A stretch of DNA of 64,000 nucleotides from an uncultured Bacteroidales bacterium (GTDB lineage Bacteria; Bacteroidota; Bacteroidia; Bacteroidales; Muribaculaceae), in assembly GCA_947175245.1 (NCBI GenBank), contig CAMWLW010000002.1:1-64000 (forward strand). The letters run 5' to 3'. Shown one piece after another: positions 1 through 64,000 of this stretch. Positions within the stretch are counted from its first letter, which is position 1. Every line of letters starts with the position of its first letter. The notes below the pieces were generated by a model. The model had not been told where the DNA came from. It made no database searches and saw nothing but the letters and a program-made list of their open reading frames with translations. A program made the translations under genes and the position numbers.

Positions 1-95
1 AGCAGGAATATAGACAGTTACAACGATTTCAGCCTGCAAATTGACCTATACGCCTCAAATTTTTGGTTAACTTTGCATTTGGATTACCTCGTGGT

Positions 96-311
96 GATCT
101 AAGACATTTTGGTTAATAAAGAGAGCGTATGCTTATCTTGTAGTCTGAAACCTGAGAAATTTCGGCCTAATGGACATTTTGGGTGATGAAATTGCCTCAA
201 AAAATCACTAATGGACATTTCGGGTGATAATATACATATTTAGTAGTGCCTACACAAATATTCATCAATAAGTTTCTTTCGATTTTCTTGGCCTAATGGA
301 CATATTAGGCC
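96..311. repeat. Cluster of degenerate repeats around CTAATGGACATTTTGGGTGAT, possibly the terminal repeats of an IS21-like element truncated by the window edge
   Basis: ctaagacattttggttaa (~99), ttcggcctaatggacattttgggtgat (161), cactaatggacatttcgggtgat (205), ggcctaatggacatattaggcc (290-311). IS21 assignment is inference from the multiple-terminal-repeat layout only. Confidence 0.4.
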
Positions 312-345
312 TAATTTTTTCTTACATTTGTTACCTGAATAAGTT

Positions 346-1062
346 ATGGGAAATGATTTTCTTGACAAAAGAGGTAATTACAGAGAGTTGAGATGTTTTC
401 AGTTGGCTGAACATCTCTATGACATTCCTTTTATATTTTGCGAACGTTTTATCGGGCGCGGCGACCGCACAAAAGACCAGATGGTTCAGGCTGCGCGCAG
501 TATCAAGCAGAATATCGCAGAAGGTAGTAGTGCCGCGGCAATGTCTACCCAAACCGAAATGTTCCTGACAAATGTAGGTAAGAGCAGTCAGCAAGAACTT
601 TTGCTTGACTATGAAGATTATCTGATAACGCGTGGTTTGGCAAAATGGGGGCTTGAAGATCCACGACTAAAAAATGTGCGTGCGGCTTTGAGGCAGCGTA
701 TGACTCGGGAATTTATGATTGAGAAGGCAAAAGGCTGGAGTGATGAGACCATAGCGAATGTTGCCATAACACTGGTGCATCAATGTGACAGGATGCTAAC
801 GGGGCTGTTAGAGTATCAGAAGCAGCAATTTCTTCAAAAAGGTGGCATCAAGGAACAAATGGCTAAGGCGCGAATGGAGGTCAGGGAAACTCAGAGAACT
901 CAGAGCTCGCATCGTATAGCTCCTGACTGTCCGATATGCGGAAAACCGATGATAATGAGGATGCCGAGACAGGGTAATCAGCCCGGGCGCGAGTTTTGGG
1001 GTTGCAGCGATTATCCCCGATGCAAAGGCACGCGGCAAATAGATGATAGTATTAATAAATGA
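346..1062 (+). CDS. Four-helix-bundle domain protein with C-terminal topoisomerase-type C4 zinc ribbon
   Basis: ORF; N-terminal four-helix-bundle-like region (QAARSIKQNIAEGSS), C-terminal CPICGKPMIMR...GREFWGCSDYPRCKGTR zinc ribbon. Confidence 0.75.
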   Translation: MGNDFLDKRGNYRELRCFQLAEHLYDIPFIFCERFIGRGDRTKDQMVQAARSIKQNIAEGSSAAAMSTQTEMFLTNVGKSSQQELLLDYEDYLITRGLAKWGLEDPRLKNVRAALRQRMTREFMIEKAKGWSDETIANVAITLVHQCDRMLTGLLEYQKQQFLQKGGIKEQMAKARMEVRETQRTQSSHRIAPDCPICGKPMIMRMPRQGNQPGREFWGCSDYPRCKGTRQIDDSINK

Positions 1063-1077
1063 TATAATAGAATACCG

Positions 1078-1683
1078 ATGAAACAGGCTGCAATATTTTT
1101 AATTGCAATATTTTGTTCTCTTGCAGGGCTAGCACAGGAGCGCCACGACGGTCACAGTTTGCATGATAAGTATGAGGCGAGCCGACATCACCGGCCGGCG
1201 TATTTTGTAAGCGATAATGCGGTGTATTTTCAAGGCCGTATTGTTGAGGGTGCGTCGGCAATGTCATTCCGCATACTGCGCGACGGATATGCCAAGGATG
1301 ATTGGTCGGTGTATTATTGCGGGCACGCAATCAGTGGCGCGAGCAGCATGTCGTTCAAGGTACTCGGATATGGATATGCTAAGGATGACTGGAACGTGTA
1401 CTATAATGGTGCGAAGATTGACGGCGCGTCGGCCAATTCGTTCGCAGTGCTGTCTGACTGGTATGCGCGCGACAACTGGAGTGTCTATTATGACGGGCGC
1501 AAGATTCAAGGCGCGTCGGTCGACAGTTTCAAAGTGCTGCGCGACGGATATGCGCGTGACAACTGGAGCGCATATTTTGATGGCGTGAAGATTGATGGCG
1601 CGTCGGTCGACAGCTTCAAAGTGCTTCGCGACGGCTATGCACGCGATAACTGGAACACCTATTATTGGGGTCGGAAGATTTGA
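1078..1683 (+). CDS. Secreted DKNYY-like repeat protein
   Basis: Signal peptide plus tandem ~30-aa units (GYAKDDWNVYYNGAKIDGASxxSFxVL). Confidence 0.7.
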   Translation: MKQAAIFLIAIFCSLAGLAQERHDGHSLHDKYEASRHHRPAYFVSDNAVYFQGRIVEGASAMSFRILRDGYAKDDWSVYYCGHAISGASSMSFKVLGYGYAKDDWNVYYNGAKIDGASANSFAVLSDWYARDNWSVYYDGRKIQGASVDSFKVLRDGYARDNWSAYFDGVKIDGASVDSFKVLRDGYARDNWNTYYWGRKI

Positions 1684-1701
1684 TCAAGTTTACTTTCGGG
1701 G

Positions 1702-2715
1702 TCAGAATTTGATTCGTGAGAATATTTTGTGTGTCATGTATGCAAGAAATATGGATATAGCGTAGGTCGCGCATACAAACAGTATCTCATTATATCCCTG
1801 CATGATGTCGCTTAATCGTGTCAGTACCATTCCATGAACGAGGTAAAGTTCCATTGAAAAGGCTCCGACCCACATCAGTGGCTTCCATTTTAGCATGCCT
1901 AAGAGTCGAATCAATATGTACACACAGGTGACTTGGAACATGATACCGACACAAATAAACATTAGAGTCAACATCTTATAAATAAATGGTAAAGATGCTG
2001 CTTTGGAAAGATAAGAAATTGATGGCGTTATGCAAAATAAGCATATAATCAGTCCGATCGACCCAACCAAAAACATAACGGGATATTTTTGGAGCCATCC
2101 CGTTATTTTATCATCATAGAAACCTATATAGTAACCAAGATTTATGGCCGGTAATGTCACATACCAATAGCCTCCCCACTTGCAATAACAGCAAATGAAT
2201 GCCATATATGCAACGTTAATTGCAAGAAATATCATACCGGTACGCATTAGCGTTTTGCCAATCAGTGCGCTAAAGTAGAATGCAATATAGGCATATATAA
2301 TGGCGTATATGAACCATGAGAATGGCAATGGAGTGTCTCCGTTTGTAGCAAAAGACACAGCTTGATGTGTCAACGTTCTGCCTCCAAGCCATGCTGCAAT
2401 TATCTCTATAATGGTGAGTAATATAAACAAAGGCAATATCTTTGAGAAGCGTTTCTTAAAAAAACCGTTGAGATAAGATGCACCCTTATGTTTAAATGAA
2501 ACAAATAATCCGTAGCCTGACAGCAGAAAGAAAATGGCGACAATATGCTCACCAATTCTTGGCAAAAATGTGCCGAGAATTGGTATCTGTATATGTGGAC
2601 TGAGGTGGTGAGCTACTATCAAAAGTGCGAGTAAGCCTCTGAGCGGGTCGGTGGTTGCGCGGTCAAAAGGCTTGAGTGTATGAATCTGTTCTTTGAAAAA
2701 AGTCGTAATAGACAT
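1702..2715 (-). CDS. Acyltransferase family 3 membrane protein
   Basis: Multi-TM ORF; RGLLALLIVAHHLSPH and FFLLSGYGLFVS typical of acyltransferase-3. Confidence 0.8.
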   Translation of the reverse strand: MSITTFFKEQIHTLKPFDRATTDPLRGLLALLIVAHHLSPHIQIPILGTFLPRIGEHIVAIFFLLSGYGLFVSFKHKGASYLNGFFKKRFSKILPLFILLTIIEIIAAWLGGRTLTHQAVSFATNGDTPLPFSWFIYAIIYAYIAFYFSALIGKTLMRTGMIFLAINVAYMAFICCYCKWGGYWYVTLPAINLGYYIGFYDDKITGWLQKYPVMFLVGSIGLIICLFCITPSISYLSKAASLPFIYKMLTLMFICVGIMFQVTCVYILIRLLGMLKWKPLMWVGAFSMELYLVHGMVLTRLSDIMQGYNEILFVCATYAISIFLAYMTHKIFSRIKF

Positions 2716-2770
2716 TGTGATATGCTGGTGATGGTAGTAATATCAGAACGGTGTATCAGTCAGTTTCATT

Positions 2771-3649
2771 TTACTGTCGTTTCAGGGTGACTGACTTCTT
2801 GTTGCCCCAGACATTCTTGGGCAATGTCAAGGTTCTGAGGCGTTTGATGGTCAGGTATATAGTATCTTGGGCGGCTATGCTCATCCGAAGATTGGCCGCC
2901 GAATCCTGAGTACATGTCAAGAATATGTTACCCCTTGATATGTTGCATGTTCCCAATTTTAATATCTGCGGGACCGAAGCCATTTTTCGGGTGTCTTTTT
3001 TTGTAAATTCGTATGTAGAATCGGCATTAAGTTTCAACATATAGACATACTTTCCTGACTTGCCGACGTAATTTCCAACGAGACTTTCAATTCGATAATA
3101 TGGCAACTCGGTAATTACGACAACCAAGGGCGTCCGTGGTGTACGACATCCTATATTACCGATTTTTTTTATTATTCTGAAATCAGAGACTCCATATTCG
3201 TCCAAGTCGGCAAACTCAGTCATTATAATATGCTTTATATACTCCTGTCCTCCTAAAGCGTCGCCGGCCGATACTTTAGATTTACTCTTATAAAAATTTC
3301 CGTTAATTATTATTGGTAAAGATTCACGGTATGAAGTCGTGATTTTGACTACACCATTGCAGTTGACAAAACCATAATCGGCCGCCTCGATAGAATCAAT
3401 AACAGTAATTTCACTAATATTGTTACGATTTATGAAATATAATGAGCTGACTGCCAATACTGCCGCACTGTCACTTCTCATTTGGTCGAGAGTGTAATCG
3501 AATACTGAGTCATTAAGCGCGACACCATCCACGACCCAAAGAGTCTTAGCCCGACGTTCAGATGGCTGATCTTCAGTCATAGGCCTGGCTGAAAGACATA
3601 GGGCAAAAAAGCCTGTTATCAGTCCAATAATAATTCTGCTGATTTTCAT
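2771..3649 (-). CDS. Hypothetical secreted protein with plug-like segment
   Basis: Signal peptide; LWVVDGVALND and ITVIDSIEAADYG...GVVKITT resemble TonB-receptor plug-like motifs. Confidence 0.5.
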   Translation of the reverse strand: MKISRIIIGLITGFFALCLSARPMTEDQPSERRAKTLWVVDGVALNDSVFDYTLDQMRSDSAAVLAVSSLYFINRNNISEITVIDSIEAADYGFVNCNGVVKITTSYRESLPIIINGNFYKSKSKVSAGDALGGQEYIKHIIMTEFADLDEYGVSDFRIIKKIGNIGCRTPRTPLVVVITELPYYRIESLVGNYVGKSGKYVYMLKLNADSTYEFTKKDTRKMASVPQILKLGTCNISRGNIFLTCTQDSAANLRMSIAAQDTIYLTIKRLRTLTLPKNVWGNKKSVTLKRQ

Positions 3650-3671
3650 CGTTTATTATCGGAAGATTTAA

Positions 3672-4676
3672 TCAATTGGCGTCATCTACGGCTATTGGGA
3701 CTAAGCCTGTGGCGGATTCAGTCGTGTCCGGCTCCGTGTCGATTGGGATGAGTGGGAGGACTTCTTTAATAATCGTGTCGGGAAATACCTTGTCGATTTT
3801 TGAAATTTTGTATGATTTTCCATCGACTTCCATGTAAACACTGTCCGTTCGGTTCTTGTTGTTGGGGTCGGGTTTGAATTTTACCTTGAATGAGTAGTTT
3901 TCCAAGGGGCATTTATAACCGTCCAAATTATCTATGTTAGTGGTTTGGTTTGCGTATCTGAAATCGATATCATCAGGAACGACTTGAAGTGTACCGGCAC
4001 AAAGTTGATCTGTAATCTCGTTGGTACAGTAAAGGTCAAACACACGTTTCATGTCTGCGGCCGACGAGTGTGCCGCCATTTCGTTAAGGTACATAGCCAG
4101 GAAGTAAGCGATTACACAATTTCCCTCGGCTGCCGGATCGCAGTACATGTCGATGATGTTTGATGTGCCGTCAGGCAAAATTTGGTATAGTAAATCCCAA
4201 CCGATATCCGAATCGGGTATAAAACATCCGAAATACAAGTAAATAGCTGAGTCTGAAACCCAATGAATATAGCCACCGGTGTGCATCTCAAACTCACCTT
4301 CGGTACCGGTCAGGTCTTTTGTTCGTATTTCTTTATTGGAATACACCACTTTATTATCATACAATAGGGTCACAAAGACCGATGAATCTCTTACAGTCCA
4401 ATAGGGCGAATCTTCTTTATACCAATAATGCTTTACGACGACTACTACATTATTGGAATCTTTGGTAGTTTTGACAGTCCAATGCCCTATCACGGTATCT
4501 TCAATCACTCGGCCTTTCATTTCTATTGAGGCAATATCGATTACCGAATCCTCGAATACCGAATCCTCGGCCAGGGTTTGCGGTTGAGGTGATACATAGC
4601 CTGTTTTGCCTTTCCCGGTGCAGGCAACGGCTATGGCCGATATAATCAAAACAGTAATCCAAATTAAATTTCTCAT
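3672..4676 (-). CDS. Hypothetical lipoprotein
   Basis: Signal peptide with lipobox-like IIS AIAVAC. Confidence 0.55.
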   Translation of the reverse strand: MRNLIWITVLIISAIAVACTGKGKTGYVSPQPQTLAEDSVFEDSVIDIASIEMKGRVIEDTVIGHWTVKTTKDSNNVVVVVKHYWYKEDSPYWTVRDSSVFVTLLYDNKVVYSNKEIRTKDLTGTEGEFEMHTGGYIHWVSDSAIYLYFGCFIPDSDIGWDLLYQILPDGTSNIIDMYCDPAAEGNCVIAYFLAMYLNEMAAHSSAADMKRVFDLYCTNEITDQLCAGTLQVVPDDIDFRYANQTTNIDNLDGYKCPLENYSFKVKFKPDPNNKNRTDSVYMEVDGKSYKISKIDKVFPDTIIKEVLPLIPIDTEPDTTESATGLVPIAVDDAN

Positions 4677-4721
4677 ATACTATTGTTTATGTGTAAATTG
4701 GTTGATTGGGTGTTTAATTTG

Positions 4722-5621
4722 TCACCACCACGGGTTTTTATATACAGTACGGCGTTCGCCATTTTCGGTTTCGATAACTTCAAAGTCGCCCCATTGCATG
4801 TATCTATCCCATTCAGGGGATTTGTATTCAGGGTTGACCATAATATCTCCGGCTCCTATATCAAAATCAAAACAGAATGGCAAGCGGTAGTCTCCCCACA
4901 CGCAGCGTTTGGCCTCATTGGGATTATCGTAACTCTGCCATGTACCTACATAGGTACGGTTCTCATAACTATCGGCTACTGAATTCCGATCGTCAACCTG
5001 TAATAAATCGGGAGCGGCACTATCTATATAACCGTATGCCCCGAATATGCCTTTAAATTCCCCACTGTCTTTTTGTGCGGTATCTTCCCGTAGAGAGTAA
5101 TCGGCTATTATCACATAGTAGTCAAGATAATCAGCATCAGGCATAAAGTATATTTTCTTTATTTTGATTTCACCTGCGAAATCTCTTACGACCGACTTGA
5201 CTTTTGTACGACCACGCACGGCGTATGTAACCGAATCAGTCCTAACTACATCGGGATAGGTATAAATTTCAATTCGACTGAAATCATTACCGAGTACACC
5301 ATTGACAGGGGATTCAGCACAAGAGAAAAATTGTGGATCTAAGCTGATTTTACCGTCAATAAATTGTTGTGTGCAGTCCTCATACAACCTTCCGTCGAGC
5401 GGAGTCATATAAATTTCAAAAGCATCGCTGTAATCGGCTCTATTGATGTCAAGCGCTTTATAGTCAATTGAATAATGTTCTGCGCCACCCGCTGTCCGTT
5501 CAATCTTGAGCGGACTGATATCGTTACACGCTGAACTTTCCTTGCCTTGTGCCCAAAGATTGAGGGAGAGTGCAAAGCCAATGCACACAATCACTATTTT
5601 ATATTTATAGATATTTGCCAT
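4722..5621 (-). CDS. Hypothetical secreted protein
   Basis: Start placed at MANIYKYKIVIVCIGFALSLNLWAQ (5621), signal peptide. Confidence 0.55.
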   Translation of the reverse strand: MANIYKYKIVIVCIGFALSLNLWAQGKESSACNDISPLKIERTAGGAEHYSIDYKALDINRADYSDAFEIYMTPLDGRLYEDCTQQFIDGKISLDPQFFSCAESPVNGVLGNDFSRIEIYTYPDVVRTDSVTYAVRGRTKVKSVVRDFAGEIKIKKIYFMPDADYLDYYVIIADYSLREDTAQKDSGEFKGIFGAYGYIDSAAPDLLQVDDRNSVADSYENRTYVGTWQSYDNPNEAKRCVWGDYRLPFCFDFDIGAGDIMVNPEYKSPEWDRYMQWGDFEVIETENGERRTVYKNPWW

Positions 5622-5624
5622 ACG

Positions 5625-5720
5625 CAAAGTTACAAAAATATCTGACACGACCAAAACTTGCCGATATCGGCAAGTTTTGCTATCTTTGCGTCATATTTTG
5701 AATGTAATTCTTGCCGATAT
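5625..5720. promoter_or_regulatory. Divergent promoter region with 28-bp perfect palindrome CAAAACTTGCCGATATCGGCAAGTTTTG (5652-5679) and an extra half-site TTGCCGATAT (5711-5720) overlapping the Fic start codon
   Basis: Read directly; minus-strand TTTTG-N19-TAACTTTG and plus-strand TTG-N21-TATCTTTG both have the upstream box inside the palindrome. Confidence 0.8.
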
Positions 5721-6603
5721 GGAGTATATTTCAGTTAAAGAATGGGCTGAGGAACATGGTGTCGCTGAGCGTACCGCCAGAAATTATTGCGCGCAGGGTA
5801 AAATAGAAGGCGCGTATCTCGTTGGGAAAACATGGAATATACCGATAGACGCTGAATTACCGAAACATAGGAGGGTATTAAAAGAGTCGCCTTTATTGTC
5901 GGTCTTGAAGGCGGAGAAAGCCGGCAAGACTACGGGAGGCATTTATCACCGCATACAGATAGATCTGACTTATAGCTCAAACCATATGGAGGGTAGCCGA
6001 CTGACGCATGAGCAGACGCGGTATATTTTTGAAACCAATACGATTGGCGTTACCGGCCAGTCGGTTAATGTAGATGATATTATCGAGACGACAAATCATT
6101 TCCGTGCGATTGACTTTATTATTGATGATTGTGCCAGTAAGCTAACTGAGGCTTATATCAAGTATCTTCATTACCTGTTGAAATCGGGGACATCGGACGA
6201 GCGAAAAGATTGGTTCATGGTCGGAGACTACAAGAAACTACCAAATGAAGTCGGTGGAAATGATACGGTCGAACCTGAGAATGTCCATAGAGAGATTAAG
6301 GCTCTATTGAAGGAGTATAACGCAAATAAACGGCCATCGATTGAGGATATTATAGATTTTCATTATCGGTTTGAAGCGATACATCCGTTTCAAGACGGGA
6401 ACGGACGTGTCGGTCGACTGATAATGTTTCGTGAATGTCTGCGATTAGGACATGTGCCGTTCATCATTACTGATGAACTGAAGCTTTTCTATTACAATGG
6501 TCTGCGCAACTGGCCGGCAGTAAAAGGCTATTTGATGGACACTTGTCTGACGGCTCAGGATAATTTCAAAATTCTTCTCGGGAAGTTCAGGATCAAGGGT
6601 TAG
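5719..6603 (+). CDS. Fic family protein with N-terminal HTH
   Basis: HPFQDGNGRVGR Fic motif; SNHMEG inhibitory-type motif; N-terminal SVKEWAEEHGVAERTARNYCAQGKIEGAYLVGKTW excisionase-like HTH. Confidence 0.9.
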   Translation: MEYISVKEWAEEHGVAERTARNYCAQGKIEGAYLVGKTWNIPIDAELPKHRRVLKESPLLSVLKAEKAGKTTGGIYHRIQIDLTYSSNHMEGSRLTHEQTRYIFETNTIGVTGQSVNVDDIIETTNHFRAIDFIIDDCASKLTEAYIKYLHYLLKSGTSDERKDWFMVGDYKKLPNEVGGNDTVEPENVHREIKALLKEYNANKRPSIEDIIDFHYRFEAIHPFQDGNGRVGRLIMFRECLRLGHVPFIITDELKLFYYNGLRNWPAVKGYLMDTCLTAQDNFKILLGKFRIKG

Positions 6604-8885
6604 AAGGGGTAGCCGATGGCGAGGTGAAAGGCGAGGGAGTTGCCGAACGATGTCATGTTGTAGTAGCCGCGCTTGCCGGTGTCGTAGGGGGCGTGGATGC
6701 CGATGCCGAGGTCGGCACGGAGCACGAGCATCGATATGTCGAAGCGCAGGCCGACGCCGGTGCCGAGCGCGAGGTCTTCAAAGAATGTCGAGCCTTTGAG
6801 CTTGCCGCCGGGACGCTGCGGGTCGTCTTTGAGCAGCCACACGTTGCCCGAGTCGAGGAACAGTGCGCCGTGCAGTGGGCCGAAGATGGGGAAACGGTAC
6901 TCGACGTTGGCTTCGAACTTGAATGTACCTGTCTGGTCGAAGTAGCCGTCGACAACGTCGCTCGGCGCGTGATATGATCCGGGGCCTATAGAGCGTACGG
7001 TGAAGGCGCGTATGGAGTTGGCGCCGCCGACATAGAATTGCTCGCTGTAGGGTACTTGTGACGAGTTGGCGTAGGCGTGTGCCGCACCGACGGCCACGCG
7101 GCTCACGAGCCAGTTGTCACCCGTGAGACGGCGGTTGTACACGACCTGCATCTGGCCTTTGACGAATTGTGAGAACGGGGTGCCAAAGAGCTCTTTCTCG
7201 CCTTTGACGCCGCATGCTTCATAAATGGCCCAGAAGATGTTGCCGGCTTCCTGTACCGACCAGTTGATGTCAAGCCCGTTGTCGCGGTCAAAGTACCGGC
7301 TGTAGTTGTAGCTGTAGGCAATCTGGGGGATGAACTGTGAGCGGAAACTGAGCGCGATGGCTGGGTTTGCTGCCGTTATCGAGTCAAACACCTCGGTGGT
7401 GTTGATGAGTTTGGTGTAGGTGAGCTTGAACGGGGTGAGGGTGGTGAACACGTTGCGTGAGGCCTGCCACTCGTAGGAGTAGGAGAGGTTGAACTGAGCC
7501 ATCTTGAAGTAGTGGGGGCGGTTGAGCAGGTCGGCGTTGAGCGTGATGCGCGTCCAGTTGAGGTTGCGGCGTCGGCGCGGGATGAACTTGGGCGCGATGA
7601 GGCGTGGGAATGCCAGTGAGCCCGACACGCCAATCTCGTAGGAGTTGAACAGTGACGATTTCTGAGCGCCCGAATGGCCTGTCTGCCACTCGTATGTGCC
7701 GGTGAGCGCGACGTTGAACTGTTCGCCGCCACCGAAGATGTTGCGGTTGGTTACCGAGAAGGTGGCTCCCGGGCCTATGTAGCTGTTGGATTTGGACGAC
7801 GCGTTGACCTCGATCGAGGCTTCGAGCGGGGTGTCGAACATGCAGTCGATGTCGACGTTGAGGCGAGGCTCGGCCGACAGCGAGTCGGGGGTCACATTCA
7901 TATTGATGGCGTTGAAGATGCCGAGGCGTGCCAGATAGCTCTGAGTGTTCTCCATCGAGCGGACGGTGAATGTGCGCCCCTTGCGCAGGGTGACGCACTC
8001 GTTGACGAGAGCGTGGCGCAGACGCGACGGCATCTGCTGCAACAGCCGGCCGCGGTCAGTGGGAATGGTGTCATAGTAGCGGCCGCCGAAGGGTTTGTTG
8101 GCGCGGAGGGTGACATTACCCACCTTCCACTGTGTGAGGGCGGCCTTGGGTGTGCCTGACGCTATGGTCAGGCGCAGGGCTATGGAGCCGCGGTGCTCGA
8201 GCGAGTCGGCAAGATACTCGATATACTCGGGACGGAAGTAGTAATAGCCCTTGTTGCGCAGTTTGTTGGCAATGCGTGTGCGCACGGTGCCGAGCGAGTC
8301 GGTGCAGAACCGCGTCCCCGTCACCAGGTACTTGTCTTGGGATACTATCGAGTCGATGAGGTGATAGAGGTGGGTGCTGTCGGGGAGCAGCTCGATGCTG
8401 TTGATGAGATAGGCCGGGCCGGGGTTGACGATATAGGTAATCGAGGCCTTGCGCGGATTCTTGGCAGGGTTAAGGCGATACTCGGCGGTGCCGCGGAAGT
8501 AGCCGTTGTTGTCGAGCATCTCGTCAAGCATGTGTGTGCGCACCTCGGGGCGTACGTCTGAAATCAGAACCGGCTCCTCGACCAGTTTCTCATATATCCA
8601 GTGCTTGAAACCGTGCTCGGGGTTGGGCCAGTGGTTGTAGACCCATAGTCCGAGCGGGAACGGATAGCGCCAGTTAAGCATCGATATATAGTTGTTCGGA
8701 GCCACGGCGACGGTCTCCTTGAGCTGCGATGCCAGTTCGGCCGGGATTGTCTCGCCCGATGGCGAGGGGGCTATCTCGACCTTTTTCACACCGGTGTAGA
8801 GCTGTTCGCCCTCGGGCAGGCGGCGCGTTGTTGAGCACGAAGCCGTGACAAGGGCTGTAAGCAGGTATAGGATATAGCGTTTCAT
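6600..8885 (-). CDS. Omp85/BamA-family outer membrane protein (TamA-like)
   Basis: Lipoprotein signal, POTRA-like region, C-terminal beta-barrel (YVGGANSIRAFTVRSIGPGSY); adjacent tamB. Confidence 0.85.
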   Translation of the reverse strand: MKRYILYLLTALVTASCSTTRRLPEGEQLYTGVKKVEIAPSPSGETIPAELASQLKETVAVAPNNYISMLNWRYPFPLGLWVYNHWPNPEHGFKHWIYEKLVEEPVLISDVRPEVRTHMLDEMLDNNGYFRGTAEYRLNPAKNPRKASITYIVNPGPAYLINSIELLPDSTHLYHLIDSIVSQDKYLVTGTRFCTDSLGTVRTRIANKLRNKGYYYFRPEYIEYLADSLEHRGSIALRLTIASGTPKAALTQWKVGNVTLRANKPFGGRYYDTIPTDRGRLLQQMPSRLRHALVNECVTLRKGRTFTVRSMENTQSYLARLGIFNAINMNVTPDSLSAEPRLNVDIDCMFDTPLEASIEVNASSKSNSYIGPGATFSVTNRNIFGGGEQFNVALTGTYEWQTGHSGAQKSSLFNSYEIGVSGSLAFPRLIAPKFIPRRRRNLNWTRITLNADLLNRPHYFKMAQFNLSYSYEWQASRNVFTTLTPFKLTYTKLINTTEVFDSITAANPAIALSFRSQFIPQIAYSYNYSRYFDRDNGLDINWSVQEAGNIFWAIYEACGVKGEKELFGTPFSQFVKGQMQVVYNRRLTGDNWLVSRVAVGAAHAYANSSQVPYSEQFYVGGANSIRAFTVRSIGPGSYHAPSDVVDGYFDQTGTFKFEANVEYRFPIFGPLHGALFLDSGNVWLLKDDPQRPGGKLKGSTFFEDLALGTGVGLRFDISMLVLRADLGIGIHAPYDTGKRGYYNMTSFGNSLAFHLAIGYPF

Positions 8886-8926
8886 AACTGACATTGCAGG
8901 CAAATTGTGATGTGATTCTATAACAA

Positions 8927-11900
8927 TCAGCGTGAGGTTTTTGTTGAGTCGGCCGGCGTGGTGGTCTCGGTCACAGGCGCGGTGACGGCCGGCAGTTTGG
9001 GCCGCCGGTAGAACGGCTTGAAGAGGTCACGCAGTTTGCGCAGCTTACGTTTATAGACAAAGCCGACGCCGGTCTGGGTTATCTCGCCCTCGAGAATACT
9101 CTCGTAGCCCGTGTGACGGAATATCTTGACGTACATTGAGCCTGATGACGTGATGTCATACTCGAACGATATGTCGCTGATGAGGTTCTGAGCCATATTC
9201 TGTTCGGGGTCGGTGTCAGACGCATAGTTGCCGCCGACCGAGATCTTGAAGCGGTCGTTGAACAGCGACTTGGACACCTTGTAGCTGTAGGATGTCGTGG
9301 TCGACGACGCGCCGTTAACCGTGCGGTCATACTGGTCGATGCCGAACGACAGGTCGACGCCCTTGATGTTGTTGGCCGCCCACGAGTTGACCTTGGACTC
9401 GAGGAACGAGAAGAGCGGGTTGCCGTTGAGGCTCGACGAGGCGTGTGTGCCGGGGCCTGTGTAAACGTTGTACAGCAACAGGTTCATGGCCTGATTGGCA
9501 CGCTGTTCGGCCGACATCGACTGGAGCTCGTTGGCCACGGTGATGTCATCGTTGGTCGAGAGGTCAAACGCTACGTCCATGTTGTCGAGCGAGTTGGTGA
9601 CCGACAGTATCACATCAAAGTTGATGAGGCGCGAGTTCTGACCGTCCTGCTGCACGTTGGCACGGAGCACGTCGATGGCGCGGATGTTGAGGTAGGGGTT
9701 GAACATGTTGCCGTTGAACGACACATAGCTGCCTTCCTGGAAATCAAACAGTTTTTCACTCATCAACGGTGGCGTGTAGCGCACGTAGCCGCCGTTGAGA
9801 TTCAGTCGGCCGGTGAGTCGCGTGTCGCCCATGTAGCTCATGTTGTAGTTGAGCGAGCCCTGTGAGAGCAGTTGCACGCGGTTCTTGCCGTCGGTCGACA
9901 GGTCGATGCCTATTGTCGAGCCCTGGCGTATGTTGAGGGTGGCGTCGACGCTCATCATCATCGACGACGCGGCCACCGAGTCGACGTCATGTACGAGTGT
10001 GGTGTCGGCAAAGTTGACAAATTTCACCATGTCGGTGTTTGACCGCGACGTGAGGTTGTCGGTCGCCGATTCCATAATGTAGGTCACGTTGGTGTTGTCA
10101 AGAACGCTGAGGTTGGCCTTGACACCGAGTCGTGACATGGTGCCGCGCACGGTGGCGTCGAGGTCGATGAATGCCTTGCCGTAGACCTGCACACCGCGTT
10201 TCTTCTTGGAGTTTACAATCTGCATTTCGCGTGCGTTGGCGCTGAGGTCGAGGAGGATGTTGCTGATGTGGCGTGCATCGACAGTGCCGTTGATCGCCAG
10301 CGGGTTGGGATTGGCGCCCGTGATGGTGTAGTTGTTGAACATCACCACGTTCGAGTCCATCGGAATCTTGACGTCAGAGAATGTGAACGAGGTGCCGAAC
10401 ATCGGTATGGTGAGCATCGTCGAGTCAAAGTTGAGGTAACCGTTAAATATCGGTTCGGCAATCGAGCCGGTGATGTCCATCGTGCCGTTGAGCGTACCGT
10501 TGAGCCGCGCCATATCCTTGGGCAGGAACGGGTTGAGAATATGGAGCGGGAAGTGTATCATCTTGAAGTCGAGCAGGAACGGGTTGCGGGCAGTCGAGTC
10601 GTTAAGGTTACCCTCGGCAGTGATTGTCTTGATGTTGTCGACCATGAGCGACGCGTTGGCGCGGACAGTGCCCGAGGTGTTGGTCGACAGGTTGAGACCG
10701 AGGTCGAACGACCCGACGCGCTGCTTGTTGTAGTACAGGTCGGTGAGCGAGATGAGGCCGTCGCCGTTGATTGACGAGTGATCCCAGCCGAAACGCATGT
10801 CGGCCGACAGGTCGCCGGTGACGGGCGGTGCGAACGGGTTGAAGGCTATCCACTCGGCGAGCTTGATGTTCCTGACGTTGAGTATCAGGTCTTCCTGGGT
10901 CGAGTCGTTGTGCTCGTCGTGTTCGGTGTACAAGTGTATGGAGCTTTCGGTGCTGTGCATCTCGAGGTTGGCGTCAAAGTGCTTGGCGGCCATGTCGACT
11001 GTCACGTAGTTTGAATCGTTGACAGTCCATTTCTTGTAGCCGATGATAGGGTTGGTGGGTACCAGGCGCACGTAGACGTGATCGTGCTCCCATCCGGCGA
11101 TAAATCCAAACCAGTAGCCCATGTCGCCATTGATGTTGTGCTGGTTGAACAGCAGTGACGTGTGGTTGCCATAGGCTCGGCCCACAGCGTTGACTTTGGC
11201 CCACTGGTCGAGTGTACCGGGTCGGTTGCCGACGTGGAAGCGATAGGCGAGGGTGTCGCCCGTCTGGCTGACGCGTGATGTTATGGTGTCTATAACGGTC
11301 GTGCCGCTGTTGAAGCCGAGTAGCTTGGCGCGCATGCTCAGAAGTGAATCGTTGCCTGCGGTGATGTACAGTGACTGCCAGCCCATGTCGCGCGAGTCGA
11401 GATAGCTGCTGATGATGTTGTCCTCGCCGACCGAGAGGTCAAACGTGAACGGCGGTATAGCGTTGCTCAGCAGTGTGGTCTTGAAATTGTAGGTCGCCAT
11501 GATGGTGTCGATGGCAGCCGATATGTGCGGCATGCGGCTCATGATCGAGTCGACGTTGGTGGGCGATGATAGCGCTATGTCGAGGTCGTGGTTCTTGATG
11601 GTGGCCGAGGTGAGCGAGTCGTTGGCGATGAAGTGCATGCGAATGTCGGTGGTTGACATCGAGGCATCCCCAGCCATGTTCCAGTCGAGGGTCTCGACGT
11701 TGAGGTCGGCGGTGATGGCCGATGCGGGAGCCGGTTCGATTGTGGCCTTTCCGTTTAACTTGACCGAGCCGTTCATCATCGAGTCGGTGATGCCCATTGC
11801 CTGCAGGTCGACGCGGTCAACGTCGGCGTTGACAGTCCAGACGTAGGGTGTGGTGGCGAGATTGCCGCGCGCGCGGATGTCAAACTTGATGTCGGGGTTG

Positions 11901-13705
11901 CCCGAGGTGGCCGTTACCGTGGCATCGCCATCGGCCACGCGTGCCTGTAGCTCGATATCGGTGTAGCGGTGTTTCATATAGGTGACTTCGAGCAGACGCA
12001 CGTCGGCATTGATAGTCGTGGTCGTGTCCATCGGGTTGTAGCCCCTGCCGGTGACGTTGACGTCGGCTGTTACCTTCTCGATGCCGAGCGACGGCATGAA
12101 CGCCTCGACAGGGAGCTCGGTCGCCTTGAGCGTGGCGTCGTATGACTCGGAGCGGCCTGTCCACGATGCGTTCATGGCCAGTTTGCCTTTCAGTGTGGTG
12201 GCTGTCAGTCCGCCGGTGACAGTGCCGCGGTTGAACCGCACATCGCCCCTCAGAGCAAGCGGCTGTATGGTGACTGTCTTGTCGAGCTTGGCCGCCGCGA
12301 GGGTGGGGCGTAACCAGCGTCCGCCGGCCATGCGTCCCGACAGGTTCAGCCTGCCTGTCATGCGGTTTATGTCGGGCGCGCCGGCAATGTAGCCTGTGGC
12401 GCCTAAGTTGAAGCATCGGGGCAGCTCGACACCCAGCGCGTTGACGTCATAGACGCCGTCGCGGCCATCGATGTCGATGTCAATGTCAAGGTTGCTCCCC
12501 GAGGGTATGCCTGCGAGCATCGGAGTCATCGACGGCATGGCGAGCCTGATGTCGTTGGGCGACAGGTAACCGTTGCCGTTGACTCGCAGAGGCATAGGCA
12601 GCCCGTCACTTTTCAGTCCCATCATGGCGTCGAGCTTAACGCCCGAATAGAGCGTGCCGATGTTGATGTCGCGTGCTACCATCGAGTCGCTGTTCATGGT
12701 GAACAGGCCCTTGAGACGCAGGTCGATGCCGCAACGCTCGTGAGCGGCTATGCGTCTGATAGGCACGCGCAGGTCGGTGCCGCGGTTCATCAGTGAGTCT
12801 ATGACAATATTGATATCGGTGACAGCGAGATAGTTCATGTCAAGACCCGGCAGCGGTCGGGCACCGGCGACGCCGTAAAGCGCCGAGTCGGCTTTCAGGT
12901 CTATGTGGGTTACGTTGACCGTCCAGGGTTCCGATGCCACGGCTGCGGTATCGGTAGTCTCGGTCGGCGTGGCAGTTGCAGCCGCTCCCACGGGCGGGGT
13001 GAGATAGAGAGCCGACAGGTGTTCGACAATCATTGACTTGACGTCAACAGCCTGTTGTGACAGGTCGACGGCCGTGTTCTCGATGAGTGCGGCGCCGATG
13101 TTGGCGGCCAGTGTGTCGATTGTGCCGGGCATCGTCATGGTGTAAGTCAGCGAGTCGATGCGGAATTGCTTGAGGTTCAGTCGCCAGGGTAGCGGCTCGG
13201 TAGCTGTGGTGTCGGCCGGGGTCGTGGTCGAGTCGGGCATGGCGATGTCAACTCGTGTGCCGCCGAGCATTATGAGGTCAATATCGACGTCGTGTGACGA
13301 GAGGCCGACGGTAGCGTCGGCGAGATACAGTCGGCCAACCCTCGAGCCGAGGGTCATGGTAGTGTCGTTGCCGGCCATATCAAACCGTGCGCCTTTAACC
13401 AAAAGCTCGTTGACGCCGACAGCGCCTTTCAGCAGCGGCCACAGTGATACCCTGAGCTCGGCATTGTCGACAGTAGCCATTGTATCGCCCGACTCGATGA
13501 CGGTAACATCATTTAATTCAAGGTGTAGCGGTGGGTATAGGCGTGCGCGGCCAACCGAGACCTGCATCGCGTCGGGGTCGGCATTGACCGCCGTGAGCGC
13601 TTTCTTCAGCGCATAATCCTGCACCGGCGGCAGATAGACGGCAACGAGCACAAGGGCTATAAGCGCGACGATCAGCAACAGTGCGCGCTTCACCCATTTA
13701 AGCAT
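8927..13705 (-). CDS. tamB: Translocation/assembly module TamB-like (AsmA/TamB) protein
   Basis: ~1590 aa, N-terminal TM, repetitive beta, C-terminal DUF490/TamB-type region; paired with Omp85 gene. Confidence 0.85.
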   Translation of the reverse strand: MLKWVKRALLLIVALIALVLVAVYLPPVQDYALKKALTAVNADPDAMQVSVGRARLYPPLHLELNDVTVIESGDTMATVDNAELRVSLWPLLKGAVGVNELLVKGARFDMAGNDTTMTLGSRVGRLYLADATVGLSSHDVDIDLIMLGGTRVDIAMPDSTTTPADTTATEPLPWRLNLKQFRIDSLTYTMTMPGTIDTLAANIGAALIENTAVDLSQQAVDVKSMIVEHLSALYLTPPVGAAATATPTETTDTAAVASEPWTVNVTHIDLKADSALYGVAGARPLPGLDMNYLAVTDINIVIDSLMNRGTDLRVPIRRIAAHERCGIDLRLKGLFTMNSDSMVARDINIGTLYSGVKLDAMMGLKSDGLPMPLRVNGNGYLSPNDIRLAMPSMTPMLAGIPSGSNLDIDIDIDGRDGVYDVNALGVELPRCFNLGATGYIAGAPDINRMTGRLNLSGRMAGGRWLRPTLAAAKLDKTVTIQPLALRGDVRFNRGTVTGGLTATTLKGKLAMNASWTGRSESYDATLKATELPVEAFMPSLGIEKVTADVNVTGRGYNPMDTTTTINADVRLLEVTYMKHRYTDIELQARVADGDATVTATSGNPDIKFDIRARGNLATTPYVWTVNADVDRVDLQAMGITDSMMNGSVKLNGKATIEPAPASAITADLNVETLDWNMAGDASMSTTDIRMHFIANDSLTSATIKNHDLDIALSSPTNVDSIMSRMPHISAAIDTIMATYNFKTTLLSNAIPPFTFDLSVGEDNIISSYLDSRDMGWQSLYITAGNDSLLSMRAKLLGFNSGTTVIDTITSRVSQTGDTLAYRFHVGNRPGTLDQWAKVNAVGRAYGNHTSLLFNQHNINGDMGYWFGFIAGWEHDHVYVRLVPTNPIIGYKKWTVNDSNYVTVDMAAKHFDANLEMHSTESSIHLYTEHDEHNDSTQEDLILNVRNIKLAEWIAFNPFAPPVTGDLSADMRFGWDHSSINGDGLISLTDLYYNKQRVGSFDLGLNLSTNTSGTVRANASLMVDNIKTITAEGNLNDSTARNPFLLDFKMIHFPLHILNPFLPKDMARLNGTLNGTMDITGSIAEPIFNGYLNFDSTMLTIPMFGTSFTFSDVKIPMDSNVVMFNNYTITGANPNPLAINGTVDARHISNILLDLSANAREMQIVNSKKKRGVQVYGKAFIDLDATVRGTMSRLGVKANLSVLDNTNVTYIMESATDNLTSRSNTDMVKFVNFADTTLVHDVDSVAASSMMMSVDATLNIRQGSTIGIDLSTDGKNRVQLLSQGSLNYNMSYMGDTRLTGRLNLNGGYVRYTPPLMSEKLFDFQEGSYVSFNGNMFNPYLNIRAIDVLRANVQQDGQNSRLINFDVILSVTNSLDNMDVAFDLSTNDDITVANELQSMSAEQRANQAMNLLLYNVYTGPGTHASSSLNGNPLFSFLESKVNSWAANNIKGVDLSFGIDQYDRTVNGASSTTTSYSYKVSKSLFNDRFKISVGGNYASDTDPEQNMAQNLISDISFEYDITSSGSMYVKIFRHTGYESILEGEITQTGVGFVYKRKLRKLRDLFKPFYRRPKLPAVTAPVTETTTPADSTKTSR

Positions 13706-13815
13706 ATTTTTGATGATGAATTTAGCTCTCACAATAGTTGAATTTATTGTAGAACGAAAATACGTTAAATTTTGTTCTCACGCAAGTAAAAATTGTGAGA
13801 CGGCTTTAAGAGGGG

Positions 13816-14031
13816 TCAGTTTTTCTTTTTTGAGGTAATGCGGTGGATGTAGTTGCCGGCGATAGGGCCGACGATGCCGGCGACTCCACATGACAGGCCA
13901 TTGGTTATCAGATTACCTATGTTATTAAAGTATTCCCTGTCGAGAATAATGTAGCCGAACAGGTAAAGAATACCCGCCGCCAACACCGAGATAATGATGA
14001 ATGCCAGAAACAGTGCAAATGCTTTCTTCAT
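13816..14031 (-). CDS. Small membrane protein
   Basis: MKKAFALFLAFIIISVLAAGILYLFGYI; 2 TM. Confidence 0.5.
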   Translation of the reverse strand: MKKAFALFLAFIIISVLAAGILYLFGYIILDREYFNNIGNLITNGLSCGVAGIVGPIAGNYIHRITSKKKN

Positions 14032-14120
14032 AACAATATGTTTATACGTAGGCAAAAGTACATAAAGTTACTGAAAAAATTTATTACCTTTGCCAAAAAT
14101 GTATTAATACCCTTTTGATT

Positions 14121-14456
14121 ATGGAAGAAAATACGCAGCAGCCACAAGTGGTATATGTAGTGAAAGAGAAGCCTGTGCGTCGCGGCAACGGCCTGGGCAC
14201 CGCCGGCTTTGTTACCGCCCTGATAGGGTTGATTATATGTTGGATTCCGGTCATTGGATGGATTATCGGCGGCATCCTGTCGCTCCTGGGTCTGGTGTTC
14301 TCGTTTGTAGGCATTTTCAGGTCGCCGCGCGGCCTGGCCATCGCCGGACTTATCATGTCGCTCATCTCACTATGCGTTATAGTCTGCTTTATCGGCGCCT
14401 TCGACCAATTTTATCACCCATCTCACTTTAACCTTATTGGCAGTTCTATCGAATAA
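14121..14456 (+). CDS. DUF4190-like membrane protein
   Basis: GLGTAGFVTALIGLIICWIPVIGWIIGGILSLLGLVFSFVGI. Confidence 0.65.
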   Translation: MEENTQQPQVVYVVKEKPVRRGNGLGTAGFVTALIGLIICWIPVIGWIIGGILSLLGLVFSFVGIFRSPRGLAIAGLIMSLISLCVIVCFIGAFDQFYHPSHFNLIGSSIE

Positions 14457-14551
14457 GGTTTATGTGACTGATAGTTTGGATAGTTTGATATTTATTCGTT
14501 ATTTAATTGTCTATTTGTAAAATTTATTTGTACTTTTGTGGGCAAAATTCT

Positions 14552-15586
14552 ATGGTAATGAAAGAAAACGAACAATTGGACTGGGCCAATCTGGCCTTTG
14601 GATATATTCCAACCGACTATAACGTGCGCTGCACTTACAAGGATGGCAAGTGGGGCGAGATCGAGGTTTCATCGTCTGAGATTATCAACCTGCACATGGC
14701 TGCCAGTGCGTTGCACTACGGCCAGGAGATTTTCGAGGGTCTGAAAGCCTTCCGCGGTGCCGACGGCAAAGTGCGCGTGTTCCGTCTCGAGGAGAATGCC
14801 GCCCGTATTCAGGACTCGGCCCGTGGCCTGTTGATGGCACCCATTCCCACTGAGATATTTACCGAGATGGTCAAGAAGGTGGTGAAGCTCAACGAGCGGT
14901 TCATTCCCCCTTATGGCAGCGGTGCGTCGCTCTACATACGTCCTCTCGAGATAGGTATCACTCCACGCATCGGTGTCAAGCCCGCGTCAGAGTACCTGTT
15001 CATCATCATGGTATCGCCCGTAGGCCCGTACTTCAAGGAGGGTTTCAAACCCACCAATATATGCATCATGCGCGAGTATGACCGCGTTGCCCCCTGTGGT
15101 ACAGGTCGCTGGAAGGTCGGCGGCAACTATGCAGCGAGCCTCACTGCCGGCGAACATGCCCACAGTCTCGGTTACTCGGCCGTGCTTTATCTCGACCCCA
15201 AGGAGAAGAAATACCTTGACGAGTGTGGCCCGGCCAACTTCATAGCTATCAAGGACGGTAAGTATATCACGCCCGCCAGTGACTCAATTCTCCCCTCGAT
15301 AACCAACAAGTCGTTGCAGCAGCTGGCGCGCGACATGGGCATCGAGGTCGAGGCACGTCACATCCCTGTCGAGGAACTTGCCGAGATACAGGAAGCTGCT
15401 GCCGTGGGTACGGCTGCCGTGGCATCGCCTGTGGCCGAGATTCATGACCTCGACAACGGTACGAAATATATTGTTCTGAAAGACGGCAAGCCGGGCCCCG
15501 TGGTGACAGCGCTGTATAACAAGCTGCGTGGCATCCAGATGGGCGACGAGCCCGACGTTCACGGCTGGAACACTATTATCGACTGA
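14552..15586 (+). CDS. ilvE: Branched-chain amino acid aminotransferase
   Basis: LHYGQEIFEGLKAFRGADGKVRVFR...; class IV aminotransferase; upstream TACTTTTG -7. Confidence 0.93.
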   Translation: MVMKENEQLDWANLAFGYIPTDYNVRCTYKDGKWGEIEVSSSEIINLHMAASALHYGQEIFEGLKAFRGADGKVRVFRLEENAARIQDSARGLLMAPIPTEIFTEMVKKVVKLNERFIPPYGSGASLYIRPLEIGITPRIGVKPASEYLFIIMVSPVGPYFKEGFKPTNICIMREYDRVAPCGTGRWKVGGNYAASLTAGEHAHSLGYSAVLYLDPKEKKYLDECGPANFIAIKDGKYITPASDSILPSITNKSLQQLARDMGIEVEARHIPVEELAEIQEAAAVGTAAVASPVAEIHDLDNGTKYIVLKDGKPGPVVTALYNKLRGIQMGDEPDVHGWNTIID

Positions 15587-16125
15587 TGGGTTACCAAGCC
15601 ATAATTGACAAATATTATCCCGCGGGGTCGACCCTGCGGGATATTTATATGCGCCATTGCCGTCAGGTAGCCGACCTGGCATTGGAGATTGCGCGTACGC
15701 GTCACCTCGATGTCGACCCGTCTCAGGTCGAGGCAGCCGCCATGCTCCACGACATAGGCATTTTCCTGACCGATGCACCGGGCATAGACTGTCACGGCAC
15801 CGAGCCATACATAAAGCACGGTCTGCTCGGGTCTCAGCTGCTTCAGCGCGATGGCGTTGACGAGGCGATTGCCGCCGTGGCGCGACGTCACACCGGCGCC
15901 GGTATCACCAACGACGAGATCGGCGAACTATCGTTACCGCTGCCTCCGGGCGATTATATGCCCGAGACATTGCTCGAACGGCTCGTGTGCTATGCCGACA
16001 AATTCTACTCCAAGAGCGGCGATATGAAGCGCAAATCGCTTGAGCGAGTCCGCCAGTCGATGAGCCGTCACGGTGGAGACACCGCCGCGCGCTTCGAACA
16101 GCTCCACCGCGAGTTTACCGCTTGA
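15586..16125 (+). CDS. HD domain phosphohydrolase
   Basis: AAAMLHDIGIFLTDAPGIDCHG HD motif; ATGA overlap with ilvE. Confidence 0.85.
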   Translation: MGYQAIIDKYYPAGSTLRDIYMRHCRQVADLALEIARTRHLDVDPSQVEAAAMLHDIGIFLTDAPGIDCHGTEPYIKHGLLGSQLLQRDGVDEAIAAVARRHTGAGITNDEIGELSLPLPPGDYMPETLLERLVCYADKFYSKSGDMKRKSLERVRQSMSRHGGDTAARFEQLHREFTA

Positions 16126-16149
16126 GAATACTCTACACCGATAAAAAAT

Positions 16150-16190
16150 AAGAACGCGGCGCCTGAGGGTGTCGCGTTCTTGTTTCTTTA
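16150..16190 (+). terminator. Intrinsic terminator
   Basis: AAGAACGCGGC...GTCGCGTTCTT then TGTTTCTTT. Confidence 0.75.
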
Positions 16191-16375
16191 TGTTCAGTAT
16201 TCGGATTATTCCTCGACGATGATATCATTTTTACTTCTCGGGTATTTATTGCTGACGCGAAATATCTTAACAATTGCAAAAAACGTTGCAGTTTTAGGCA
16301 TAAGATAGGATATAAGTTGAGATAAAACGCTAACTTTGCACTTTACTGTAACTAATCAATATTGTAGAAAAGTAA

Positions 16376-17743
16376 ATGGCTCAGAAACCTTCTATACCTA
16401 AAGGTACACGCGACTTCTCGCCCGTCGAGACCGCGCGCCGCAACTATATATTTGACACCATACGCGAGGTGTTCCGCCTCTATGGCTTCATGCCCATCGA
16501 GACCCCGGCAATGGAGAACCTGTCGACACTGATGGGAAAATATGGCGAGGAGGGCGACAAACTCCTGTTCAAGATTCTTAACTCGGGCGACTATCTCGCC
16601 AAGGCCGACCGTGCCCTTATCGATGCCGGCGAGACCACGCGACTCGCTTCACAACTGTGTGAAAAGGGGTTGCGCTATGACCTGACAGTGCCGTTCGCAC
16701 GTTTTGTCGTTCAGCACCGCAACGAGCTGCAATTCCCGTTCAAACGCTTCCAGATTCAGCCTGTGTGGCGTGCCGACCGTCCGCAGAAAGGCCGCTACCG
16801 CGAGTTCTACCAGTGTGACGCCGACGTCGTAGGCTCTGACTCGCTCGTTAACGAGATTGAGCTGTTGCAGCTCATCGACGAGGTGTTTGCCCGTCTCAAC
16901 GTGCGCATCGCCATCAAGATCAATAACCGCAAGATTCTTGCCGGCATCGCCGAGATTCTCGGTCAGCCTGACAAGATTATCGATATAACCGTCGCTATTG
17001 ACAAACTGGACAAGATCGGTATCGAGAATGTCAACAAAGAGCTCGCCGAGCGTGGTCTCACCACCGAGGCTATCGAGCGCTTGCAGCCCATCCTGGCAAT
17101 CTCGGGCTCGACCGATGAGCGTCTGGCTGCACTTTCAGCGCTTCTTGCCGATTCGCCTGTCGGTGTCAAGGGCATCGAGGAACTTAACGTGGTGCTTAAC
17201 GGCACGCGCGATCTCGGCCTGCGCGCCGAGCTCGACCTCGACGTGTCGCTCGCACGAGGTCTCAACTACTACACCGGCACCATCATCGAGGTGAAAGCCC
17301 TTGACGTGGCTATCGGTTCGATAACAGGTGGCGGCCGATATGATAACCTGACGGGCGTGTTCGGCATGCCGGGCATCTCGGGCGTGGGAATATCGTTCGG
17401 TGCCGACCGCATCTATGACGTGCTAACGGCGCTCGACCTCTTCCCCGCCGACACCACCAAGGCTACAACTGTCATGTTTGCCAACCTCGGCACGGCTGAG
17501 ACTGTCGCATCGATGCGTGCCCTCAAGGAGCTGCGCGCGGCCGGCATAGCAGCCGAGGTGTACCCCGACGAGGCCAAGATGAAGAAGCAGATGTCGTGGG
17601 CCGACTCGCGTAACATCCCCTATGTCGCCATCATCGGCGAGACCGAGCTGGCCGAGGGCAAGATGACCCTAAAGGATATGAAGACCGGCGAGCAGAAACT
17701 CGTCGACACAGCCGGTGCCATAGCCACCATCAAGGGTGCATGA
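16376..17743 (+). CDS. hisS: Histidyl-tRNA synthetase
   Basis: [14 protein letters not shown], class II aaRS motifs, [16 protein letters not shown]. Confidence 0.97.
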
Positions 17744-17776
17744 ATTTTAAATTAATTTTAGACTCGTATATATTAA

Positions 17777-18394
17777 ATGAAAAAACTATTATCGCTCATC
17801 GTTCTTGTGTGCAGTCTCGCGGCTGTGGTTCCGGCTGCCGCTCAGTTTCGTTACGGCCCCACGGTCGGTATCGACCTGACCTCGCTTAAATTCAAGCAGA
17901 CACTTTTTGATGTAGACAAGAGCGTTGGCTACACCGCCGGTGTGCAGGGCGAATTGATGTTCCCCGGCATCGGTTTCGGTATTGACTTCGCCGGCCTCTA
18001 TACCCAGCGCGGTGCCACTCTCAATATGGGGCAGCGCGAGATATGGGCTGCCGACGGCTATGGACGCGAGCGTTCCTATCTGCACTATTTCGAGATTCCG
18101 GTCAATGTGCGTTTCAAGTGGACCCGTATGTCCGGACTTGAAGACTACATTGCGCCCTACGTCTTTGGTGGCCCGTCGTTCTCGTTCCTCGTCGCCCACA
18201 ACCGCAACAAGGCTCTCGACTATGCCGGCGGTGACCTCGGCGTACAGGTAGGTCTCGGTTTCGAGCTGTTCAAGCACTGGCAGGTTCAAGGCTCGTACAC
18301 CTGGGGTATGACCTATGCGCTCAAGACTGTGAAGCTCGATGACTTCTCGGCCCGCAACCGCACGTGGACTCTGCGTGTGGCTTATCTGTTCTGA
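17777..18394 (+). CDS. PorT-like outer membrane beta-barrel protein
   Basis: Signal peptide, beta-barrel pattern. Confidence 0.7.
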   Translation: MKKLLSLIVLVCSLAAVVPAAAQFRYGPTVGIDLTSLKFKQTLFDVDKSVGYTAGVQGELMFPGIGFGIDFAGLYTQRGATLNMGQREIWAADGYGRERSYLHYFEIPVNVRFKWTRMSGLEDYIAPYVFGGPSFSFLVAHNRNKALDYAGGDLGVQVGLGFELFKHWQVQGSYTWGMTYALKTVKLDDFSARNRTWTLRVAYLF

Positions 18395-18422
18395 TTCACT
18401 AATTTATTAAAACCCGTACATC

Positions 18423-18947
18423 ATGAAGAAAGCATTATTTATAGTTGTGCTGCTGACCGCATGGGTCGGAGCGCAGGCTCAAGTGTTCGTAGGCGGTACT
18501 GTCGGTATCGATTTTAACACTGTCGGCTCTGATGGTGAGGGCTCGGTTACTACCTATACAGCGCAGGTCGCACCTGAGGTGGGCTATCGCTTTAACAAAA
18601 CCTGGACTTTAGGTTTGCAGACAGTCTTTGGCGGAGTCGCAGTCAAGGGCGAGACTATCAGCCAGGTTGTCATTGCCCCTTATGTACGCGCTACATTTGC
18701 CCGTGCCGGTATTGTCGACTTCTTTGGAGAGGCATCTGTAGGTTACGGCCATCAGAATTATGATGGATATGATGGTGTCAGTGGCGCCGTCATTGCATTG
18801 CGTCCCGGTATGGCTATAAATTTCAGTCGCCGTTTTGCTGTCATTGCCCGCACTAACCTTTTGCAATATGAGTATTGGGACGGGGTCTACGGTGTCGACT
18901 TCTCGATCAATAAAGGCTTCAGCGTCGGCGTTCAGATTAACTTCTGA
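18423..18947 (+). CDS. Outer membrane beta-barrel protein
   Basis: Signal peptide, C-terminal FSVGVQINF. Confidence 0.7.
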   Translation: MKKALFIVVLLTAWVGAQAQVFVGGTVGIDFNTVGSDGEGSVTTYTAQVAPEVGYRFNKTWTLGLQTVFGGVAVKGETISQVVIAPYVRATFARAGIVDFFGEASVGYGHQNYDGYDGVSGAVIALRPGMAINFSRRFAVIARTNLLQYEYWDGVYGVDFSINKGFSVGVQINF

Positions 18948-18977
18948 TCATAGATGTTGAAAAAATAAGCGTTTTGG

Positions 18978-19008
18978 TTGCAGATTTAAATTAAATAGTG
19001 TATCTTTG
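18978..19008 (+). promoter_or_regulatory. Bacteroidales-type promoter of the aromatic amino acid operon (TTG-N20-TATCTTTG)
   Basis: ttg 18978-18980, tatctttg 19001-19008. Confidence 0.75.
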
Positions 19009-19037
19009 CCTCGTAATTTAAATAAAACCACAAATAG

Positions 19038-19094
19038 ATGAATCGATTTTTTAGCAGCGGTTTCTTTTATTACTTTTATTTTAGCCAAAAATAA
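19038..19094 (+). CDS. Leader peptide MNRFFSSGFFYYFYFSQK (phe/tyr attenuator)
   Basis: 57-nt ORF with 6 Phe and 3 Tyr codons out of 18, between promoter and terminator upstream of pheA. Confidence 0.85.
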   Translation: MNRFFSSGFFYYFYFSQK

Positions 19095-19195
19095 GAGCGG
19101 GAAACTCATTGCTTTAAAATCGTATTGAAAACTGAATATAATTTATATGAAATATGAAGTCCCGCAAGCCTTATAACTTGCGGGACTCTTTTATT
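19095..19195 (+). promoter_or_regulatory. Transcription attenuator: antiterminator strand GCGGGA (19098-19103) and terminator hairpin AGTCCCGCAAG(19158-19168)/CTTGCGGGACT(19177-19187) + T-rich tail
   Basis: 11-bp perfect stem followed by CTTTTATT; GCGGGA just after leader stop can pair with TCCCGC of the terminator. Confidence 0.85.
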
Positions 19196-19204
19196 AGAGA
19201 TGAT

Positions 19205-20053
19205 ATGAAACGAGTAGCGATACAAGGTATAGCAGGTTGCTTTCACGATGCCGCGGCGCGTGAATACTTTGCCGGCGAGGAGATAGCCATCGTTGAGTGT
19301 GATACATTCAATGACCTGTTTGATACGCTCGACACTGACGCTTCGATGCTCGGCATCGTGGCGATTGAGAACACGATAGCCGGCAGCCTGCTCCCCAATC
19401 ACGAGCTGTTGAGGCGCAGCAATCTGACGGTGGTGGGTGAGACCAAGATGCGCATCAGCCACGTGCTGTGTGCCCTCCCCGGAGAGACGCTTGACTCTAT
19501 TACCGAGGTCAATTCCCACCCTATGGCATTGATGCAGTGCGATAATTTTCTTCGCCGGCATCAGGGCTTCAACATAGTCGAGAAAAATGACACTGCCGGC
19601 AGCGCGCGCGATATCAAAGAGAACAATCTGAGGCACCGTGCAGCCGTGTGTGGCAGTTATGCCGCCGCGCTGTATGGCCTCGACGTGCTCGCTGAGGGTA
19701 TTGAGACCAACAAACGTAATTTCACGCGCTTTCTCATCGTGGCCGACCCGTTGGTGGCTAATGACCTGAAGCCGCGCCCCGAGCTTATCAACAAATCGTC
19801 TGTCGAGTTTACTTTGCCCCACAGTCACGGCGCGCTTGCCAAGGTGCTCACGATCCTGTCGTTTTATGACATCAACCTGTCAAAGATACAGTCGCTGCCC
19901 ATTGTCGGCCGCGAGTGGGAGTACCGGTTCTATGTCGACTTCACGTTTGACAGCTATGTGCGATACAGTAAGGCCATTGATGCTGCCCGCCCTTTGATGA
20001 ACGATTTTAAAATTTTAGGTGAATATGTCGAGTGTACAAATCCGGCCGATTGA
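19205..20053 (+). CDS. pheA: Prephenate dehydratase
   Basis: MKRVAIQGIAGCFHDAAAREYF; ACT domain with ESRP-like S(L)PIVGREWEYRFYVDF. Confidence 0.93.
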   Translation: MKRVAIQGIAGCFHDAAAREYFAGEEIAIVECDTFNDLFDTLDTDASMLGIVAIENTIAGSLLPNHELLRRSNLTVVGETKMRISHVLCALPGETLDSITEVNSHPMALMQCDNFLRRHQGFNIVEKNDTAGSARDIKENNLRHRAAVCGSYAAALYGLDVLAEGIETNKRNFTRFLIVADPLVANDLKPRPELINKSSVEFTLPHSHGALAKVLTILSFYDINLSKIQSLPIVGREWEYRFYVDFTFDSYVRYSKAIDAARPLMNDFKILGEYVECTNPAD

Positions 20054-21206
20054 CGGCATCCGTCCTGCCGACCGTGTGTCGGAGATTAAAGAGTATTATT
20101 TTTCGCGCAAGTTGCGCGAGGTTGCTGCGATGAATGCGCGTGGCCTCGACATCATTTCGCTCGGTATCGGCGGGCCTGACCGTGCGCCGGCATCTGAGGT
20201 GATAGAGACTTTGCAGCAGGCCGCCGCCGACCCGTCAAACCATTCTTATCAACTCACTGTCGGGTTGCCCGAACTGCGTAAGGCCTATGTCGACTGGTAT
20301 CGTCGTTGGTATGGTGTCGAGCTCGACCCTGCTACCGAGATACAACCGCTCATAGGCTCGAAGGAGGGCATACTGCACATCAACCTGACATTCCTGAATC
20401 CCGGCGACGGTGTACTTGTGCCCAATCCAGGCTATCCGACCTACACCTCGGCTACACGCCTCGTTGGCGCGCGCATTGTCAACTACATGCTGAGCGAGGA
20501 TAACGGCTGGCAGCCCGACTTTGACGCTCTCGAGGCGATGGATCTCAGTGGCATCAAACTCATGTGGGTCAACTATCCCCACATGCCTACCGGTGCACCG
20601 GCCTCGCGCGAGACGATGGAGCGACTTGTCGACTTCGGCCGCCGTCACGGCATTGTCATAGCCCACGACAACCCCTACAGTTTCATATTGAGCGACCGGC
20701 CTACGAGCCTGTTGCAGGTCGATGGTGCTCGCGACATTGTCATCGAGATGAATTCGTTGAGCAAAAGCCACAACATGGCAGGCTGGCGCATGGCGATGGT
20801 GGCGTCCAATCCCACTTTCATCAACTGGATTGTCAAGGTCAAGAGCAATGTCGATTCGGGACAGTTCAAGCCCATGATGCTCGCGGCAGTCAAGGCGCTC
20901 TCGCTCGGAGACGAGTGGTATAGGGAGCTGAATGCCGAGTATGCGGCGCGCCGTGAGGTGGCGATGAAGATAATGGACGCGCTCGGCTGCAAAGCTGACA
21001 AACGGCAGCAAGGTCTGTTCCTGTGGGGACGTATTCCCGACGATGAGCCGTCGAGCGAGTCGCTGGCCGACCGCACTCTATATGACAAGCGCGTGTTCAT
21101 CACGCCCGGCATGATATTTGGCTCGCAGGGCGACCGCTACATACGCATATCGCTGTGTGCCACACGCCCGGTAATGGAACGGGCTCTGAAACGTATAATC
21201 GAATAA
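20025..21206 (+). CDS. PLP-dependent class I/II aminotransferase
   Basis: GIGGPDRAPASEVIETL, SLSKSHNMAGWRMAM. Confidence 0.93.
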   Translation: MSSVQIRPIDGIRPADRVSEIKEYYFSRKLREVAAMNARGLDIISLGIGGPDRAPASEVIETLQQAAADPSNHSYQLTVGLPELRKAYVDWYRRWYGVELDPATEIQPLIGSKEGILHINLTFLNPGDGVLVPNPGYPTYTSATRLVGARIVNYMLSEDNGWQPDFDALEAMDLSGIKLMWVNYPHMPTGAPASRETMERLVDFGRRHGIVIAHDNPYSFILSDRPTSLLQVDGARDIVIEMNSLSKSHNMAGWRMAMVASNPTFINWIVKVKSNVDSGQFKPMMLAAVKALSLGDEWYRELNAEYAARREVAMKIMDALGCKADKRQQGLFLWGRIPDDEPSSESLADRTLYDKRVFITPGMIFGSQGDRYIRISLCATRPVMERALKRIIE

Positions 21207-21219
21207 ACTACATGCAGTT

Positions 21220-22293
21220 ATGAAAGATTTGAAACCGTTATTTGACAATATAGATATTACCCGCCGACCTATGGTGATAGCCGGCCCCTGTAGCGCCGAG
21301 ACCGAGCAGCAGGTGCTCGATACGGCCATGGCGCTGGCTGCAAACGGTGTTAAAATATTTCGCGCCGGTGTCTGGAAGCCGCGCACCAAGCCTGGCGGAT
21401 TTGAGGGTGTAGGGGTCGAGGCGCTCGCATGGCTGCGTCGCGTCAAGGAGACGACGGGCATGCTGGTAGCTACCGAGGTTGCAACCAAGGCCCATGTCGA
21501 CGCGGCTATCGATCACGGCATCGACCTGCTGTGGATTGGCGCGCGCACGTCGGCCAACCCGTTCGCCATGCAGGAAGTCGCCGATGCTATCGCCGCGCGC
21601 GACTGTGACATTCCTGTTCTTGTCAAAAACCCTGTGAATCCCGACCTTGAACTGTGGATCGGTGCCCTTGAGCGCCTGTACAATGCCGGCATTCATCGTC
21701 TGGGTGCCATTCACCGCGGTTTCAGCGCCTATGGCAAGCACCTGTACCGCAACATGCCTCAGTGGCACATACCCATAGAGTTGAGGCGCCGTGTGGCCAA
21801 TCTGCCCGTCCTGAACGACCCGAGCCATATCGGCGGTAAGCGCGAGCTTATAGCCTCCATCTCACAGCAGGCCCTCGACATGGGCTTTGACGGCTTCATC
21901 ATCGAGAGCCATTGTGACCCCGACCAGGCCTGGAGCGACAAGGGCCAGCAGGTGACGCCCGAGGTGCTTGACTTCATTCTCAGCACCCTCGTCATACGTG
22001 ACTCGACCTCGACCACCGAGAGCCTTCAGCAGTTGCGCAAGCAGATTGACAACCTCGACAACGAATTGCTCGAGATTCTGAACAAGCGCATGAGGGTGGC
22101 GTGTGAGATTGGACAGTACAAAAAGGAACACCGCATGCCCGTAGTGCAGGCGGGCCGATATGACGACCTGATGAGTCTGCGCGTCAAGCAGGCTCAGGAG
22201 ATGGGTATGTCGCCCGATTTTATGCGCAAGGTGCTGTCGGCAATACACGAGGAGTCGGTAAGACGTCAGCTTGAAATTCTAAACCGTTTGTAA
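21220..22293 (+). CDS. Bifunctional 3-deoxy-7-phosphoheptulonate synthase / chorismate mutase
   Basis: RRPMVIAGPCSAETEQQVL (DAHP synthase class Ib), C-terminal LRKQIDNLDNELLEILNKRM (chorismate mutase). Confidence 0.93.
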   Translation: MKDLKPLFDNIDITRRPMVIAGPCSAETEQQVLDTAMALAANGVKIFRAGVWKPRTKPGGFEGVGVEALAWLRRVKETTGMLVATEVATKAHVDAAIDHGIDLLWIGARTSANPFAMQEVADAIAARDCDIPVLVKNPVNPDLELWIGALERLYNAGIHRLGAIHRGFSAYGKHLYRNMPQWHIPIELRRRVANLPVLNDPSHIGGKRELIASISQQALDMGFDGFIIESHCDPDQAWSDKGQQVTPEVLDFILSTLVIRDSTSTTESLQQLRKQIDNLDNELLEILNKRMRVACEIGQYKKEHRMPVVQAGRYDDLMSLRVKQAQEMGMSPDFMRKVLSAIHEESVRRQLEILNRL

Positions 22294-22295
22294 TC

Positions 22296-23069
22296 ATGAA
22301 AATACTTATACTGGGTGCCGGCAAGATGGGCACGTTCTTCTGCGACTTGCTGTCGTTTGACCATGAGGTAGCGGTGTATGACACCGACCCCACGTGGCTG
22401 CGTTTCACCTACAATGCACAGCGTTTTACATCGCTCGACGAGGTTGACGCGTTCAACCCCAAGCTCGTGATAAACGCCGCCACGGTGAAATATACGCTCA
22501 GCGCTTTCGAAGCCGTGCTGCCTCACTTGTCGCCCGATACCATTCTGAGTGATATCGCGTCGGTTAAGACAGGCCTGCCCGAGTTTTATGCCGGGTGCGG
22601 TCATCCGTTCGTGTCAACCCACCCGATGTTCGGCCCGACATTTGCCACGCTAAGTAACCTGTCAAGCGAGAACGCTATCATCATAAGCGAGGGCGACGAT
22701 CTGGGTAAAGCCTTCTTCAGGCAGCTATACTCGGGGCTGAATCTGCACATTGAGGAATACACATTTCGTCAGCATGACGAAACGATAGCCTATTCGCTGT
22801 CGATACCGTTCGCCTCGACGCTGGTATTCGGCTCGATAATGAAGCATCAGGATGCACCCGGCACCACGTTCAAACGCCATCTTGCAATAGCCCACGGTCT
22901 GATGAGCGAAGACGACTATCTGCTCACCGAGATACTTTTCAATCCGCACACTTCAGGCCAGTTGCAGCTCATACGCGAGCAGCTTGCCGAACTGCAGGAT
23001 ATAATCGAACGCCGCGACTCCGTCGCCATGAAACACTACCTCGACCGCGTCCGCGCCAACCTCAGCTAA
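22296..23069 (+). CDS. tyrA: Prephenate dehydrogenase
   Basis: KILILGAGKMGTFFCDLLSF; STHPMFGPTFA. Confidence 0.9.
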   Translation: MKILILGAGKMGTFFCDLLSFDHEVAVYDTDPTWLRFTYNAQRFTSLDEVDAFNPKLVINAATVKYTLSAFEAVLPHLSPDTILSDIASVKTGLPEFYAGCGHPFVSTHPMFGPTFATLSNLSSENAIIISEGDDLGKAFFRQLYSGLNLHIEEYTFRQHDETIAYSLSIPFASTLVFGSIMKHQDAPGTTFKRHLAIAHGLMSEDDYLLTEILFNPHTSGQLQLIREQLAELQDIIERRDSVAMKHYLDRVRANLS

Positions 23070-23176
23070 CGTCTCCCGGTATTGAAAAGTGTGTTTTTGT
23101 AGTGTATTTTATTGATAGTTAGTGATATATGATTGATGAAATACTTCTGCTGTCAAGCTCTTAATATTATAGGTTT

Positions 23177-24007
23177 ATGGCCGGGCATTTACATGAAATG
23201 ATTGTTTTCTCGGAGGAGTTTACGCTCATAAACTCTCCGGCGTTCTATGACTGCGTAGTGCATCTGATATGTACCGAGGGGACAGGTAGTTTCTTGTACA
23301 ACGACCGCAGGTTTTCAATTTCAAAGAACGATATTGCTGTAATATCACGACCACAGCGGGTGTCGGCAATAAGGGCCGATGAGAACTTCAGATGTGAGTA
23401 TATTGCTGCACCTGATAAATTTCTTCATAATCTCCTGCCTGTGAATAACTATTCGATTCAGGGATGTGTTAGCCTCTTTGAAAATCCGATTATAAGGGTC
23501 TCTGAGATAGACGCATCACGCTTCAGAGCCGACCTGGCCGCTATAAGAGCGAGAATTGACAATATTGACCATCGATTCTATCAGGAGTTGATGGGTAGCG
23601 TGTTACTGACGATGGTCTATGATTTGTTCGACTTCCATGCCAAAACTAATGACAATATTCTGACCACCGACCGTGTGGGCTACATTACATCTCAGTTCTT
23701 CACGCTGATAGAGGGAGGGAGACCGAAGACCCAAAGAGAGGTATCGCACTATGCGGCGCAACTTCATGTGACTCCAAAGTACCTGTCTGATACGATAAAA
23801 CGCGTGACAGGCTCAAGTGTATCCACCCACATCAACAATGCGGCCAAAGCAATAGCTTTGGCCTATCTTAAAGACAGCACTCTGTCGGTGTCACAAATCG
23901 CAGATGAGATGAATTTCTCCTCACTTAGCTATTTCAGCCGTTTCTGCGTTAAGCATATCGGGATGTCACCCGTGAAATTCCGTACTGCCGGCGCCGGGAA
24001 ATCCTAA
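23177..24007 (+). CDS. AraC family transcriptional regulator
   Basis: C-terminal AraC HTH LSVSQIADEMNFSSLSYFSRFCVKHIGMSPVKFR. Confidence 0.9.
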   Translation: MAGHLHEMIVFSEEFTLINSPAFYDCVVHLICTEGTGSFLYNDRRFSISKNDIAVISRPQRVSAIRADENFRCEYIAAPDKFLHNLLPVNNYSIQGCVSLFENPIIRVSEIDASRFRADLAAIRARIDNIDHRFYQELMGSVLLTMVYDLFDFHAKTNDNILTTDRVGYITSQFFTLIEGGRPKTQREVSHYAAQLHVTPKYLSDTIKRVTGSSVSTHINNAAKAIALAYLKDSTLSVSQIADEMNFSSLSYFSRFCVKHIGMSPVKFRTAGAGKS

Positions 24008-24018
24008 TAATCAGCAGG

Positions 24019-24852
24019 CTATTCCCGAGGTTGCAAGGGGCCGTAGAAGTATGATGCAGTGGCTCCGCCGTCGATAAGGAAATCAGCCCCCGTGATAAAT
24101 GCCCCTTGTGGTCTCATCAGCAATTCGGCTACGTTTGCCACCTCGTCAGCAGTTCCAGGACGCCCTGCCGGGCACTTGGCAAACATATTTTTATAGAAAT
24201 CGCCGCGTGGCCCATTGAACTCGTCAAGTGCAAGAGGTGTGACTATGATACCGGGCGATATAGAGTTGATGCGCGCGCCACGCTCACCCCATTTCACCGC
24301 TTCGGCCATCACACGTTTAACGTTGCATCGCTTCGCCATCTGGTAGGCGTGGAGCGTGTTTTCGATATTCTTGGGCTGTAGCATGGGGAGTGACAGCAGC
24401 TCTTCGGTTGGAGTCATGGCAAGAAGCCGATCCTGTTCCGGGGTAAGTGCAGGCATGCGATGTCCCGACTGGCTTGAGATGGTCACGCCTGTACCGCCCT
24501 CGGCAATAACTTTACCCACTTCTTCAAGCAGAACGGCTGTACCATAGAGATCAACTTTCAGTATTGCCTCTATAGGAGCCTGCGATGGCGATACTCCGGC
24601 TGCATTGACAAGCATGGTTATGTCACCATATTTTTGAGCTTCGGCAATAATACCTTTTATTGATTCTCGGCTCGATAGATCCATTGTTACAGCCACGGCA
24701 TCAAAGCCGGCTTTGTTCAAGATATCGGCAATCGTGTCGGCATTTTTAATATTCTTGTCACCGACTATAATTTTCATGCCGTAGCCCATGCGTCGGGCTA
24801 TAGCCATACCTATCTGACCGGCTCCGGCCAGTATCATTACATTTTTCATCAT
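24019..24852 (-). CDS. SDR family oxidoreductase
   Basis: ILAGAGQIGMAIARRMGYG; NAAGVSPSQ; GADFLIDGGATASY. Confidence 0.88.
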   Translation of the reverse strand: MMKNVMILAGAGQIGMAIARRMGYGMKIIVGDKNIKNADTIADILNKAGFDAVAVTMDLSSRESIKGIIAEAQKYGDITMLVNAAGVSPSQAPIEAILKVDLYGTAVLLEEVGKVIAEGGTGVTISSQSGHRMPALTPEQDRLLAMTPTEELLSLPMLQPKNIENTLHAYQMAKRCNVKRVMAEAVKWGERGARINSISPGIIVTPLALDEFNGPRGDFYKNMFAKCPAGRPGTADEVANVAELLMRPQGAFITGADFLIDGGATASYFYGPLQPRE

Positions 24853-24859
24853 ATATCAG

Positions 24860-25699
24860 TTATCTCCAGCCCATGAACATCTTCGTTACCTCGGGGTCGT
24901 GATGGTCAAAGAATAGGCTTTTGCCCGTGTCAAGTCGGGCAATATCGGCCATATCCTCATCGCTGAGTTTAAAGTCGAGGATGTTGAGATTCTGCTCCAT
25001 GCGCTCTATGTGGACTGACTTAGGAATGATTATCACGCCACGTTGAACGAGCCAGCTAAGTGCAACCTGTGCCACACTCTTGCCATATTTCTTACCGATA
25101 GCCCCCAGCACGGGATTTGTGAACAGGTTGTTGCGACCCTCGGCGAGTGGCCCCCATGACATGATGCGGCAGCCAAGTTCGTCCATATATTTCTGAGCCT
25201 CGACCTGCTGGTCGAACACATGAGTCTCAACCTGATTAACCATCGGGGGAATCTCTACATTGTTGGCGAGGTCAATGAGATGATCGGGGTAGAAATTGCT
25301 GACACCGATTGCGCGTAGTTTGCCATCTTTGTAGGCTTCCTCAAGAGCACGGTATGCGCCATAGCGGTCGCAGAACGGCTGATGCAGGAGCATGAGGTCG
25401 ATGTAATCGGTTCTCAGTTTGTGCAGGCTTTCTTCAATCGAGGCCTTAGTCTTTTCATAGCCGTAGTTTGAAATCCATACCTTTGAAACGATAAAGAGCT
25501 CTTCGCGTGGTATGCCGCTTTTGGCTACAGCTGCCCCGACACCCTCTTCATTATGGTATGCCTGGGCGGTATCGATCATGCGGTAGCCTACTTTGAGGGC
25601 ATCGTTTACACATCTTTCACACTCGGCCGGGTCTTCCTGATAGACTCCGTAACCTATTTGCGGCATCTCAACGCCGTTACTGAGTTTTATAGTATTCAT
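24860..25699 (-). CDS. Aldo/keto reductase
   Basis: RMIDTAQAYHNEEGVGAAVAKSG; AIGVSNFYPDHL; IIIPKSVHIERMEQN. Confidence 0.93.
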   Translation of the reverse strand: MNTIKLSNGVEMPQIGYGVYQEDPAECERCVNDALKVGYRMIDTAQAYHNEEGVGAAVAKSGIPREELFIVSKVWISNYGYEKTKASIEESLHKLRTDYIDLMLLHQPFCDRYGAYRALEEAYKDGKLRAIGVSNFYPDHLIDLANNVEIPPMVNQVETHVFDQQVEAQKYMDELGCRIMSWGPLAEGRNNLFTNPVLGAIGKKYGKSVAQVALSWLVQRGVIIIPKSVHIERMEQNLNILDFKLSDEDMADIARLDTGKSLFFDHHDPEVTKMFMGWR

Positions 25700-25705
25700 G
25701 TTATA

Positions 25706-26392
25706 TTATTTGGTCTTGATACCGAGATTATTTAACCAACTCATAACGCTCTTTTGGGCCGAAACCTGATTTTCCTGGGCTACTTTGCCTTGGATTACAA
25801 GCCCTTTTTCTGTTAAGGTGTTAGCCCCTTTGCAGGCCGTGGCAATTTTGCGGTCGGTTCCACCCATGCCGCTGCCCTCGTGAGTGATGAAAGGTATGAC
25901 GGTCTTGTCGGTCCAGTTGTGCTTTTCGATGAACGTGTAAACACACATCGGCGGATTACCCCACCAGTTAGGGTAGCCGATGAAGACAATATCATAATCC
26001 TCTATAGGCACATCATCCTTTATCGCAGGTCGGGTATTCTTCTGAAGTTCTTGCTTGGCAAGCTCGATACACTCGTTGTAATCTGCGGGATAGCTCTTTT
26101 CGGGCACGATTTCAAAAATATCAGCTCCTGTAGCGTCGGCAATCATGTCGGCTATAATATGAGTATTGCCTTTTTTAATGTACCCGACGTTGTAGTTTTC
26201 ACCTGTATGTGAGAAGAATACAACAAGTTTCTTTGTATCTTCACCTAAATCGCTTTGCGATGATTTTTGTTCTGTATTCATTTCGATATTTGTATTATTT
26301 TCTTCTGCATTATTTGTATTTGCCCTGCATGAGTTCATGCCTAACAGTGAGCATAATCCTATGAGAAAGTGTTTTGTCAGTTGGTATTTCAT
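25706..26392 (-). CDS. Flavodoxin-like lipoprotein
   Basis: LVVFFSHTGENYNVGYIKKGNT; FIGYPNWWGNPPM; lipobox SLLGMNSC. Confidence 0.88.
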   Translation of the reverse strand: MKYQLTKHFLIGLCSLLGMNSCRANTNNAEENNTNIEMNTEQKSSQSDLGEDTKKLVVFFSHTGENYNVGYIKKGNTHIIADMIADATGADIFEIVPEKSYPADYNECIELAKQELQKNTRPAIKDDVPIEDYDIVFIGYPNWWGNPPMCVYTFIEKHNWTDKTVIPFITHEGSGMGGTDRKIATACKGANTLTEKGLVIQGKVAQENQVSAQKSVMSWLNNLGIKTK

Positions 26393-26493
26393 ATATTACC
26401 AATCAATTAGTTGATATTGCAAATTTAGTAAGCATATATGATATGCAACTTTCACAAAAGACGGTAAAATTTTCACAAATCCACTAAAAGATT

Positions 26494-26527
26494 CTGCCCC
26501 ATTTTCAATGTTTTGAAAATGAGGCAG
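26494..26527 (-). terminator. Terminator-like hairpin between flavodoxin and cdaA
   Basis: CTGCCCCATTTTCAA...TTGAAAATGAGGCAG. Confidence 0.5.
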
Positions 26528-26561
26528 TAGCAGAATATTTGGTTGATGAGTGTGGTGGTGG

Positions 26562-27329
26562 TCAGCAGAAGTCGCTGAGGCGTTGCTCGAGGTCGGTCGA
26601 GGTCAGGTCGGTTTCCAGCCGCCCGCGGTGGGCGATAGAGATTTTGCCGGTTTCCTCTGACACGACGATGGCAAGAGCATCGGTGCTTTGTGATATGCCG
26701 AGGGCCGAGCGGTGTCTGAGACCGAACGAGCGGGGCACGTCGGTGTCGTGGCTCACGGGCAGTATGCAGCCGGCAGCTTTCAGTCGACCGTCGGCTATGA
26801 TGAGTGCGCCGTCGTGCAGGGGCGAGTTCTTGAAGAATATGTTCTCGATGAGGCGCGAGTTGATGGCGGCGTCAATGCTGTCGCCCGTGTTCTCATAGTT
26901 GTCGAGCGGCATGTTGCCCTGTATCACAATCAGGGCACCCGTCTTGCTCTTGGCCATATTGCGGCACGCATAGACTATAGGCATGATGTGTTCCTGTGCC
27001 ACCTCTTTGCGGTCTACGTGTTTGTGATGGAACAGGCCGGTGAGGAATTTCCACCGTCGCTGTGAGCCGAGTTCCACAAGGAAGCGCTTGATCTGGTCCT
27101 GGAAAATAATCACGAGGATAAGCAGCCCTATGCTCATGAACTTGTTAAGTATGGTACCGATCAGTCGCATCTCGAGTATCTCGCTGGCGAGGCCCCACAC
27201 GACAATGAAGGCCATCACACCATAGAAGATGTTGATTGTGCCCGATTCCTTCATGATGCGGTACAGGTAGTAGAGCATCCAGGCGACGATGACGATGTCA
27301 AGTATATCTTTGAATCCGAAACTTTCCAT
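26562..27329 (-). CDS. cdaA: Diadenylate cyclase (DisA_N)
   Basis: SPLHDGALIIADGRLKAAGCILPVS; DVPRSFGLRHRSALGIS. Confidence 0.95.
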   Translation of the reverse strand: MESFGFKDILDIVIVAWMLYYLYRIMKESGTINIFYGVMAFIVVWGLASEILEMRLIGTILNKFMSIGLLILVIIFQDQIKRFLVELGSQRRWKFLTGLFHHKHVDRKEVAQEHIMPIVYACRNMAKSKTGALIVIQGNMPLDNYENTGDSIDAAINSRLIENIFFKNSPLHDGALIIADGRLKAAGCILPVSHDTDVPRSFGLRHRSALGISQSTDALAIVVSEETGKISIAHRGRLETDLTSTDLEQRLSDFC

Positions 27330-27349
27330 TTGGGGCGGTGGGGGCTTGA

Positions 27350-28198
27350 TTATGAATATTGATTTGTGGTTAGGCCGGCGAGTGTGACAGCCTGGTGTGC
27401 GGCGGCCACATCGTGTACCCTCAGTATCGATGCTCCGTGGCTGAGGGCTATGGTGTTGAGCACAGTTGTGCCGTTAAGCGATTCATCGGGAGTGATGTCG
27501 AGACTCCTGTATATCATTGATTTGCGCGATATTCCCACGAGAATAGGTCGGCCGAGCGATTTGAACAATTCCAGCGAGCCGAGCATCTCGAAGTTTTGTG
27601 CCGTAGTCTTGCTGAAGCCGAAGCCCGGGTCGATAATGATGTCACCTGCCCCGGCGAGCGAGAAGCGAGCCAGCTGACGGCTCAGCCATTCGATCACATC
27701 ACATGTCACGTTGTCATATTCGGTGTGCTCTTGCATGTCGGCCGGGGTGCCGCGCATGTGCATCATGATGTAGGGCGCCCGGGTTGAGGCGACGACATCA
27801 ATCATCTTGTCGTCAAGCGTGCCGCCCGATATGTCGTTTATGATGTCGGCACCGAGTTGTGTCACTGCTTTTAGGGCGACGTCGGCACGGAATGTGTCGA
27901 CCGAGACGGGTATGTCGGCGTTGAGCCGGCGCACGGCCTCGATTCCTTGTTCAAGACGGCGCAATTCCTCATCGGCGTTCACTTCATCGGCCCCGGGGCG
28001 TGACGAGTAGCCGCCAACATCAATCATGTCGGCTCCTTCTTCAATAAGTCGGGCTGCCTGACGGTCAGTTGATTCGCAGTCAAAGGCTCGTGAGCCGCTG
28101 TAGAACGAGTCGGGCGTGACGTTGAGTATACCCATCACTGTCGGGCGTTCCCAGGTGATTAGTCTGCCTTTGATATTTATTGAAAATGGAGTGAACAT
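27350..28198 (-). CDS. folP: Dihydropteroate synthase
   Basis: MGILNVTPDSFYSGSR; DMIDVGGYSSRPGA. Confidence 0.96.
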   Translation of the reverse strand: MFTPFSINIKGRLITWERPTVMGILNVTPDSFYSGSRAFDCESTDRQAARLIEEGADMIDVGGYSSRPGADEVNADEELRRLEQGIEAVRRLNADIPVSVDTFRADVALKAVTQLGADIINDISGGTLDDKMIDVVASTRAPYIMMHMRGTPADMQEHTEYDNVTCDVIEWLSRQLARFSLAGAGDIIIDPGFGFSKTTAQNFEMLGSLELFKSLGRPILVGISRKSMIYRSLDITPDESLNGTTVLNTIALSHGASILRVHDVAAAHQAVTLAGLTTNQYS

Positions 28199-28360
28199 GA
28201 TCGAACGAGGTATTCTGCCTCGCGAAGTTACGAAATTTCTGACATACGCGCTATCGTTAGGTTGAAAAATTCAACTTTGCTATTATGTGTTTGAATTTTT
28301 GAAAGTCTATATTCAAATATAACAGTAGTTTAACAAAATTTGTGTAACTTTGTAGTTGAA

Positions 28361-29818
28361 ATGACAAAGGATGAACTTGTAGCTAAGCTGCACGACATAG
28401 AATGGGAGGATTTTGAAGTCAAAACTGCGAAATCTGAGTTGCCGAAGAGTGTTTGGGAGAGCGTCAGCGCATTCTCTAATACCTCCGGCGGATGGATTGT
28501 GCTCGGTGTAAAGCAGTCCGGCAAGAAATTCGAAATTCAAGGTGTGGATAACATCGAAAAACTTGAACAGGATTTTCTTGGCACTCTGCGCTCTGAGAAA
28601 TTCAACCAAAGATTATCGGTTACCTCTAAGCAATACGACATCGATGGTAAAAAACTTCTCGCGTTCTATGTGCCTGAGGTTGACTTGAAGCCCGTTTATT
28701 TTGGCAGTCCCATAAATACGTTTATACGAATGGGTAGCGGTGATCAACGGGCAACCGAGGGCGAAATACGGGCAATGTTCCGCGATCAGTCCTTCGGCAA
28801 GAAAACCGAGGAGACTATACCCGATACCAGTATTGAAATGCTTAATCTCAATACGTTGAAAAGTTACAGGTATGCGCTTAGCCAGACTCAAAATCTTGTA
28901 AACCTTCGCGATGTGGATGATGCTGAGTTCTGCGAGCAGGTTAATATCACCCGAAATGGTTTGCTCACTTATGCCGGACTTTTGATGTTCGGCAAGGCTC
29001 CCTATGTGCTTCGCTATGTGCCGACATTCTGCGTCGACTACATTGAGATTCCGGGTCCGACAATTCAACAGGCCGAAGTAAGATACACCTACCGTATTCC
29101 AGAACAGGATAACATTTGGGAGTCTGTTCAGATTATCCTGCGTCGTTTCCGCACACTTGTTGATGCACCGATCTATATCAAGGACGATGGTTTTGCAACA
29201 ACTGACGAGAGCCAGTACAAAGTCCTCCGCGAGGCCCTCGCAAATATGGTCATGCACTGCGATCACTTCGATTCGTTGCGTTCATGTGTTCGTGTTTATA
29301 CCGACCATATCGAGTTCATGAACGGTGGAGCCTTTCCGCTCCCCGTCAAAGACATACTTGGTAGAATCTACTCCAAGCTCCGCAATCCGACCATTGCCAA
29401 GCTCTTTCGATTCGCAGGCATCGCCGAGAACGCCGGATATGGCATGAACAAACTCGCAAGCTGGGAGACACTTACCGGCACTCGCCCCACTATAGAGAGC
29501 GATCGAACCATCGCCACCGTCTCATTCCCCCTAAAATCCGCCATCCAAAGAAAGACCGAAGACAGCAATGTCCCTGTAATTGGGAATGATGCTAAAAATG
29601 ATGCTAAAAATGATGCTAAAAATGATGCTAAAAAGATCTCTCAGCGTCAGCGGAATATTCTTGAATTAATACAGGAGGATCCTACAGTTAGTCTTGATTC
29701 AATAGCTAAAGCAATCGGGGTTAGTGCTCCGACAATAGATCGTGAAATTGTTAAAATGTCACATCTCATAAAGCATATTGGTCCAAAGAAAGGCGGCCAT
29801 TGGGAATTTATTAGCTGA
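28361..29818 (+). CDS. AlbA_2/RecG-like ATP-binding transcriptional regulator with C-terminal winged helix
   Basis: EDFEVKTAKSELPKSVWESVSAFSNTSGGWIVLGV; C-terminal HTH IGPKKGGHWEFIS. Confidence 0.85.
   Translation: MTKDELVAKLHDIEWEDFEVKTAKSELPKSVWESVSAFSNTSGGWIVLGVKQSGKKFEIQGVDNIEKLEQDFLGTLRSEKFNQRLSVTSKQYDIDGKKLLAFYVPEVDLKPVYFGSPINTFIRMGSGDQRATEGEIRAMFRDQSFGKKTEETIPDTSIEMLNLNTLKSYRYALSQTQNLVNLRDVDDAEFCEQVNITRNGLLTYAGLLMFGKAPYVLRYVPTFCVDYIEIPGPTIQQAEVRYTYRIPEQDNIWESVQIILRRFRTLVDAPIYIKDDGFATTDESQYKVLREALANMVMHCDHFDSLRSCVRVYTDHIEFMNGGAFPLPVKDILGRIYSKLRNPTIAKLFRFAGIAENAGYGMNKLASWETLTGTRPTIESDRTIATVSFPLKSAIQRKTEDSNVPVIGNDAKNDAKNDAKNDAKKISQRQRNILELIQEDPTVSLDSIAKAIGVSAPTIDREIVKMSHLIKHIGPKKGGHWEFIS
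29585..29632 (+). repeat. In-frame 12-bp tandem repeat (aatgatgctaaa)x4 encoding (NDAK)4
   Basis: Four perfect units read directly. Confidence 0.97.
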
Positions 29819-29827
29819 AAACTAAAT

Positions 29828-31903
29828 TTATCTGAGGATGGAGGTGGAGATGTTTTTCTCGTCGGTGAGCTCGCCGGTTGAGGCGGTTCGTTTGCCGTAG
29901 TTGAGGGTGTAGGTGATGCTCAGTGTCAGGCGTCGGTGAAATTCGGAGCCGAATTGCCGCACGGTGCTGTCATACCACCGGGAGGTCAGGCTGTCTTTGC
30001 TGATTTGCCACGATGCCCTGAACATATTGGCTGCCGACAGTTGTATGTTCCATCCGCCCGAGGCCCAGTTGATGCCGAGCGAGTAGCTCGATGGCATGGT
30101 GCGCAGATAGGCCGTCTCGCCGTCGACATAGCTGCCGGGTGAATCCCAATAAGCATTTATGGAGAAGTTGCCGAAATAGTAGTCGGCGTTTACGTCGGCC
30201 ATGAACGGGTAATGTTTGATAGCGTTGCTGCCGGTGGTGTGATAGAACAGTAACCTTGGAGCGACTGACAATGATAGCTTTGAGTCGAGTAGTTTTCGGG
30301 TGATGCGTATGCCGGCCTGTCCGTGGTTATAGTCACCGTCGTTGTGGTATTTTTTCAGCATCATTTTTTCGGGGCCGTCGGGAGTGTAGACTGCGATTTG
30401 TCGATTGGCGATGCAAAAGGCCGTCACGTAGGCTGTCATCTGCCAGTTGTTTGACGGCAGCCACGTGTAGCTGAAGCTGGCCGAGATATTGCGTGATGAC
30501 TTCAGGTCGGGATTACCGCTGATGTACATTAGCTCTGACTGCCTGATGATGTTCGGGTTCTTCATCGTGGCATCGGGCGAGAATGTGGCATATTGGAACC
30601 AAAGACCCAATCGGGTTTTAGTTGTCGGAGCATATCCAAGGTTTATATGGGTGAACGGGTATCGGTCGTGGATGGTCTTCCCGTTGATATTGTTTGACTC
30701 GAGTGCATAGCCGACATCGAGCGTGCCCGACAGTTTCTGACGGTTCAATGACATGCCGAGGCAGACGGCTGAAAATGTCTGACTGAAACGGTTGCGCGCA
30801 ACGCTTGTGCCCGTGTAGTCAATCAGCGTGTGGCCGCCGCCCGACAGTAGGTTGGCAAAAAGTGTGCAGTTCCCCGACAATGATTTGTTAACCTGGGCGT
30901 TCCCTCTCATAAACCAGGAATCTTCATCGGCGTGGTTCTCTATCATGGAGCTTTCAGTGGCATAATCGTTGACGGTGTTGTTGTTGAAAATTTGGGCACG
31001 GAAATTTACGTTGGCCGACCAACCGTTTTTGGCGGCGACATATAACTCGTTGTCCCACACGAGGGCATTGTTGGTTGACGGAGATTGAGACGAATAGTTC
31101 TGAGACGCGTAGAGGTCGGTGAAGTCAACGCGGCCGGCCGTGTTGAAGAGTGGAGAGTGGAGCCGATTAAACGAAATGAGGCTGCGCAGGGTCAGATTGT
31201 CGCCCTTATTCAGTGAAACCCGGCCGGCAGTATATAGCTCGCGCGAGTGCCGACGGGCCGACTCGATGTCGCTTGTGCGGCCTATGTCGCAGACAGGCAA
31301 CCTATAGGTCTCGGCACTGGCCGAGCCGACGTGCGAACTGTTGTCATATTGGCCTGATAGTATAAGGTCATATTCCACGATGCGATGTGCGAATTTAGAG
31401 TAGACCGCACCCTGGCCACTGCCGATAAAGAACCGCTCTTTGCCGTTCAATTTAGTGTAGCCGCCATAGGTGTATGTGCGTGTGATGAAGTTAACCACAT
31501 GAGCCGCGCGCATGAATCGCGGGTCGGCCGGGAAGTCGAGATATTCCACGCGCCTGACGTCGGCCGGATTGAGGCCGCTGACGTCCTCGTCGGTTGCAGG
31601 GTGGAAATTTATGAAGAGGTCGACCGGCTGTTGGGATGCGGTCTTGACCGACGAGGCCACGGGATTGACGCTGAGCTGGGGTATCTGCATGCGCGATAGT
31701 AGCGACAGTCCGTCCGATGCCTGTTCCTTTTGTCGGGAGGTGGGCAGGTAGACGGTTTGTGAGGCCTCAGTGCGCTGTGACGCAGCCACGACGGTTATCT
31801 GCCCAAGTTCTTTTGTCAACAGGGTGTCGCAATCAATCGACTGCCCGGCGGCTGAAAACGTCAGTGCCGCTAACTGGGCTGAAAGTAAGATGTACTGTTT
31901 CAT
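29828..31903 (-). CDS. TonB-receptor-like outer membrane beta-barrel protein
   Basis: Signal peptide; plug-like GLSLLSRMQIPQLSV; C-terminal beta-barrel. Confidence 0.75.
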   Translation of the reverse strand: MKQYILLSAQLAALTFSAAGQSIDCDTLLTKELGQITVVAASQRTEASQTVYLPTSRQKEQASDGLSLLSRMQIPQLSVNPVASSVKTASQQPVDLFINFHPATDEDVSGLNPADVRRVEYLDFPADPRFMRAAHVVNFITRTYTYGGYTKLNGKERFFIGSGQGAVYSKFAHRIVEYDLILSGQYDNSSHVGSASAETYRLPVCDIGRTSDIESARRHSRELYTAGRVSLNKGDNLTLRSLISFNRLHSPLFNTAGRVDFTDLYASQNYSSQSPSTNNALVWDNELYVAAKNGWSANVNFRAQIFNNNTVNDYATESSMIENHADEDSWFMRGNAQVNKSLSGNCTLFANLLSGGGHTLIDYTGTSVARNRFSQTFSAVCLGMSLNRQKLSGTLDVGYALESNNINGKTIHDRYPFTHINLGYAPTTKTRLGLWFQYATFSPDATMKNPNIIRQSELMYISGNPDLKSSRNISASFSYTWLPSNNWQMTAYVTAFCIANRQIAVYTPDGPEKMMLKKYHNDGDYNHGQAGIRITRKLLDSKLSLSVAPRLLFYHTTGSNAIKHYPFMADVNADYYFGNFSINAYWDSPGSYVDGETAYLRTMPSSYSLGINWASGGWNIQLSAANMFRASWQISKDSLTSRWYDSTVRQFGSEFHRRLTLSITYTLNYGKRTASTGELTDEKNISTSILR

Positions 31904-31962
31904 GCCGCGAAATTACTACCCTCAATCTTAACCAATCCTTATGTTGCCTTATTTAAACTTAA
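31794..31962 (-). repeat. 169-bp direct repeat, copy 1 (intact 5' end of the OMP gene)
   Basis: About 6 mismatches vs 33903-34071, same orientation. Confidence 0.93.
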
Positions 31963-32051
31963 AACTCCCGAATAACAAGCTATAATAACTATCTTTTACC
32001 ATTGATTTGGGATTAGTAGGGTCGCAAATAGGGTCGCTGATAATAAAAATG

Positions 32052-32095
32052 GAGGCTGCCCCGTAAACTTTAATTACGACACAGCCTCTTTAAAG
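32052..32095 (-). terminator. Terminator-like hairpin downstream of the 2-TM gene
   Basis: GAGGCTGccCCGTAA...TTACGacaCAGCCTC. Confidence 0.6.
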
Positions 32096-32115
32096 CCATA
32101 TATGCCCAATAGATA

Positions 32116-32406
32116 CTAGTCTTTTTCTACGCTTTCGTTTTGCTTTCGGAAGTATTCCAACATTTCGTTTTCTAGTTCCTCTTTCTTTTTCTTCTTTAAA
32201 CCACGGTCAGCGAGGATAAGCCATCCCAAAGCACCTATTAAACCTGCGTATAGCGAAAAAGAATAAATATCTTCGCTACACTGATGAACGAAGTCAATCG
32301 GATTTACACTCAAAATAAACGGAAGGATTATGGCTAAAAGCCAAACAAGGCAAAAACCAAATAAAAAGCCGATAACGATTGCTTTAAGTATTTGAGATAG
32401 ATTCAT
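32116..32406 (-). CDS. Small two-TM protein with charged C-terminal tail
   Basis: IVIGFLFGFCLVWLLAIILPFIL and FSLYAGLIGALGWLILA; DRGLKKKKKEELENEML; ATGA overlap with upstream gene. Confidence 0.7.
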   Translation of the reverse strand: MNLSQILKAIVIGFLFGFCLVWLLAIILPFILSVNPIDFVHQCSEDIYSFSLYAGLIGALGWLILADRGLKKKKKEELENEMLEYFRKQNESVEKD

Positions 32407-33608
32407 AATATTTCAAGTTTTCTTTTTAGTTGATTGATTATCTTTTGGTGGTTTTCCGTTCCGAGATTCTTCTCGGTCAGATGCTGGTTTAGAGGATTTC
32501 TGCCGATGATTATTCGTCCTTCTTCTTCAAGGCGAGTCCATGTCGGACCAAGCAACGCCTGCCATTTTTTGACCGCACGTGGTACGACAAAGATTGCGTT
32601 CTTGTAATCCGCTATATATCTTATCATCTTTTTAGCAAACATCTGAGAAGGCAGAATACAACCTTCCGGAAGATATTTTGCCTTTATTGATGCGTATGGG
32701 ATATGCTGGATTAGAGCCACGTTGGAGAATATTTGCTCCGAAGTCAAACCATCTTTCTTCCATTTTGAAAGGATGTCATACCAATACCAATCGCCAAGCA
32801 TATTAAAAGCGTCTTGATAGTTCGGGTGTCGGTTGGAAGGATTATCGACTTCTGGCATAAAATTCTTAACCCTCAATCTAAGGTTATCCCTCATAAAGTT
32901 CATTACCCCTTCTGCCAATTGCGGGTATCTCTGAAGTATTTTTGCGAAATATTCATTGACCCTCGTAATATGACCTGCGTTAAGGCTTAGGATAATAACC
33001 TTTGCTGACAAAGGATTACCTTGGAACGGATATGGAAGAGTATTCAGTATGAAGCGAGTGTCATCATTTGCTGATGAATTGAATTCATGGATGAATTTTT
33101 CGTCCCCAGGATAGATATACTCACGATTTTCGTTGAACAAAGCCTCATTCCCGTAGCACTCGTCCGCAACTGCATTCCAGTGATTGGCTTTCAATATATC
33201 CAAATCCGTAATTCTTGTGTCCTTATCAATGAGGTAATGTTCTGATCCGTCATGAGGAAGCACATATTGATACGCGAGAAGGTCAATCAAATCATTGACC
33301 ATTTCTTTCAAGGTGACATTTTCATATCGGTCGGTGATAGCGTCTGATGACCGTCCCGAAAGTTCTGACATAAGTGCTCCTATAGAATATTTTATCTCAA
33401 ATTCATGTATATAAGGATGTTTTCTAAGAATTTCTTTAACGTCTTGGAAAATATCGTAACCCATGCTGGTTACATATCCTATATCAAGCAGTTTTTGTCT
33501 TACTCCTATTGCGTTCCATTCATGAGCACCAGAGTCAAAATAGGTACGGATTGGCCGCGGTAATATTAGTTTTCCTCCAAGATAGTAATACGATGGAAAG
33601 TTTGTCAT
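32403..33608 (-). CDS. Uncharacterised ~400-aa protein, tentatively uracil-DNA-glycosylase-fold-like
   Basis: ORF open to GTG 33647, ATG (MTNFPSYYYLGGKL) at 33608 preferred; GNPLSAKVIILSLNAGH is the only UDG-like hint. Confidence 0.55.
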   Translation of the reverse strand: MTNFPSYYYLGGKLILPRPIRTYFDSGAHEWNAIGVRQKLLDIGYVTSMGYDIFQDVKEILRKHPYIHEFEIKYSIGALMSELSGRSSDAITDRYENVTLKEMVNDLIDLLAYQYVLPHDGSEHYLIDKDTRITDLDILKANHWNAVADECYGNEALFNENREYIYPGDEKFIHEFNSSANDDTRFILNTLPYPFQGNPLSAKVIILSLNAGHITRVNEYFAKILQRYPQLAEGVMNFMRDNLRLRVKNFMPEVDNPSNRHPNYQDAFNMLGDWYWYDILSKWKKDGLTSEQIFSNVALIQHIPYASIKAKYLPEGCILPSQMFAKKMIRYIADYKNAIFVVPRAVKKWQALLGPTWTRLEEEGRIIIGRNPLNQHLTEKNLGTENHQKIINQLKRKLEIL

Positions 33609-33658
33609 TGGCGAGTTTAGAGTTCCTTGTGTCAGCAACCGAAACACAGCAGATTACA

Positions 33659-33862
33659 CATAGAAAATGGGCTGCTCCTATGCTACATTGAAGGCATCGC
33701 CAAACGCCCGAACTAATGCACAGAGAGCAGCCCATGATATATGAGCTGTTCAACTGCACCTCATTAGTTCTGATATATTGGCGATTTATCAATGTAGAGG
33801 CACTTCCTTTATTTTGTCACTCTTGACGGTACAAAATTACGCAATTTTCTGAAAATAACAAG
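33659..33862 (-). ncRNA. Structured RNA element A (own promoter TTG-N19-TAATTTTG), 5' of the 400-aa protein gene
   Basis: Stems 33683-91/33789-97, 33696-703/33778-85, 33710-18/33762-70, 5' hairpin 33816-27, 3' hairpin 33659-82; 20-nt core identical to the 55.95 kb element. Confidence 0.65.
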
Positions 33863-33902
33863 TGTATAATCTATGGCAACCGCATCAAAATTTGGTCGGG
33901 TT

Positions 33903-34071
33903 GTTATCTGCTCAAGCTCTTTTGTCAACAGGGTGTCGCAATCAATCGACTGCCCGGCGGCTGAAAACGTCAGTGCCGCTAACTGGGCTGAAAGTAAGAT
34001 GGTATGTTTCATGCCGCGAAATTACCACCCTCAATCTTAACCAATCCTTATGTTGCCTTATTTAAACTTAA
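33903..34071 (-). pseudogene. 169-bp direct repeat, copy 2: truncated 5' fragment of the OMP gene
   Basis: Encodes MKHTILLSAQLAALTFSAAGQSIDCDTLLTKELEQIT then diverges; matches N-terminus of 29828..31903. Confidence 0.9.
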
Positions 34072-34123
34072 TGTTTGGGGTGAGATGGCGTGGAATAGCA
34101 GAATTTTGAGTAGTTTTGTCGGT

Positions 34124-35464
34124 ATGAAACATTTTAAGGTTATATTGACTGCCATTTGCCTGATTTTCATTGCGCTTTTTACGGCCAATGTGATCTTTAT
34201 GGTTCAACTCTATGAGTCGATCAAAGAGCGGTATATAAGTGATGTCGAACAGTGTCTGAACCGTGCCGACCATATTGAAATGATTGATCGCATTGTGGAT
34301 GCGGGGTTTGGTGCTGATGACGATGTAGTATGGATTCAGTTGGGACTGCAAAAGTCGGATGTCGACGACATTGAAAGCATCGAAGATTTGTATCAAAAGG
34401 ATTACTCGCAGGGATACAGGCGTGTAGATAGACAATTACTCCGTATTGTGACTCAATACCTCCACGACCACTATGGTGACAGTCTGGGCGAACTGAATGT
34501 GGGGAGGATGGAGAAGGCTTTCAGGCTTGACCTGAACTACTCTGGGTTTTATCCCGAGAGTGTGCATATCGTTGAGCCCGGCGCGACATTCGAGCATGCC
34601 GACGATTTGTGGGAGATAGTATATAGAATAGACGATGATCTGACCTACTACGCATATATATCGCCGCTCACGGGTAACATTCTCGGCGAGATGAGCGGGG
34701 TGATAGTGACATCGGTGTTGATCGCGTTGGCATTGATGGCCGGTTTCGGTTACCTGATTTATGTGATACGTCAACAGCGTACAATCGAGGAGATGAAGGA
34801 TGACTTTACAAATAATATGACCCACGAGCTGAAGACTCCGATTGCGATTGCCTATGCTGCCAATGACTCGCTGCTGCAGTTCCCCGAGTCTGCTAACGAA
34901 GAGCGGACGAAGCGGTATCTGACTGCCGCGCTCGACCAGCTGTCAAAACTCGCCGGCCTGGTAGAAAATATCCTGGCGATGAGCATGGAGCGACGTCGTC
35001 ACTTGACGATGGCCAAGGAGAAGATTGTGCTTGATACTTTCCTGAGAGCGATTATCGAACAGCAGAAGCTTAGGGCGGGAAAAGTGTGTGACATAACGCT
35101 GGAATGTGGCGAAGGAGCGACGGTAGAGGCCGACCCGACCCATTTCTCAAATGTCATAAGCAATCTGCTTGACAACAGCATCAAATATTCGGGTCAAGAG
35201 GTGTCTATAAGCATCAAGGCCGACAGTGACGGCGTGACAGTGACTGATAACGGCATCGGTATTCCTGAAAGGTCGTTGCGCAACATCTTCGACAAGTTCT
35301 ATCGTGTGCCGCATGGAAACCGCAGCGACGTCAGGGGGTATGGTATAGGACTGTATTATGTCAAAACCGTTGTCGACAAGCATGGCTGGGATATAACGGT
35401 GACGAGCAAAGTGGGAAAAGGAAGTGCTTTTACAATTAAATTCACACGCGAAAATGAACGGTAG
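34124..35464 (+). CDS. Sensor histidine kinase
   Basis: FTNNMTHELKTPIAIAYAAN H-box; NLLDNSIKYS; GYGIGLYYVK; start could be 34085. Confidence 0.9.
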   Translation: MKHFKVILTAICLIFIALFTANVIFMVQLYESIKERYISDVEQCLNRADHIEMIDRIVDAGFGADDDVVWIQLGLQKSDVDDIESIEDLYQKDYSQGYRRVDRQLLRIVTQYLHDHYGDSLGELNVGRMEKAFRLDLNYSGFYPESVHIVEPGATFEHADDLWEIVYRIDDDLTYYAYISPLTGNILGEMSGVIVTSVLIALALMAGFGYLIYVIRQQRTIEEMKDDFTNNMTHELKTPIAIAYAANDSLLQFPESANEERTKRYLTAALDQLSKLAGLVENILAMSMERRRHLTMAKEKIVLDTFLRAIIEQQKLRAGKVCDITLECGEGATVEADPTHFSNVISNLLDNSIKYSGQEVSISIKADSDGVTVTDNGIGIPERSLRNIFDKFYRVPHGNRSDVRGYGIGLYYVKTVVDKHGWDITVTSKVGKGSAFTIKFTRENER

Positions 35465-36137
35465 AGTATTACTCGTCGAGGACGATACGACGCTGGCGAT
35501 GATAGTGTCTGAGACTCTTGAACGTGACGGCTTTGAGGTGATTAAGGCTGTCGATGGCGAAGACGGACTGCTGAAATATATTAAGCATGGGGCAGATGTA
35601 ATTGTGGCCGATGTGATGATGCCTAAGATGGACGGCTTTGAGATGGGCCGGCGCCTTAGGCAGATAAACCGCGATGTGCCGTTGCTGTTCCTGACAGCCA
35701 AGTCGGGTATCGATGACATTGTTGAGGGCTTTGAGCTGGGTGGAAATGATTACCTGAACAAACCGTTCAAAATGCTTGAGCTGATCGTGCGTATCAAGGC
35801 ACTCCTTAGAAGGAAGGTCAGGGAGGAGTCTGAGCGTCTGACACTTGGACGTTACACGCTCGATATGACTGCCCAGACGCTTGAGTACCCGGGTGAGGAG
35901 AGTATCAAGCTCACGCTGATCGAGGCTAAGCTGTTGAGGGAGTTGATGAACAACGTCAGTCTGACGGTTGATGCCGACGTCCTGATGTTGCTGATATGGC
36001 AGCGTGATGACCCATATAGTCGAAACTCACTGCACGGTTTCATCCACAAGCTGCGTCATTATCTGCGTCATGACCCGTCGATAGCCATCATTAACCAAAG
36101 GGGCGTCGGCTATAAGCTGACGCGGCGTGAGGGGTAG
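35454..36137 (+). CDS. OmpR/PhoB-family response regulator
   Basis: MNGRVLLVEDDTTLAMIVSETL; DVMMPKMDGFEMG; C-terminal wHTH. Confidence 0.92.
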   Translation: MNGRVLLVEDDTTLAMIVSETLERDGFEVIKAVDGEDGLLKYIKHGADVIVADVMMPKMDGFEMGRRLRQINRDVPLLFLTAKSGIDDIVEGFELGGNDYLNKPFKMLELIVRIKALLRRKVREESERLTLGRYTLDMTAQTLEYPGEESIKLTLIEAKLLRELMNNVSLTVDADVLMLLIWQRDDPYSRNSLHGFIHKLRHYLRHDPSIAIINQRGVGYKLTRREG

Positions 36138-36149
36138 GGGAACCGACTC

Positions 36150-36422
36150 TCAGTATATGTTCTCGTCGAGCGGGCTGCGTTCGGGGTATGTCTTGGCCGG
36201 GCGCGGTTGCTTTTTTGTCCGCCTTTTCTTTTTGACGGTAGTGGTGTCGGCTGGCAGCACAGTGACCAACACTGAGTCGGAGTGTGGGGTAGGGTACGAG
36301 ATCAGAGTATTGTGGTTATCTCCGTGGCATCCGCGTGCGCACAGCAGGCATAGCATGACTGCGGCAATGAGCAATAGCAGCAGCGTCATGCCGCGTAGCT
36401 GTCGGTCGGTGGCTGACTTCAT
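36150..36422 (-). CDS. Small hypothetical membrane-anchored protein
   Basis: ORF with one TM segment, 2 nt downstream of the transporter gene. Confidence 0.5.
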   Translation of the reverse strand: MKSATDRQLRGMTLLLLLIAAVMLCLLCARGCHGDNHNTLISYPTPHSDSVLVTVLPADTTTVKKKRRTKKQPRPAKTYPERSPLDENIY

Positions 36423-36423
36423 G

Positions 36424-37776
36424 TTACAGATAGGGTGAAATCAGAATGATGAGTATGGCCGGCGGGGCTACATATTTGATGCAGAACAGTATGAAGCCAC
36501 ACAGGCTGCCCTTGAGTGTGCCGTCGTTGGTGAGCTGTGATATCATGAGGCCGCGAGGTGCTATCCAGCCGGCATAGATGCAGATGAACAGTGAGCATAC
36601 AGGCAACAGGATGTTGGTGGCCACCGTGTCGAGAAAGTCAAACAGCGGCATGCCGCATATCACCAGTGAACTGCCTCGGGTGAGGCTAAGTGAGCACAGC
36701 GTGCTGAACACGGCGCACGAACCGAGGACAAGCATACAGGCCTTCTTGCGCGACATCTTGAAGCGATCTTGCAGGAAAGCGATGCTGACTTCTGAAATAG
36801 AGATTGTCGAGGTGATGGCCGCTACCGACAGGGTGATGAAGAAGAGCGACGACCACAGGCACGTGAGACTCATGTTGTTGAACACCTCGGGCAGAGTGAC
36901 AAACACGAGTGTGATGCCGCGCAGGCTCTCGCCTTCGAGTCCGAACGACAGTACGGCCGGGAAGATGATGATGCCCATCAGCACGGCTACGAGCAGGTCG
37001 AGCGCCGAGACAGTGAAAGCGGTCTTGCGCAGGTCAGCACCTTTGGGATAATAAGCCGCGTAAGTAATGAGGATGCCCATGCCGAGGCTCAATGAGAAGA
37101 ATGCCTGCCCGAGGGCGTTGATGATGACTTTGGGTGTAATCTTGCTGAAATCGGGGTTGAAAAAATAAGAGAGTCCTTTTGATGCACCCGGTAATGATAA
37201 CGAGACACAGCAGAAAATCAGAAGCAACAGGAATAGCAGCGGCATCAACAGATTTGATATGCGCTCGATACCCTTGCTCACGCCGCCTACAAGTATGGCG
37301 AGGTTCAGTGCTATCATTATATATGTGAATATCAGTGGCGAGTAACTGCCCTCGATGTAATCCTGCATGTGGCTTGCGAAGCTGCCCTGCAGATCCATAC
37401 CCTCGACGGGCTTATACAGCTCGCCTGTCACCGACTGCACGGTGTACTCAAGCGTCCAGCCGGCTACGACCATGTAAAAGCAGAGTATGAGATATGACGC
37501 CACGAGCCCTATCACTCCCGTCAGCCACCACGGACGTTTGGGCGAGAGGATTTTGAAAGTGCCGACTGCGTCTGAGCCACCTGCGCGGCCGAGTGAGAAC
37601 TCCGACAGCATTACAGGGATGCCGAGCACGATGACACACAGCACGTAGACGAGCAGAAACGCCGCTCCGCCATTCTCCTGCACCTCGGCTGGAAAACGCC
37701 ACACGTTACCTAGACCCACAGCCGAACCCACTGTCGCAGCAATAAGTCCTATTTTAGATGAAAATTTAGCTTTCAT
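36424..37776 (-). CDS. Sodium-dependent transporter (SNF/NSS family)
   Basis: KIGLIAATVGSAVGLGNVWRFPAEVQENGGAAFLLVY. Confidence 0.94.
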   Translation of the reverse strand: MKAKFSSKIGLIAATVGSAVGLGNVWRFPAEVQENGGAAFLLVYVLCVIVLGIPVMLSEFSLGRAGGSDAVGTFKILSPKRPWWLTGVIGLVASYLILCFYMVVAGWTLEYTVQSVTGELYKPVEGMDLQGSFASHMQDYIEGSYSPLIFTYIMIALNLAILVGGVSKGIERISNLLMPLLFLLLLIFCCVSLSLPGASKGLSYFFNPDFSKITPKVIINALGQAFFSLSLGMGILITYAAYYPKGADLRKTAFTVSALDLLVAVLMGIIIFPAVLSFGLEGESLRGITLVFVTLPEVFNNMSLTCLWSSLFFITLSVAAITSTISISEVSIAFLQDRFKMSRKKACMLVLGSCAVFSTLCSLSLTRGSSLVICGMPLFDFLDTVATNILLPVCSLFICIYAGWIAPRGLMISQLTNDGTLKGSLCGFILFCIKYVAPPAILIILISPYL

Positions 37777-37962
37777 TAATCAAATTCTTATATTTTGCTG
37801 CAAATTTACAACAAATCACATTAATTACAAAGCATCTTACTGCAATATGGCGTTTTTCTAAAACGTAGGGATTCCTTTTTATCGTCCTTTTGTAGATATT
37901 GTAGTTTCTGCTGTTATTGGCACTACGGATAATGCTCCCGTGAGGACCCGAAATAAGCTAAA

Positions 37963-37982
37963 AAATGTCCATTAGGCCGAAT
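37963..37982 (-). repeat. Solo copy of the TTCGGCCTAATGGACATTT motif seen at 161-180
   Basis: aaatgtccattaggccgaa, reverse complement of the left-end repeat. Confidence 0.7.
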
Positions 37983-38084
37983 TATAATATCTTTCTCTCC
38001 GCTAATTTACTCAATAACTTGTTTAAAAAGTGGCGTACGGAGTTTTTAGGTACAGTGTCAACGATGGGGGGGATGGAAAAGCGG

Positions 38085-38120
38085 CTGCGGGTGGGCCAAA
38101 AGGGATTGGCTCACCCGCAG
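38085..38120 (-). terminator. Strong hairpin downstream of the sigma factor gene
   Basis: CTGCGGGTGGGCCAA...TTGGCTCACCCGCAG. Confidence 0.6.
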
Positions 38121-38148
38121 TGTGTAGGGTAGCTGACGGTGGATGGGA

Positions 38149-38739
38149 TTACACCGTCAGGACAATGTTGTTTTTCTCGGCGATGCGTCGCATGTTGAGC
38201 ACGGCATATCTCATGCGCCCGAGGGCGGTGTTGATGCTTACGCCGGTAGCCTCGGCTATCTCCTTGAAGCTCATGTCGCGGAAAAATCTCATGTCGAGAA
38301 CCTCGCGCTGAGACTCGGGGAGCGAGTCCATGATGCGTCGCACGTCGGTATGTATCTGATCCTGAACCAACGAGTCTTCGATGTTGCCATCCGAGAGATC
38401 GCGTCGGTTGAAGATGTCTGCTTCGTCGTTGTCGGCCGAGAAAGTGTTCTCTGACTTCTCTTGTCTGAAAGTGTCAATTATCAGATTGTGGGCTATGCGT
38501 GTAATCCACGCTGAGAACTTTCCGCTCTCCTGATATCGGCCCTGCTTTATCGTAGTGATTGCTTTGACAAAGGTTTCTTGAAAGATGTCATCGGCGAGAG
38601 CACTGTCTTTTACGATACGCTGAATGTATGAGTACACACGTGAACTGTGACGGTTCAACAATGTGTCAAAAGCCTCATTACTGCCATTAGCGTACGCAGC
38701 CACCAACTGTTCGTCGGTTAACTGTTTTAAATTCTGCAT
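38149..38739 (-). CDS. ECF-type sigma-70 family RNA polymerase sigma factor
   Basis: DDIFQETFVKAITTI (region 2), MSFKEIAEATGVSINTALGRMRYAV (region 4). Confidence 0.93.
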   Translation of the reverse strand: MQNLKQLTDEQLVAAYANGSNEAFDTLLNRHSSRVYSYIQRIVKDSALADDIFQETFVKAITTIKQGRYQESGKFSAWITRIAHNLIIDTFRQEKSENTFSADNDEADIFNRRDLSDGNIEDSLVQDQIHTDVRRIMDSLPESQREVLDMRFFRDMSFKEIAEATGVSINTALGRMRYAVLNMRRIAEKNNIVLTV

Positions 38740-38933
38740 TACTGTTTGATTTTTAGCTGTTTAAGTAATGTTGTGCTATAGGCGGTGAAATTTAATTATG
38801 TGTTTTGTTTAGTTAGCAAATTCAAAGTTAGTAACAAAAATCAGATTTTCCAAAAAATATATCTAAAAAAACATGCTTGTTAACAATATTTGAGATAATC
38901 GGTCGTTATCGGTGACTTGAGCAGGGTAGGAAA

Positions 38934-40301
38934 TCAGGCGAAGAGGTGGCGGAATGCTTCCTCGACTTTGGCGACTTCGACTATTTTGATGGTTAGGCCC
39001 GTGGTGTCGATGCCTTTGAGGTTGCCACGCGGTATGAGTATCGTGGTCATGCCGAGTTTCTGAGCCTCGTGGAGCCGTTGCTCTATGCGCGTGACGGGGC
39101 GTATCTCGCCCGACAGGCCTACCTCGCCTGTCATGCACACGCCGCGCTGTATGGTCATGTCGACGTTGCTCGACAGGATGGCGCTGATGACGGACAGGTC
39201 GAGGGCCGGGTCGTTGACGCGCAGGCCGCCGGCGATGTTGAGGAATACATCCTTTTGTATAAGTTTGAAACCGACGCGCTTCTCGAGCACGGCCAGCAGC
39301 ATATTCATGCGCTTGGAGTCGAAGCCGGTGACCGAGCGCTGTGGCGTGCCATAGGCGGCGCTGCTCACCAATGCCTGGACTTCGATAAGGAACGGACGCA
39401 TGCCGTCGAGGGTGACACCGAGAGCTACGCCCGACAGGTCTTCCTCGTTGCCCGACATGAGCATCTCGGACGGGTTGGTGACCTCGCGCAGACCGCGCTG
39501 GCACATCTCATAGATACCTATCTCGTTTGTGCTGCCGAAACGGTTCTTGATGCCGCGCAGAATACGGTACATATACTGGCTGTCGCCCTCAAACTGCAGG
39601 ACGGCGTCGACGATATGTTCCAGCACCTTGGGGCCCGCGAGCGACCCCTCTTTGGTGATATGGCCAATAAGTATCACGGGCACGCCGCTGCTCTTGGCAT
39701 ACTTGAGCAGACGCACGGCACATTCGCGCACCTGGCTGACGCTGCCGGCGGCCGAGTCGAGCTCGTCGCTTGATATGGTCTGGATCGAGTCAACAATCAG
39801 CAGACCCGGCTGTACCTGCTCGATGTGGTTCATGATAGTTTCGAGCGATGTCTCGCACACAATATAGCATGTGTCGCCGGGTCGGCCTATGCGGTCGGCG
39901 CGCATCTTGAGCTGCATGGCACTCTCCTCGCCCGAGACGTACAGTACCTGGCGCGATTTGATCGACAGGATATTCTGCAGCACGAGCGTCGATTTGCCGA
40001 TGCCCGGCTCGCCGCCCAACAGTACGAGCGAGCCCGGAACGAGGCCGCCGCCGAGCACGCGGTTCAGCTCCTTTGACGGCAGCGGTATGCGCTCGAGGGC
40101 TGTGACCTCGATGTCACTTATGCGTGTTACTTTGCTGCGTCCGGCATCGGCCGGGCCGATATTCTTCGATGGATTGGCCGATACTTTTTCTTCAACGAGA
40201 GTGTTCCACTCGCCGCATGAGGGGCAGCGGCCTTCCCAGCGTGGAAAGTCGGCACCGCAGTTCGAACAGAACCACACGGTTTTGGTCTTGGTTTTAGCCA
40301 T
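38934..40301 (-). CDS. radA: DNA repair protein RadA
   Basis: CSNCGADFPRWEGRCPSCGEWNTL; LLGGEPGIGKSTL; KNRFGSTNEIG. Confidence 0.96.
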   Translation of the reverse strand: MAKTKTKTVWFCSNCGADFPRWEGRCPSCGEWNTLVEEKVSANPSKNIGPADAGRSKVTRISDIEVTALERIPLPSKELNRVLGGGLVPGSLVLLGGEPGIGKSTLVLQNILSIKSRQVLYVSGEESAMQLKMRADRIGRPGDTCYIVCETSLETIMNHIEQVQPGLLIVDSIQTISSDELDSAAGSVSQVRECAVRLLKYAKSSGVPVILIGHITKEGSLAGPKVLEHIVDAVLQFEGDSQYMYRILRGIKNRFGSTNEIGIYEMCQRGLREVTNPSEMLMSGNEEDLSGVALGVTLDGMRPFLIEVQALVSSAAYGTPQRSVTGFDSKRMNMLLAVLEKRVGFKLIQKDVFLNIAGGLRVNDPALDLSVISAILSSNVDMTIQRGVCMTGEVGLSGEIRPVTRIEQRLHEAQKLGMTTILIPRGNLKGIDTTGLTIKIVEVAKVEEAFRHLFA

Positions 40302-40303
40302 AG

Positions 40304-41080
40304 TCATGAATTCTTGTAGGTTTGACGTCTGAACTCGGCTACAGTAATGGCCGTGGCAACCGAGACATTGAGGCTCTCGACACATGGAGCGCCGGGCGGA
40401 TAGGAGGGTATGTACAGGCGGTGGTCAACGTGCGACGCGACAGCGTCGCTAATGCCGTTGCCCTCGTTGCCCATCACGACGATGCCGCCGGGGGTTAGCG
40501 GGGCGGTGTATATGTCGTCGCCGTCGAGGAATGTGCCGTAGACCGCTACGCCCGAACGGCGGCTGTCGGCGAGCATAGCCGGCAGGTCACAATAGTGTAC
40601 GGCCACACGCGCTATGGCTCCCATCGTGGCCTGTACTACTTTGGGGTTATACAGGTCGACCGTGTCGTGTGAACAGTATATGTCGCCAATGCCCATCCAT
40701 GAGGCTATGCGTATGATGGTACCTAAGTTGCCCGGGTCTTGCACGCGGTCAAGCGCCAGCGCCAACCGTGATGCCGACGGCGTGATCATCGCCGTGTCGG
40801 GTATATGGTAGACGGCAATCACGTCGGCCGGGGTTGTGAGCGATGACATCTCGATAATGTCGGCCCGTCTGACTACAGTGATGTCGTGGATGCCGGCAGG
40901 GAGCGCGTCAGCGTGGGCCGTGTACCAGGCGTCGGTGCACAGCAGGGCGTAAACCTTAAAGCTATTGATCGTCTCGAGAACACATTTGGTACCCTCGGCT
41001 ACAAACAGCGAGTGCTCGCGGCGTCCCTTGGCGGTGGCCAGCGATGCAATAAAGCGGCGGTTGGCTTTGGTCATTTCCAT
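40304..41080 (-). CDS. TrmH/SpoU family RNA methyltransferase
   Basis: LALDRVQDPGNLGTIIRIASW; IVMGNEGNGIS; CVESLNVSVATAI. Confidence 0.93.
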   Translation of the reverse strand: MEMTKANRRFIASLATAKGRREHSLFVAEGTKCVLETINSFKVYALLCTDAWYTAHADALPAGIHDITVVRRADIIEMSSLTTPADVIAVYHIPDTAMITPSASRLALALDRVQDPGNLGTIIRIASWMGIGDIYCSHDTVDLYNPKVVQATMGAIARVAVHYCDLPAMLADSRRSGVAVYGTFLDGDDIYTAPLTPGGIVVMGNEGNGISDAVASHVDHRLYIPSYPPGAPCVESLNVSVATAITVAEFRRQTYKNS

Positions 41081-41151
41081 ATTACAAAAGTAATGAAAAT
41101 TCGGCTGAAATTTAGCTGTGGGCTCAAAAATTAGTATCTTTGCAAAAGATT

Positions 41152-41913
41152 ATGGAACGAAAACTAATATTGATAGCTAATGATGACGGGGTGCATGCAC
41201 CCGGTCTGCACCGTCTTGTCGAGGCGGTGGCGCCGTTGGGCGATGTAGTGGTTGTGGCTCCCGACGGCCCGCGTTCGGGACAGTCGTCGGCCATGACTGT
41301 CAATGGCCCGCTGCGTGTTGAGGAACATCCCGAGTATGGCGACGCCAAGGTTTACTCGGTAAGCGGTACGCCGGTCGATTGTATCAAGATCGCGATGAAC
41401 AACATTCTGAAGCGTCGCCCCGATATCGTGCTCGCCGGTATCAACCACGGTTCAAATGCCGGTGTGAACATTTTGTACTCAGGTACGATGGGTGCTGTGC
41501 TCGAAGGTTGCCTGCAGGGCATCCCGGCCGTTGGATTCTCGCTGCTTCATCATTCCATACAGGCCGACTTCAGTCAGGCTATGCCGTTGGCGCGCATGAT
41601 AACAGAAAAAGTCCTTGCCAACGGGTTGCCTCACGACGTGTGTCTCAATGTCAATTTCCCTGCCAAGGTCACTATTGAGGGTGTCAAAGTAGTGAGAGCG
41701 GCACGCAGTCATTGGACCGAGGAGTATCAGACCTATACCGACCCTCACGGCAAGCCTTTCTACTGGCTCACCGGCGGACTGGTGAACGAGGAACCCGATG
41801 CCACCGACACTGACTTGTATTGGTTAGACCGCAACTATGCTACCGTCGTGCCGTCGACCACAAGTCAGAACGCTCTCGACGCCATAGGTCTCGTGACCGA
41901 TTTCCTGAAGTAA
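41152..41913 (+). CDS. surE: 5'/3'-nucleotidase SurE
   Basis: ILIANDDGVHAPGLHRLVEAV; GINHGSNAGVNILYSGTMGA. Confidence 0.96.
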   Translation: MERKLILIANDDGVHAPGLHRLVEAVAPLGDVVVVAPDGPRSGQSSAMTVNGPLRVEEHPEYGDAKVYSVSGTPVDCIKIAMNNILKRRPDIVLAGINHGSNAGVNILYSGTMGAVLEGCLQGIPAVGFSLLHHSIQADFSQAMPLARMITEKVLANGLPHDVCLNVNFPAKVTIEGVKVVRAARSHWTEEYQTYTDPHGKPFYWLTGGLVNEEPDATDTDLYWLDRNYATVVPSTTSQNALDAIGLVTDFLK

Positions 41914-41917
41914 ATTC

Positions 41918-42979
41918 TTACCAGATATTGAACCTGTAACCCACCGATGCCTCGACGCTCAACATCGAGCCGAGCATTGTGTGGGTTTTGTCATAGAACA
42001 GGGCGTTCTCCATCCTGAATATGACACCTGTGAACCACTTCTTGTTGCTGTAGACGAGCGATGCGCGTATGCGGTTATAGAACGAGAAACTCGTGCGCTT
42101 CTCATTGAGGTTGAGCAGCCAGCCGTCGCGCACGCCTACTATCGGCGACTCGCTGATGGCGAACAGCCAGTTGGGGTGAAATACCCAGTTGTAGCCGTAT
42201 CCGATGCGGAAGGCATAGTTGTTGCTTCGCGTGCGGTAGTAGTAGTCATATTGTGCCAGAGGCAGCTGAACCTTGATATCGTCGGGCAGCAGATTGAAGT
42301 CGAAGTCGTAGCTTAGACCCCACAGTGACAGGCCTGCATAGAACGAGCCCGAGCTCTTCAGCTGCAACTTGCTGAATGAAAATGCTGCCGCCTGAGAGTA
42401 GTGCTTGTGGTTGAAAAAGTAATATAGATCGAGACCCCACGACCTGTTGTTGATGCCGTCAAAGTCTATGTCAGTGCGTTCCTGATGCCCTCGGGGGCCC
42501 ACACGCCTTATTGTTGACCCGACGTTGTTGGTCGAGAAGTAGGCATCGGCGGCAAACAGGCTGCAATTGAACTGGAACGACCACTTGTGGCGGTCCTTAC
42601 CTCCGCCGAAGTATTGGCCTACGTTCATGTCATAACCTACCGACACGGCCATATAGGTAAGCCAGAAGCCTGCCGTGGTTGTAGGGTCTGACAGCATCGT
42701 CATGCGTGTCTTCGGCTCCTGGTCAAACGAGAAGTTGTAGAAGTCTGACCAGCTCTCGGTGCGTAGCTTTATGTTGAAGCGTCGGCCGGTACCGATGACA
42801 TAGAGCGAGTCGTAGGAGTTGAAGAATTTGTCGCCCCAGCGGTAGGTGTTGATGCAGAAGCGCGGAAACTTACCCCATGATGCTATCTCGTCGAGCGACA
42901 GGAACTGGGCATGTGATGCCGGGGTTGCCAACGCACTGAGTGTGACGAACAACAATAATATGCGGTAAATCCGTTTCAA
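41918..42979 (-). CDS. DUF4421-like outer membrane protein
   Basis: Signal peptide; DSLYVIGTGRRFNIKLRTESW; C-terminal beta strands. Confidence 0.75.
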   Translation of the reverse strand: MKRIYRILLLFVTLSALATPASHAQFLSLDEIASWGKFPRFCINTYRWGDKFFNSYDSLYVIGTGRRFNIKLRTESWSDFYNFSFDQEPKTRMTMLSDPTTTAGFWLTYMAVSVGYDMNVGQYFGGGKDRHKWSFQFNCSLFAADAYFSTNNVGSTIRRVGPRGHQERTDIDFDGINNRSWGLDLYYFFNHKHYSQAAAFSFSKLQLKSSGSFYAGLSLWGLSYDFDFNLLPDDIKVQLPLAQYDYYYRTRSNNYAFRIGYGYNWVFHPNWLFAISESPIVGVRDGWLLNLNEKRTSFSFYNRIRASLVYSNKKWFTGVIFRMENALFYDKTHTMLGSMLSVEASVGYRFNIW

Positions 42980-43081
42980 CGTGTTTTAGTTTTTGTGGCG
43001 CAAAGATAGACAATTTTTTTGTAATAAATTACGTTAATATCAACGATATTTCACAATTACGCGACATATTTACACAATCTC

Positions 43082-43489
43082 ATGAATAAATTTCTGACCC
43101 GATTGCCGGCCTGGACATTCACTGTTGTCATCATGGCTGCTATATGCTATCTTACCCTGGTGCCGCGTCCGCTTCCCGACATTGATATGCCTATGATACC
43201 CGGCCTCGACAAGGTGGTGCACGGCATCATGTTCGGTGCGTTGGCGGGTGCTATATGCCTCGATGTCGCGCGCAAACGCGGCCTGAACCAACTGACAGTC
43301 ATCTTATTGGCTATAGCATTTGTTGTCGCATCGCTTGCCGGCGGTGCTATCGAGTTGCTACAGTCGGCTATGAATCAGGGGCGCAGTTGTGAATTGCCCG
43401 ATTTCGTGGCCGACGTGGCGGGCGCGCTTCTCGCAGTCATGGTAGCGCGCCCTGTGTGTGGCATGCTGCTCAGAAACAGGCCACAATAG
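43082..43489 (+). CDS. VanZ-like family protein
   Basis: DKVVHGIMFGALAGAICL...AIELLQSAMNQGRSCELPDFVADVAGALLAV. Confidence 0.85.
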   Translation: MNKFLTRLPAWTFTVVIMAAICYLTLVPRPLPDIDMPMIPGLDKVVHGIMFGALAGAICLDVARKRGLNQLTVILLAIAFVVASLAGGAIELLQSAMNQGRSCELPDFVADVAGALLAVMVARPVCGMLLRNRPQ

Positions 43490-44126
43490 CCATCAGCACG
43501 ACAATGCTCAGAAGCGTGATGTTGATGATGTAGGCCGGCAGCTGCATGTTGAGCGACGGCAGGTGGGGAAACCGGCGATAAACCGAGCGTGCGGTGTAAT
43601 ACACTATGGCGGCGATGGCCGAGCCGATGCACGCGCCCACGAGCAGGTCGCCGGGATAGTGTACGCCGAGCACTATGCGCGACCATGCGGTTACGAGCGC
43701 CCACGACAGCATCAGTATCGTCAGCCAACGGTTTCGGAACAGCAGCGAGATGAACACGGCCAGTCCGAACGTGTTGGCGGCGTGGCAAGACGGAAAACCG
43801 AACGGGCCGCCACGGTAGCCGTTGACAATGTGTACCATACCACTTATCGGATTATCGGGATTGGACGGGCGCAGCCGGCCTATGGCGTTGCGCACCCAGT
43901 GTCCGCATGTCTGGTCACACAAGGTGATAATCAGGGCTATAAGCACGACAATATAGATTGAGCGTCGCCAGCCGTATTTCAGTGAGATGGCAGCCAGAAT
44001 GGCGGCGTAAAGGATAATCCATACGAATTTGCCTGAAAAATACCACATGAACTGGTCGAGCCACGGGCAGTTGAGCCCGTTGAGGGCAAGAAACAGGTCG
44101 TTGTCGGCTTGCAATAATGTTTCCAT
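43470..44126 (-). CDS. PAP2 family phosphatase
   Basis: FPSCHAANTFGLAVF; SRIVLGVHYPGDLLVG. Confidence 0.9.
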   Translation of the reverse strand: METLLQADNDLFLALNGLNCPWLDQFMWYFSGKFVWIILYAAILAAISLKYGWRRSIYIVVLIALIITLCDQTCGHWVRNAIGRLRPSNPDNPISGMVHIVNGYRGGPFGFPSCHAANTFGLAVFISLLFRNRWLTILMLSWALVTAWSRIVLGVHYPGDLLVGACIGSAIAAIVYYTARSVYRRFPHLPSLNMQLPAYIINITLLSIVVLMAIVACF

Positions 44127-44130
44127 GATT

Positions 44131-45972
44131 TCAGAGTTTATATAAGGTGTCGTAGAGTGTCTGGAGATAGGCGGCGTTGATGCTGTCGGCCGTGGTTGAG
44201 GGGTGGGGTGTTCCGCTGTCAAACAGCTTGCGCTCGATGCTGTAGACCGATGCTACGCCTGTCGAGTCGACGATTGCCGTGTATGTAGGTGTCGACATGA
44301 ACGCGACGCGTTCGATGTGGGGCGACTGCAGGTTGCGGCTGAAAGTGAACTCGCTGTTTTCGATGCCGAGAGCGTCGAGCAGCGTGGCCGCTATGTCAAC
44401 CTGTGAGGCCACGCGGTTATCGACTCCTTGTCGGGCTAAGGCTCCGCCACACAGTATCAGCGGAATTTGGTGGCGCGTGATGATGTCGGTAGGGTCGGGA
44501 TTGTGAGGATAGCATCCATAGTGGTCGGGCACGAGCACTATGAGGGCGTTGTCCCATGCCGGTGTTGCCGCGAGTCGGTTGATGAAGGCGGTAGCACAGC
44601 TGTCGGTGTAGGCAAACGCATTGCACGGCGCGTCGTGGGCAAACCGCGGATTGGCATACGGAACCTCAAACGGCTCGTGGCTGCTCGAGGTCTGGATTAT
44701 GTTGAAGCGCAGTGTCCCGTAGTCAGCCGTGATGTCATTGAGTGGGCGGTCAAACAGCGGGCCGTCAGGTGCGCCCCATTTGCCGCGCGGTATCGAGCTG
44801 TCATAGTCGCGCTCGGTGATAATGTCGGTGATGCCTGTCGACATGAGGAATGTGTGCTGGTTGGCAAATCCCGTGTCACCGCCATAGTAATAGCGCGGTT
44901 TGTAGCCGGCCTCCTCGAGTGTGCGTGCAAGCGACGCGATGTGTCTGGACTTCTCCGAGAGTTTGAACAGCGACGTGGTGGGTTGAGCAGGGAAACCGTT
45001 GAGTATGGCCGGCAGGGCACGGTCGGTGCGGAACGAACTTGCGTACATGTTACCGAACACATAGCCTGTCCGGGCTATGCTGTCAAGGCCTATGGCTATC
45101 GGCTCGCCGTCGAGCGACTCAAACAGGTTGTTGGAGAAACTCTCTAATATAATAATGTATATGTTGGGGCGCGTGGTGTTTAGCAACGGGGCCGCGATGC
45201 TGTCGGTAGGCGACGACATCGTGACACGCTGCATGATGGTAGCGGCGGCTTCAGGGTCGATGAGTCGGAACATCTTGTTGAACGCCTGCTGGTGGGTGGC
45301 CGAGTACATGAGGCTGAATGCCGGATTGACGGCCGCGTGGTTCAGGCGCATGTTATTGCTGAAGTAGACCGAGCTGAGATTAATTGTCGAGACGCCCATG
45401 CCGCCGCGTATTGGGATGAAAAGCAATGCTGTCACGAGCAGCATTACACCCGATGTGGCCCAACGGCGTTGGCGCTCCACTGTATAACTGTCTATGCCAC
45501 ATGTCTTGACAATGGCAAGGTATAGCAGCCATGTGCCGATAATCAGACCTATGATGCCGGCTGTGACTGTCCACACCGATACGCTCGCGAGGGCGGCTGC
45601 CGGGTCGGTGGTGAAATAGAACAGCGGTGTGATGTCGAGTTTGAAGTCCCAGTAGCCGTACAGGACGGTGTCGACACCGATGATGGCGATGACGAGCAGT
45701 GATGACAGGGCTGTATAGATTTTCAGCGCCACGCGCGTGTAGCGCGGGTTGAGCCATGTGCCGGCCACTGTCAGCAATGCAGGCAGAGCGGTCAGGTAGC
45801 CGGCTGTGGCGAAGTCCATTTTCAGGCCGTGCCACAGGACGGCGGCAATGTCGCCGCTCCCGATGCCGGTGTACAAGTCGTGGTATGTGAGCATGAACAC
45901 CACCTTAGCCACCATGAACAGCAGAGTCCACAGCAGGAAGTAGCCTGTTATTATGCGCAGTGAACGTTTCAT
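44131..45972 (-). CDS. LTA synthase-like sulfatase family membrane protein
   Basis: N-terminal TMs; NIYIIILESFSNNLFE; YASSFRTDRALPAILNGF. Confidence 0.9.
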   Translation of the reverse strand: MKRSLRIITGYFLLWTLLFMVAKVVFMLTYHDLYTGIGSGDIAAVLWHGLKMDFATAGYLTALPALLTVAGTWLNPRYTRVALKIYTALSSLLVIAIIGVDTVLYGYWDFKLDITPLFYFTTDPAAALASVSVWTVTAGIIGLIIGTWLLYLAIVKTCGIDSYTVERQRRWATSGVMLLVTALLFIPIRGGMGVSTINLSSVYFSNNMRLNHAAVNPAFSLMYSATHQQAFNKMFRLIDPEAAATIMQRVTMSSPTDSIAAPLLNTTRPNIYIIILESFSNNLFESLDGEPIAIGLDSIARTGYVFGNMYASSFRTDRALPAILNGFPAQPTTSLFKLSEKSRHIASLARTLEEAGYKPRYYYGGDTGFANQHTFLMSTGITDIITERDYDSSIPRGKWGAPDGPLFDRPLNDITADYGTLRFNIIQTSSSHEPFEVPYANPRFAHDAPCNAFAYTDSCATAFINRLAATPAWDNALIVLVPDHYGCYPHNPDPTDIITRHQIPLILCGGALARQGVDNRVASQVDIAATLLDALGIENSEFTFSRNLQSPHIERVAFMSTPTYTAIVDSTGVASVYSIERKLFDSGTPHPSTTADSINAAYLQTLYDTLYKL

Positions 45973-48923
45973 ACTATTGCACGGTACAGTAACGAGTGGA
46001 TGCGGGAGCGTGCCTTGCAACGCAGCCACGCGCTGTTGTCGCGCGACGGGTTGACGCGGTTGCTGAGGAAAATGTATATCAAATTATTGTCGGGGTCGAC
46101 CCAGAAGCATGTGCCGGTGAAGCCTGTATGTCCGTAGGCCGACGCCGGTACCTCTTCGGGCACGGGCGAGCGGTCGGGATTGCCGATGTCGGGTCGGTCA
46201 AACCCGAGGCCGCGGCGGCATGTGGGCGACTGGCTCGAGGTGAAATCATTGACGACTTGGGCATCGAGCACTCGCCGGCCGGCGTAGGTGCCGCCGTTGA
46301 GATACATGGCGCACACTTTGGCTATATCGGCGGCGTTGCCGAACAGGCCGGCATTGCCTTGTACTCCGCCCGAGAAGCATGCCAGCTCGTCGTGTACATA
46401 TCCAGTGAGTGTCTGGCGGCGCAGCAGCGGGTCGCGTTCGGTCGACGCTATCATGCTCGCCGGGAAGCGGTCGAGCGGACGGTAGCACAGTGTCGTGGCG
46501 TCGATGGGGGCGAAGATGTGCTCGCCGACCAGTCGGTCGTGTCCCGTGCCTGTGAGGCGCTGCTCTATATCCATGAGCAGGCAGAAATTGAGGCAGCTGT
46601 AACGCATGGTGCGCGGCTTGAGCGGGGCGTCATAGATGCGTTGCATCAGCGTGTCGAGCGTCGTCTGTCCCACCCACACACCGTCGGCTGCCTTGATCGG
46701 GAAACGGTCGGTGCGAGTGGCCGACGTGATGTCGCGGCGCACGGTTGCCTTGTTGTGGACGTATGTATTGCGGGCTATCTTGATGGTGTAGGGCGCTGCC
46801 TGGCGGCGACGGCTGAAAGCACCCGTGTAGCTGTCGGGGTCAATCATCACGCCATACATGTCGAGGCCCGACGGCATGCCGCTCTCGTGATACAGCAGCA
46901 TGCGCGGTGTCAGGTCGGCCTTGTCGGTGCCGGCGAGTGCGGGCAGATAGTCGGCAATGGGGGTATCAAGGTTGAGCTTGTTTTGGCTGCATGTCCACAT
47001 GATGCCCGGGAGCGTGCCGATGGCTTTGCTCACCGACGCGAGGTCGAAAAGTGTCGAACGGGTTACCTCGGGAGCTGCCGCCTGATTGGATGTGTGGCCA
47101 TAGCAGCGGTCGGCCACCACATGGCCGTCCTTAATCACCATCACCTGCAGGCCCGGGCAAGCTCCTGTGCGGACGGCCTGTCGGGCTATGTCATCGATCG
47201 AGTCGGTCAGCCACTCGGCCATGTTAGCTGCGTGGGGTGTTGAGAAACTGAGCCGCGTGGCCTTGTAGGTGACGCCCTCGCCGAGAGCTGCCACGCCGGG
47301 CATCGAGACGGGTAGTCGTCCCGATACATCGTTGCCGGCATAGATGGCATCGCCGGCGGCAGCGCGTGCATACCGATTATCGTCATACATCATCACCATG
47401 GCGGCCGACTTGGCAAGCGACTCCTTGAACTTCATTGCCTTGTAGGGCGTCATGAACATCACTGTCACAAGGCGCTCGTGAGGCAGCAGAGCGGCGAGTT
47501 GGTTGACCGAGGCGGCTTTGTCATTATACAGGGCAGCAACGACAATGTCGTGTGATTTGATTTCCTTGAGTGTTGTTGCCGTGAGCGGTGTGTCACCGGC
47601 CGGGTACACGGTCACGTTACCGTGGTTTTTCATCACGGTGGCGAGTTCGTTTGAGGCCGAAGCGCCAATGTTGACGAGTGCGACCGACTGTCCGGGCTGT
47701 ATGGGCAGTACACTGCCTTTGTTGCCGGTCACGGTGGCCGAGGCGGCCGTGAGCCGCTCAATCAGCGACATGGCCTCGCGTGTGTTCAGTCGGCTTTTCA
47801 TGCCGTTGACGTTTACCTTGGTCGGGCGGTCGCCGAGACCTGCGGCCCATTTGTAGGCGAGCACCTTGCGGCACCGGTTGTCAATCTCGCTCTGAGAAAT
47901 CTCGCCGCTGTTGACGGCCTCCATGACGGCATTGAGGTCGACAGGCGGATTGGCCGAGCTCAACAGCATGTCGGCGCCGGCCTTGAGTGCCGAGACGCAG
48001 TTGTTCTCGCTGCCCGACACGGCGCCTTTCATCTCGAGGGCATCGGTAAATATCAATCCGTTAAATCCGAGTTCGTCTCTGAGCAAATCGGTTGTTATTG
48101 CCTTTGACAGTGAGGCCGGTGTGCCGGTAGGGTCGAGCGACGGCACCGACAGGTGGCCCACCATGATGCCCGACATGCCGGCGTTGATATACTGTATGAA
48201 TGGCGTCAGATCGTTTGTCCTCATGAACTCGGCCGAGTGGTCGACCACGGGGAGGGTCTTGTGAGAGTCGGTCGATGTGTCGCCGTGCCCCGGGAAATGC
48301 TTGGCTGTGGTAATTATTCCACCGTTTTCCATACCGCTGCTGTAGGCCACGACAGCGGCCGCCACTCGGTCGGGGTCTTCGCCGAATGATCTGCGCCCGA
48401 TGACGGGGTTGGCCGGATTGAGGTTGACGTCGGCTACCGGGGCAAAGTCGACCTGTATGCCCATCTCGCGGCACTCGCGCGCCATCTCGGCGCCATATTC
48501 CTCGAGCAGCCTGGTGTCGCTTATCGCTCCGAGCGCCATGTTGTAGGGAAATCGCGGCGTGTCGCTCACGCGCATCGACAGGCCCCACTCGCCGTCGAGG
48601 GTGATGAGTACCGGCACGTCAGCGGCGGCCTGTGCGGCGTTGATGGCGCTTACGTACTGGTCGATCGAGCCTGCGCGCAGCAGTAACCCGCCCATCTTCT
48701 CACGGCCGGCATATCGGGTGATGACGGCACGTGCCTGTTCGCCTTTGGGATTTACCACGGGGCAGAACAGTTGGGCGGCACGTTGGCGTGGTGTCAGGGT
48801 TGCCATCACCGAGTCAACCCACTGACGGCACTCGGGCGAACCGACTGCTGTTCTCAGGTCGGCGGCTATTGATGTCACTGTCGTGGCGAGCGACAGCGCT
48901 ATGGCAAGTATTCGGCTCCTCAT
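45969..48923 (-). CDS. GH3 beta-N-acetylglucosaminidase-type domain fused to serine beta-lactamase-like domain
   Basis: TTAKHFPGHGDTSTDSH (NagZ-type motif); C-terminal FDLASVSKAIGTL (SxxK). Confidence 0.92.
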   Translation of the reverse strand: MRSRILAIALSLATTVTSIAADLRTAVGSPECRQWVDSVMATLTPRQRAAQLFCPVVNPKGEQARAVITRYAGREKMGGLLLRAGSIDQYVSAINAAQAAADVPVLITLDGEWGLSMRVSDTPRFPYNMALGAISDTRLLEEYGAEMARECREMGIQVDFAPVADVNLNPANPVIGRRSFGEDPDRVAAAVVAYSSGMENGGIITTAKHFPGHGDTSTDSHKTLPVVDHSAEFMRTNDLTPFIQYINAGMSGIMVGHLSVPSLDPTGTPASLSKAITTDLLRDELGFNGLIFTDALEMKGAVSGSENNCVSALKAGADMLLSSANPPVDLNAVMEAVNSGEISQSEIDNRCRKVLAYKWAAGLGDRPTKVNVNGMKSRLNTREAMSLIERLTAASATVTGNKGSVLPIQPGQSVALVNIGASASNELATVMKNHGNVTVYPAGDTPLTATTLKEIKSHDIVVAALYNDKAASVNQLAALLPHERLVTVMFMTPYKAMKFKESLAKSAAMVMMYDDNRYARAAAGDAIYAGNDVSGRLPVSMPGVAALGEGVTYKATRLSFSTPHAANMAEWLTDSIDDIARQAVRTGACPGLQVMVIKDGHVVADRCYGHTSNQAAAPEVTRSTLFDLASVSKAIGTLPGIMWTCSQNKLNLDTPIADYLPALAGTDKADLTPRMLLYHESGMPSGLDMYGVMIDPDSYTGAFSRRRQAAPYTIKIARNTYVHNKATVRRDITSATRTDRFPIKAADGVWVGQTTLDTLMQRIYDAPLKPRTMRYSCLNFCLLMDIEQRLTGTGHDRLVGEHIFAPIDATTLCYRPLDRFPASMIASTERDPLLRRQTLTGYVHDELACFSGGVQGNAGLFGNAADIAKVCAMYLNGGTYAGRRVLDAQVVNDFTSSQSPTCRRGLGFDRPDIGNPDRSPVPEEVPASAYGHTGFTGTCFWVDPDNNLIYIFLSNRVNPSRDNSAWLRCKARSRIHSLLYRAIV

Positions 48924-50437
48924 TGTTCTGCAATTACGGTGAAGTGGTCGGTTGTGTCGTTTTTGATGGTCTTGCGGGGCAGACGCGAGATGTAGTCCAT
49001 GACATCCTCGTTCATGATTACCCCGCTCTTGGCTACGACCTTACCGTTGGTAAGCGGCTTCATGTAGTCGCCGCCGTTGGCTATGTAGTCGATAGTGGCC
49101 ACACGGTATGTGGCGTCAGGGTCTATGGGCTTGCCTTCGATGGTGGCGCCGGTGAGCTCGTCGCCGTTCATTGCCGCGGTGACGTTGCGGTCATAGCTCA
49201 CACGGTGCATGTGGGTGTTGACGGCGATTGACTCGAGCAGGTCTGAGCCCTTGACGTCGAGCACCAGGACGCGGTTATCAAACGGCAGCATCTCCATGAT
49301 GTTTCCCTTGGTGACATTGCCTTTGGCCATGCCCGTACGCACGCCGCCGCGGTTTGATATGGCCAGGTCTATTTTCTCGCCCGGGGTGAGCCGCGCGCCG
49401 CGGTCGGCCAGGAACGACGACACGAAATTGTGCAGCGGCATCGCGGCGCGGTCGTTGGTGTCTATCTGCGATTTGCCTATCACGATGCTCTTGAGCGAGT
49501 CAACGCCGTGGCGGTAGGGCTTGATTATCTCCACGATGGCCGGGTCTATGCGGTCATCGAGCCGGCTGTCGACAGGTATGAGCTGCGACCATATCGAGTC
49601 GGTCTCGGTGTCGATGGTGACGACGCCGAGGTTCTTGCCCGAGCTGCCTGTCTGGGTGATGAGCACCGGGCGACCGTCGGCATTGATTTTGTGTCCCTCG
49701 GGCGAGCCCGGGGTGACGACTGTGTGGCTGTGTGCGCCTATTATCACGTCGATGTCGTTGCCCGTGGTGGCCACGTCGATGTCGTCGGGCATCTCGTTAT
49801 AGTGATAGCCTATGTGGGTGAGGGCAATGACATAGTCCACACCCTCGTTGTGCTTCAGATGCCACGCGGTCGAGTTGGCGGCCTTGAAAACGTCCTGATA
49901 TTTCACACCCTCGCTTTTTGTCTCGTCGATTATTCCGGCAGGCTCGACATTGAGTGCCACGAGTCCTATGCGTTTGCCGCCGATTTCAATGATTTCGTAG
50001 CGCGACAGCTTGCCGTCGAGCGGTGAGCCCGTCACGTCATAGTTGGTCGACACAAATCGGGCTTTGTTACTGTCGATATAGCGGGCGAGCGACTCCATGC
50101 CGTTGTCAAACTCGTGGTTGCCCAGTATGGCATACTCATAGCCGAGCGCGTTGAGCATCTTGGCCTCGATCTCGCCGCCATAGAGGTTGAAGTAGACCGT
50201 GCCCTGCACGGCGTCACCGGCATCGACCAGTAACGTGTGGGGCTCGGCTCGGCGTATGCTGTCAATCAGCACCTTGCGGCGCGCTATGCCGCCCTTGCCG
50301 TCGGCTGCCGGGTCAATCTGGCTGTGGGTGTCGTTGGTGTGCATTATCACGATGCGCTCAGCGGCTGCCCTTGGCGACGCTGTACCCAGGGCGATGGCTG
50401 TAACTAAAGCTGTAACAGGTATATATATTGGTTTCAT
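48920..50437 (-). CDS. Bifunctional metallophosphatase/5'-nucleotidase (UshA-like)
   Basis: IVIMHTNDTHSQIDP; ILGNHEFDNGM; C-terminal YRVATIDYIANGGDYM. Confidence 0.93.
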   Translation of the reverse strand: MKPIYIPVTALVTAIALGTASPRAAAERIVIMHTNDTHSQIDPAADGKGGIARRKVLIDSIRRAEPHTLLVDAGDAVQGTVYFNLYGGEIEAKMLNALGYEYAILGNHEFDNGMESLARYIDSNKARFVSTNYDVTGSPLDGKLSRYEIIEIGGKRIGLVALNVEPAGIIDETKSEGVKYQDVFKAANSTAWHLKHNEGVDYVIALTHIGYHYNEMPDDIDVATTGNDIDVIIGAHSHTVVTPGSPEGHKINADGRPVLITQTGSSGKNLGVVTIDTETDSIWSQLIPVDSRLDDRIDPAIVEIIKPYRHGVDSLKSIVIGKSQIDTNDRAAMPLHNFVSSFLADRGARLTPGEKIDLAISNRGGVRTGMAKGNVTKGNIMEMLPFDNRVLVLDVKGSDLLESIAVNTHMHRVSYDRNVTAAMNGDELTGATIEGKPIDPDATYRVATIDYIANGGDYMKPLTNGKVVAKSGVIMNEDVMDYISRLPRKTIKNDTTDHFTVIAEQ

Positions 50438-50596
50438 TGCGTATGATTGAATTTTTCACAACGAAGATACAAAATTTCTGCCACAATACATTATTATATA
50501 GCGATAACTCACGGTTAAAAAATTATTTGTGCTAAAAGTTGACTGTCAAAAAAATTTTCCCTAAATTTGCACAGTTTTTTCAACAAATATAGCCAA

Positions 50597-51193
50597 GTGG
50601 GAAAGTTTACAGCATACAAACTGCCTCTCAAAAGCCTCCCTGTCGGTACTCATACCTATGATTACAAACTTGGGGGTCAGTTCTTTAAGGATATGGAGAG
50701 CCCTGATGTGCGCGACGCCGATGTCGACGTGCACATTGATGTTGTGTACCGTGACGGTGCCTATGACATGACGTTCAAGTTCACCGGTGAGGTGCTCCTG
50801 CTGTGTGACCGTTGTCTCGACGACCTTCACTTCCCTATCGACACGACCTATCATATTGTGGTCAAGTATGGCGACGAGTATCGTGACGACTCTGACGACT
50901 TCCTCGAGATACCCGAGAGCGACAACTACCTCAATGTAGCCTACATGATGTATGATACCGTGTCACTGGCCATACCCATCAAGCACGTTCACCCGCTGGG
51001 CAAGTGCAACCGCGCCATGAGCGCCCTGCTGCGCAAGCACCGCTCGACCGTTCCCGGTGACGAGGATGCAGCCCTCGAGGAGCAGCTCATTGACGAGATG
51101 GACTCGATGCCCGACGGCGTTGCCGACGAGGCACCCGCCCGCCCGGCCACCGACCCGCGCTGGGACAAATTAAAAGACTTAACTGAAAACTAA
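50597..51193 (+). CDS. YceD/DUF177 family protein
   Basis: LLLCDRCLDDLHFPIDTTY; directly upstream of rpmF; GTG start inferred. Confidence 0.85.
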   Translation: MGKFTAYKLPLKSLPVGTHTYDYKLGGQFFKDMESPDVRDADVDVHIDVVYRDGAYDMTFKFTGEVLLLCDRCLDDLHFPIDTTYHIVVKYGDEYRDDSDDFLEIPESDNYLNVAYMMYDTVSLAIPIKHVHPLGKCNRAMSALLRKHRSTVPGDEDAALEEQLIDEMDSMPDGVADEAPARPATDPRWDKLKDLTEN

Positions 51194-51212
51194 TCAATAA
51201 TATAAAGCAACA

Positions 51213-51398
51213 ATGGCACATCCTAAACGAAAACAATCAAAGACCCGTACCGCAAAGCGCAGAACTCACGACAAGGCTGCTATGCCCACCCTGGCAGTAT
51301 GCCCCAACTGTGGCGCTTGGCACGTTTACCACTGTGTATGTGGTGAGTGTGGCTACTACCGCGGTAAACTCGCTATCGAGAAGGCTGCTGCAATCTAA
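51213..51398 (+). CDS. rpmF: 50S ribosomal protein L32
   Basis: MAHPKRKQSKTRTAKRRTHDKA...CPNCGAWHVYHCVCGECGYYRGK. Confidence 0.97.
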   Translation: MAHPKRKQSKTRTAKRRTHDKAAMPTLAVCPNCGAWHVYHCVCGECGYYRGKLAIEKAAAI

Positions 51399-51621
51399 TC
51401 GGTTGCCGTCGCTCTCATAGCATCTTTGAGGTTTCAGCGAGCCGGACTAACCGGCTCGGGAGCCTCGCCCGACAATTTAACAGGCTTGCATACTCCTCCC
51501 GTTCAAGGCTGCCCCGACACCACCGCGTTAACCGCGTGATAACGGAACAACAGCCCCCGGCGTGGAGATGTTTGCCATACATATATAGATTATTCACCCC
51601 CAAGACACTCAATAACTAACT

Positions 51622-52605
51622 ATGCTATATGCGCGTATTTCAGGCATAGCATCTTATCTGCCTGACGACATCCTCGACAACGAGATGCTTTCAAAGATGG
51701 TCGACACCAACGACGAGTGGATCACAACCCGTGTTGGTATCAAAGAGCGCCGCATCCTAAAGAAGGATGGCGCCGGCTCGTCATACCTCGGCATCCAGGC
51801 TGTCAACAAGCTCATCGAGTCGACCGGCGTCAACCCCGACGAGATCGAGCTCGTGATTTGTGCCACCTCCAACCCCGACTACCGTTTCCCCTCTACCGGC
51901 TCGGTAATTGTCGAGGGCTGTGGTCTTAAAAACGCATACGCATACGACATCCAGGCCGCCTGTGCCGGCTTCATTGTAGCGCTTGAGGACGCCGCCGCCT
52001 ACATCCGTTCGGGCCTCCGCAAGAAAGTCGTTGTAGTGTGCGCCGAGAAGATGTCATCGATGGTCAACTATCAGGATCGCGCCACCTGCCCCCTCTTCGG
52101 TGACGGTGCAGCCGCCGTTCTCGTCGAGCCCACCGAGGAGCCCGTCGGCGTTATCGACGGCGTGTTCCATGTCGACGGCTCGGGTCTCGAGCACCTGCTC
52201 ATGCCTGCCGGCGGTTCGGTCAAGCCCACCACCCAGGAGACTCTCGACGCCGGCGAGCACTTCCTGTTCCAGGACGGCCGCCACGTCTACAAGAACGCCG
52301 TTACCGACATGTTCAACTCGTCGGTTGACATCATGAACCGCAACGGCCTCACAGTCGACACCATCGACTACCTGATACCTCACCAGGCCAACCTGCGCAT
52401 CATCGAGGCCGTGTCATCACGTGCCGGCATCCCCGAGGAGAAAGTTCTTGTCAACATCCAGCACACAGGCAACACCAGCGCCGCCTCAATTCCAATCTGT
52501 CTCGACGAGTTCAAAGACAAGCTCAAGAAAGGCGACAAACTGCTGCTCACCGCCTTTGGTGCAGGCTTCACATGGGGTGCAATGTACCTCATCTGGGACA
52601 TGTAA
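51622..52605 (+). CDS. fabH: 3-oxoacyl-ACP synthase III
   Basis: DIQAACAGFIVALEDA; IPHQANLRIIEAV; HTGNTSAASIP. Confidence 0.96.
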   Translation: MLYARISGIASYLPDDILDNEMLSKMVDTNDEWITTRVGIKERRILKKDGAGSSYLGIQAVNKLIESTGVNPDEIELVICATSNPDYRFPSTGSVIVEGCGLKNAYAYDIQAACAGFIVALEDAAAYIRSGLRKKVVVVCAEKMSSMVNYQDRATCPLFGDGAAAVLVEPTEEPVGVIDGVFHVDGSGLEHLLMPAGGSVKPTTQETLDAGEHFLFQDGRHVYKNAVTDMFNSSVDIMNRNGLTVDTIDYLIPHQANLRIIEAVSSRAGIPEEKVLVNIQHTGNTSAASIPICLDEFKDKLKKGDKLLLTAFGAGFTWGAMYLIWDM

Positions 52606-52644
52606 TCACGCTCTCAACGTGACCATTACAAAAAAAGTTAACTT

Positions 52645-52675
52645 AAATAGCATCTTTTAGGGTGCTATTTTTGTT
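52645..52675 (+). terminator. Intrinsic terminator after fabH
   Basis: AAATAGCA...TGCTATTTTTGTTT. Confidence 0.8.
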
Positions 52676-52731
52676 TATATATATGAATAGTCAATCGTGA
52701 CTGTTCATAACCCCCAAAATTCAAAGTATAT

Positions 52732-53622
52732 ATGGCAACAGAACATAAAGCCGGATTTGTCAACATCGTCGGAAACCCCAACGTGGGCAAATCAACCCTC
52801 ATGAACGACCTCGTAGGCGAGCGCGTCAGCATCATAACCAACAAAGCCCAGACCACCCGTCACCGCATCATGGGCATCGTCAACACCCCCGAGTATCAGA
52901 TCGTATTCTCTGATACCCCCGGTGTTCTCGTGCCCAAATACAAGCTCCAGGAGAGCATGCTCGAATTTTCTGAAGGCGCCCTCACCGACGCCGACATTCT
53001 GCTCTACGTAACCGACGTGATCGAGGACCCCGTCAAGAATGCCGACTTCCTCGCCAAGGTAGCCAAGGAGACGGTGCCCGTGCTGCTCGTCATCAACAAA
53101 ATAGACCTCGTCAAGAGCCAGCAGGAACTCGAGGATATCGTGGCACGCTGGAAAGAGATACTGCCCAACGCCGAGGTGTTCCCCACCAGCGCCAAAGAGC
53201 ACTTCAACGTCACTAACCTCATGAGCCGCATCGTCGAGCTGTTGCCTCCGTCGCCACCTTACTTCGGCAAAGACGCTTTGACCGACAAGCCCGCCCGCTT
53301 CTTCGTCACCGAGATTATCCGCGAGAAGATACTGCTGAACTACGACAAGGAGATACCTTACTCGGCCGAGGTCATCGTCGAGAAGTTTGAGGAGAGCGAG
53401 AAAGCCATCCACATCATGGCCGTCATCTATGTCGAGCGCGACTCTCAGAAGGGCATCATCATAGGCCGTGGCGGCTCGATGCTCAAACGCGTCGGCACCG
53501 AGGCCCGCAAGGACATCGAGAAATTCTTTGACAAGAGCGTTTACCTCGAGCTCTTTGTCAAGGTCGAGCCCAACTGGCGCAACAGGGAGAATAAACTCAA
53601 GTCGTTTGGTTATATCGAGTAA
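52732..53622 (+). CDS. era: GTPase Era
   Basis: [34 protein letters not shown]-terminal KH domain. Confidence 0.97.
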   Translation: MATEHKAGFVNIVGNPNVGKSTLMNDLVGERVSIITNKAQTTRHRIMGIVNTPEYQIVFSDTPGVLVPKYKLQESMLEFSEGALTDADILLYVTDVIEDPVKNADFLAKVAKETVPVLLVINKIDLVKSQQELEDIVARWKEILPNAEVFPTSAKEHFNVTNLMSRIVELLPPSPPYFGKDALTDKPARFFVTEIIREKILLNYDKEIPYSAEVIVEKFEESEKAIHIMAVIYVERDSQKGIIIGRGGSMLKRVGTEARKDIEKFFDKSVYLELFVKVEPNWRNRENKLKSFGYIE

Positions 53623-53672
53623 TATTCATAACTTCGCGTTATAACTGAAATTTAAGATATTCATATAATAAT

Positions 53673-54989
53673 ATGGGACAGCTTGTAGCAATTGTAGGAC
53701 GACCCAACGTGGGCAAGTCGACACTATTCAACCGACTTACCCAGACCCGCACGGCCATCGTTGACCCCACAGCCGGCACCACCCGCGACCGCCAGTATGG
53801 CAAGGTTGACTGGAACGGCAAGGAGTTCTCGATCGTCGACACCGGCGGCTGGGTTGTCAACAGTGAAGATATATTTGAAGGAGAAATCAACAAACAGGTC
53901 GCACTCGCCATCGAACAGGCCGATGAGATACTTTTTGTGGTCGACGCCATGAACGGCGTCACCGACCTCGACGACCACGTGGCCGAGATACTGCGCAAGT
54001 CGCGCAAACCCGTGCTGCTCGTGGCCAACAAAGTCGACTCAAACGAGTGGCTCTATAACGTGCCCGAGTTCTATTCGCTCGGTCTCGGCGAGCCTTATCC
54101 CATCTCGGCCGTCAGCGGCTTCGGCACCGGCGACCTTCTCGACGCCGTCGTGGCCAAGCTACCCGAGAAGACCGACGATGACGAGTCGCTCGACGACATA
54201 CCCCGATTTGCCATCGTGGGCCGACCCAACGCCGGTAAATCGTCGCTCATCAACGCCTTCATCGGCGAGGAGCGCCACATAGTCACCGACATCGCCGGCA
54301 CCACCCGCGACAGCATCTATACGCGTTACAACAAGTTCGGCTTCGACTTCTACCTCGTCGACACCGCCGGCATACGCAAGAAGAACAAAGTCAACGAGGA
54401 CATCGAGTATTACTCGGTCATCCGCTCGATACGCGCCATCGAGGCCAGCGACGTCTGCATCCTCATGATCGACGGCACCCGCGGCATCGAGGCCCAGGAC
54501 ACCAGCATCTTCTCGCTCATACAGCGCAACAAGAAGGGCCTTGTCGTCTGCGTCAACAAGTGGGATCTTGTCGAGGACAAGTCAGTGGCCGCCATTCGTC
54601 ACTATGAGGCCGCCATACGCGAGCGCTTCGCCCCCTTCACCGACTTCCCCATCCTGTTCACCTCGGCCCTCACCAAGCAGCGCATCTTCAAGGTGCTCGA
54701 GACCGCAGTCAAAGTCTACGAGAACCGCCACCGCGAGGTGCCCACCCACCAGCTCAACACCGTCATGCAGGAAGTCATCGCAGCCTATCCGCCACCTGCC
54801 AACAAAGGCAAGTACGTCAAGATCAAGTACGTTACAATGCTCAAAGGCTCGCCTATACCCACATTCATCTTCTTTTGTAACCTGCCCCAGTGGGTCAAAG
54901 AACCCTACCGCCGCTACCTCGAGAACAAGATACGTGAGAACTGGAATTTCCACGGCACCCCCATCAACGTCTACATGCGCGAAAAGTAA
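53673..54989 (+). CDS. der: Ribosome biogenesis GTPase Der
   Basis: Two tandem G domains [12 protein letters not shown] and [12 protein letters not shown]. Confidence 0.97.
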
Positions 54990-55012
54990 CCGCCGATCGC
55001 GCCCAAACATAA

Positions 55013-55052
55013 CAGCCCCGCCTGCGTGGTTCTCACCACCCGGCGGGGCTGC
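55013..55052 (+). terminator. GC-rich hairpin after der
   Basis: CAGCCCCGCC...CGGCGGGGCTG. Confidence 0.55.
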
Positions 55053-55081
55053 TGCATATAATGATGTTGTTGAGATGTAAT

Positions 55082-55268
55082 GTATTGATACTCAGTAGGG
55101 ATGCGATTAATCGCGTCCGCCGCCGATAGGCCGATTGCCACTGAGTGCCGGAGGCACGTGATTGCGGTTAACCCCTGGTGGAGAGACCCGTAGGGACTCG
55201 GAACCTGGGGCAGCGACATCCACCCAATCCCGTGAGCCTCGAAGAGGCGATGTCGTGAGTATCAATAC
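55082..55268. mobile_element. MITE/REP-like repetitive element with 13-bp perfect terminal inverted repeats
   Basis: GTATTGATACTCA (55082-55094) / TGAGTATCAATAC (55256-55268); internal hairpins GTGCCGGAGGCAC and CCTCGAAGAGG. Confidence 0.6.
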
Positions 55269-55322
55269 TATTCGTTTTGACATGTTCGCAGCGGGCGTGA
55301 AAAATCACGCCCCTACATATAA

Positions 55323-55364
55323 TATATTGATATTCAGTAAGGATGCGATTAATCGCGTCCGCCG
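55323..55364. repeat. Second copy of the 42-bp segment ATATTGATATTCAGTAAGGATGCGATTAATCGCGTCCGCCG
   Basis: 3 mismatches vs 55081-55122; preceded by GGGCGTGAAAAATCACGCCC palindrome. Confidence 0.85.
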
Positions 55365-55405
55365 GGAAGTTGGTTTTGATAGTTAACCCAAATAAGGGAA
55401 AAAGG

Positions 55406-55647
55406 TTATTTGCCCCTCTTGCAATGACAACCGTTCACGTGGTCGTCGATGAAGCCGGCGGCTTGCAGAAAGGCGTAGCAGATTGTGGTGCCGAAAAATT
55501 TGAATCCGCGGCGTTTCATGTCTTTGCTTATGGCGTCAGAAATTCAAACAGTGTCTTGTCATCGGTTACCGGGCGACCCCATTCCTCGTCGTGATACTTC
55601 ACATACAGCGGGTCGTCGCCACACCATCGGCATCGCTTTGTTTCCAT
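55406..55647 (-). pseudogene. Internally deleted DNA-3-methyladenine glycosylase I (tag) remnant
   Basis: N-terminal METKRCRWCGDDPLYVKYHDEEWGRPVTDDKTLFEF joined to C-terminal DAISKDMKRRGFKFFGTTICYAFLQAAGFIDDHVNGCHCKRGK in another frame. Confidence 0.85.
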
Positions 55648-55716
55648 CATTTCAGTTGTTTATGTTTAATGATGGTGTAAAGTTACGACAAAAAGTTGAA
55701 AAATATGGTGTATTAA

Positions 55717-55748
55717 TTTTGTAACCGATACAGTTTTTACTACTTTTG
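55717..55748 (+). promoter_or_regulatory. Bacteroidales promoter TTTTG-N19-TACTTTTG
   Basis: ttttg 55717-55721, tacttttg 55741-55748. Confidence 0.8.
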
Positions 55749-55751
55749 TGG

Positions 55752-56003
55752 CCATGCGGAGGAGTCCGCGACATATAATTTTTATAAGCGTTTCTTGCTT
55801 AATCCTTTAAAGAAAAATCGCCAATTTTTTAACGGAAGGATTAGAGCTACCTGGAATCGCTCATGCTTGTATATTCCAGCCCGTGCTATGCCCGGGCGTG
55901 TAATGATATAGGCGTAGCGTGGGGGTGGTCTGTTTATTTCCGTTAGGGCGTTTGGCGATGCCTTCTTTAAGATAAGCAGAACATTGTCCTGCGCTTTATT
56001 TTT
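55752..56003 (+). ncRNA. Structured small RNA element B (long multi-stem hairpin with terminator-like 3' end)
   Basis: GCGGA-GGAG-TCCGC 5' hairpin; stems 55807-14/55963-70, 55817-24/55952-59, 55831-37/55938-44; 3' hairpin + TTTATTTTTTAT; no convincing CDS. Confidence 0.7.
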
Positions 56004-56054
56004 TATAATTGCTCGTGACGGGGACATATTCGGGCATAAAACTCTACACATTAT

Positions 56055-56732
56055 ATGAGATTGAGACATCTTTTTGTGTTTGTGATGGTTGTCTTTGCCT
56101 GCTACGCGATGTCAGCAAAAAAAGTAACCGTTCATGTTGTTCCCGAAAACGCCAAAATCATTGTCGATGGGGCCGAAGTAGGCAGTGGCTCATACACACT
56201 GAAGTTTGAGCGTGGCGTTGATTTCTATCTGATTAAGCTCGAGGCTCCGGGCTACATTTCGCGTAACGTTAAGTTACTCAAAACCAATCCTAAAAATACC
56301 GTGTTGTACACTCTCGAAGAGGATGAGGCTATGGCAAATTCTTCGGGCGGTGATGATGGTGCCGGCGCCGAGGCAAACAAATGGTTTGACGTGACGTGCC
56401 GCAAGGGCCTGTCGGAAGATGTTATCTGGAAACGTCTTATTTCGGTGGCTATAAACTATTTTGATAACATCCAGGTGCGCGACAAGGCTGCCGGTTGGAT
56501 AAAAACCGAGTGGAAGCCTACAATTTTTAAGAATCAGGTTGTACGCACCCAGATGGAAGTGCGCATGTCGTTCACCGATGAAGATGTGGTGTCTTATCGT
56601 GTCAGAATTGCGACCGAGATTAAAGACAAGAACTGTCGCGGCAACCAGTGCTACCACCGTTATGACAGGGTGCTGAACAAGTTTGCGCCGCTTATTCAGG
56701 AATTGCAGACAACCGTCGGCGGCGGTGAATAA
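56055..56732 (+). CDS. Secreted PEGA-domain-like protein
   Basis: Signal peptide; VTVHVVPENAKIIVDGAEVGSGSYTLKFERG. Confidence 0.7.
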   Translation: MRLRHLFVFVMVVFACYAMSAKKVTVHVVPENAKIIVDGAEVGSGSYTLKFERGVDFYLIKLEAPGYISRNVKLLKTNPKNTVLYTLEEDEAMANSSGGDDGAGAEANKWFDVTCRKGLSEDVIWKRLISVAINYFDNIQVRDKAAGWIKTEWKPTIFKNQVVRTQMEVRMSFTDEDVVSYRVRIATEIKDKNCRGNQCYHRYDRVLNKFAPLIQELQTTVGGGE

Positions 56733-56757
56733 TCCATTTTAAACCAATATCAGAATC

Positions 56758-57435
56758 ATGAAATTATATAAGTTTTTATTGCTGAGCTGGCTGATGCTGG
56801 CTCCGGGCATCATTAATGCTCAGTCATCGTTGCTGTCAGGTAAAGTTGATACTCAAGATGACATGAATATGACTCAGTCATTTGACAGTTCACTATACGA
56901 GTATTATCCCGTTACTGATGACAATATGTTGTGGGCCGACGACAAGACGAAGTACACAAAGGTACAGCTTAAGAAAAAGCATCTTGAGCTCCAGTGTAAA
57001 GAGCAGGGAATGTTTGTAAGTGCTGTTTCAAAAGTGCCGGTTGACTTCAAGGCTAATATTGTAGTTAACGGAATATTTGCACCTTGGGTAATAAACGATA
57101 AACATAAATTTGGTTTTATTTTTAATGCAAGGAATGAATTAAATTTCCACGCGATTGTTTTTGGTAATAAATATGCTTACTACATTACTGCTGAAAAAGG
57201 GCAGATATCAGTCGAAGAACGCGCACTGTATAAGATATCGAAGAATAAGGCATGGAATGTAGCTTTCGTCAAGGAGGGCAGCAAATGTACCGTGATGCTT
57301 GACGGCATGGAAATTATGGAACTGAACAACCTTGAGCTTGACGGCAACAAGGTGGGATTTTACACCGATAATAAATCAGTATTGTATGCCTATGGGGTGG
57401 GGTATTTCCAGCAGCCCGAGGAAGAAGAAAACTAA
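56758..57435 (+). CDS. Hypothetical secreted protein (LamG/DUF1080-like beta-sandwich)
   Basis: Signal peptide; VMLDGMEIMELNNLELDGNKVGFYTDNKS. Confidence 0.55.
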   Translation: MKLYKFLLLSWLMLAPGIINAQSSLLSGKVDTQDDMNMTQSFDSSLYEYYPVTDDNMLWADDKTKYTKVQLKKKHLELQCKEQGMFVSAVSKVPVDFKANIVVNGIFAPWVINDKHKFGFIFNARNELNFHAIVFGNKYAYYITAEKGQISVEERALYKISKNKAWNVAFVKEGSKCTVMLDGMEIMELNNLELDGNKVGFYTDNKSVLYAYGVGYFQQPEEEEN

Positions 57436-57490
57436 CAATAGAGATTCGTCTCTAATCATATAGATGTAGTGGGGGTGCGCGGCATCCCCA

Positions 57491-58003
57491 CTATTGTTTT
57501 GGGGTGGGCTCGGCGTACAGGTTGGCGAGGGCGTGAGGGGCATCGCCCTGGGCAAAAGCCGAGTAGGGGATAATGAGCATTGGGAGCGGCGATTGGCGCG
57601 TATAGTCGAGCTCAAGGTGGTCGCCTTTTTCGATGACAGTTCGGAGGTTGTTGTTGGTCAGGTAGATGTCGGCGTGGAGCGGATGCTCGTCGCCGTCGAC
57701 TGCCTCAAAAGTCACTGTGACGCCGTGGCTGTCGATGGTGACGCGGTGGGGGCGTGACAGCGCCGCTGTCTCGGGCTTGAGCAGATAGCTGTAGTATGCA
57801 ACCATCACGGCCGGAGGTACGAGCATCAGTAGCCAGATGAACGCGGCGAACAGGTAGGCCGCATCGTGAAATGCAGCCAACGCAAATGCCACGGCCGGCA
57901 ATACCGCTACCCACCACAGCCGCTCGGCGAGCCTTGACATGGCGGCGCGGGCGTATGTGGCAGGTGACACGGTGATGACGTCGGTGGTGACGGCGTGGCT
58001 CAT
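57491..58003 (-). CDS. Hypothetical two-TM membrane protein
   Basis: Two central TM segments then soluble beta domain. Confidence 0.55.
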   Translation of the reverse strand: MSHAVTTDVITVSPATYARAAMSRLAERLWWVAVLPAVAFALAAFHDAAYLFAAFIWLLMLVPPAVMVAYYSYLLKPETAALSRPHRVTIDSHGVTVTFEAVDGDEHPLHADIYLTNNNLRTVIEKGDHLELDYTRQSPLPMLIIPYSAFAQGDAPHALANLYAEPTPKQ

Positions 58004-58009
58004 TATTTA

Positions 58010-58885
58010 TCAGATACGGTCAAGGACGGTACCGATCAGGTCGGTGACAGCGGTCTTGTAGTTGGGGTTGGCCTCGGTGTTCATGCGGTTGGCGATGATG
58101 GTGCAGACGGTCATGGCGCGGTGGCCCATCAGTCGGCCAAGACCCTGAAGCGGTGCGCTCTCCATCTCATAGTTGGTGATGCGGCGGCCGTTGTGCTCAA
58201 ACTCTTCGATAGTGCGGTTGAGCGTGGGCGAGGCGAGGGGCAGGCGCAACTGTCGGCCCTGAGGCCCGTAGAAACCGACGGCCGAGATTGTGTTGCCGCG
58301 CACCATGTCGTCGCGGCCTATGCGCTCCACGAGGTCGGCGTCGGCATTGACAACGTATGGGTTGGCCCACAGTGGGTTCCATGCTGTTTTCTCGATGAAG
58401 GCCTTCTCGAAGTCGAGGTCGGCGACCTCGTTGCGGCCGGCGTAGTAGTTGAGCACGCCGTCAAATCCGATAGCCTTCTCGGCGATGACCGGGGTGCCGA
58501 GTTTCAGCTCGGGCTGCAGGGCGCCCGATGTGCCGATGCGCACGAGTGTGAGCTGCCGGTGCTCGGGATTGATCTCGCGGGTCTCGAAGTTGATGTTGGC
58601 GAGGGCGTCGAGCTCGTTGATGACTATGTCGATGTTGTCGGGGCCTATGCCGTGGCTAAGACACATGATAGGCTTGCCCTGATAGGTGCCGCCGATGGTG
58701 TGAAACTCGCGCGATGACACCTCGAAGTCGCGGGTGTCGAAGAACGATGCCACGATGTCGACGCGCGCGGGGTCGCCGACGAGGATGACGCGGTCGGTGA
58801 GCATCTCGGGGCGCAGGTGGAGGTGGAACACCGAGCCGTCGGAGTTGATGATGAGTTCTGACGAGGGGATAATACGTTTTTCCAT
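58010..58885 (-). CDS. Nucleoside phosphorylase (uridine phosphorylase-like)
   Basis: VILVGDPARVDIVASFF; GIGPDNIDIVINELDAL; NYEMESAPLQGLGRLMGHRAMTV. Confidence 0.92.
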   Translation of the reverse strand: MEKRIIPSSELIINSDGSVFHLHLRPEMLTDRVILVGDPARVDIVASFFDTRDFEVSSREFHTIGGTYQGKPIMCLSHGIGPDNIDIVINELDALANINFETREINPEHRQLTLVRIGTSGALQPELKLGTPVIAEKAIGFDGVLNYYAGRNEVADLDFEKAFIEKTAWNPLWANPYVVNADADLVERIGRDDMVRGNTISAVGFYGPQGRQLRLPLASPTLNRTIEEFEHNGRRITNYEMESAPLQGLGRLMGHRAMTVCTIIANRMNTEANPNYKTAVTDLIGTVLDRI

Positions 58886-58914
58886 GATAATTCTTATACT
58901 GAAATTTTCGGTTA

Positions 58915-60063
58915 CTATGTTAACAACGACGCGGGGTCGATGGTTTGAATTACTTCATAGCGGTTGCCGGGCTGCAGGGTCACAATGTTTTTCATTTCGA
59001 GGCCTATCATCACGGTCATGATGCGCGCGGCCGACATGCCGCTTGCCGTTGCGAGCATGTCGTTGTCACAGCCGGGTGTGGTCATGATGTGGTGGAGCAG
59101 CGTGCGCTCGTCGGGCGTCAGGTCGGGTAGGGCGGTTGTTTTGTCGGTGGCCGGCTGTGTGTTTTTGCGAGGCCATCTCATCAGCTCGATCAGGTCGTCG
59201 GCCGATGTTATTGCCGTAGCCTGGCCTGTGGCTATGAGGCGGTTGCAGCCGGCGCTATACACGTCGGTCACCCGGCCCGGTACTGCCGCGACACGCGAAC
59301 CACATTTTGCCGCCAGTCGAGCAGTGGCGAGAGCGCCACCCTGTTCGCCCGATTCCACCACAACGAGCGCATCGCTCAGTGCGGCAATCAAGCGGTTGCG
59401 GGCCAGGAAGTTGTAGCCGTTGACGTTGGCCTCGTGGTCGTAGTCTGACAGCAGCATGCCGCCCTGACGCACCATGCGGCCGGCTACATCGCGGTGTACG
59501 GCCGGGTAGATGCGGTTCAGTCCGTGGCCGAGCACGCCGACAGTCGGGATGCCGGCCGCGAGCGATGAGCGGTGGGCGGCCACGTCGATGCCGTAGGCCA
59601 GACCGCTCACGGTGACGATGTTGTCCACATGGGCGGCGAGGTCGTTGACGAGTTGCTCTGTTACGGCGTTGCCGTAGGTGGTGGCGTGGCGCGTGCCCAC
59701 GATGCCCACTGTCAGCGACGCGTTCAGGTCAACATCGCCGAGCGTGTATATCATCACCGGTGGCCTGGAGGCGTTGAGAAGTCGGTGTGGAAAATCTGCG
59801 TCACGGTACCATACAGGTTTGATTGATGTGGTGTTGAGAAATTTCACTTCGCTGCGCGCCCGCTCGGTGGCTTGATAGCGTTTCTGAATAGGCACAATCG
59901 ATTTCGGCACATCACCGATGGCTTTCAGCTCGGCCTCTGACGCCGACATCACTGCCTCGGGCGTGCCGAGAGCTTCCAGCAGCCTGTCGGCCACGGTTGT
60001 GTCCATGCCCGAGAGCATCGACATGGCGATGCGTGCGGTGAGTGTGTCGACGTCGGTGTTCAT
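58915..60063 (-). CDS. dprA: DNA-processing protein DprA
   Basis: VGIVGTRHATTYGNAV; SGLAYGIDVAAHRSSL; VVESGEQGGALATARLAAKCGSRVAAVPG. Confidence 0.95.
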   Translation of the reverse strand: MNTDVDTLTARIAMSMLSGMDTTVADRLLEALGTPEAVMSASEAELKAIGDVPKSIVPIQKRYQATERARSEVKFLNTTSIKPVWYRDADFPHRLLNASRPPVMIYTLGDVDLNASLTVGIVGTRHATTYGNAVTEQLVNDLAAHVDNIVTVSGLAYGIDVAAHRSSLAAGIPTVGVLGHGLNRIYPAVHRDVAGRMVRQGGMLLSDYDHEANVNGYNFLARNRLIAALSDALVVVESGEQGGALATARLAAKCGSRVAAVPGRVTDVYSAGCNRLIATGQATAITSADDLIELMRWPRKNTQPATDKTTALPDLTPDERTLLHHIMTTPGCDNDMLATASGMSAARIMTVMIGLEMKNIVTLQPGNRYEVIQTIDPASLLT

Positions 60064-60473
60064 AGGGGCGAGAGATAGGGCCCGAATGCCTCGTTTAGTT
60101 CGTCGCCACGCGACACGCGGCCTTCATGTAAGACCACTACCGTAATGAGCGCTTTGACTACCGGGGTGCCGTCGGGTTTGTATATATCCTGTTTGAAAAT
60201 GTACCGCGGGCCGCGGCGTGAAATGTTGAGGCAGCTCACCATCGTCTCGCCCAGGGTGAGCGGGGTGAGGTAGTCGACCTCGGCGCGCGACAGCACGGGG
60301 TCATAACCACGTTCGTGCATGGCGCGGAACGAGTAGCCTATCGAGTCGCAGAACTCGTGGCGTGTATGTTCAAGGTAGTGCAGGTAGCGCGCGTTGTTGA
60401 CGATGCCCTGCACGTCAACCTCATAGTCTCTTACCTTGATAGTGGTAGTAAATGTATAGTTGTCGGTATTCAT
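60060..60473 (-). CDS. Acyl-CoA thioesterase (hotdog fold)
   Basis: VRDYEVDVQGIVNNARYLHYLEHTRHEF. Confidence 0.92.
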   Translation of the reverse strand: MNTDNYTFTTTIKVRDYEVDVQGIVNNARYLHYLEHTRHEFCDSIGYSFRAMHERGYDPVLSRAEVDYLTPLTLGETMVSCLNISRRGPRYIFKQDIYKPDGTPVVKALITVVVLHEGRVSRGDELNEAFGPYLSPL

Positions 60474-60489
60474 GACGTCAAATATCCAA

Positions 60490-61998
60490 TTATTCAATTA
60501 CCTCCCAGTGACCACCTTTGTTGGGACCAATGTGTCGTAATTTACCCTCTCTTACAAGAGTCCCGAGCCGGCGCTGTACACTACTTTTAGAAATCTCAAG
60601 TAATTCGCTTAACCGATCCATTGAGATTAAGGGATTCTCTTTGACTACACTTAAAATATAAACTTGATCTTCGACTTTTCTAGTCGGTTTTGTATCGGTT
60701 TTCTGGTCGGTTTTGTATCGGTTTTGGTTCGGTTTTGTATCGGTTTTGGTTCGGTTTGGTTTGGTGTTATATTGGTTTTCAGGCTGTTCTTGTGCTGTTT
60801 GTGGTTCTATTTCCTGGTCGATTTTGTATCGGTTTTGTATCGGTTTTCTGGTTGGTTTTGTATCGGTTTTCTGGTCTCCTCTGATTGATATGAAAATTTC
60901 TCGTGGGATAATAGCTGTGACGCCTCCTTGTTCCATAAAGAACTTCGGGCGCTTAAGGTTGGCATTATCAAACGCACTCATAATTTTCTCATAGCCGCGA
61001 CCCCATGCCTCAATGAATCCGGCGCGGTAGAATACTTGTGCTATCTTCGGGTTGCGCGGCTTTGATGTATGCTTGTTCATTAAGGTTTCAACAGTAAAGT
61101 CTTCAGGTAAGGCGCCCTCGTTCCATAGGCGTATGTGGTCATCATAGATGCTCATTTGGTTCCATGTGCCGCTTTGCAATTTGTGAACGATACTGTTGAA
61201 GATGATTTCTCGAAGTGCGTCTTCAGGGATTTCCAACGGTTCTTTGCGTTGTAGACCCTCATAATGTATGGGGCGGATAAGATGCTTGCTACTTAACACT
61301 TGAATTATCTTATCGGTCATTTGTATCAGATTTCCTTCGATTTGGTCTTGACTCAATAAATCTGCGTCATCGACTCCAAACCGACCAATCTTGAAACTTG
61401 AGGTGACAAATCGGCGCTGAGGATATTTGCCGAACAGCAGTACGGCACCGTTTGTAGGTACGCCATCCCTAATGAGTCCTAAATTTGACAGTACCTCTTC
61501 TTTCGACGATTTACGTGATTCGGGATCCATACGTCCCTCATCTATGGCGTGATCCATGAAATATTCAATCGCATCGTCGTCTATATCGTCCAATGTCAGG
61601 CCGTCACACGGGATGTCCTCCCAGTTCAGTCCCATCTTCTTTAAAAGGAACTGATGGAGAGCAGCACCGCGAAACTCCTGTTTGGTCGCGCCGCAACGAT
61701 AGTAATACACCCCTCGATAAGAGATGGGCATTCCTGATGGCTCAATGACAATCTCAATTACATCCTTGCCATCCATTATGAGGTGGTTGGTTTCGGGAAA
61801 TACACCGGTTAGATTAATGATTTTGTTAGGTATGTCTTCCATCAGTTCGTGCAGTTTGGTGACGCCTGCGACACTCATGTCATCATCAATGCCGATGTAA
61901 ATCTTTCCGCCTTGGGCATTGGCAAAGCCCGATACCCATTTTAGGTACTCGTCTTTCCAGATGCGTTTGTATTCTATATTTTGGCCTTCGAGGTTCAT
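60490..61998 (-). CDS. AlbA_2/RecG-like ATP-binding transcriptional regulator with repeat linker and C-terminal HTH
   Basis: QNIEYKRIWKDEYLKWVSGFANAQGGKIYIGIDDD; C-terminal IGPNKGGHWEVIE. Confidence 0.85.
   Translation of the reverse strand: MNLEGQNIEYKRIWKDEYLKWVSGFANAQGGKIYIGIDDDMSVAGVTKLHELMEDIPNKIINLTGVFPETNHLIMDGKDVIEIVIEPSGMPISYRGVYYYRCGATKQEFRGAALHQFLLKKMGLNWEDIPCDGLTLDDIDDDAIEYFMDHAIDEGRMDPESRKSSKEEVLSNLGLIRDGVPTNGAVLLFGKYPQRRFVTSSFKIGRFGVDDADLLSQDQIEGNLIQMTDKIIQVLSSKHLIRPIHYEGLQRKEPLEIPEDALREIIFNSIVHKLQSGTWNQMSIYDDHIRLWNEGALPEDFTVETLMNKHTSKPRNPKIAQVFYRAGFIEAWGRGYEKIMSAFDNANLKRPKFFMEQGGVTAIIPREIFISIRGDQKTDTKPTRKPIQNRYKIDQEIEPQTAQEQPENQYNTKPNRTKTDTKPNQNRYKTDQKTDTKPTRKVEDQVYILSVVKENPLISMDRLSELLEISKSSVQRRLGTLVREGKLRHIGPNKGGHWEVIE
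60680..60875 (-). repeat. Degenerate repeats of AAAACCGATACAAAACCGAACC (about 22-23 nt) in the coding linker
   Basis: Motif ACCGATACAAAAC appears repeatedly, read as TDTK, NRYK and PIQN. Confidence 0.92.
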
Positions 61999-62183
61999 AT
62001 CACAAAATTAACTAAAAAAATTCATATTCAAAAGAATGGGATACACCATCATTGAAGTGATGGATGAAAATGGGTGTAGATGTTACATTTAACAAAAAAT
62101 AACAATTGTTCATAGTATAAAATTCGTATCTTCGCGTGAAATCCTAAAGCAAAATAAGTTAAGAATCTAAACCAATACATGAC

Positions 62184-62891
62184 ATGAGCGTAAGAATATT
62201 AGTAGTTGATGACGAAGAGTCTATTTGCGAAATTCTTAAATACAATCTCGAGAAAGACGGCTATGAGGTCGATACCGCCTATAGCGCCGAGGAGGCACTG
62301 ACACTTGACATATCGGCTTATTCGCTGCTTATAGTAGACATCATGATGGATAAGCTAAGTGGCTTTGATTTACTGCGTAAGATTAAGAACAGCGCCGCTA
62401 CTCAGAAGATTCCCGTGATGTTCTGCTCGGCTTTGTCTGAAGAAGACGACATCGTCATGGGCCTTAACAAAGGCAGTGATGACTATATTACAAAGCCCTT
62501 TAATATTAATGTAGTGCTGGCCCGAGTACGTACGGTTTTGCGCCGCGCACACGTCTCAGACACCATCTCACATCAGATCGACAAAGGCCATTACGAGCCC
62601 GACATCACTTTCAAAACGCTCAGAATTAATCGCAACGAGAAACAATGTTACATTGGCGGTGAGCCCGTGGCACTGACTCGTAATGAATTTGACATACTGT
62701 TGTTCTTCCTCGAACACCGCAATCGCATCCATTCCCGCGAAGAAATACTGAAGAATGTATGGCCCAATGAGGTCGTGACAAACCGTGCGGTTGATGTTAA
62801 CATCGCACGTCTGCGCCGCAAGCTCGGCGAGTACGGTTCGCACATTACAACACGTCTGGGATTCGGTTATGGTTTTAAAGAGGAAGTTTAA
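62184..62891 (+). CDS. OmpR/PhoB-family response regulator (RprY-like)
   Basis: MSVRILVVDDEESICEILKYNLEKDGYEV; C-terminal wHTH. Confidence 0.93.
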   Translation: MSVRILVVDDEESICEILKYNLEKDGYEVDTAYSAEEALTLDISAYSLLIVDIMMDKLSGFDLLRKIKNSAATQKIPVMFCSALSEEDDIVMGLNKGSDDYITKPFNINVVLARVRTVLRRAHVSDTISHQIDKGHYEPDITFKTLRINRNEKQCYIGGEPVALTRNEFDILLFFLEHRNRIHSREEILKNVWPNEVVTNRAVDVNIARLRRKLGEYGSHITTRLGFGYGFKEEV

Positions 62892-64000
62892 CCTGCAGTC
62901 GCGGATATTCATTCCGCTCGTCACCATCCTCTGGATAGTGATTATCGCGCTTGGCGTGGTCATGTACCGTCATGACGTCGCTACCCGCAAGGAGATGTAC
63001 ATCGGTCAGCTTGAGTCGTTCAACAACGTGCTGTTGCGCACCTACAACGACCAGCAGAAGGTGGCCGACTATCTCGACTTTATCGAAGCCTACTTTACCG
63101 GCACTCCGCTTGACGACGTGCTCATCGGTGTGTACGACGCCAAGACAGGTAAGTATATTGACGGCAAAGGCTTTGAATTCAAGCCGCCGACACTTGTCGA
63201 TCAGGATCATGACGGAGTTATCAACGGCGCCGACCTCGAGACACTCATAGTCGACTCGATCGGTTATAAGCCCAACGATGCGTTCCTGTACAAGTCGACC
63301 TACTCTCACGACTCGACCCTTATTGTACGCACGATCATGCCGTCAAACGTGTCGATATCGCGTGCCGTGTCGACCGATATGTTCCTGTGGGTGATTATTT
63401 TCGGCGTGTTGGTGTGCATCACGGTGATATCTTACCTTATGACACGTCACATCACCCGCAACGTCAGGCTGTTGCGCGACTTTGTTGAACGTGCTGCCAA
63501 TGACCGTGACTTCGTCACATACGACAAGTTCCCCGACGACGAGCTCGGCGACATATCGCGTAAGGTAATTCACATCTATAACGCACGCAGCGCAGCCGTG
63601 GCTGCCCGCGAGCACGAACACAACATGGCCCTCCACGCCATCGAGGAGCGTGCCAAGCTCAAACGTCAGCTCACCAACAATATCTCACACGAGCTCAAGA
63701 CGCCCGTAGGTATTGTCAAAGGCTACATCGACACGGTTATCGACGAGAAGGATATGGACGAGAATGCACGCCGTCACTTCCTTGTCAAGGCTCAGGCCCA
63801 GGTGAACCGCCTGTGTGACCTGCTCAATGACCTCTCGACAATGACGCGCCTTGAAGAGTCGAGCTCGCAGGTCAAGATCGAACCGCTTAACTTCAGCGAG
63901 CTGGTTGCCTCGACAATCGAAGATGCCGAGGCGAGCGGTATCACCGGCGACATGCGCCTCAACATGGTATTGCCACTCGACTGTATGGTGATGGGTAACA
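62869..64000 (+). CDS. Sensor histidine kinase (RprX-like), truncated by window end
   Basis: Not in ORF track; ATG 62869 overlaps the RR stop: MVLKRKFNLQSRIFIPLVTILWIVIIALG...LTNNISHELKTPVGIVKGYIDTVID. Confidence 0.92.
   Translation, partial: MVLKRKFNLQSRIFIPLVTILWIVIIALGVVMYRHDVATRKEMYIGQLESFNNVLLRTYNDQQKVADYLDFIEAYFTGTPLDDVLIGVYDAKTGKYIDGKGFEFKPPTLVDQDHDGVINGADLETLIVDSIGYKPNDAFLYKSTYSHDSTLIVRTIMPSNVSISRAVSTDMFLWVIIFGVLVCITVISYLMTRHITRNVRLLRDFVERAANDRDFVTYDKFPDDELGDISRKVIHIYNARSAAVAAREHEHNMALHAIEERAKLKRQLTNNISHELKTPVGIVKGYIDTVIDEKDMDENARRHFLVKAQAQVNRLCDLLNDLSTMTRLEESSSQVKIEPLNFSELVASTIEDAEASGITGDMRLNMVLPLDCMVMGN

Follow-up and report, generated by a model that had tools for sequence, protein, structure and literature searches.

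A predicted family of attenuator-like leader RNAs in Bacteroidota

The locus considered here raises a simple question: does the structured RNA element at 55717-56007 of the window (the whole stretch of 64,000 nucleotides that was analysed) act on its own, or does it serve the gene that starts shortly after it? Our best reading is that the element represents a new family of transcription-attenuator leader RNAs. With termination control inferred from comparative sequence analysis, we give this reading a probability of about 0.65. The window element would then serve the PEGA-domain gene at 56055 as its 5′ leader.

All parts of the element lie on the forward strand. A Bacteroidetes-type promoter occupies 55717..55748 (TTTTG at 55717-55721 and TACTTTTG, of the form TAnnTTTG, at 55741-55748), and a 5′ hairpin, GCGGA-GGAG-TCCGC, can be read near the transcription start (55756..55769). 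The nested helices are S1 (TTAAAGAA, 55807..55814, with TTCTTTAA, 55963-55970; covariation z 8-21), S2 (ATCGCCAA, 55817..55824, with TTGGCGAT, 55952-55959) and S3 (AACGGAA, 55831..55837, with TTCCGTT, 55938-55944, also covarying). S2 forms a pseudoknot with a small hairpin, GGY.RCC (GGC-gtTTGGCGAT-GCC, 55947..55962), the loop of which carries S2′; in 15 of the 56 sequences aligned, a U-A pair of this hairpin is replaced by C-G. Five further strands, a to e, have a choice of partners or lie next to the gene. Strand a (55786..55805) can pair locally with b (GCTTAATCC / GGATTAGAGC) or, in a long subclass, with d, as judged from a duplex test and covariation. Strand b (55836..55865) may form this local hairpin or pair with c (GCGTGG...CTGTTTAT, 55917..55937) in an antiterminator-like apical stem, and c in turn has b or d as its partner, the same columns covarying with both. 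Strand d (...TGTCCTGCGC) together with the T-run spans 55970..56006, the T-run itself (TTTATTTTTTAT) being at 55995-56006; once c pairs with d, this region is a candidate intrinsic terminator. Strand e forms a hairpin (TGCTCG..CGGGCA, 56010..56036) whose loop, GGACA (56022-56026), matches TGTCC (55985-55989) of strand d. The start codon at 56055 is located 48 nt past the T-run, a spacing conserved among homologues, and opens a gene (56055..56732) for an exported PEGA-domain protein of 225 aa (Pfam PF08308).

The promoter, 5′ hairpin, nested stems and T-run had all been described in an earlier note on this DNA, and the sequence has each of them where that note placed it. Its view of the element as a structured RNA is borne out as well. 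The fold energy of the 256-nt RNA is -93.7 kcal/mol versus -68.0 +/- 4.4 kcal/mol for dinucleotide shuffles (z -5.9, 0/200), and a check for compensatory changes revealed strong covariation of the stems across homologues. The antisense ORF at 55782-56069, called spurious there, is present, and nothing supports its status as a gene. What the note had missed are the start codon at 56055, the alternative pairings and a second family copy of a short divergent type at 33655..33806 on the reverse strand (70.7 bits, E 2e-11 with covariance model R2), behind which lies a 401-aa ORF without a Pfam match (32403..33608, reverse strand). Upstream of the element, the reverse strand at 55420-55661 holds a remnant of a 3-methyladenine DNA glycosylase gene, in which positions 1-31 and 137-176 of the Pfam Adenine_glyco model occur in different frames and the middle is missing. 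A direct repeat, TATTGATAyTCAGTArGGATGCGATTAATCGCGTCCGCCG, is present in intergenic DNA farther upstream (~55083-55130 and 55325-55370).

The family is widely distributed. DNA searches identified diverged copies on other contigs of the same genome (69-70% identity over the full length, 76% for a partial match) as well as matches in 88 of 198 genomes of the host's taxonomic family. Covariance model R1 detected the element in 88 of 295 genomes of the order; it was based on the first RNAalifold structure, which was poor because it mixed competing helices, and was used for searching only. Model R2, derived from 56 short-class members with the rod structure described below, yielded nine matches in the window's own genome, the second window copy included. 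It found the element in 75 of 198 genomes sampled from the order, several of them with at least 14 candidates, and in 35 of 299 genomes across the phylum, other orders and classes among them. All eight named Bacteroidota genomes tested were positive, with 1-13 matches each. Culturable carriers are Bacteroides timonensis, Coprobacter secundus, Xylanibacter rodentium and Chryseobacterium gregarium, along with Parabacteroides sp. An277 (13 matches) and Butyricimonas synergistica (10 matches). A Kiritimatiellae MAG with three matches and copies in MAGs labelled Kiritimatiellota or Lentisphaerota (L166, L183, L191, L207, L237, L247) suggest that the family reaches gut PVC bacteria. Several of the copies in MAGs so labelled have the 5′ hairpin GTACGCAAtcTTGCGTA in common. 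A chance motif was considered and rejected: the 17-mer alone occurs outside Bacteroidota, but the RNA was found in 0 of 14 such loci, and none of seven genomes of other phyla with a chance 17-mer has the element. Among IMG/VR contigs containing the 18-mer (L036-L058), the full element is present in 17 of 23, where it is probably host flank or prophage.

None of this corresponds to a catalogued RNA. The suggestion that Bacteroidales-1 might cover the element did not survive: cmscan against Rfam 15 returned no relevant match for the window, for the region 55600-56100 at E<=10 or for 40 homologous loci, and the Bacteroidales-1 covariance model (RF01693) matched neither the element nor the homologous loci tested. 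Flavo-1 (RF01705) had no match at E<=1 in 20 loci, several of which come from other orders and classes of Bacteroidota; the one hit of that scan is a tRNA. A tRNA/tmRNA search found none, and BLAST gave no match of the window element to phages or of a short-class relative (L103) to plasmids. Like Bacteroidales-1, Flavo-1 and other Bacteroidetes Rfam motifs (Weinberg 2010, PMC2864571), the copies are conserved structured RNAs of the same phylum; unlike these motifs, no tested copy is matched by any Rfam 15 model. In a literature search restricted to main texts outside subscription, no paper found prints the core sequence in such a context. The available passages on the BrickBuilt MITEs of Porphyromonas (PMC4596501) describe no such element, nor do the main-text passages available from transcriptome papers on B. 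thetaiotaomicron and F. psychrophilum or from Fremin and Bhatt 2021. On comparative grounds, we conclude that this is a large, unnamed family of predicted leader RNAs of Bacteroidota, uncatalogued in Rfam.

The position of the copies points to a role in cis. Their common layout comprises a TAnnTTTG promoter, often a variable 5′ hairpin, a core of 165-220 nt, a T-run and a start codon ~40-50 nt farther on. Among homologues, TAnnTTTG peaks 55-100 nt upstream of the core (31-36% per 27-nt bin versus ~1% background), and T-runs of at least five peak 40-64 nt after the conserved GGYGTTTGGCGATRCC motif (p+40..64; 70% of homologues versus ~4% background). For 132 homologues with enough flank, we asked whether an ATG ORF of at least 60 aa starts 75-135 nt after the GGYGTTTGGCGATRCC motif; it does in 103, compared with 9 of 132 in the mirrored and 31 of 132 in the shifted control. 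Since the ORF start is fixed just past the T-run and leaves no room for a separate promoter, the element would be the 5′ leader of the next gene. Both leader placement and a shared transcript we infer from these position statistics, by which the element is very probably a cis-acting leader. Thus, the earlier description of a structured RNA that has a promoter of its own and ends like a terminator stands, and the label ‘stand-alone’ does not. No clear ORF follows in about 10% of copies, and among its products the leader may yield a short terminated RNA.

How could such a leader work? The aligned sequences argue for two folds. The rod structure, consisting of S1, S2, S3, GGY.RCC and the apical b.c stem, has 86.8% of cells paired in the 56 short-class members, 223 double-change cells versus 91 in shuffles, and a covariation score of 0.333 versus 0.06-0.13 for slid partners. 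The alternative, a.b plus c.d, has 78.4% of cells paired in the same members, with 83 double-change cells versus 30 in shuffles and a score of 0.276 versus 0.07-0.13. Because both folds use strands b and c, they cannot coexist on one molecule. The duplex test, in which the energy of strands from the same RNA is compared, per sequence, with that of strands from different RNAs, supports a.b, b.c and c.d, each at p ~1e-6 or less in both size classes, while the controls a.c and b.d are null (rank 0.49-0.50). For a.d the test gives p 2.8e-6 in the long class and is weak in the short class. Columns 100 and 106 have two covarying partners each, single c columns covarying with one b column and one d column. 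In a wider set of 88 matches, which were fitted to the model and hence biased toward the rod, rod pairs are formed in 89.6%. S2 changes as a whole helix in more distant members (e.g. ACTGGTAA/ATACCAGT and CGTAGGAA/TTCCTACG), and several S2 types occur within a single genome; the invariance of S2 in the first set is partly an artefact, as its sequence had served as a search query. The exchangeability of S2 argues against a fixed ligand pocket at this helix. Taken as comparative evidence, these data support the predicted pseudoknot of the core and a series of helices, a.b, b.c and c.d, each of which excludes the next.

We propose that transcription starts near 55750 and that the nascent RNA could adopt either fold. 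In the rod fold, b would pair with c and the pseudoknotted S1-S2-S3 core would close, keeping c from the terminator. In the alternative fold, a.b and c.d would form, the latter directly before the U-run, so that an intrinsic terminator would end the transcript before the gene. The balance of the two folds would set polymerase read-through into the downstream gene, and in read-through RNA the d.e pairing beside the start codon may tune translation. On this proposal, c.d would terminate in cells, the ratio would be regulated, and some signal (a small molecule, a protein or another factor) would favour one fold. An attenuator of the intrinsic-terminator type has a stem directly before a T-run upstream of a gene and an alternative, mutually exclusive antiterminator helix. 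The family has the former, with a spacing that points to one transcript for stem and gene, and on a comparative basis it has the latter.

The predicted energies bear on which fold would prevail. The c.d hairpin of the right half, before the T-run, averages -33 to -35 kcal/mol. With kissing (loop-loop) pairs uncounted, the rod is predicted to be more stable than the two separate hairpins by ~10 kcal/mol in the short class and 21 kcal/mol in the long class. These energies do not imply that termination is the default; it would need the help of kinetics or of a factor, and without either the terminator fold may win rarely. We also considered a trp-type leader peptide, which would call for a short ORF across strand a, and rejected it, as upstream short ATG ORFs are depleted (14 observed versus 21-31 in shuffled sequences). 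Conserved architecture, mutually exclusive helices, leader position and the absence of a leader peptide are computed results.

A cis-acting leader might instead affect chiefly how the mRNA is translated or how stable it is, with the rod and d.e shielding the mRNA or gating ribosomes and the T-run being an unstructured linker. Such a role would fit the rod as the predicted stable fold, the variable 5′ hairpin that starts many transcripts (in long-class relatives its position is constant and its sequence variable) and the d.e pairing conserved just before the ATG, for which a Watson-Crick match of at least 6 nt is found in 47% of own versus 14% of swapped pairs in the long class (p 1.8e-8). However, a T-run at p+40..64 in 70% of homologues, preceded immediately by a strong c.d stem that covaries, speaks against a mere linker, and we regard this alternative as improbable. 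Less probable still is an independent small RNA of ~250 nt acting in trans, for which the T-run would be the normal end and the next gene coincidental or reached by leak-through only. It would account for the element's own promoter, strong fold, T-run at a fixed place and multiple copies per genome, but neither for ORF starts at a fixed spacing without space for a separate promoter nor for the attenuator-like competition of a.b, b.c and c.d.

Relationships among copies provide a further view of the family. Leaders cluster by host lineage and not by gene: only 27 of 269 element pairs with at least 78% identity have related downstream proteins, and we dropped the idea of strict leader-gene coevolution, given that leaders group by host lineage. 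Near-identical leaders (90-97%) stand before unrelated genes, which indicates that leaders do not simply follow the function of their genes; most copies within a genome are ~70% identical. In one locus (L190), the end of the upstream gene, the promoter and the element have been copied before an unrelated gene, and the match stops at p+48. In another pair (L041/L047), homology stops within a few bases of the T-run. Two related MAGs (L261, position 2052, and L262, position 13361, on the element strand) are 94% identical over 2 kb, sharing the upstream DNA and the element, and diverge completely at p+52, the 3′ end of the element. The L190 and L261/L262 breakpoints may represent recombination between copies, module transfer or MAG misassembly. 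A mobile or recombining DNA element (a MITE, attC-like site or promoter cassette), whose palindromes would matter as DNA with expression effects secondary, would suit the multiple copies, the near-identical ones before unrelated genes and these abrupt ends, but is very improbable, given that most copies in a genome differ by ~30%, that covariation includes G-U pairs and whole-helix S2 compensation, that promoter and T-run are placed for one RNA strand, and that divergence past the T-run is expected anyway since the gene differs.

The genes behind the leaders are mostly accessory: BspA-type LRR adhesins, PEGA proteins, lipoproteins (many of them short), small HTH proteins and restriction-modification genes. 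Among 116 downstream proteins, Pfam assigned LRR_5 to 17 and PEGA to 4, other domains, restriction and methylase domains included, being single cases of many; adhesin-like LRR models match 13. LRR_5 looks enriched because the window's own genome, the only background used, holds roughly 16 LRR_5 ORFs. Relatives of the window PEGA protein in other genera, at 66% (protein search), 60%, 55% and 33% identity, all have a leader; PEGA-type matches at 26-32% identity in four genomes are without one. A small HTH-like family (~70 aa) is found behind eight leaders in different genera (L012, L015, L035, L109, L143, L170, L177, L196) and could be a regulator of the system. The LRR_5, PEGA and HTH families each occur behind both leader size classes. 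As the downstream genes share no obvious pathway, they suggest no signal.

Attenuation as proposed here resembles known systems in part. As in trp-type attenuators (1:2, 2:3, 3:4), four strands form competing helices a.b, b.c and c.d, with a T-run between c.d and the gene; unlike them, this family has no leader peptide, has an S1-S2-S3 pseudoknotted core and a fifth strand e, and precedes unrelated genes. With transcription-terminating riboswitches it would share a large pseudoknotted leader domain coupled to a choice between terminator and antiterminator, but it lacks a ligand candidate and a coherent downstream pathway, and its most conserved-looking helix, S2, is exchangeable whole. The families of mobile attenuators in Naville and Gautheret 2010 (PMC2965389) are recent copies from insertion sequences or prophages, with similar terminators before non-homologous genes. 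The latter property is common to both, whereas the present family is strongly diverged, phylum-wide and kept by compensatory change, and the loci read contain no transposase.

A bolder version of the attenuator reading, which we hold to be unlikely, is a phylum-wide riboregulator that would work by strand exchange over a-e around a pseudoknot whose S2 code is swapped whole between copies, and that would spread as a combined promoter and leader to new accessory, surface and defence genes, placing them under one shared cellular signal. Should regulated attenuation by the leader be borne out, a single RNA control, invisible to current annotation because no Rfam model covers the family, would govern dozens of surface, lipoprotein and restriction genes in gut Bacteroidota that are poorly understood. 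With no signal known for it, a family of this abundance would form a large orphan class of attenuators or riboswitch-like RNAs. Its presence in culturable strains makes it testable at once, and it offers a clear case in which comparative data back two incompatible folds of one RNA.
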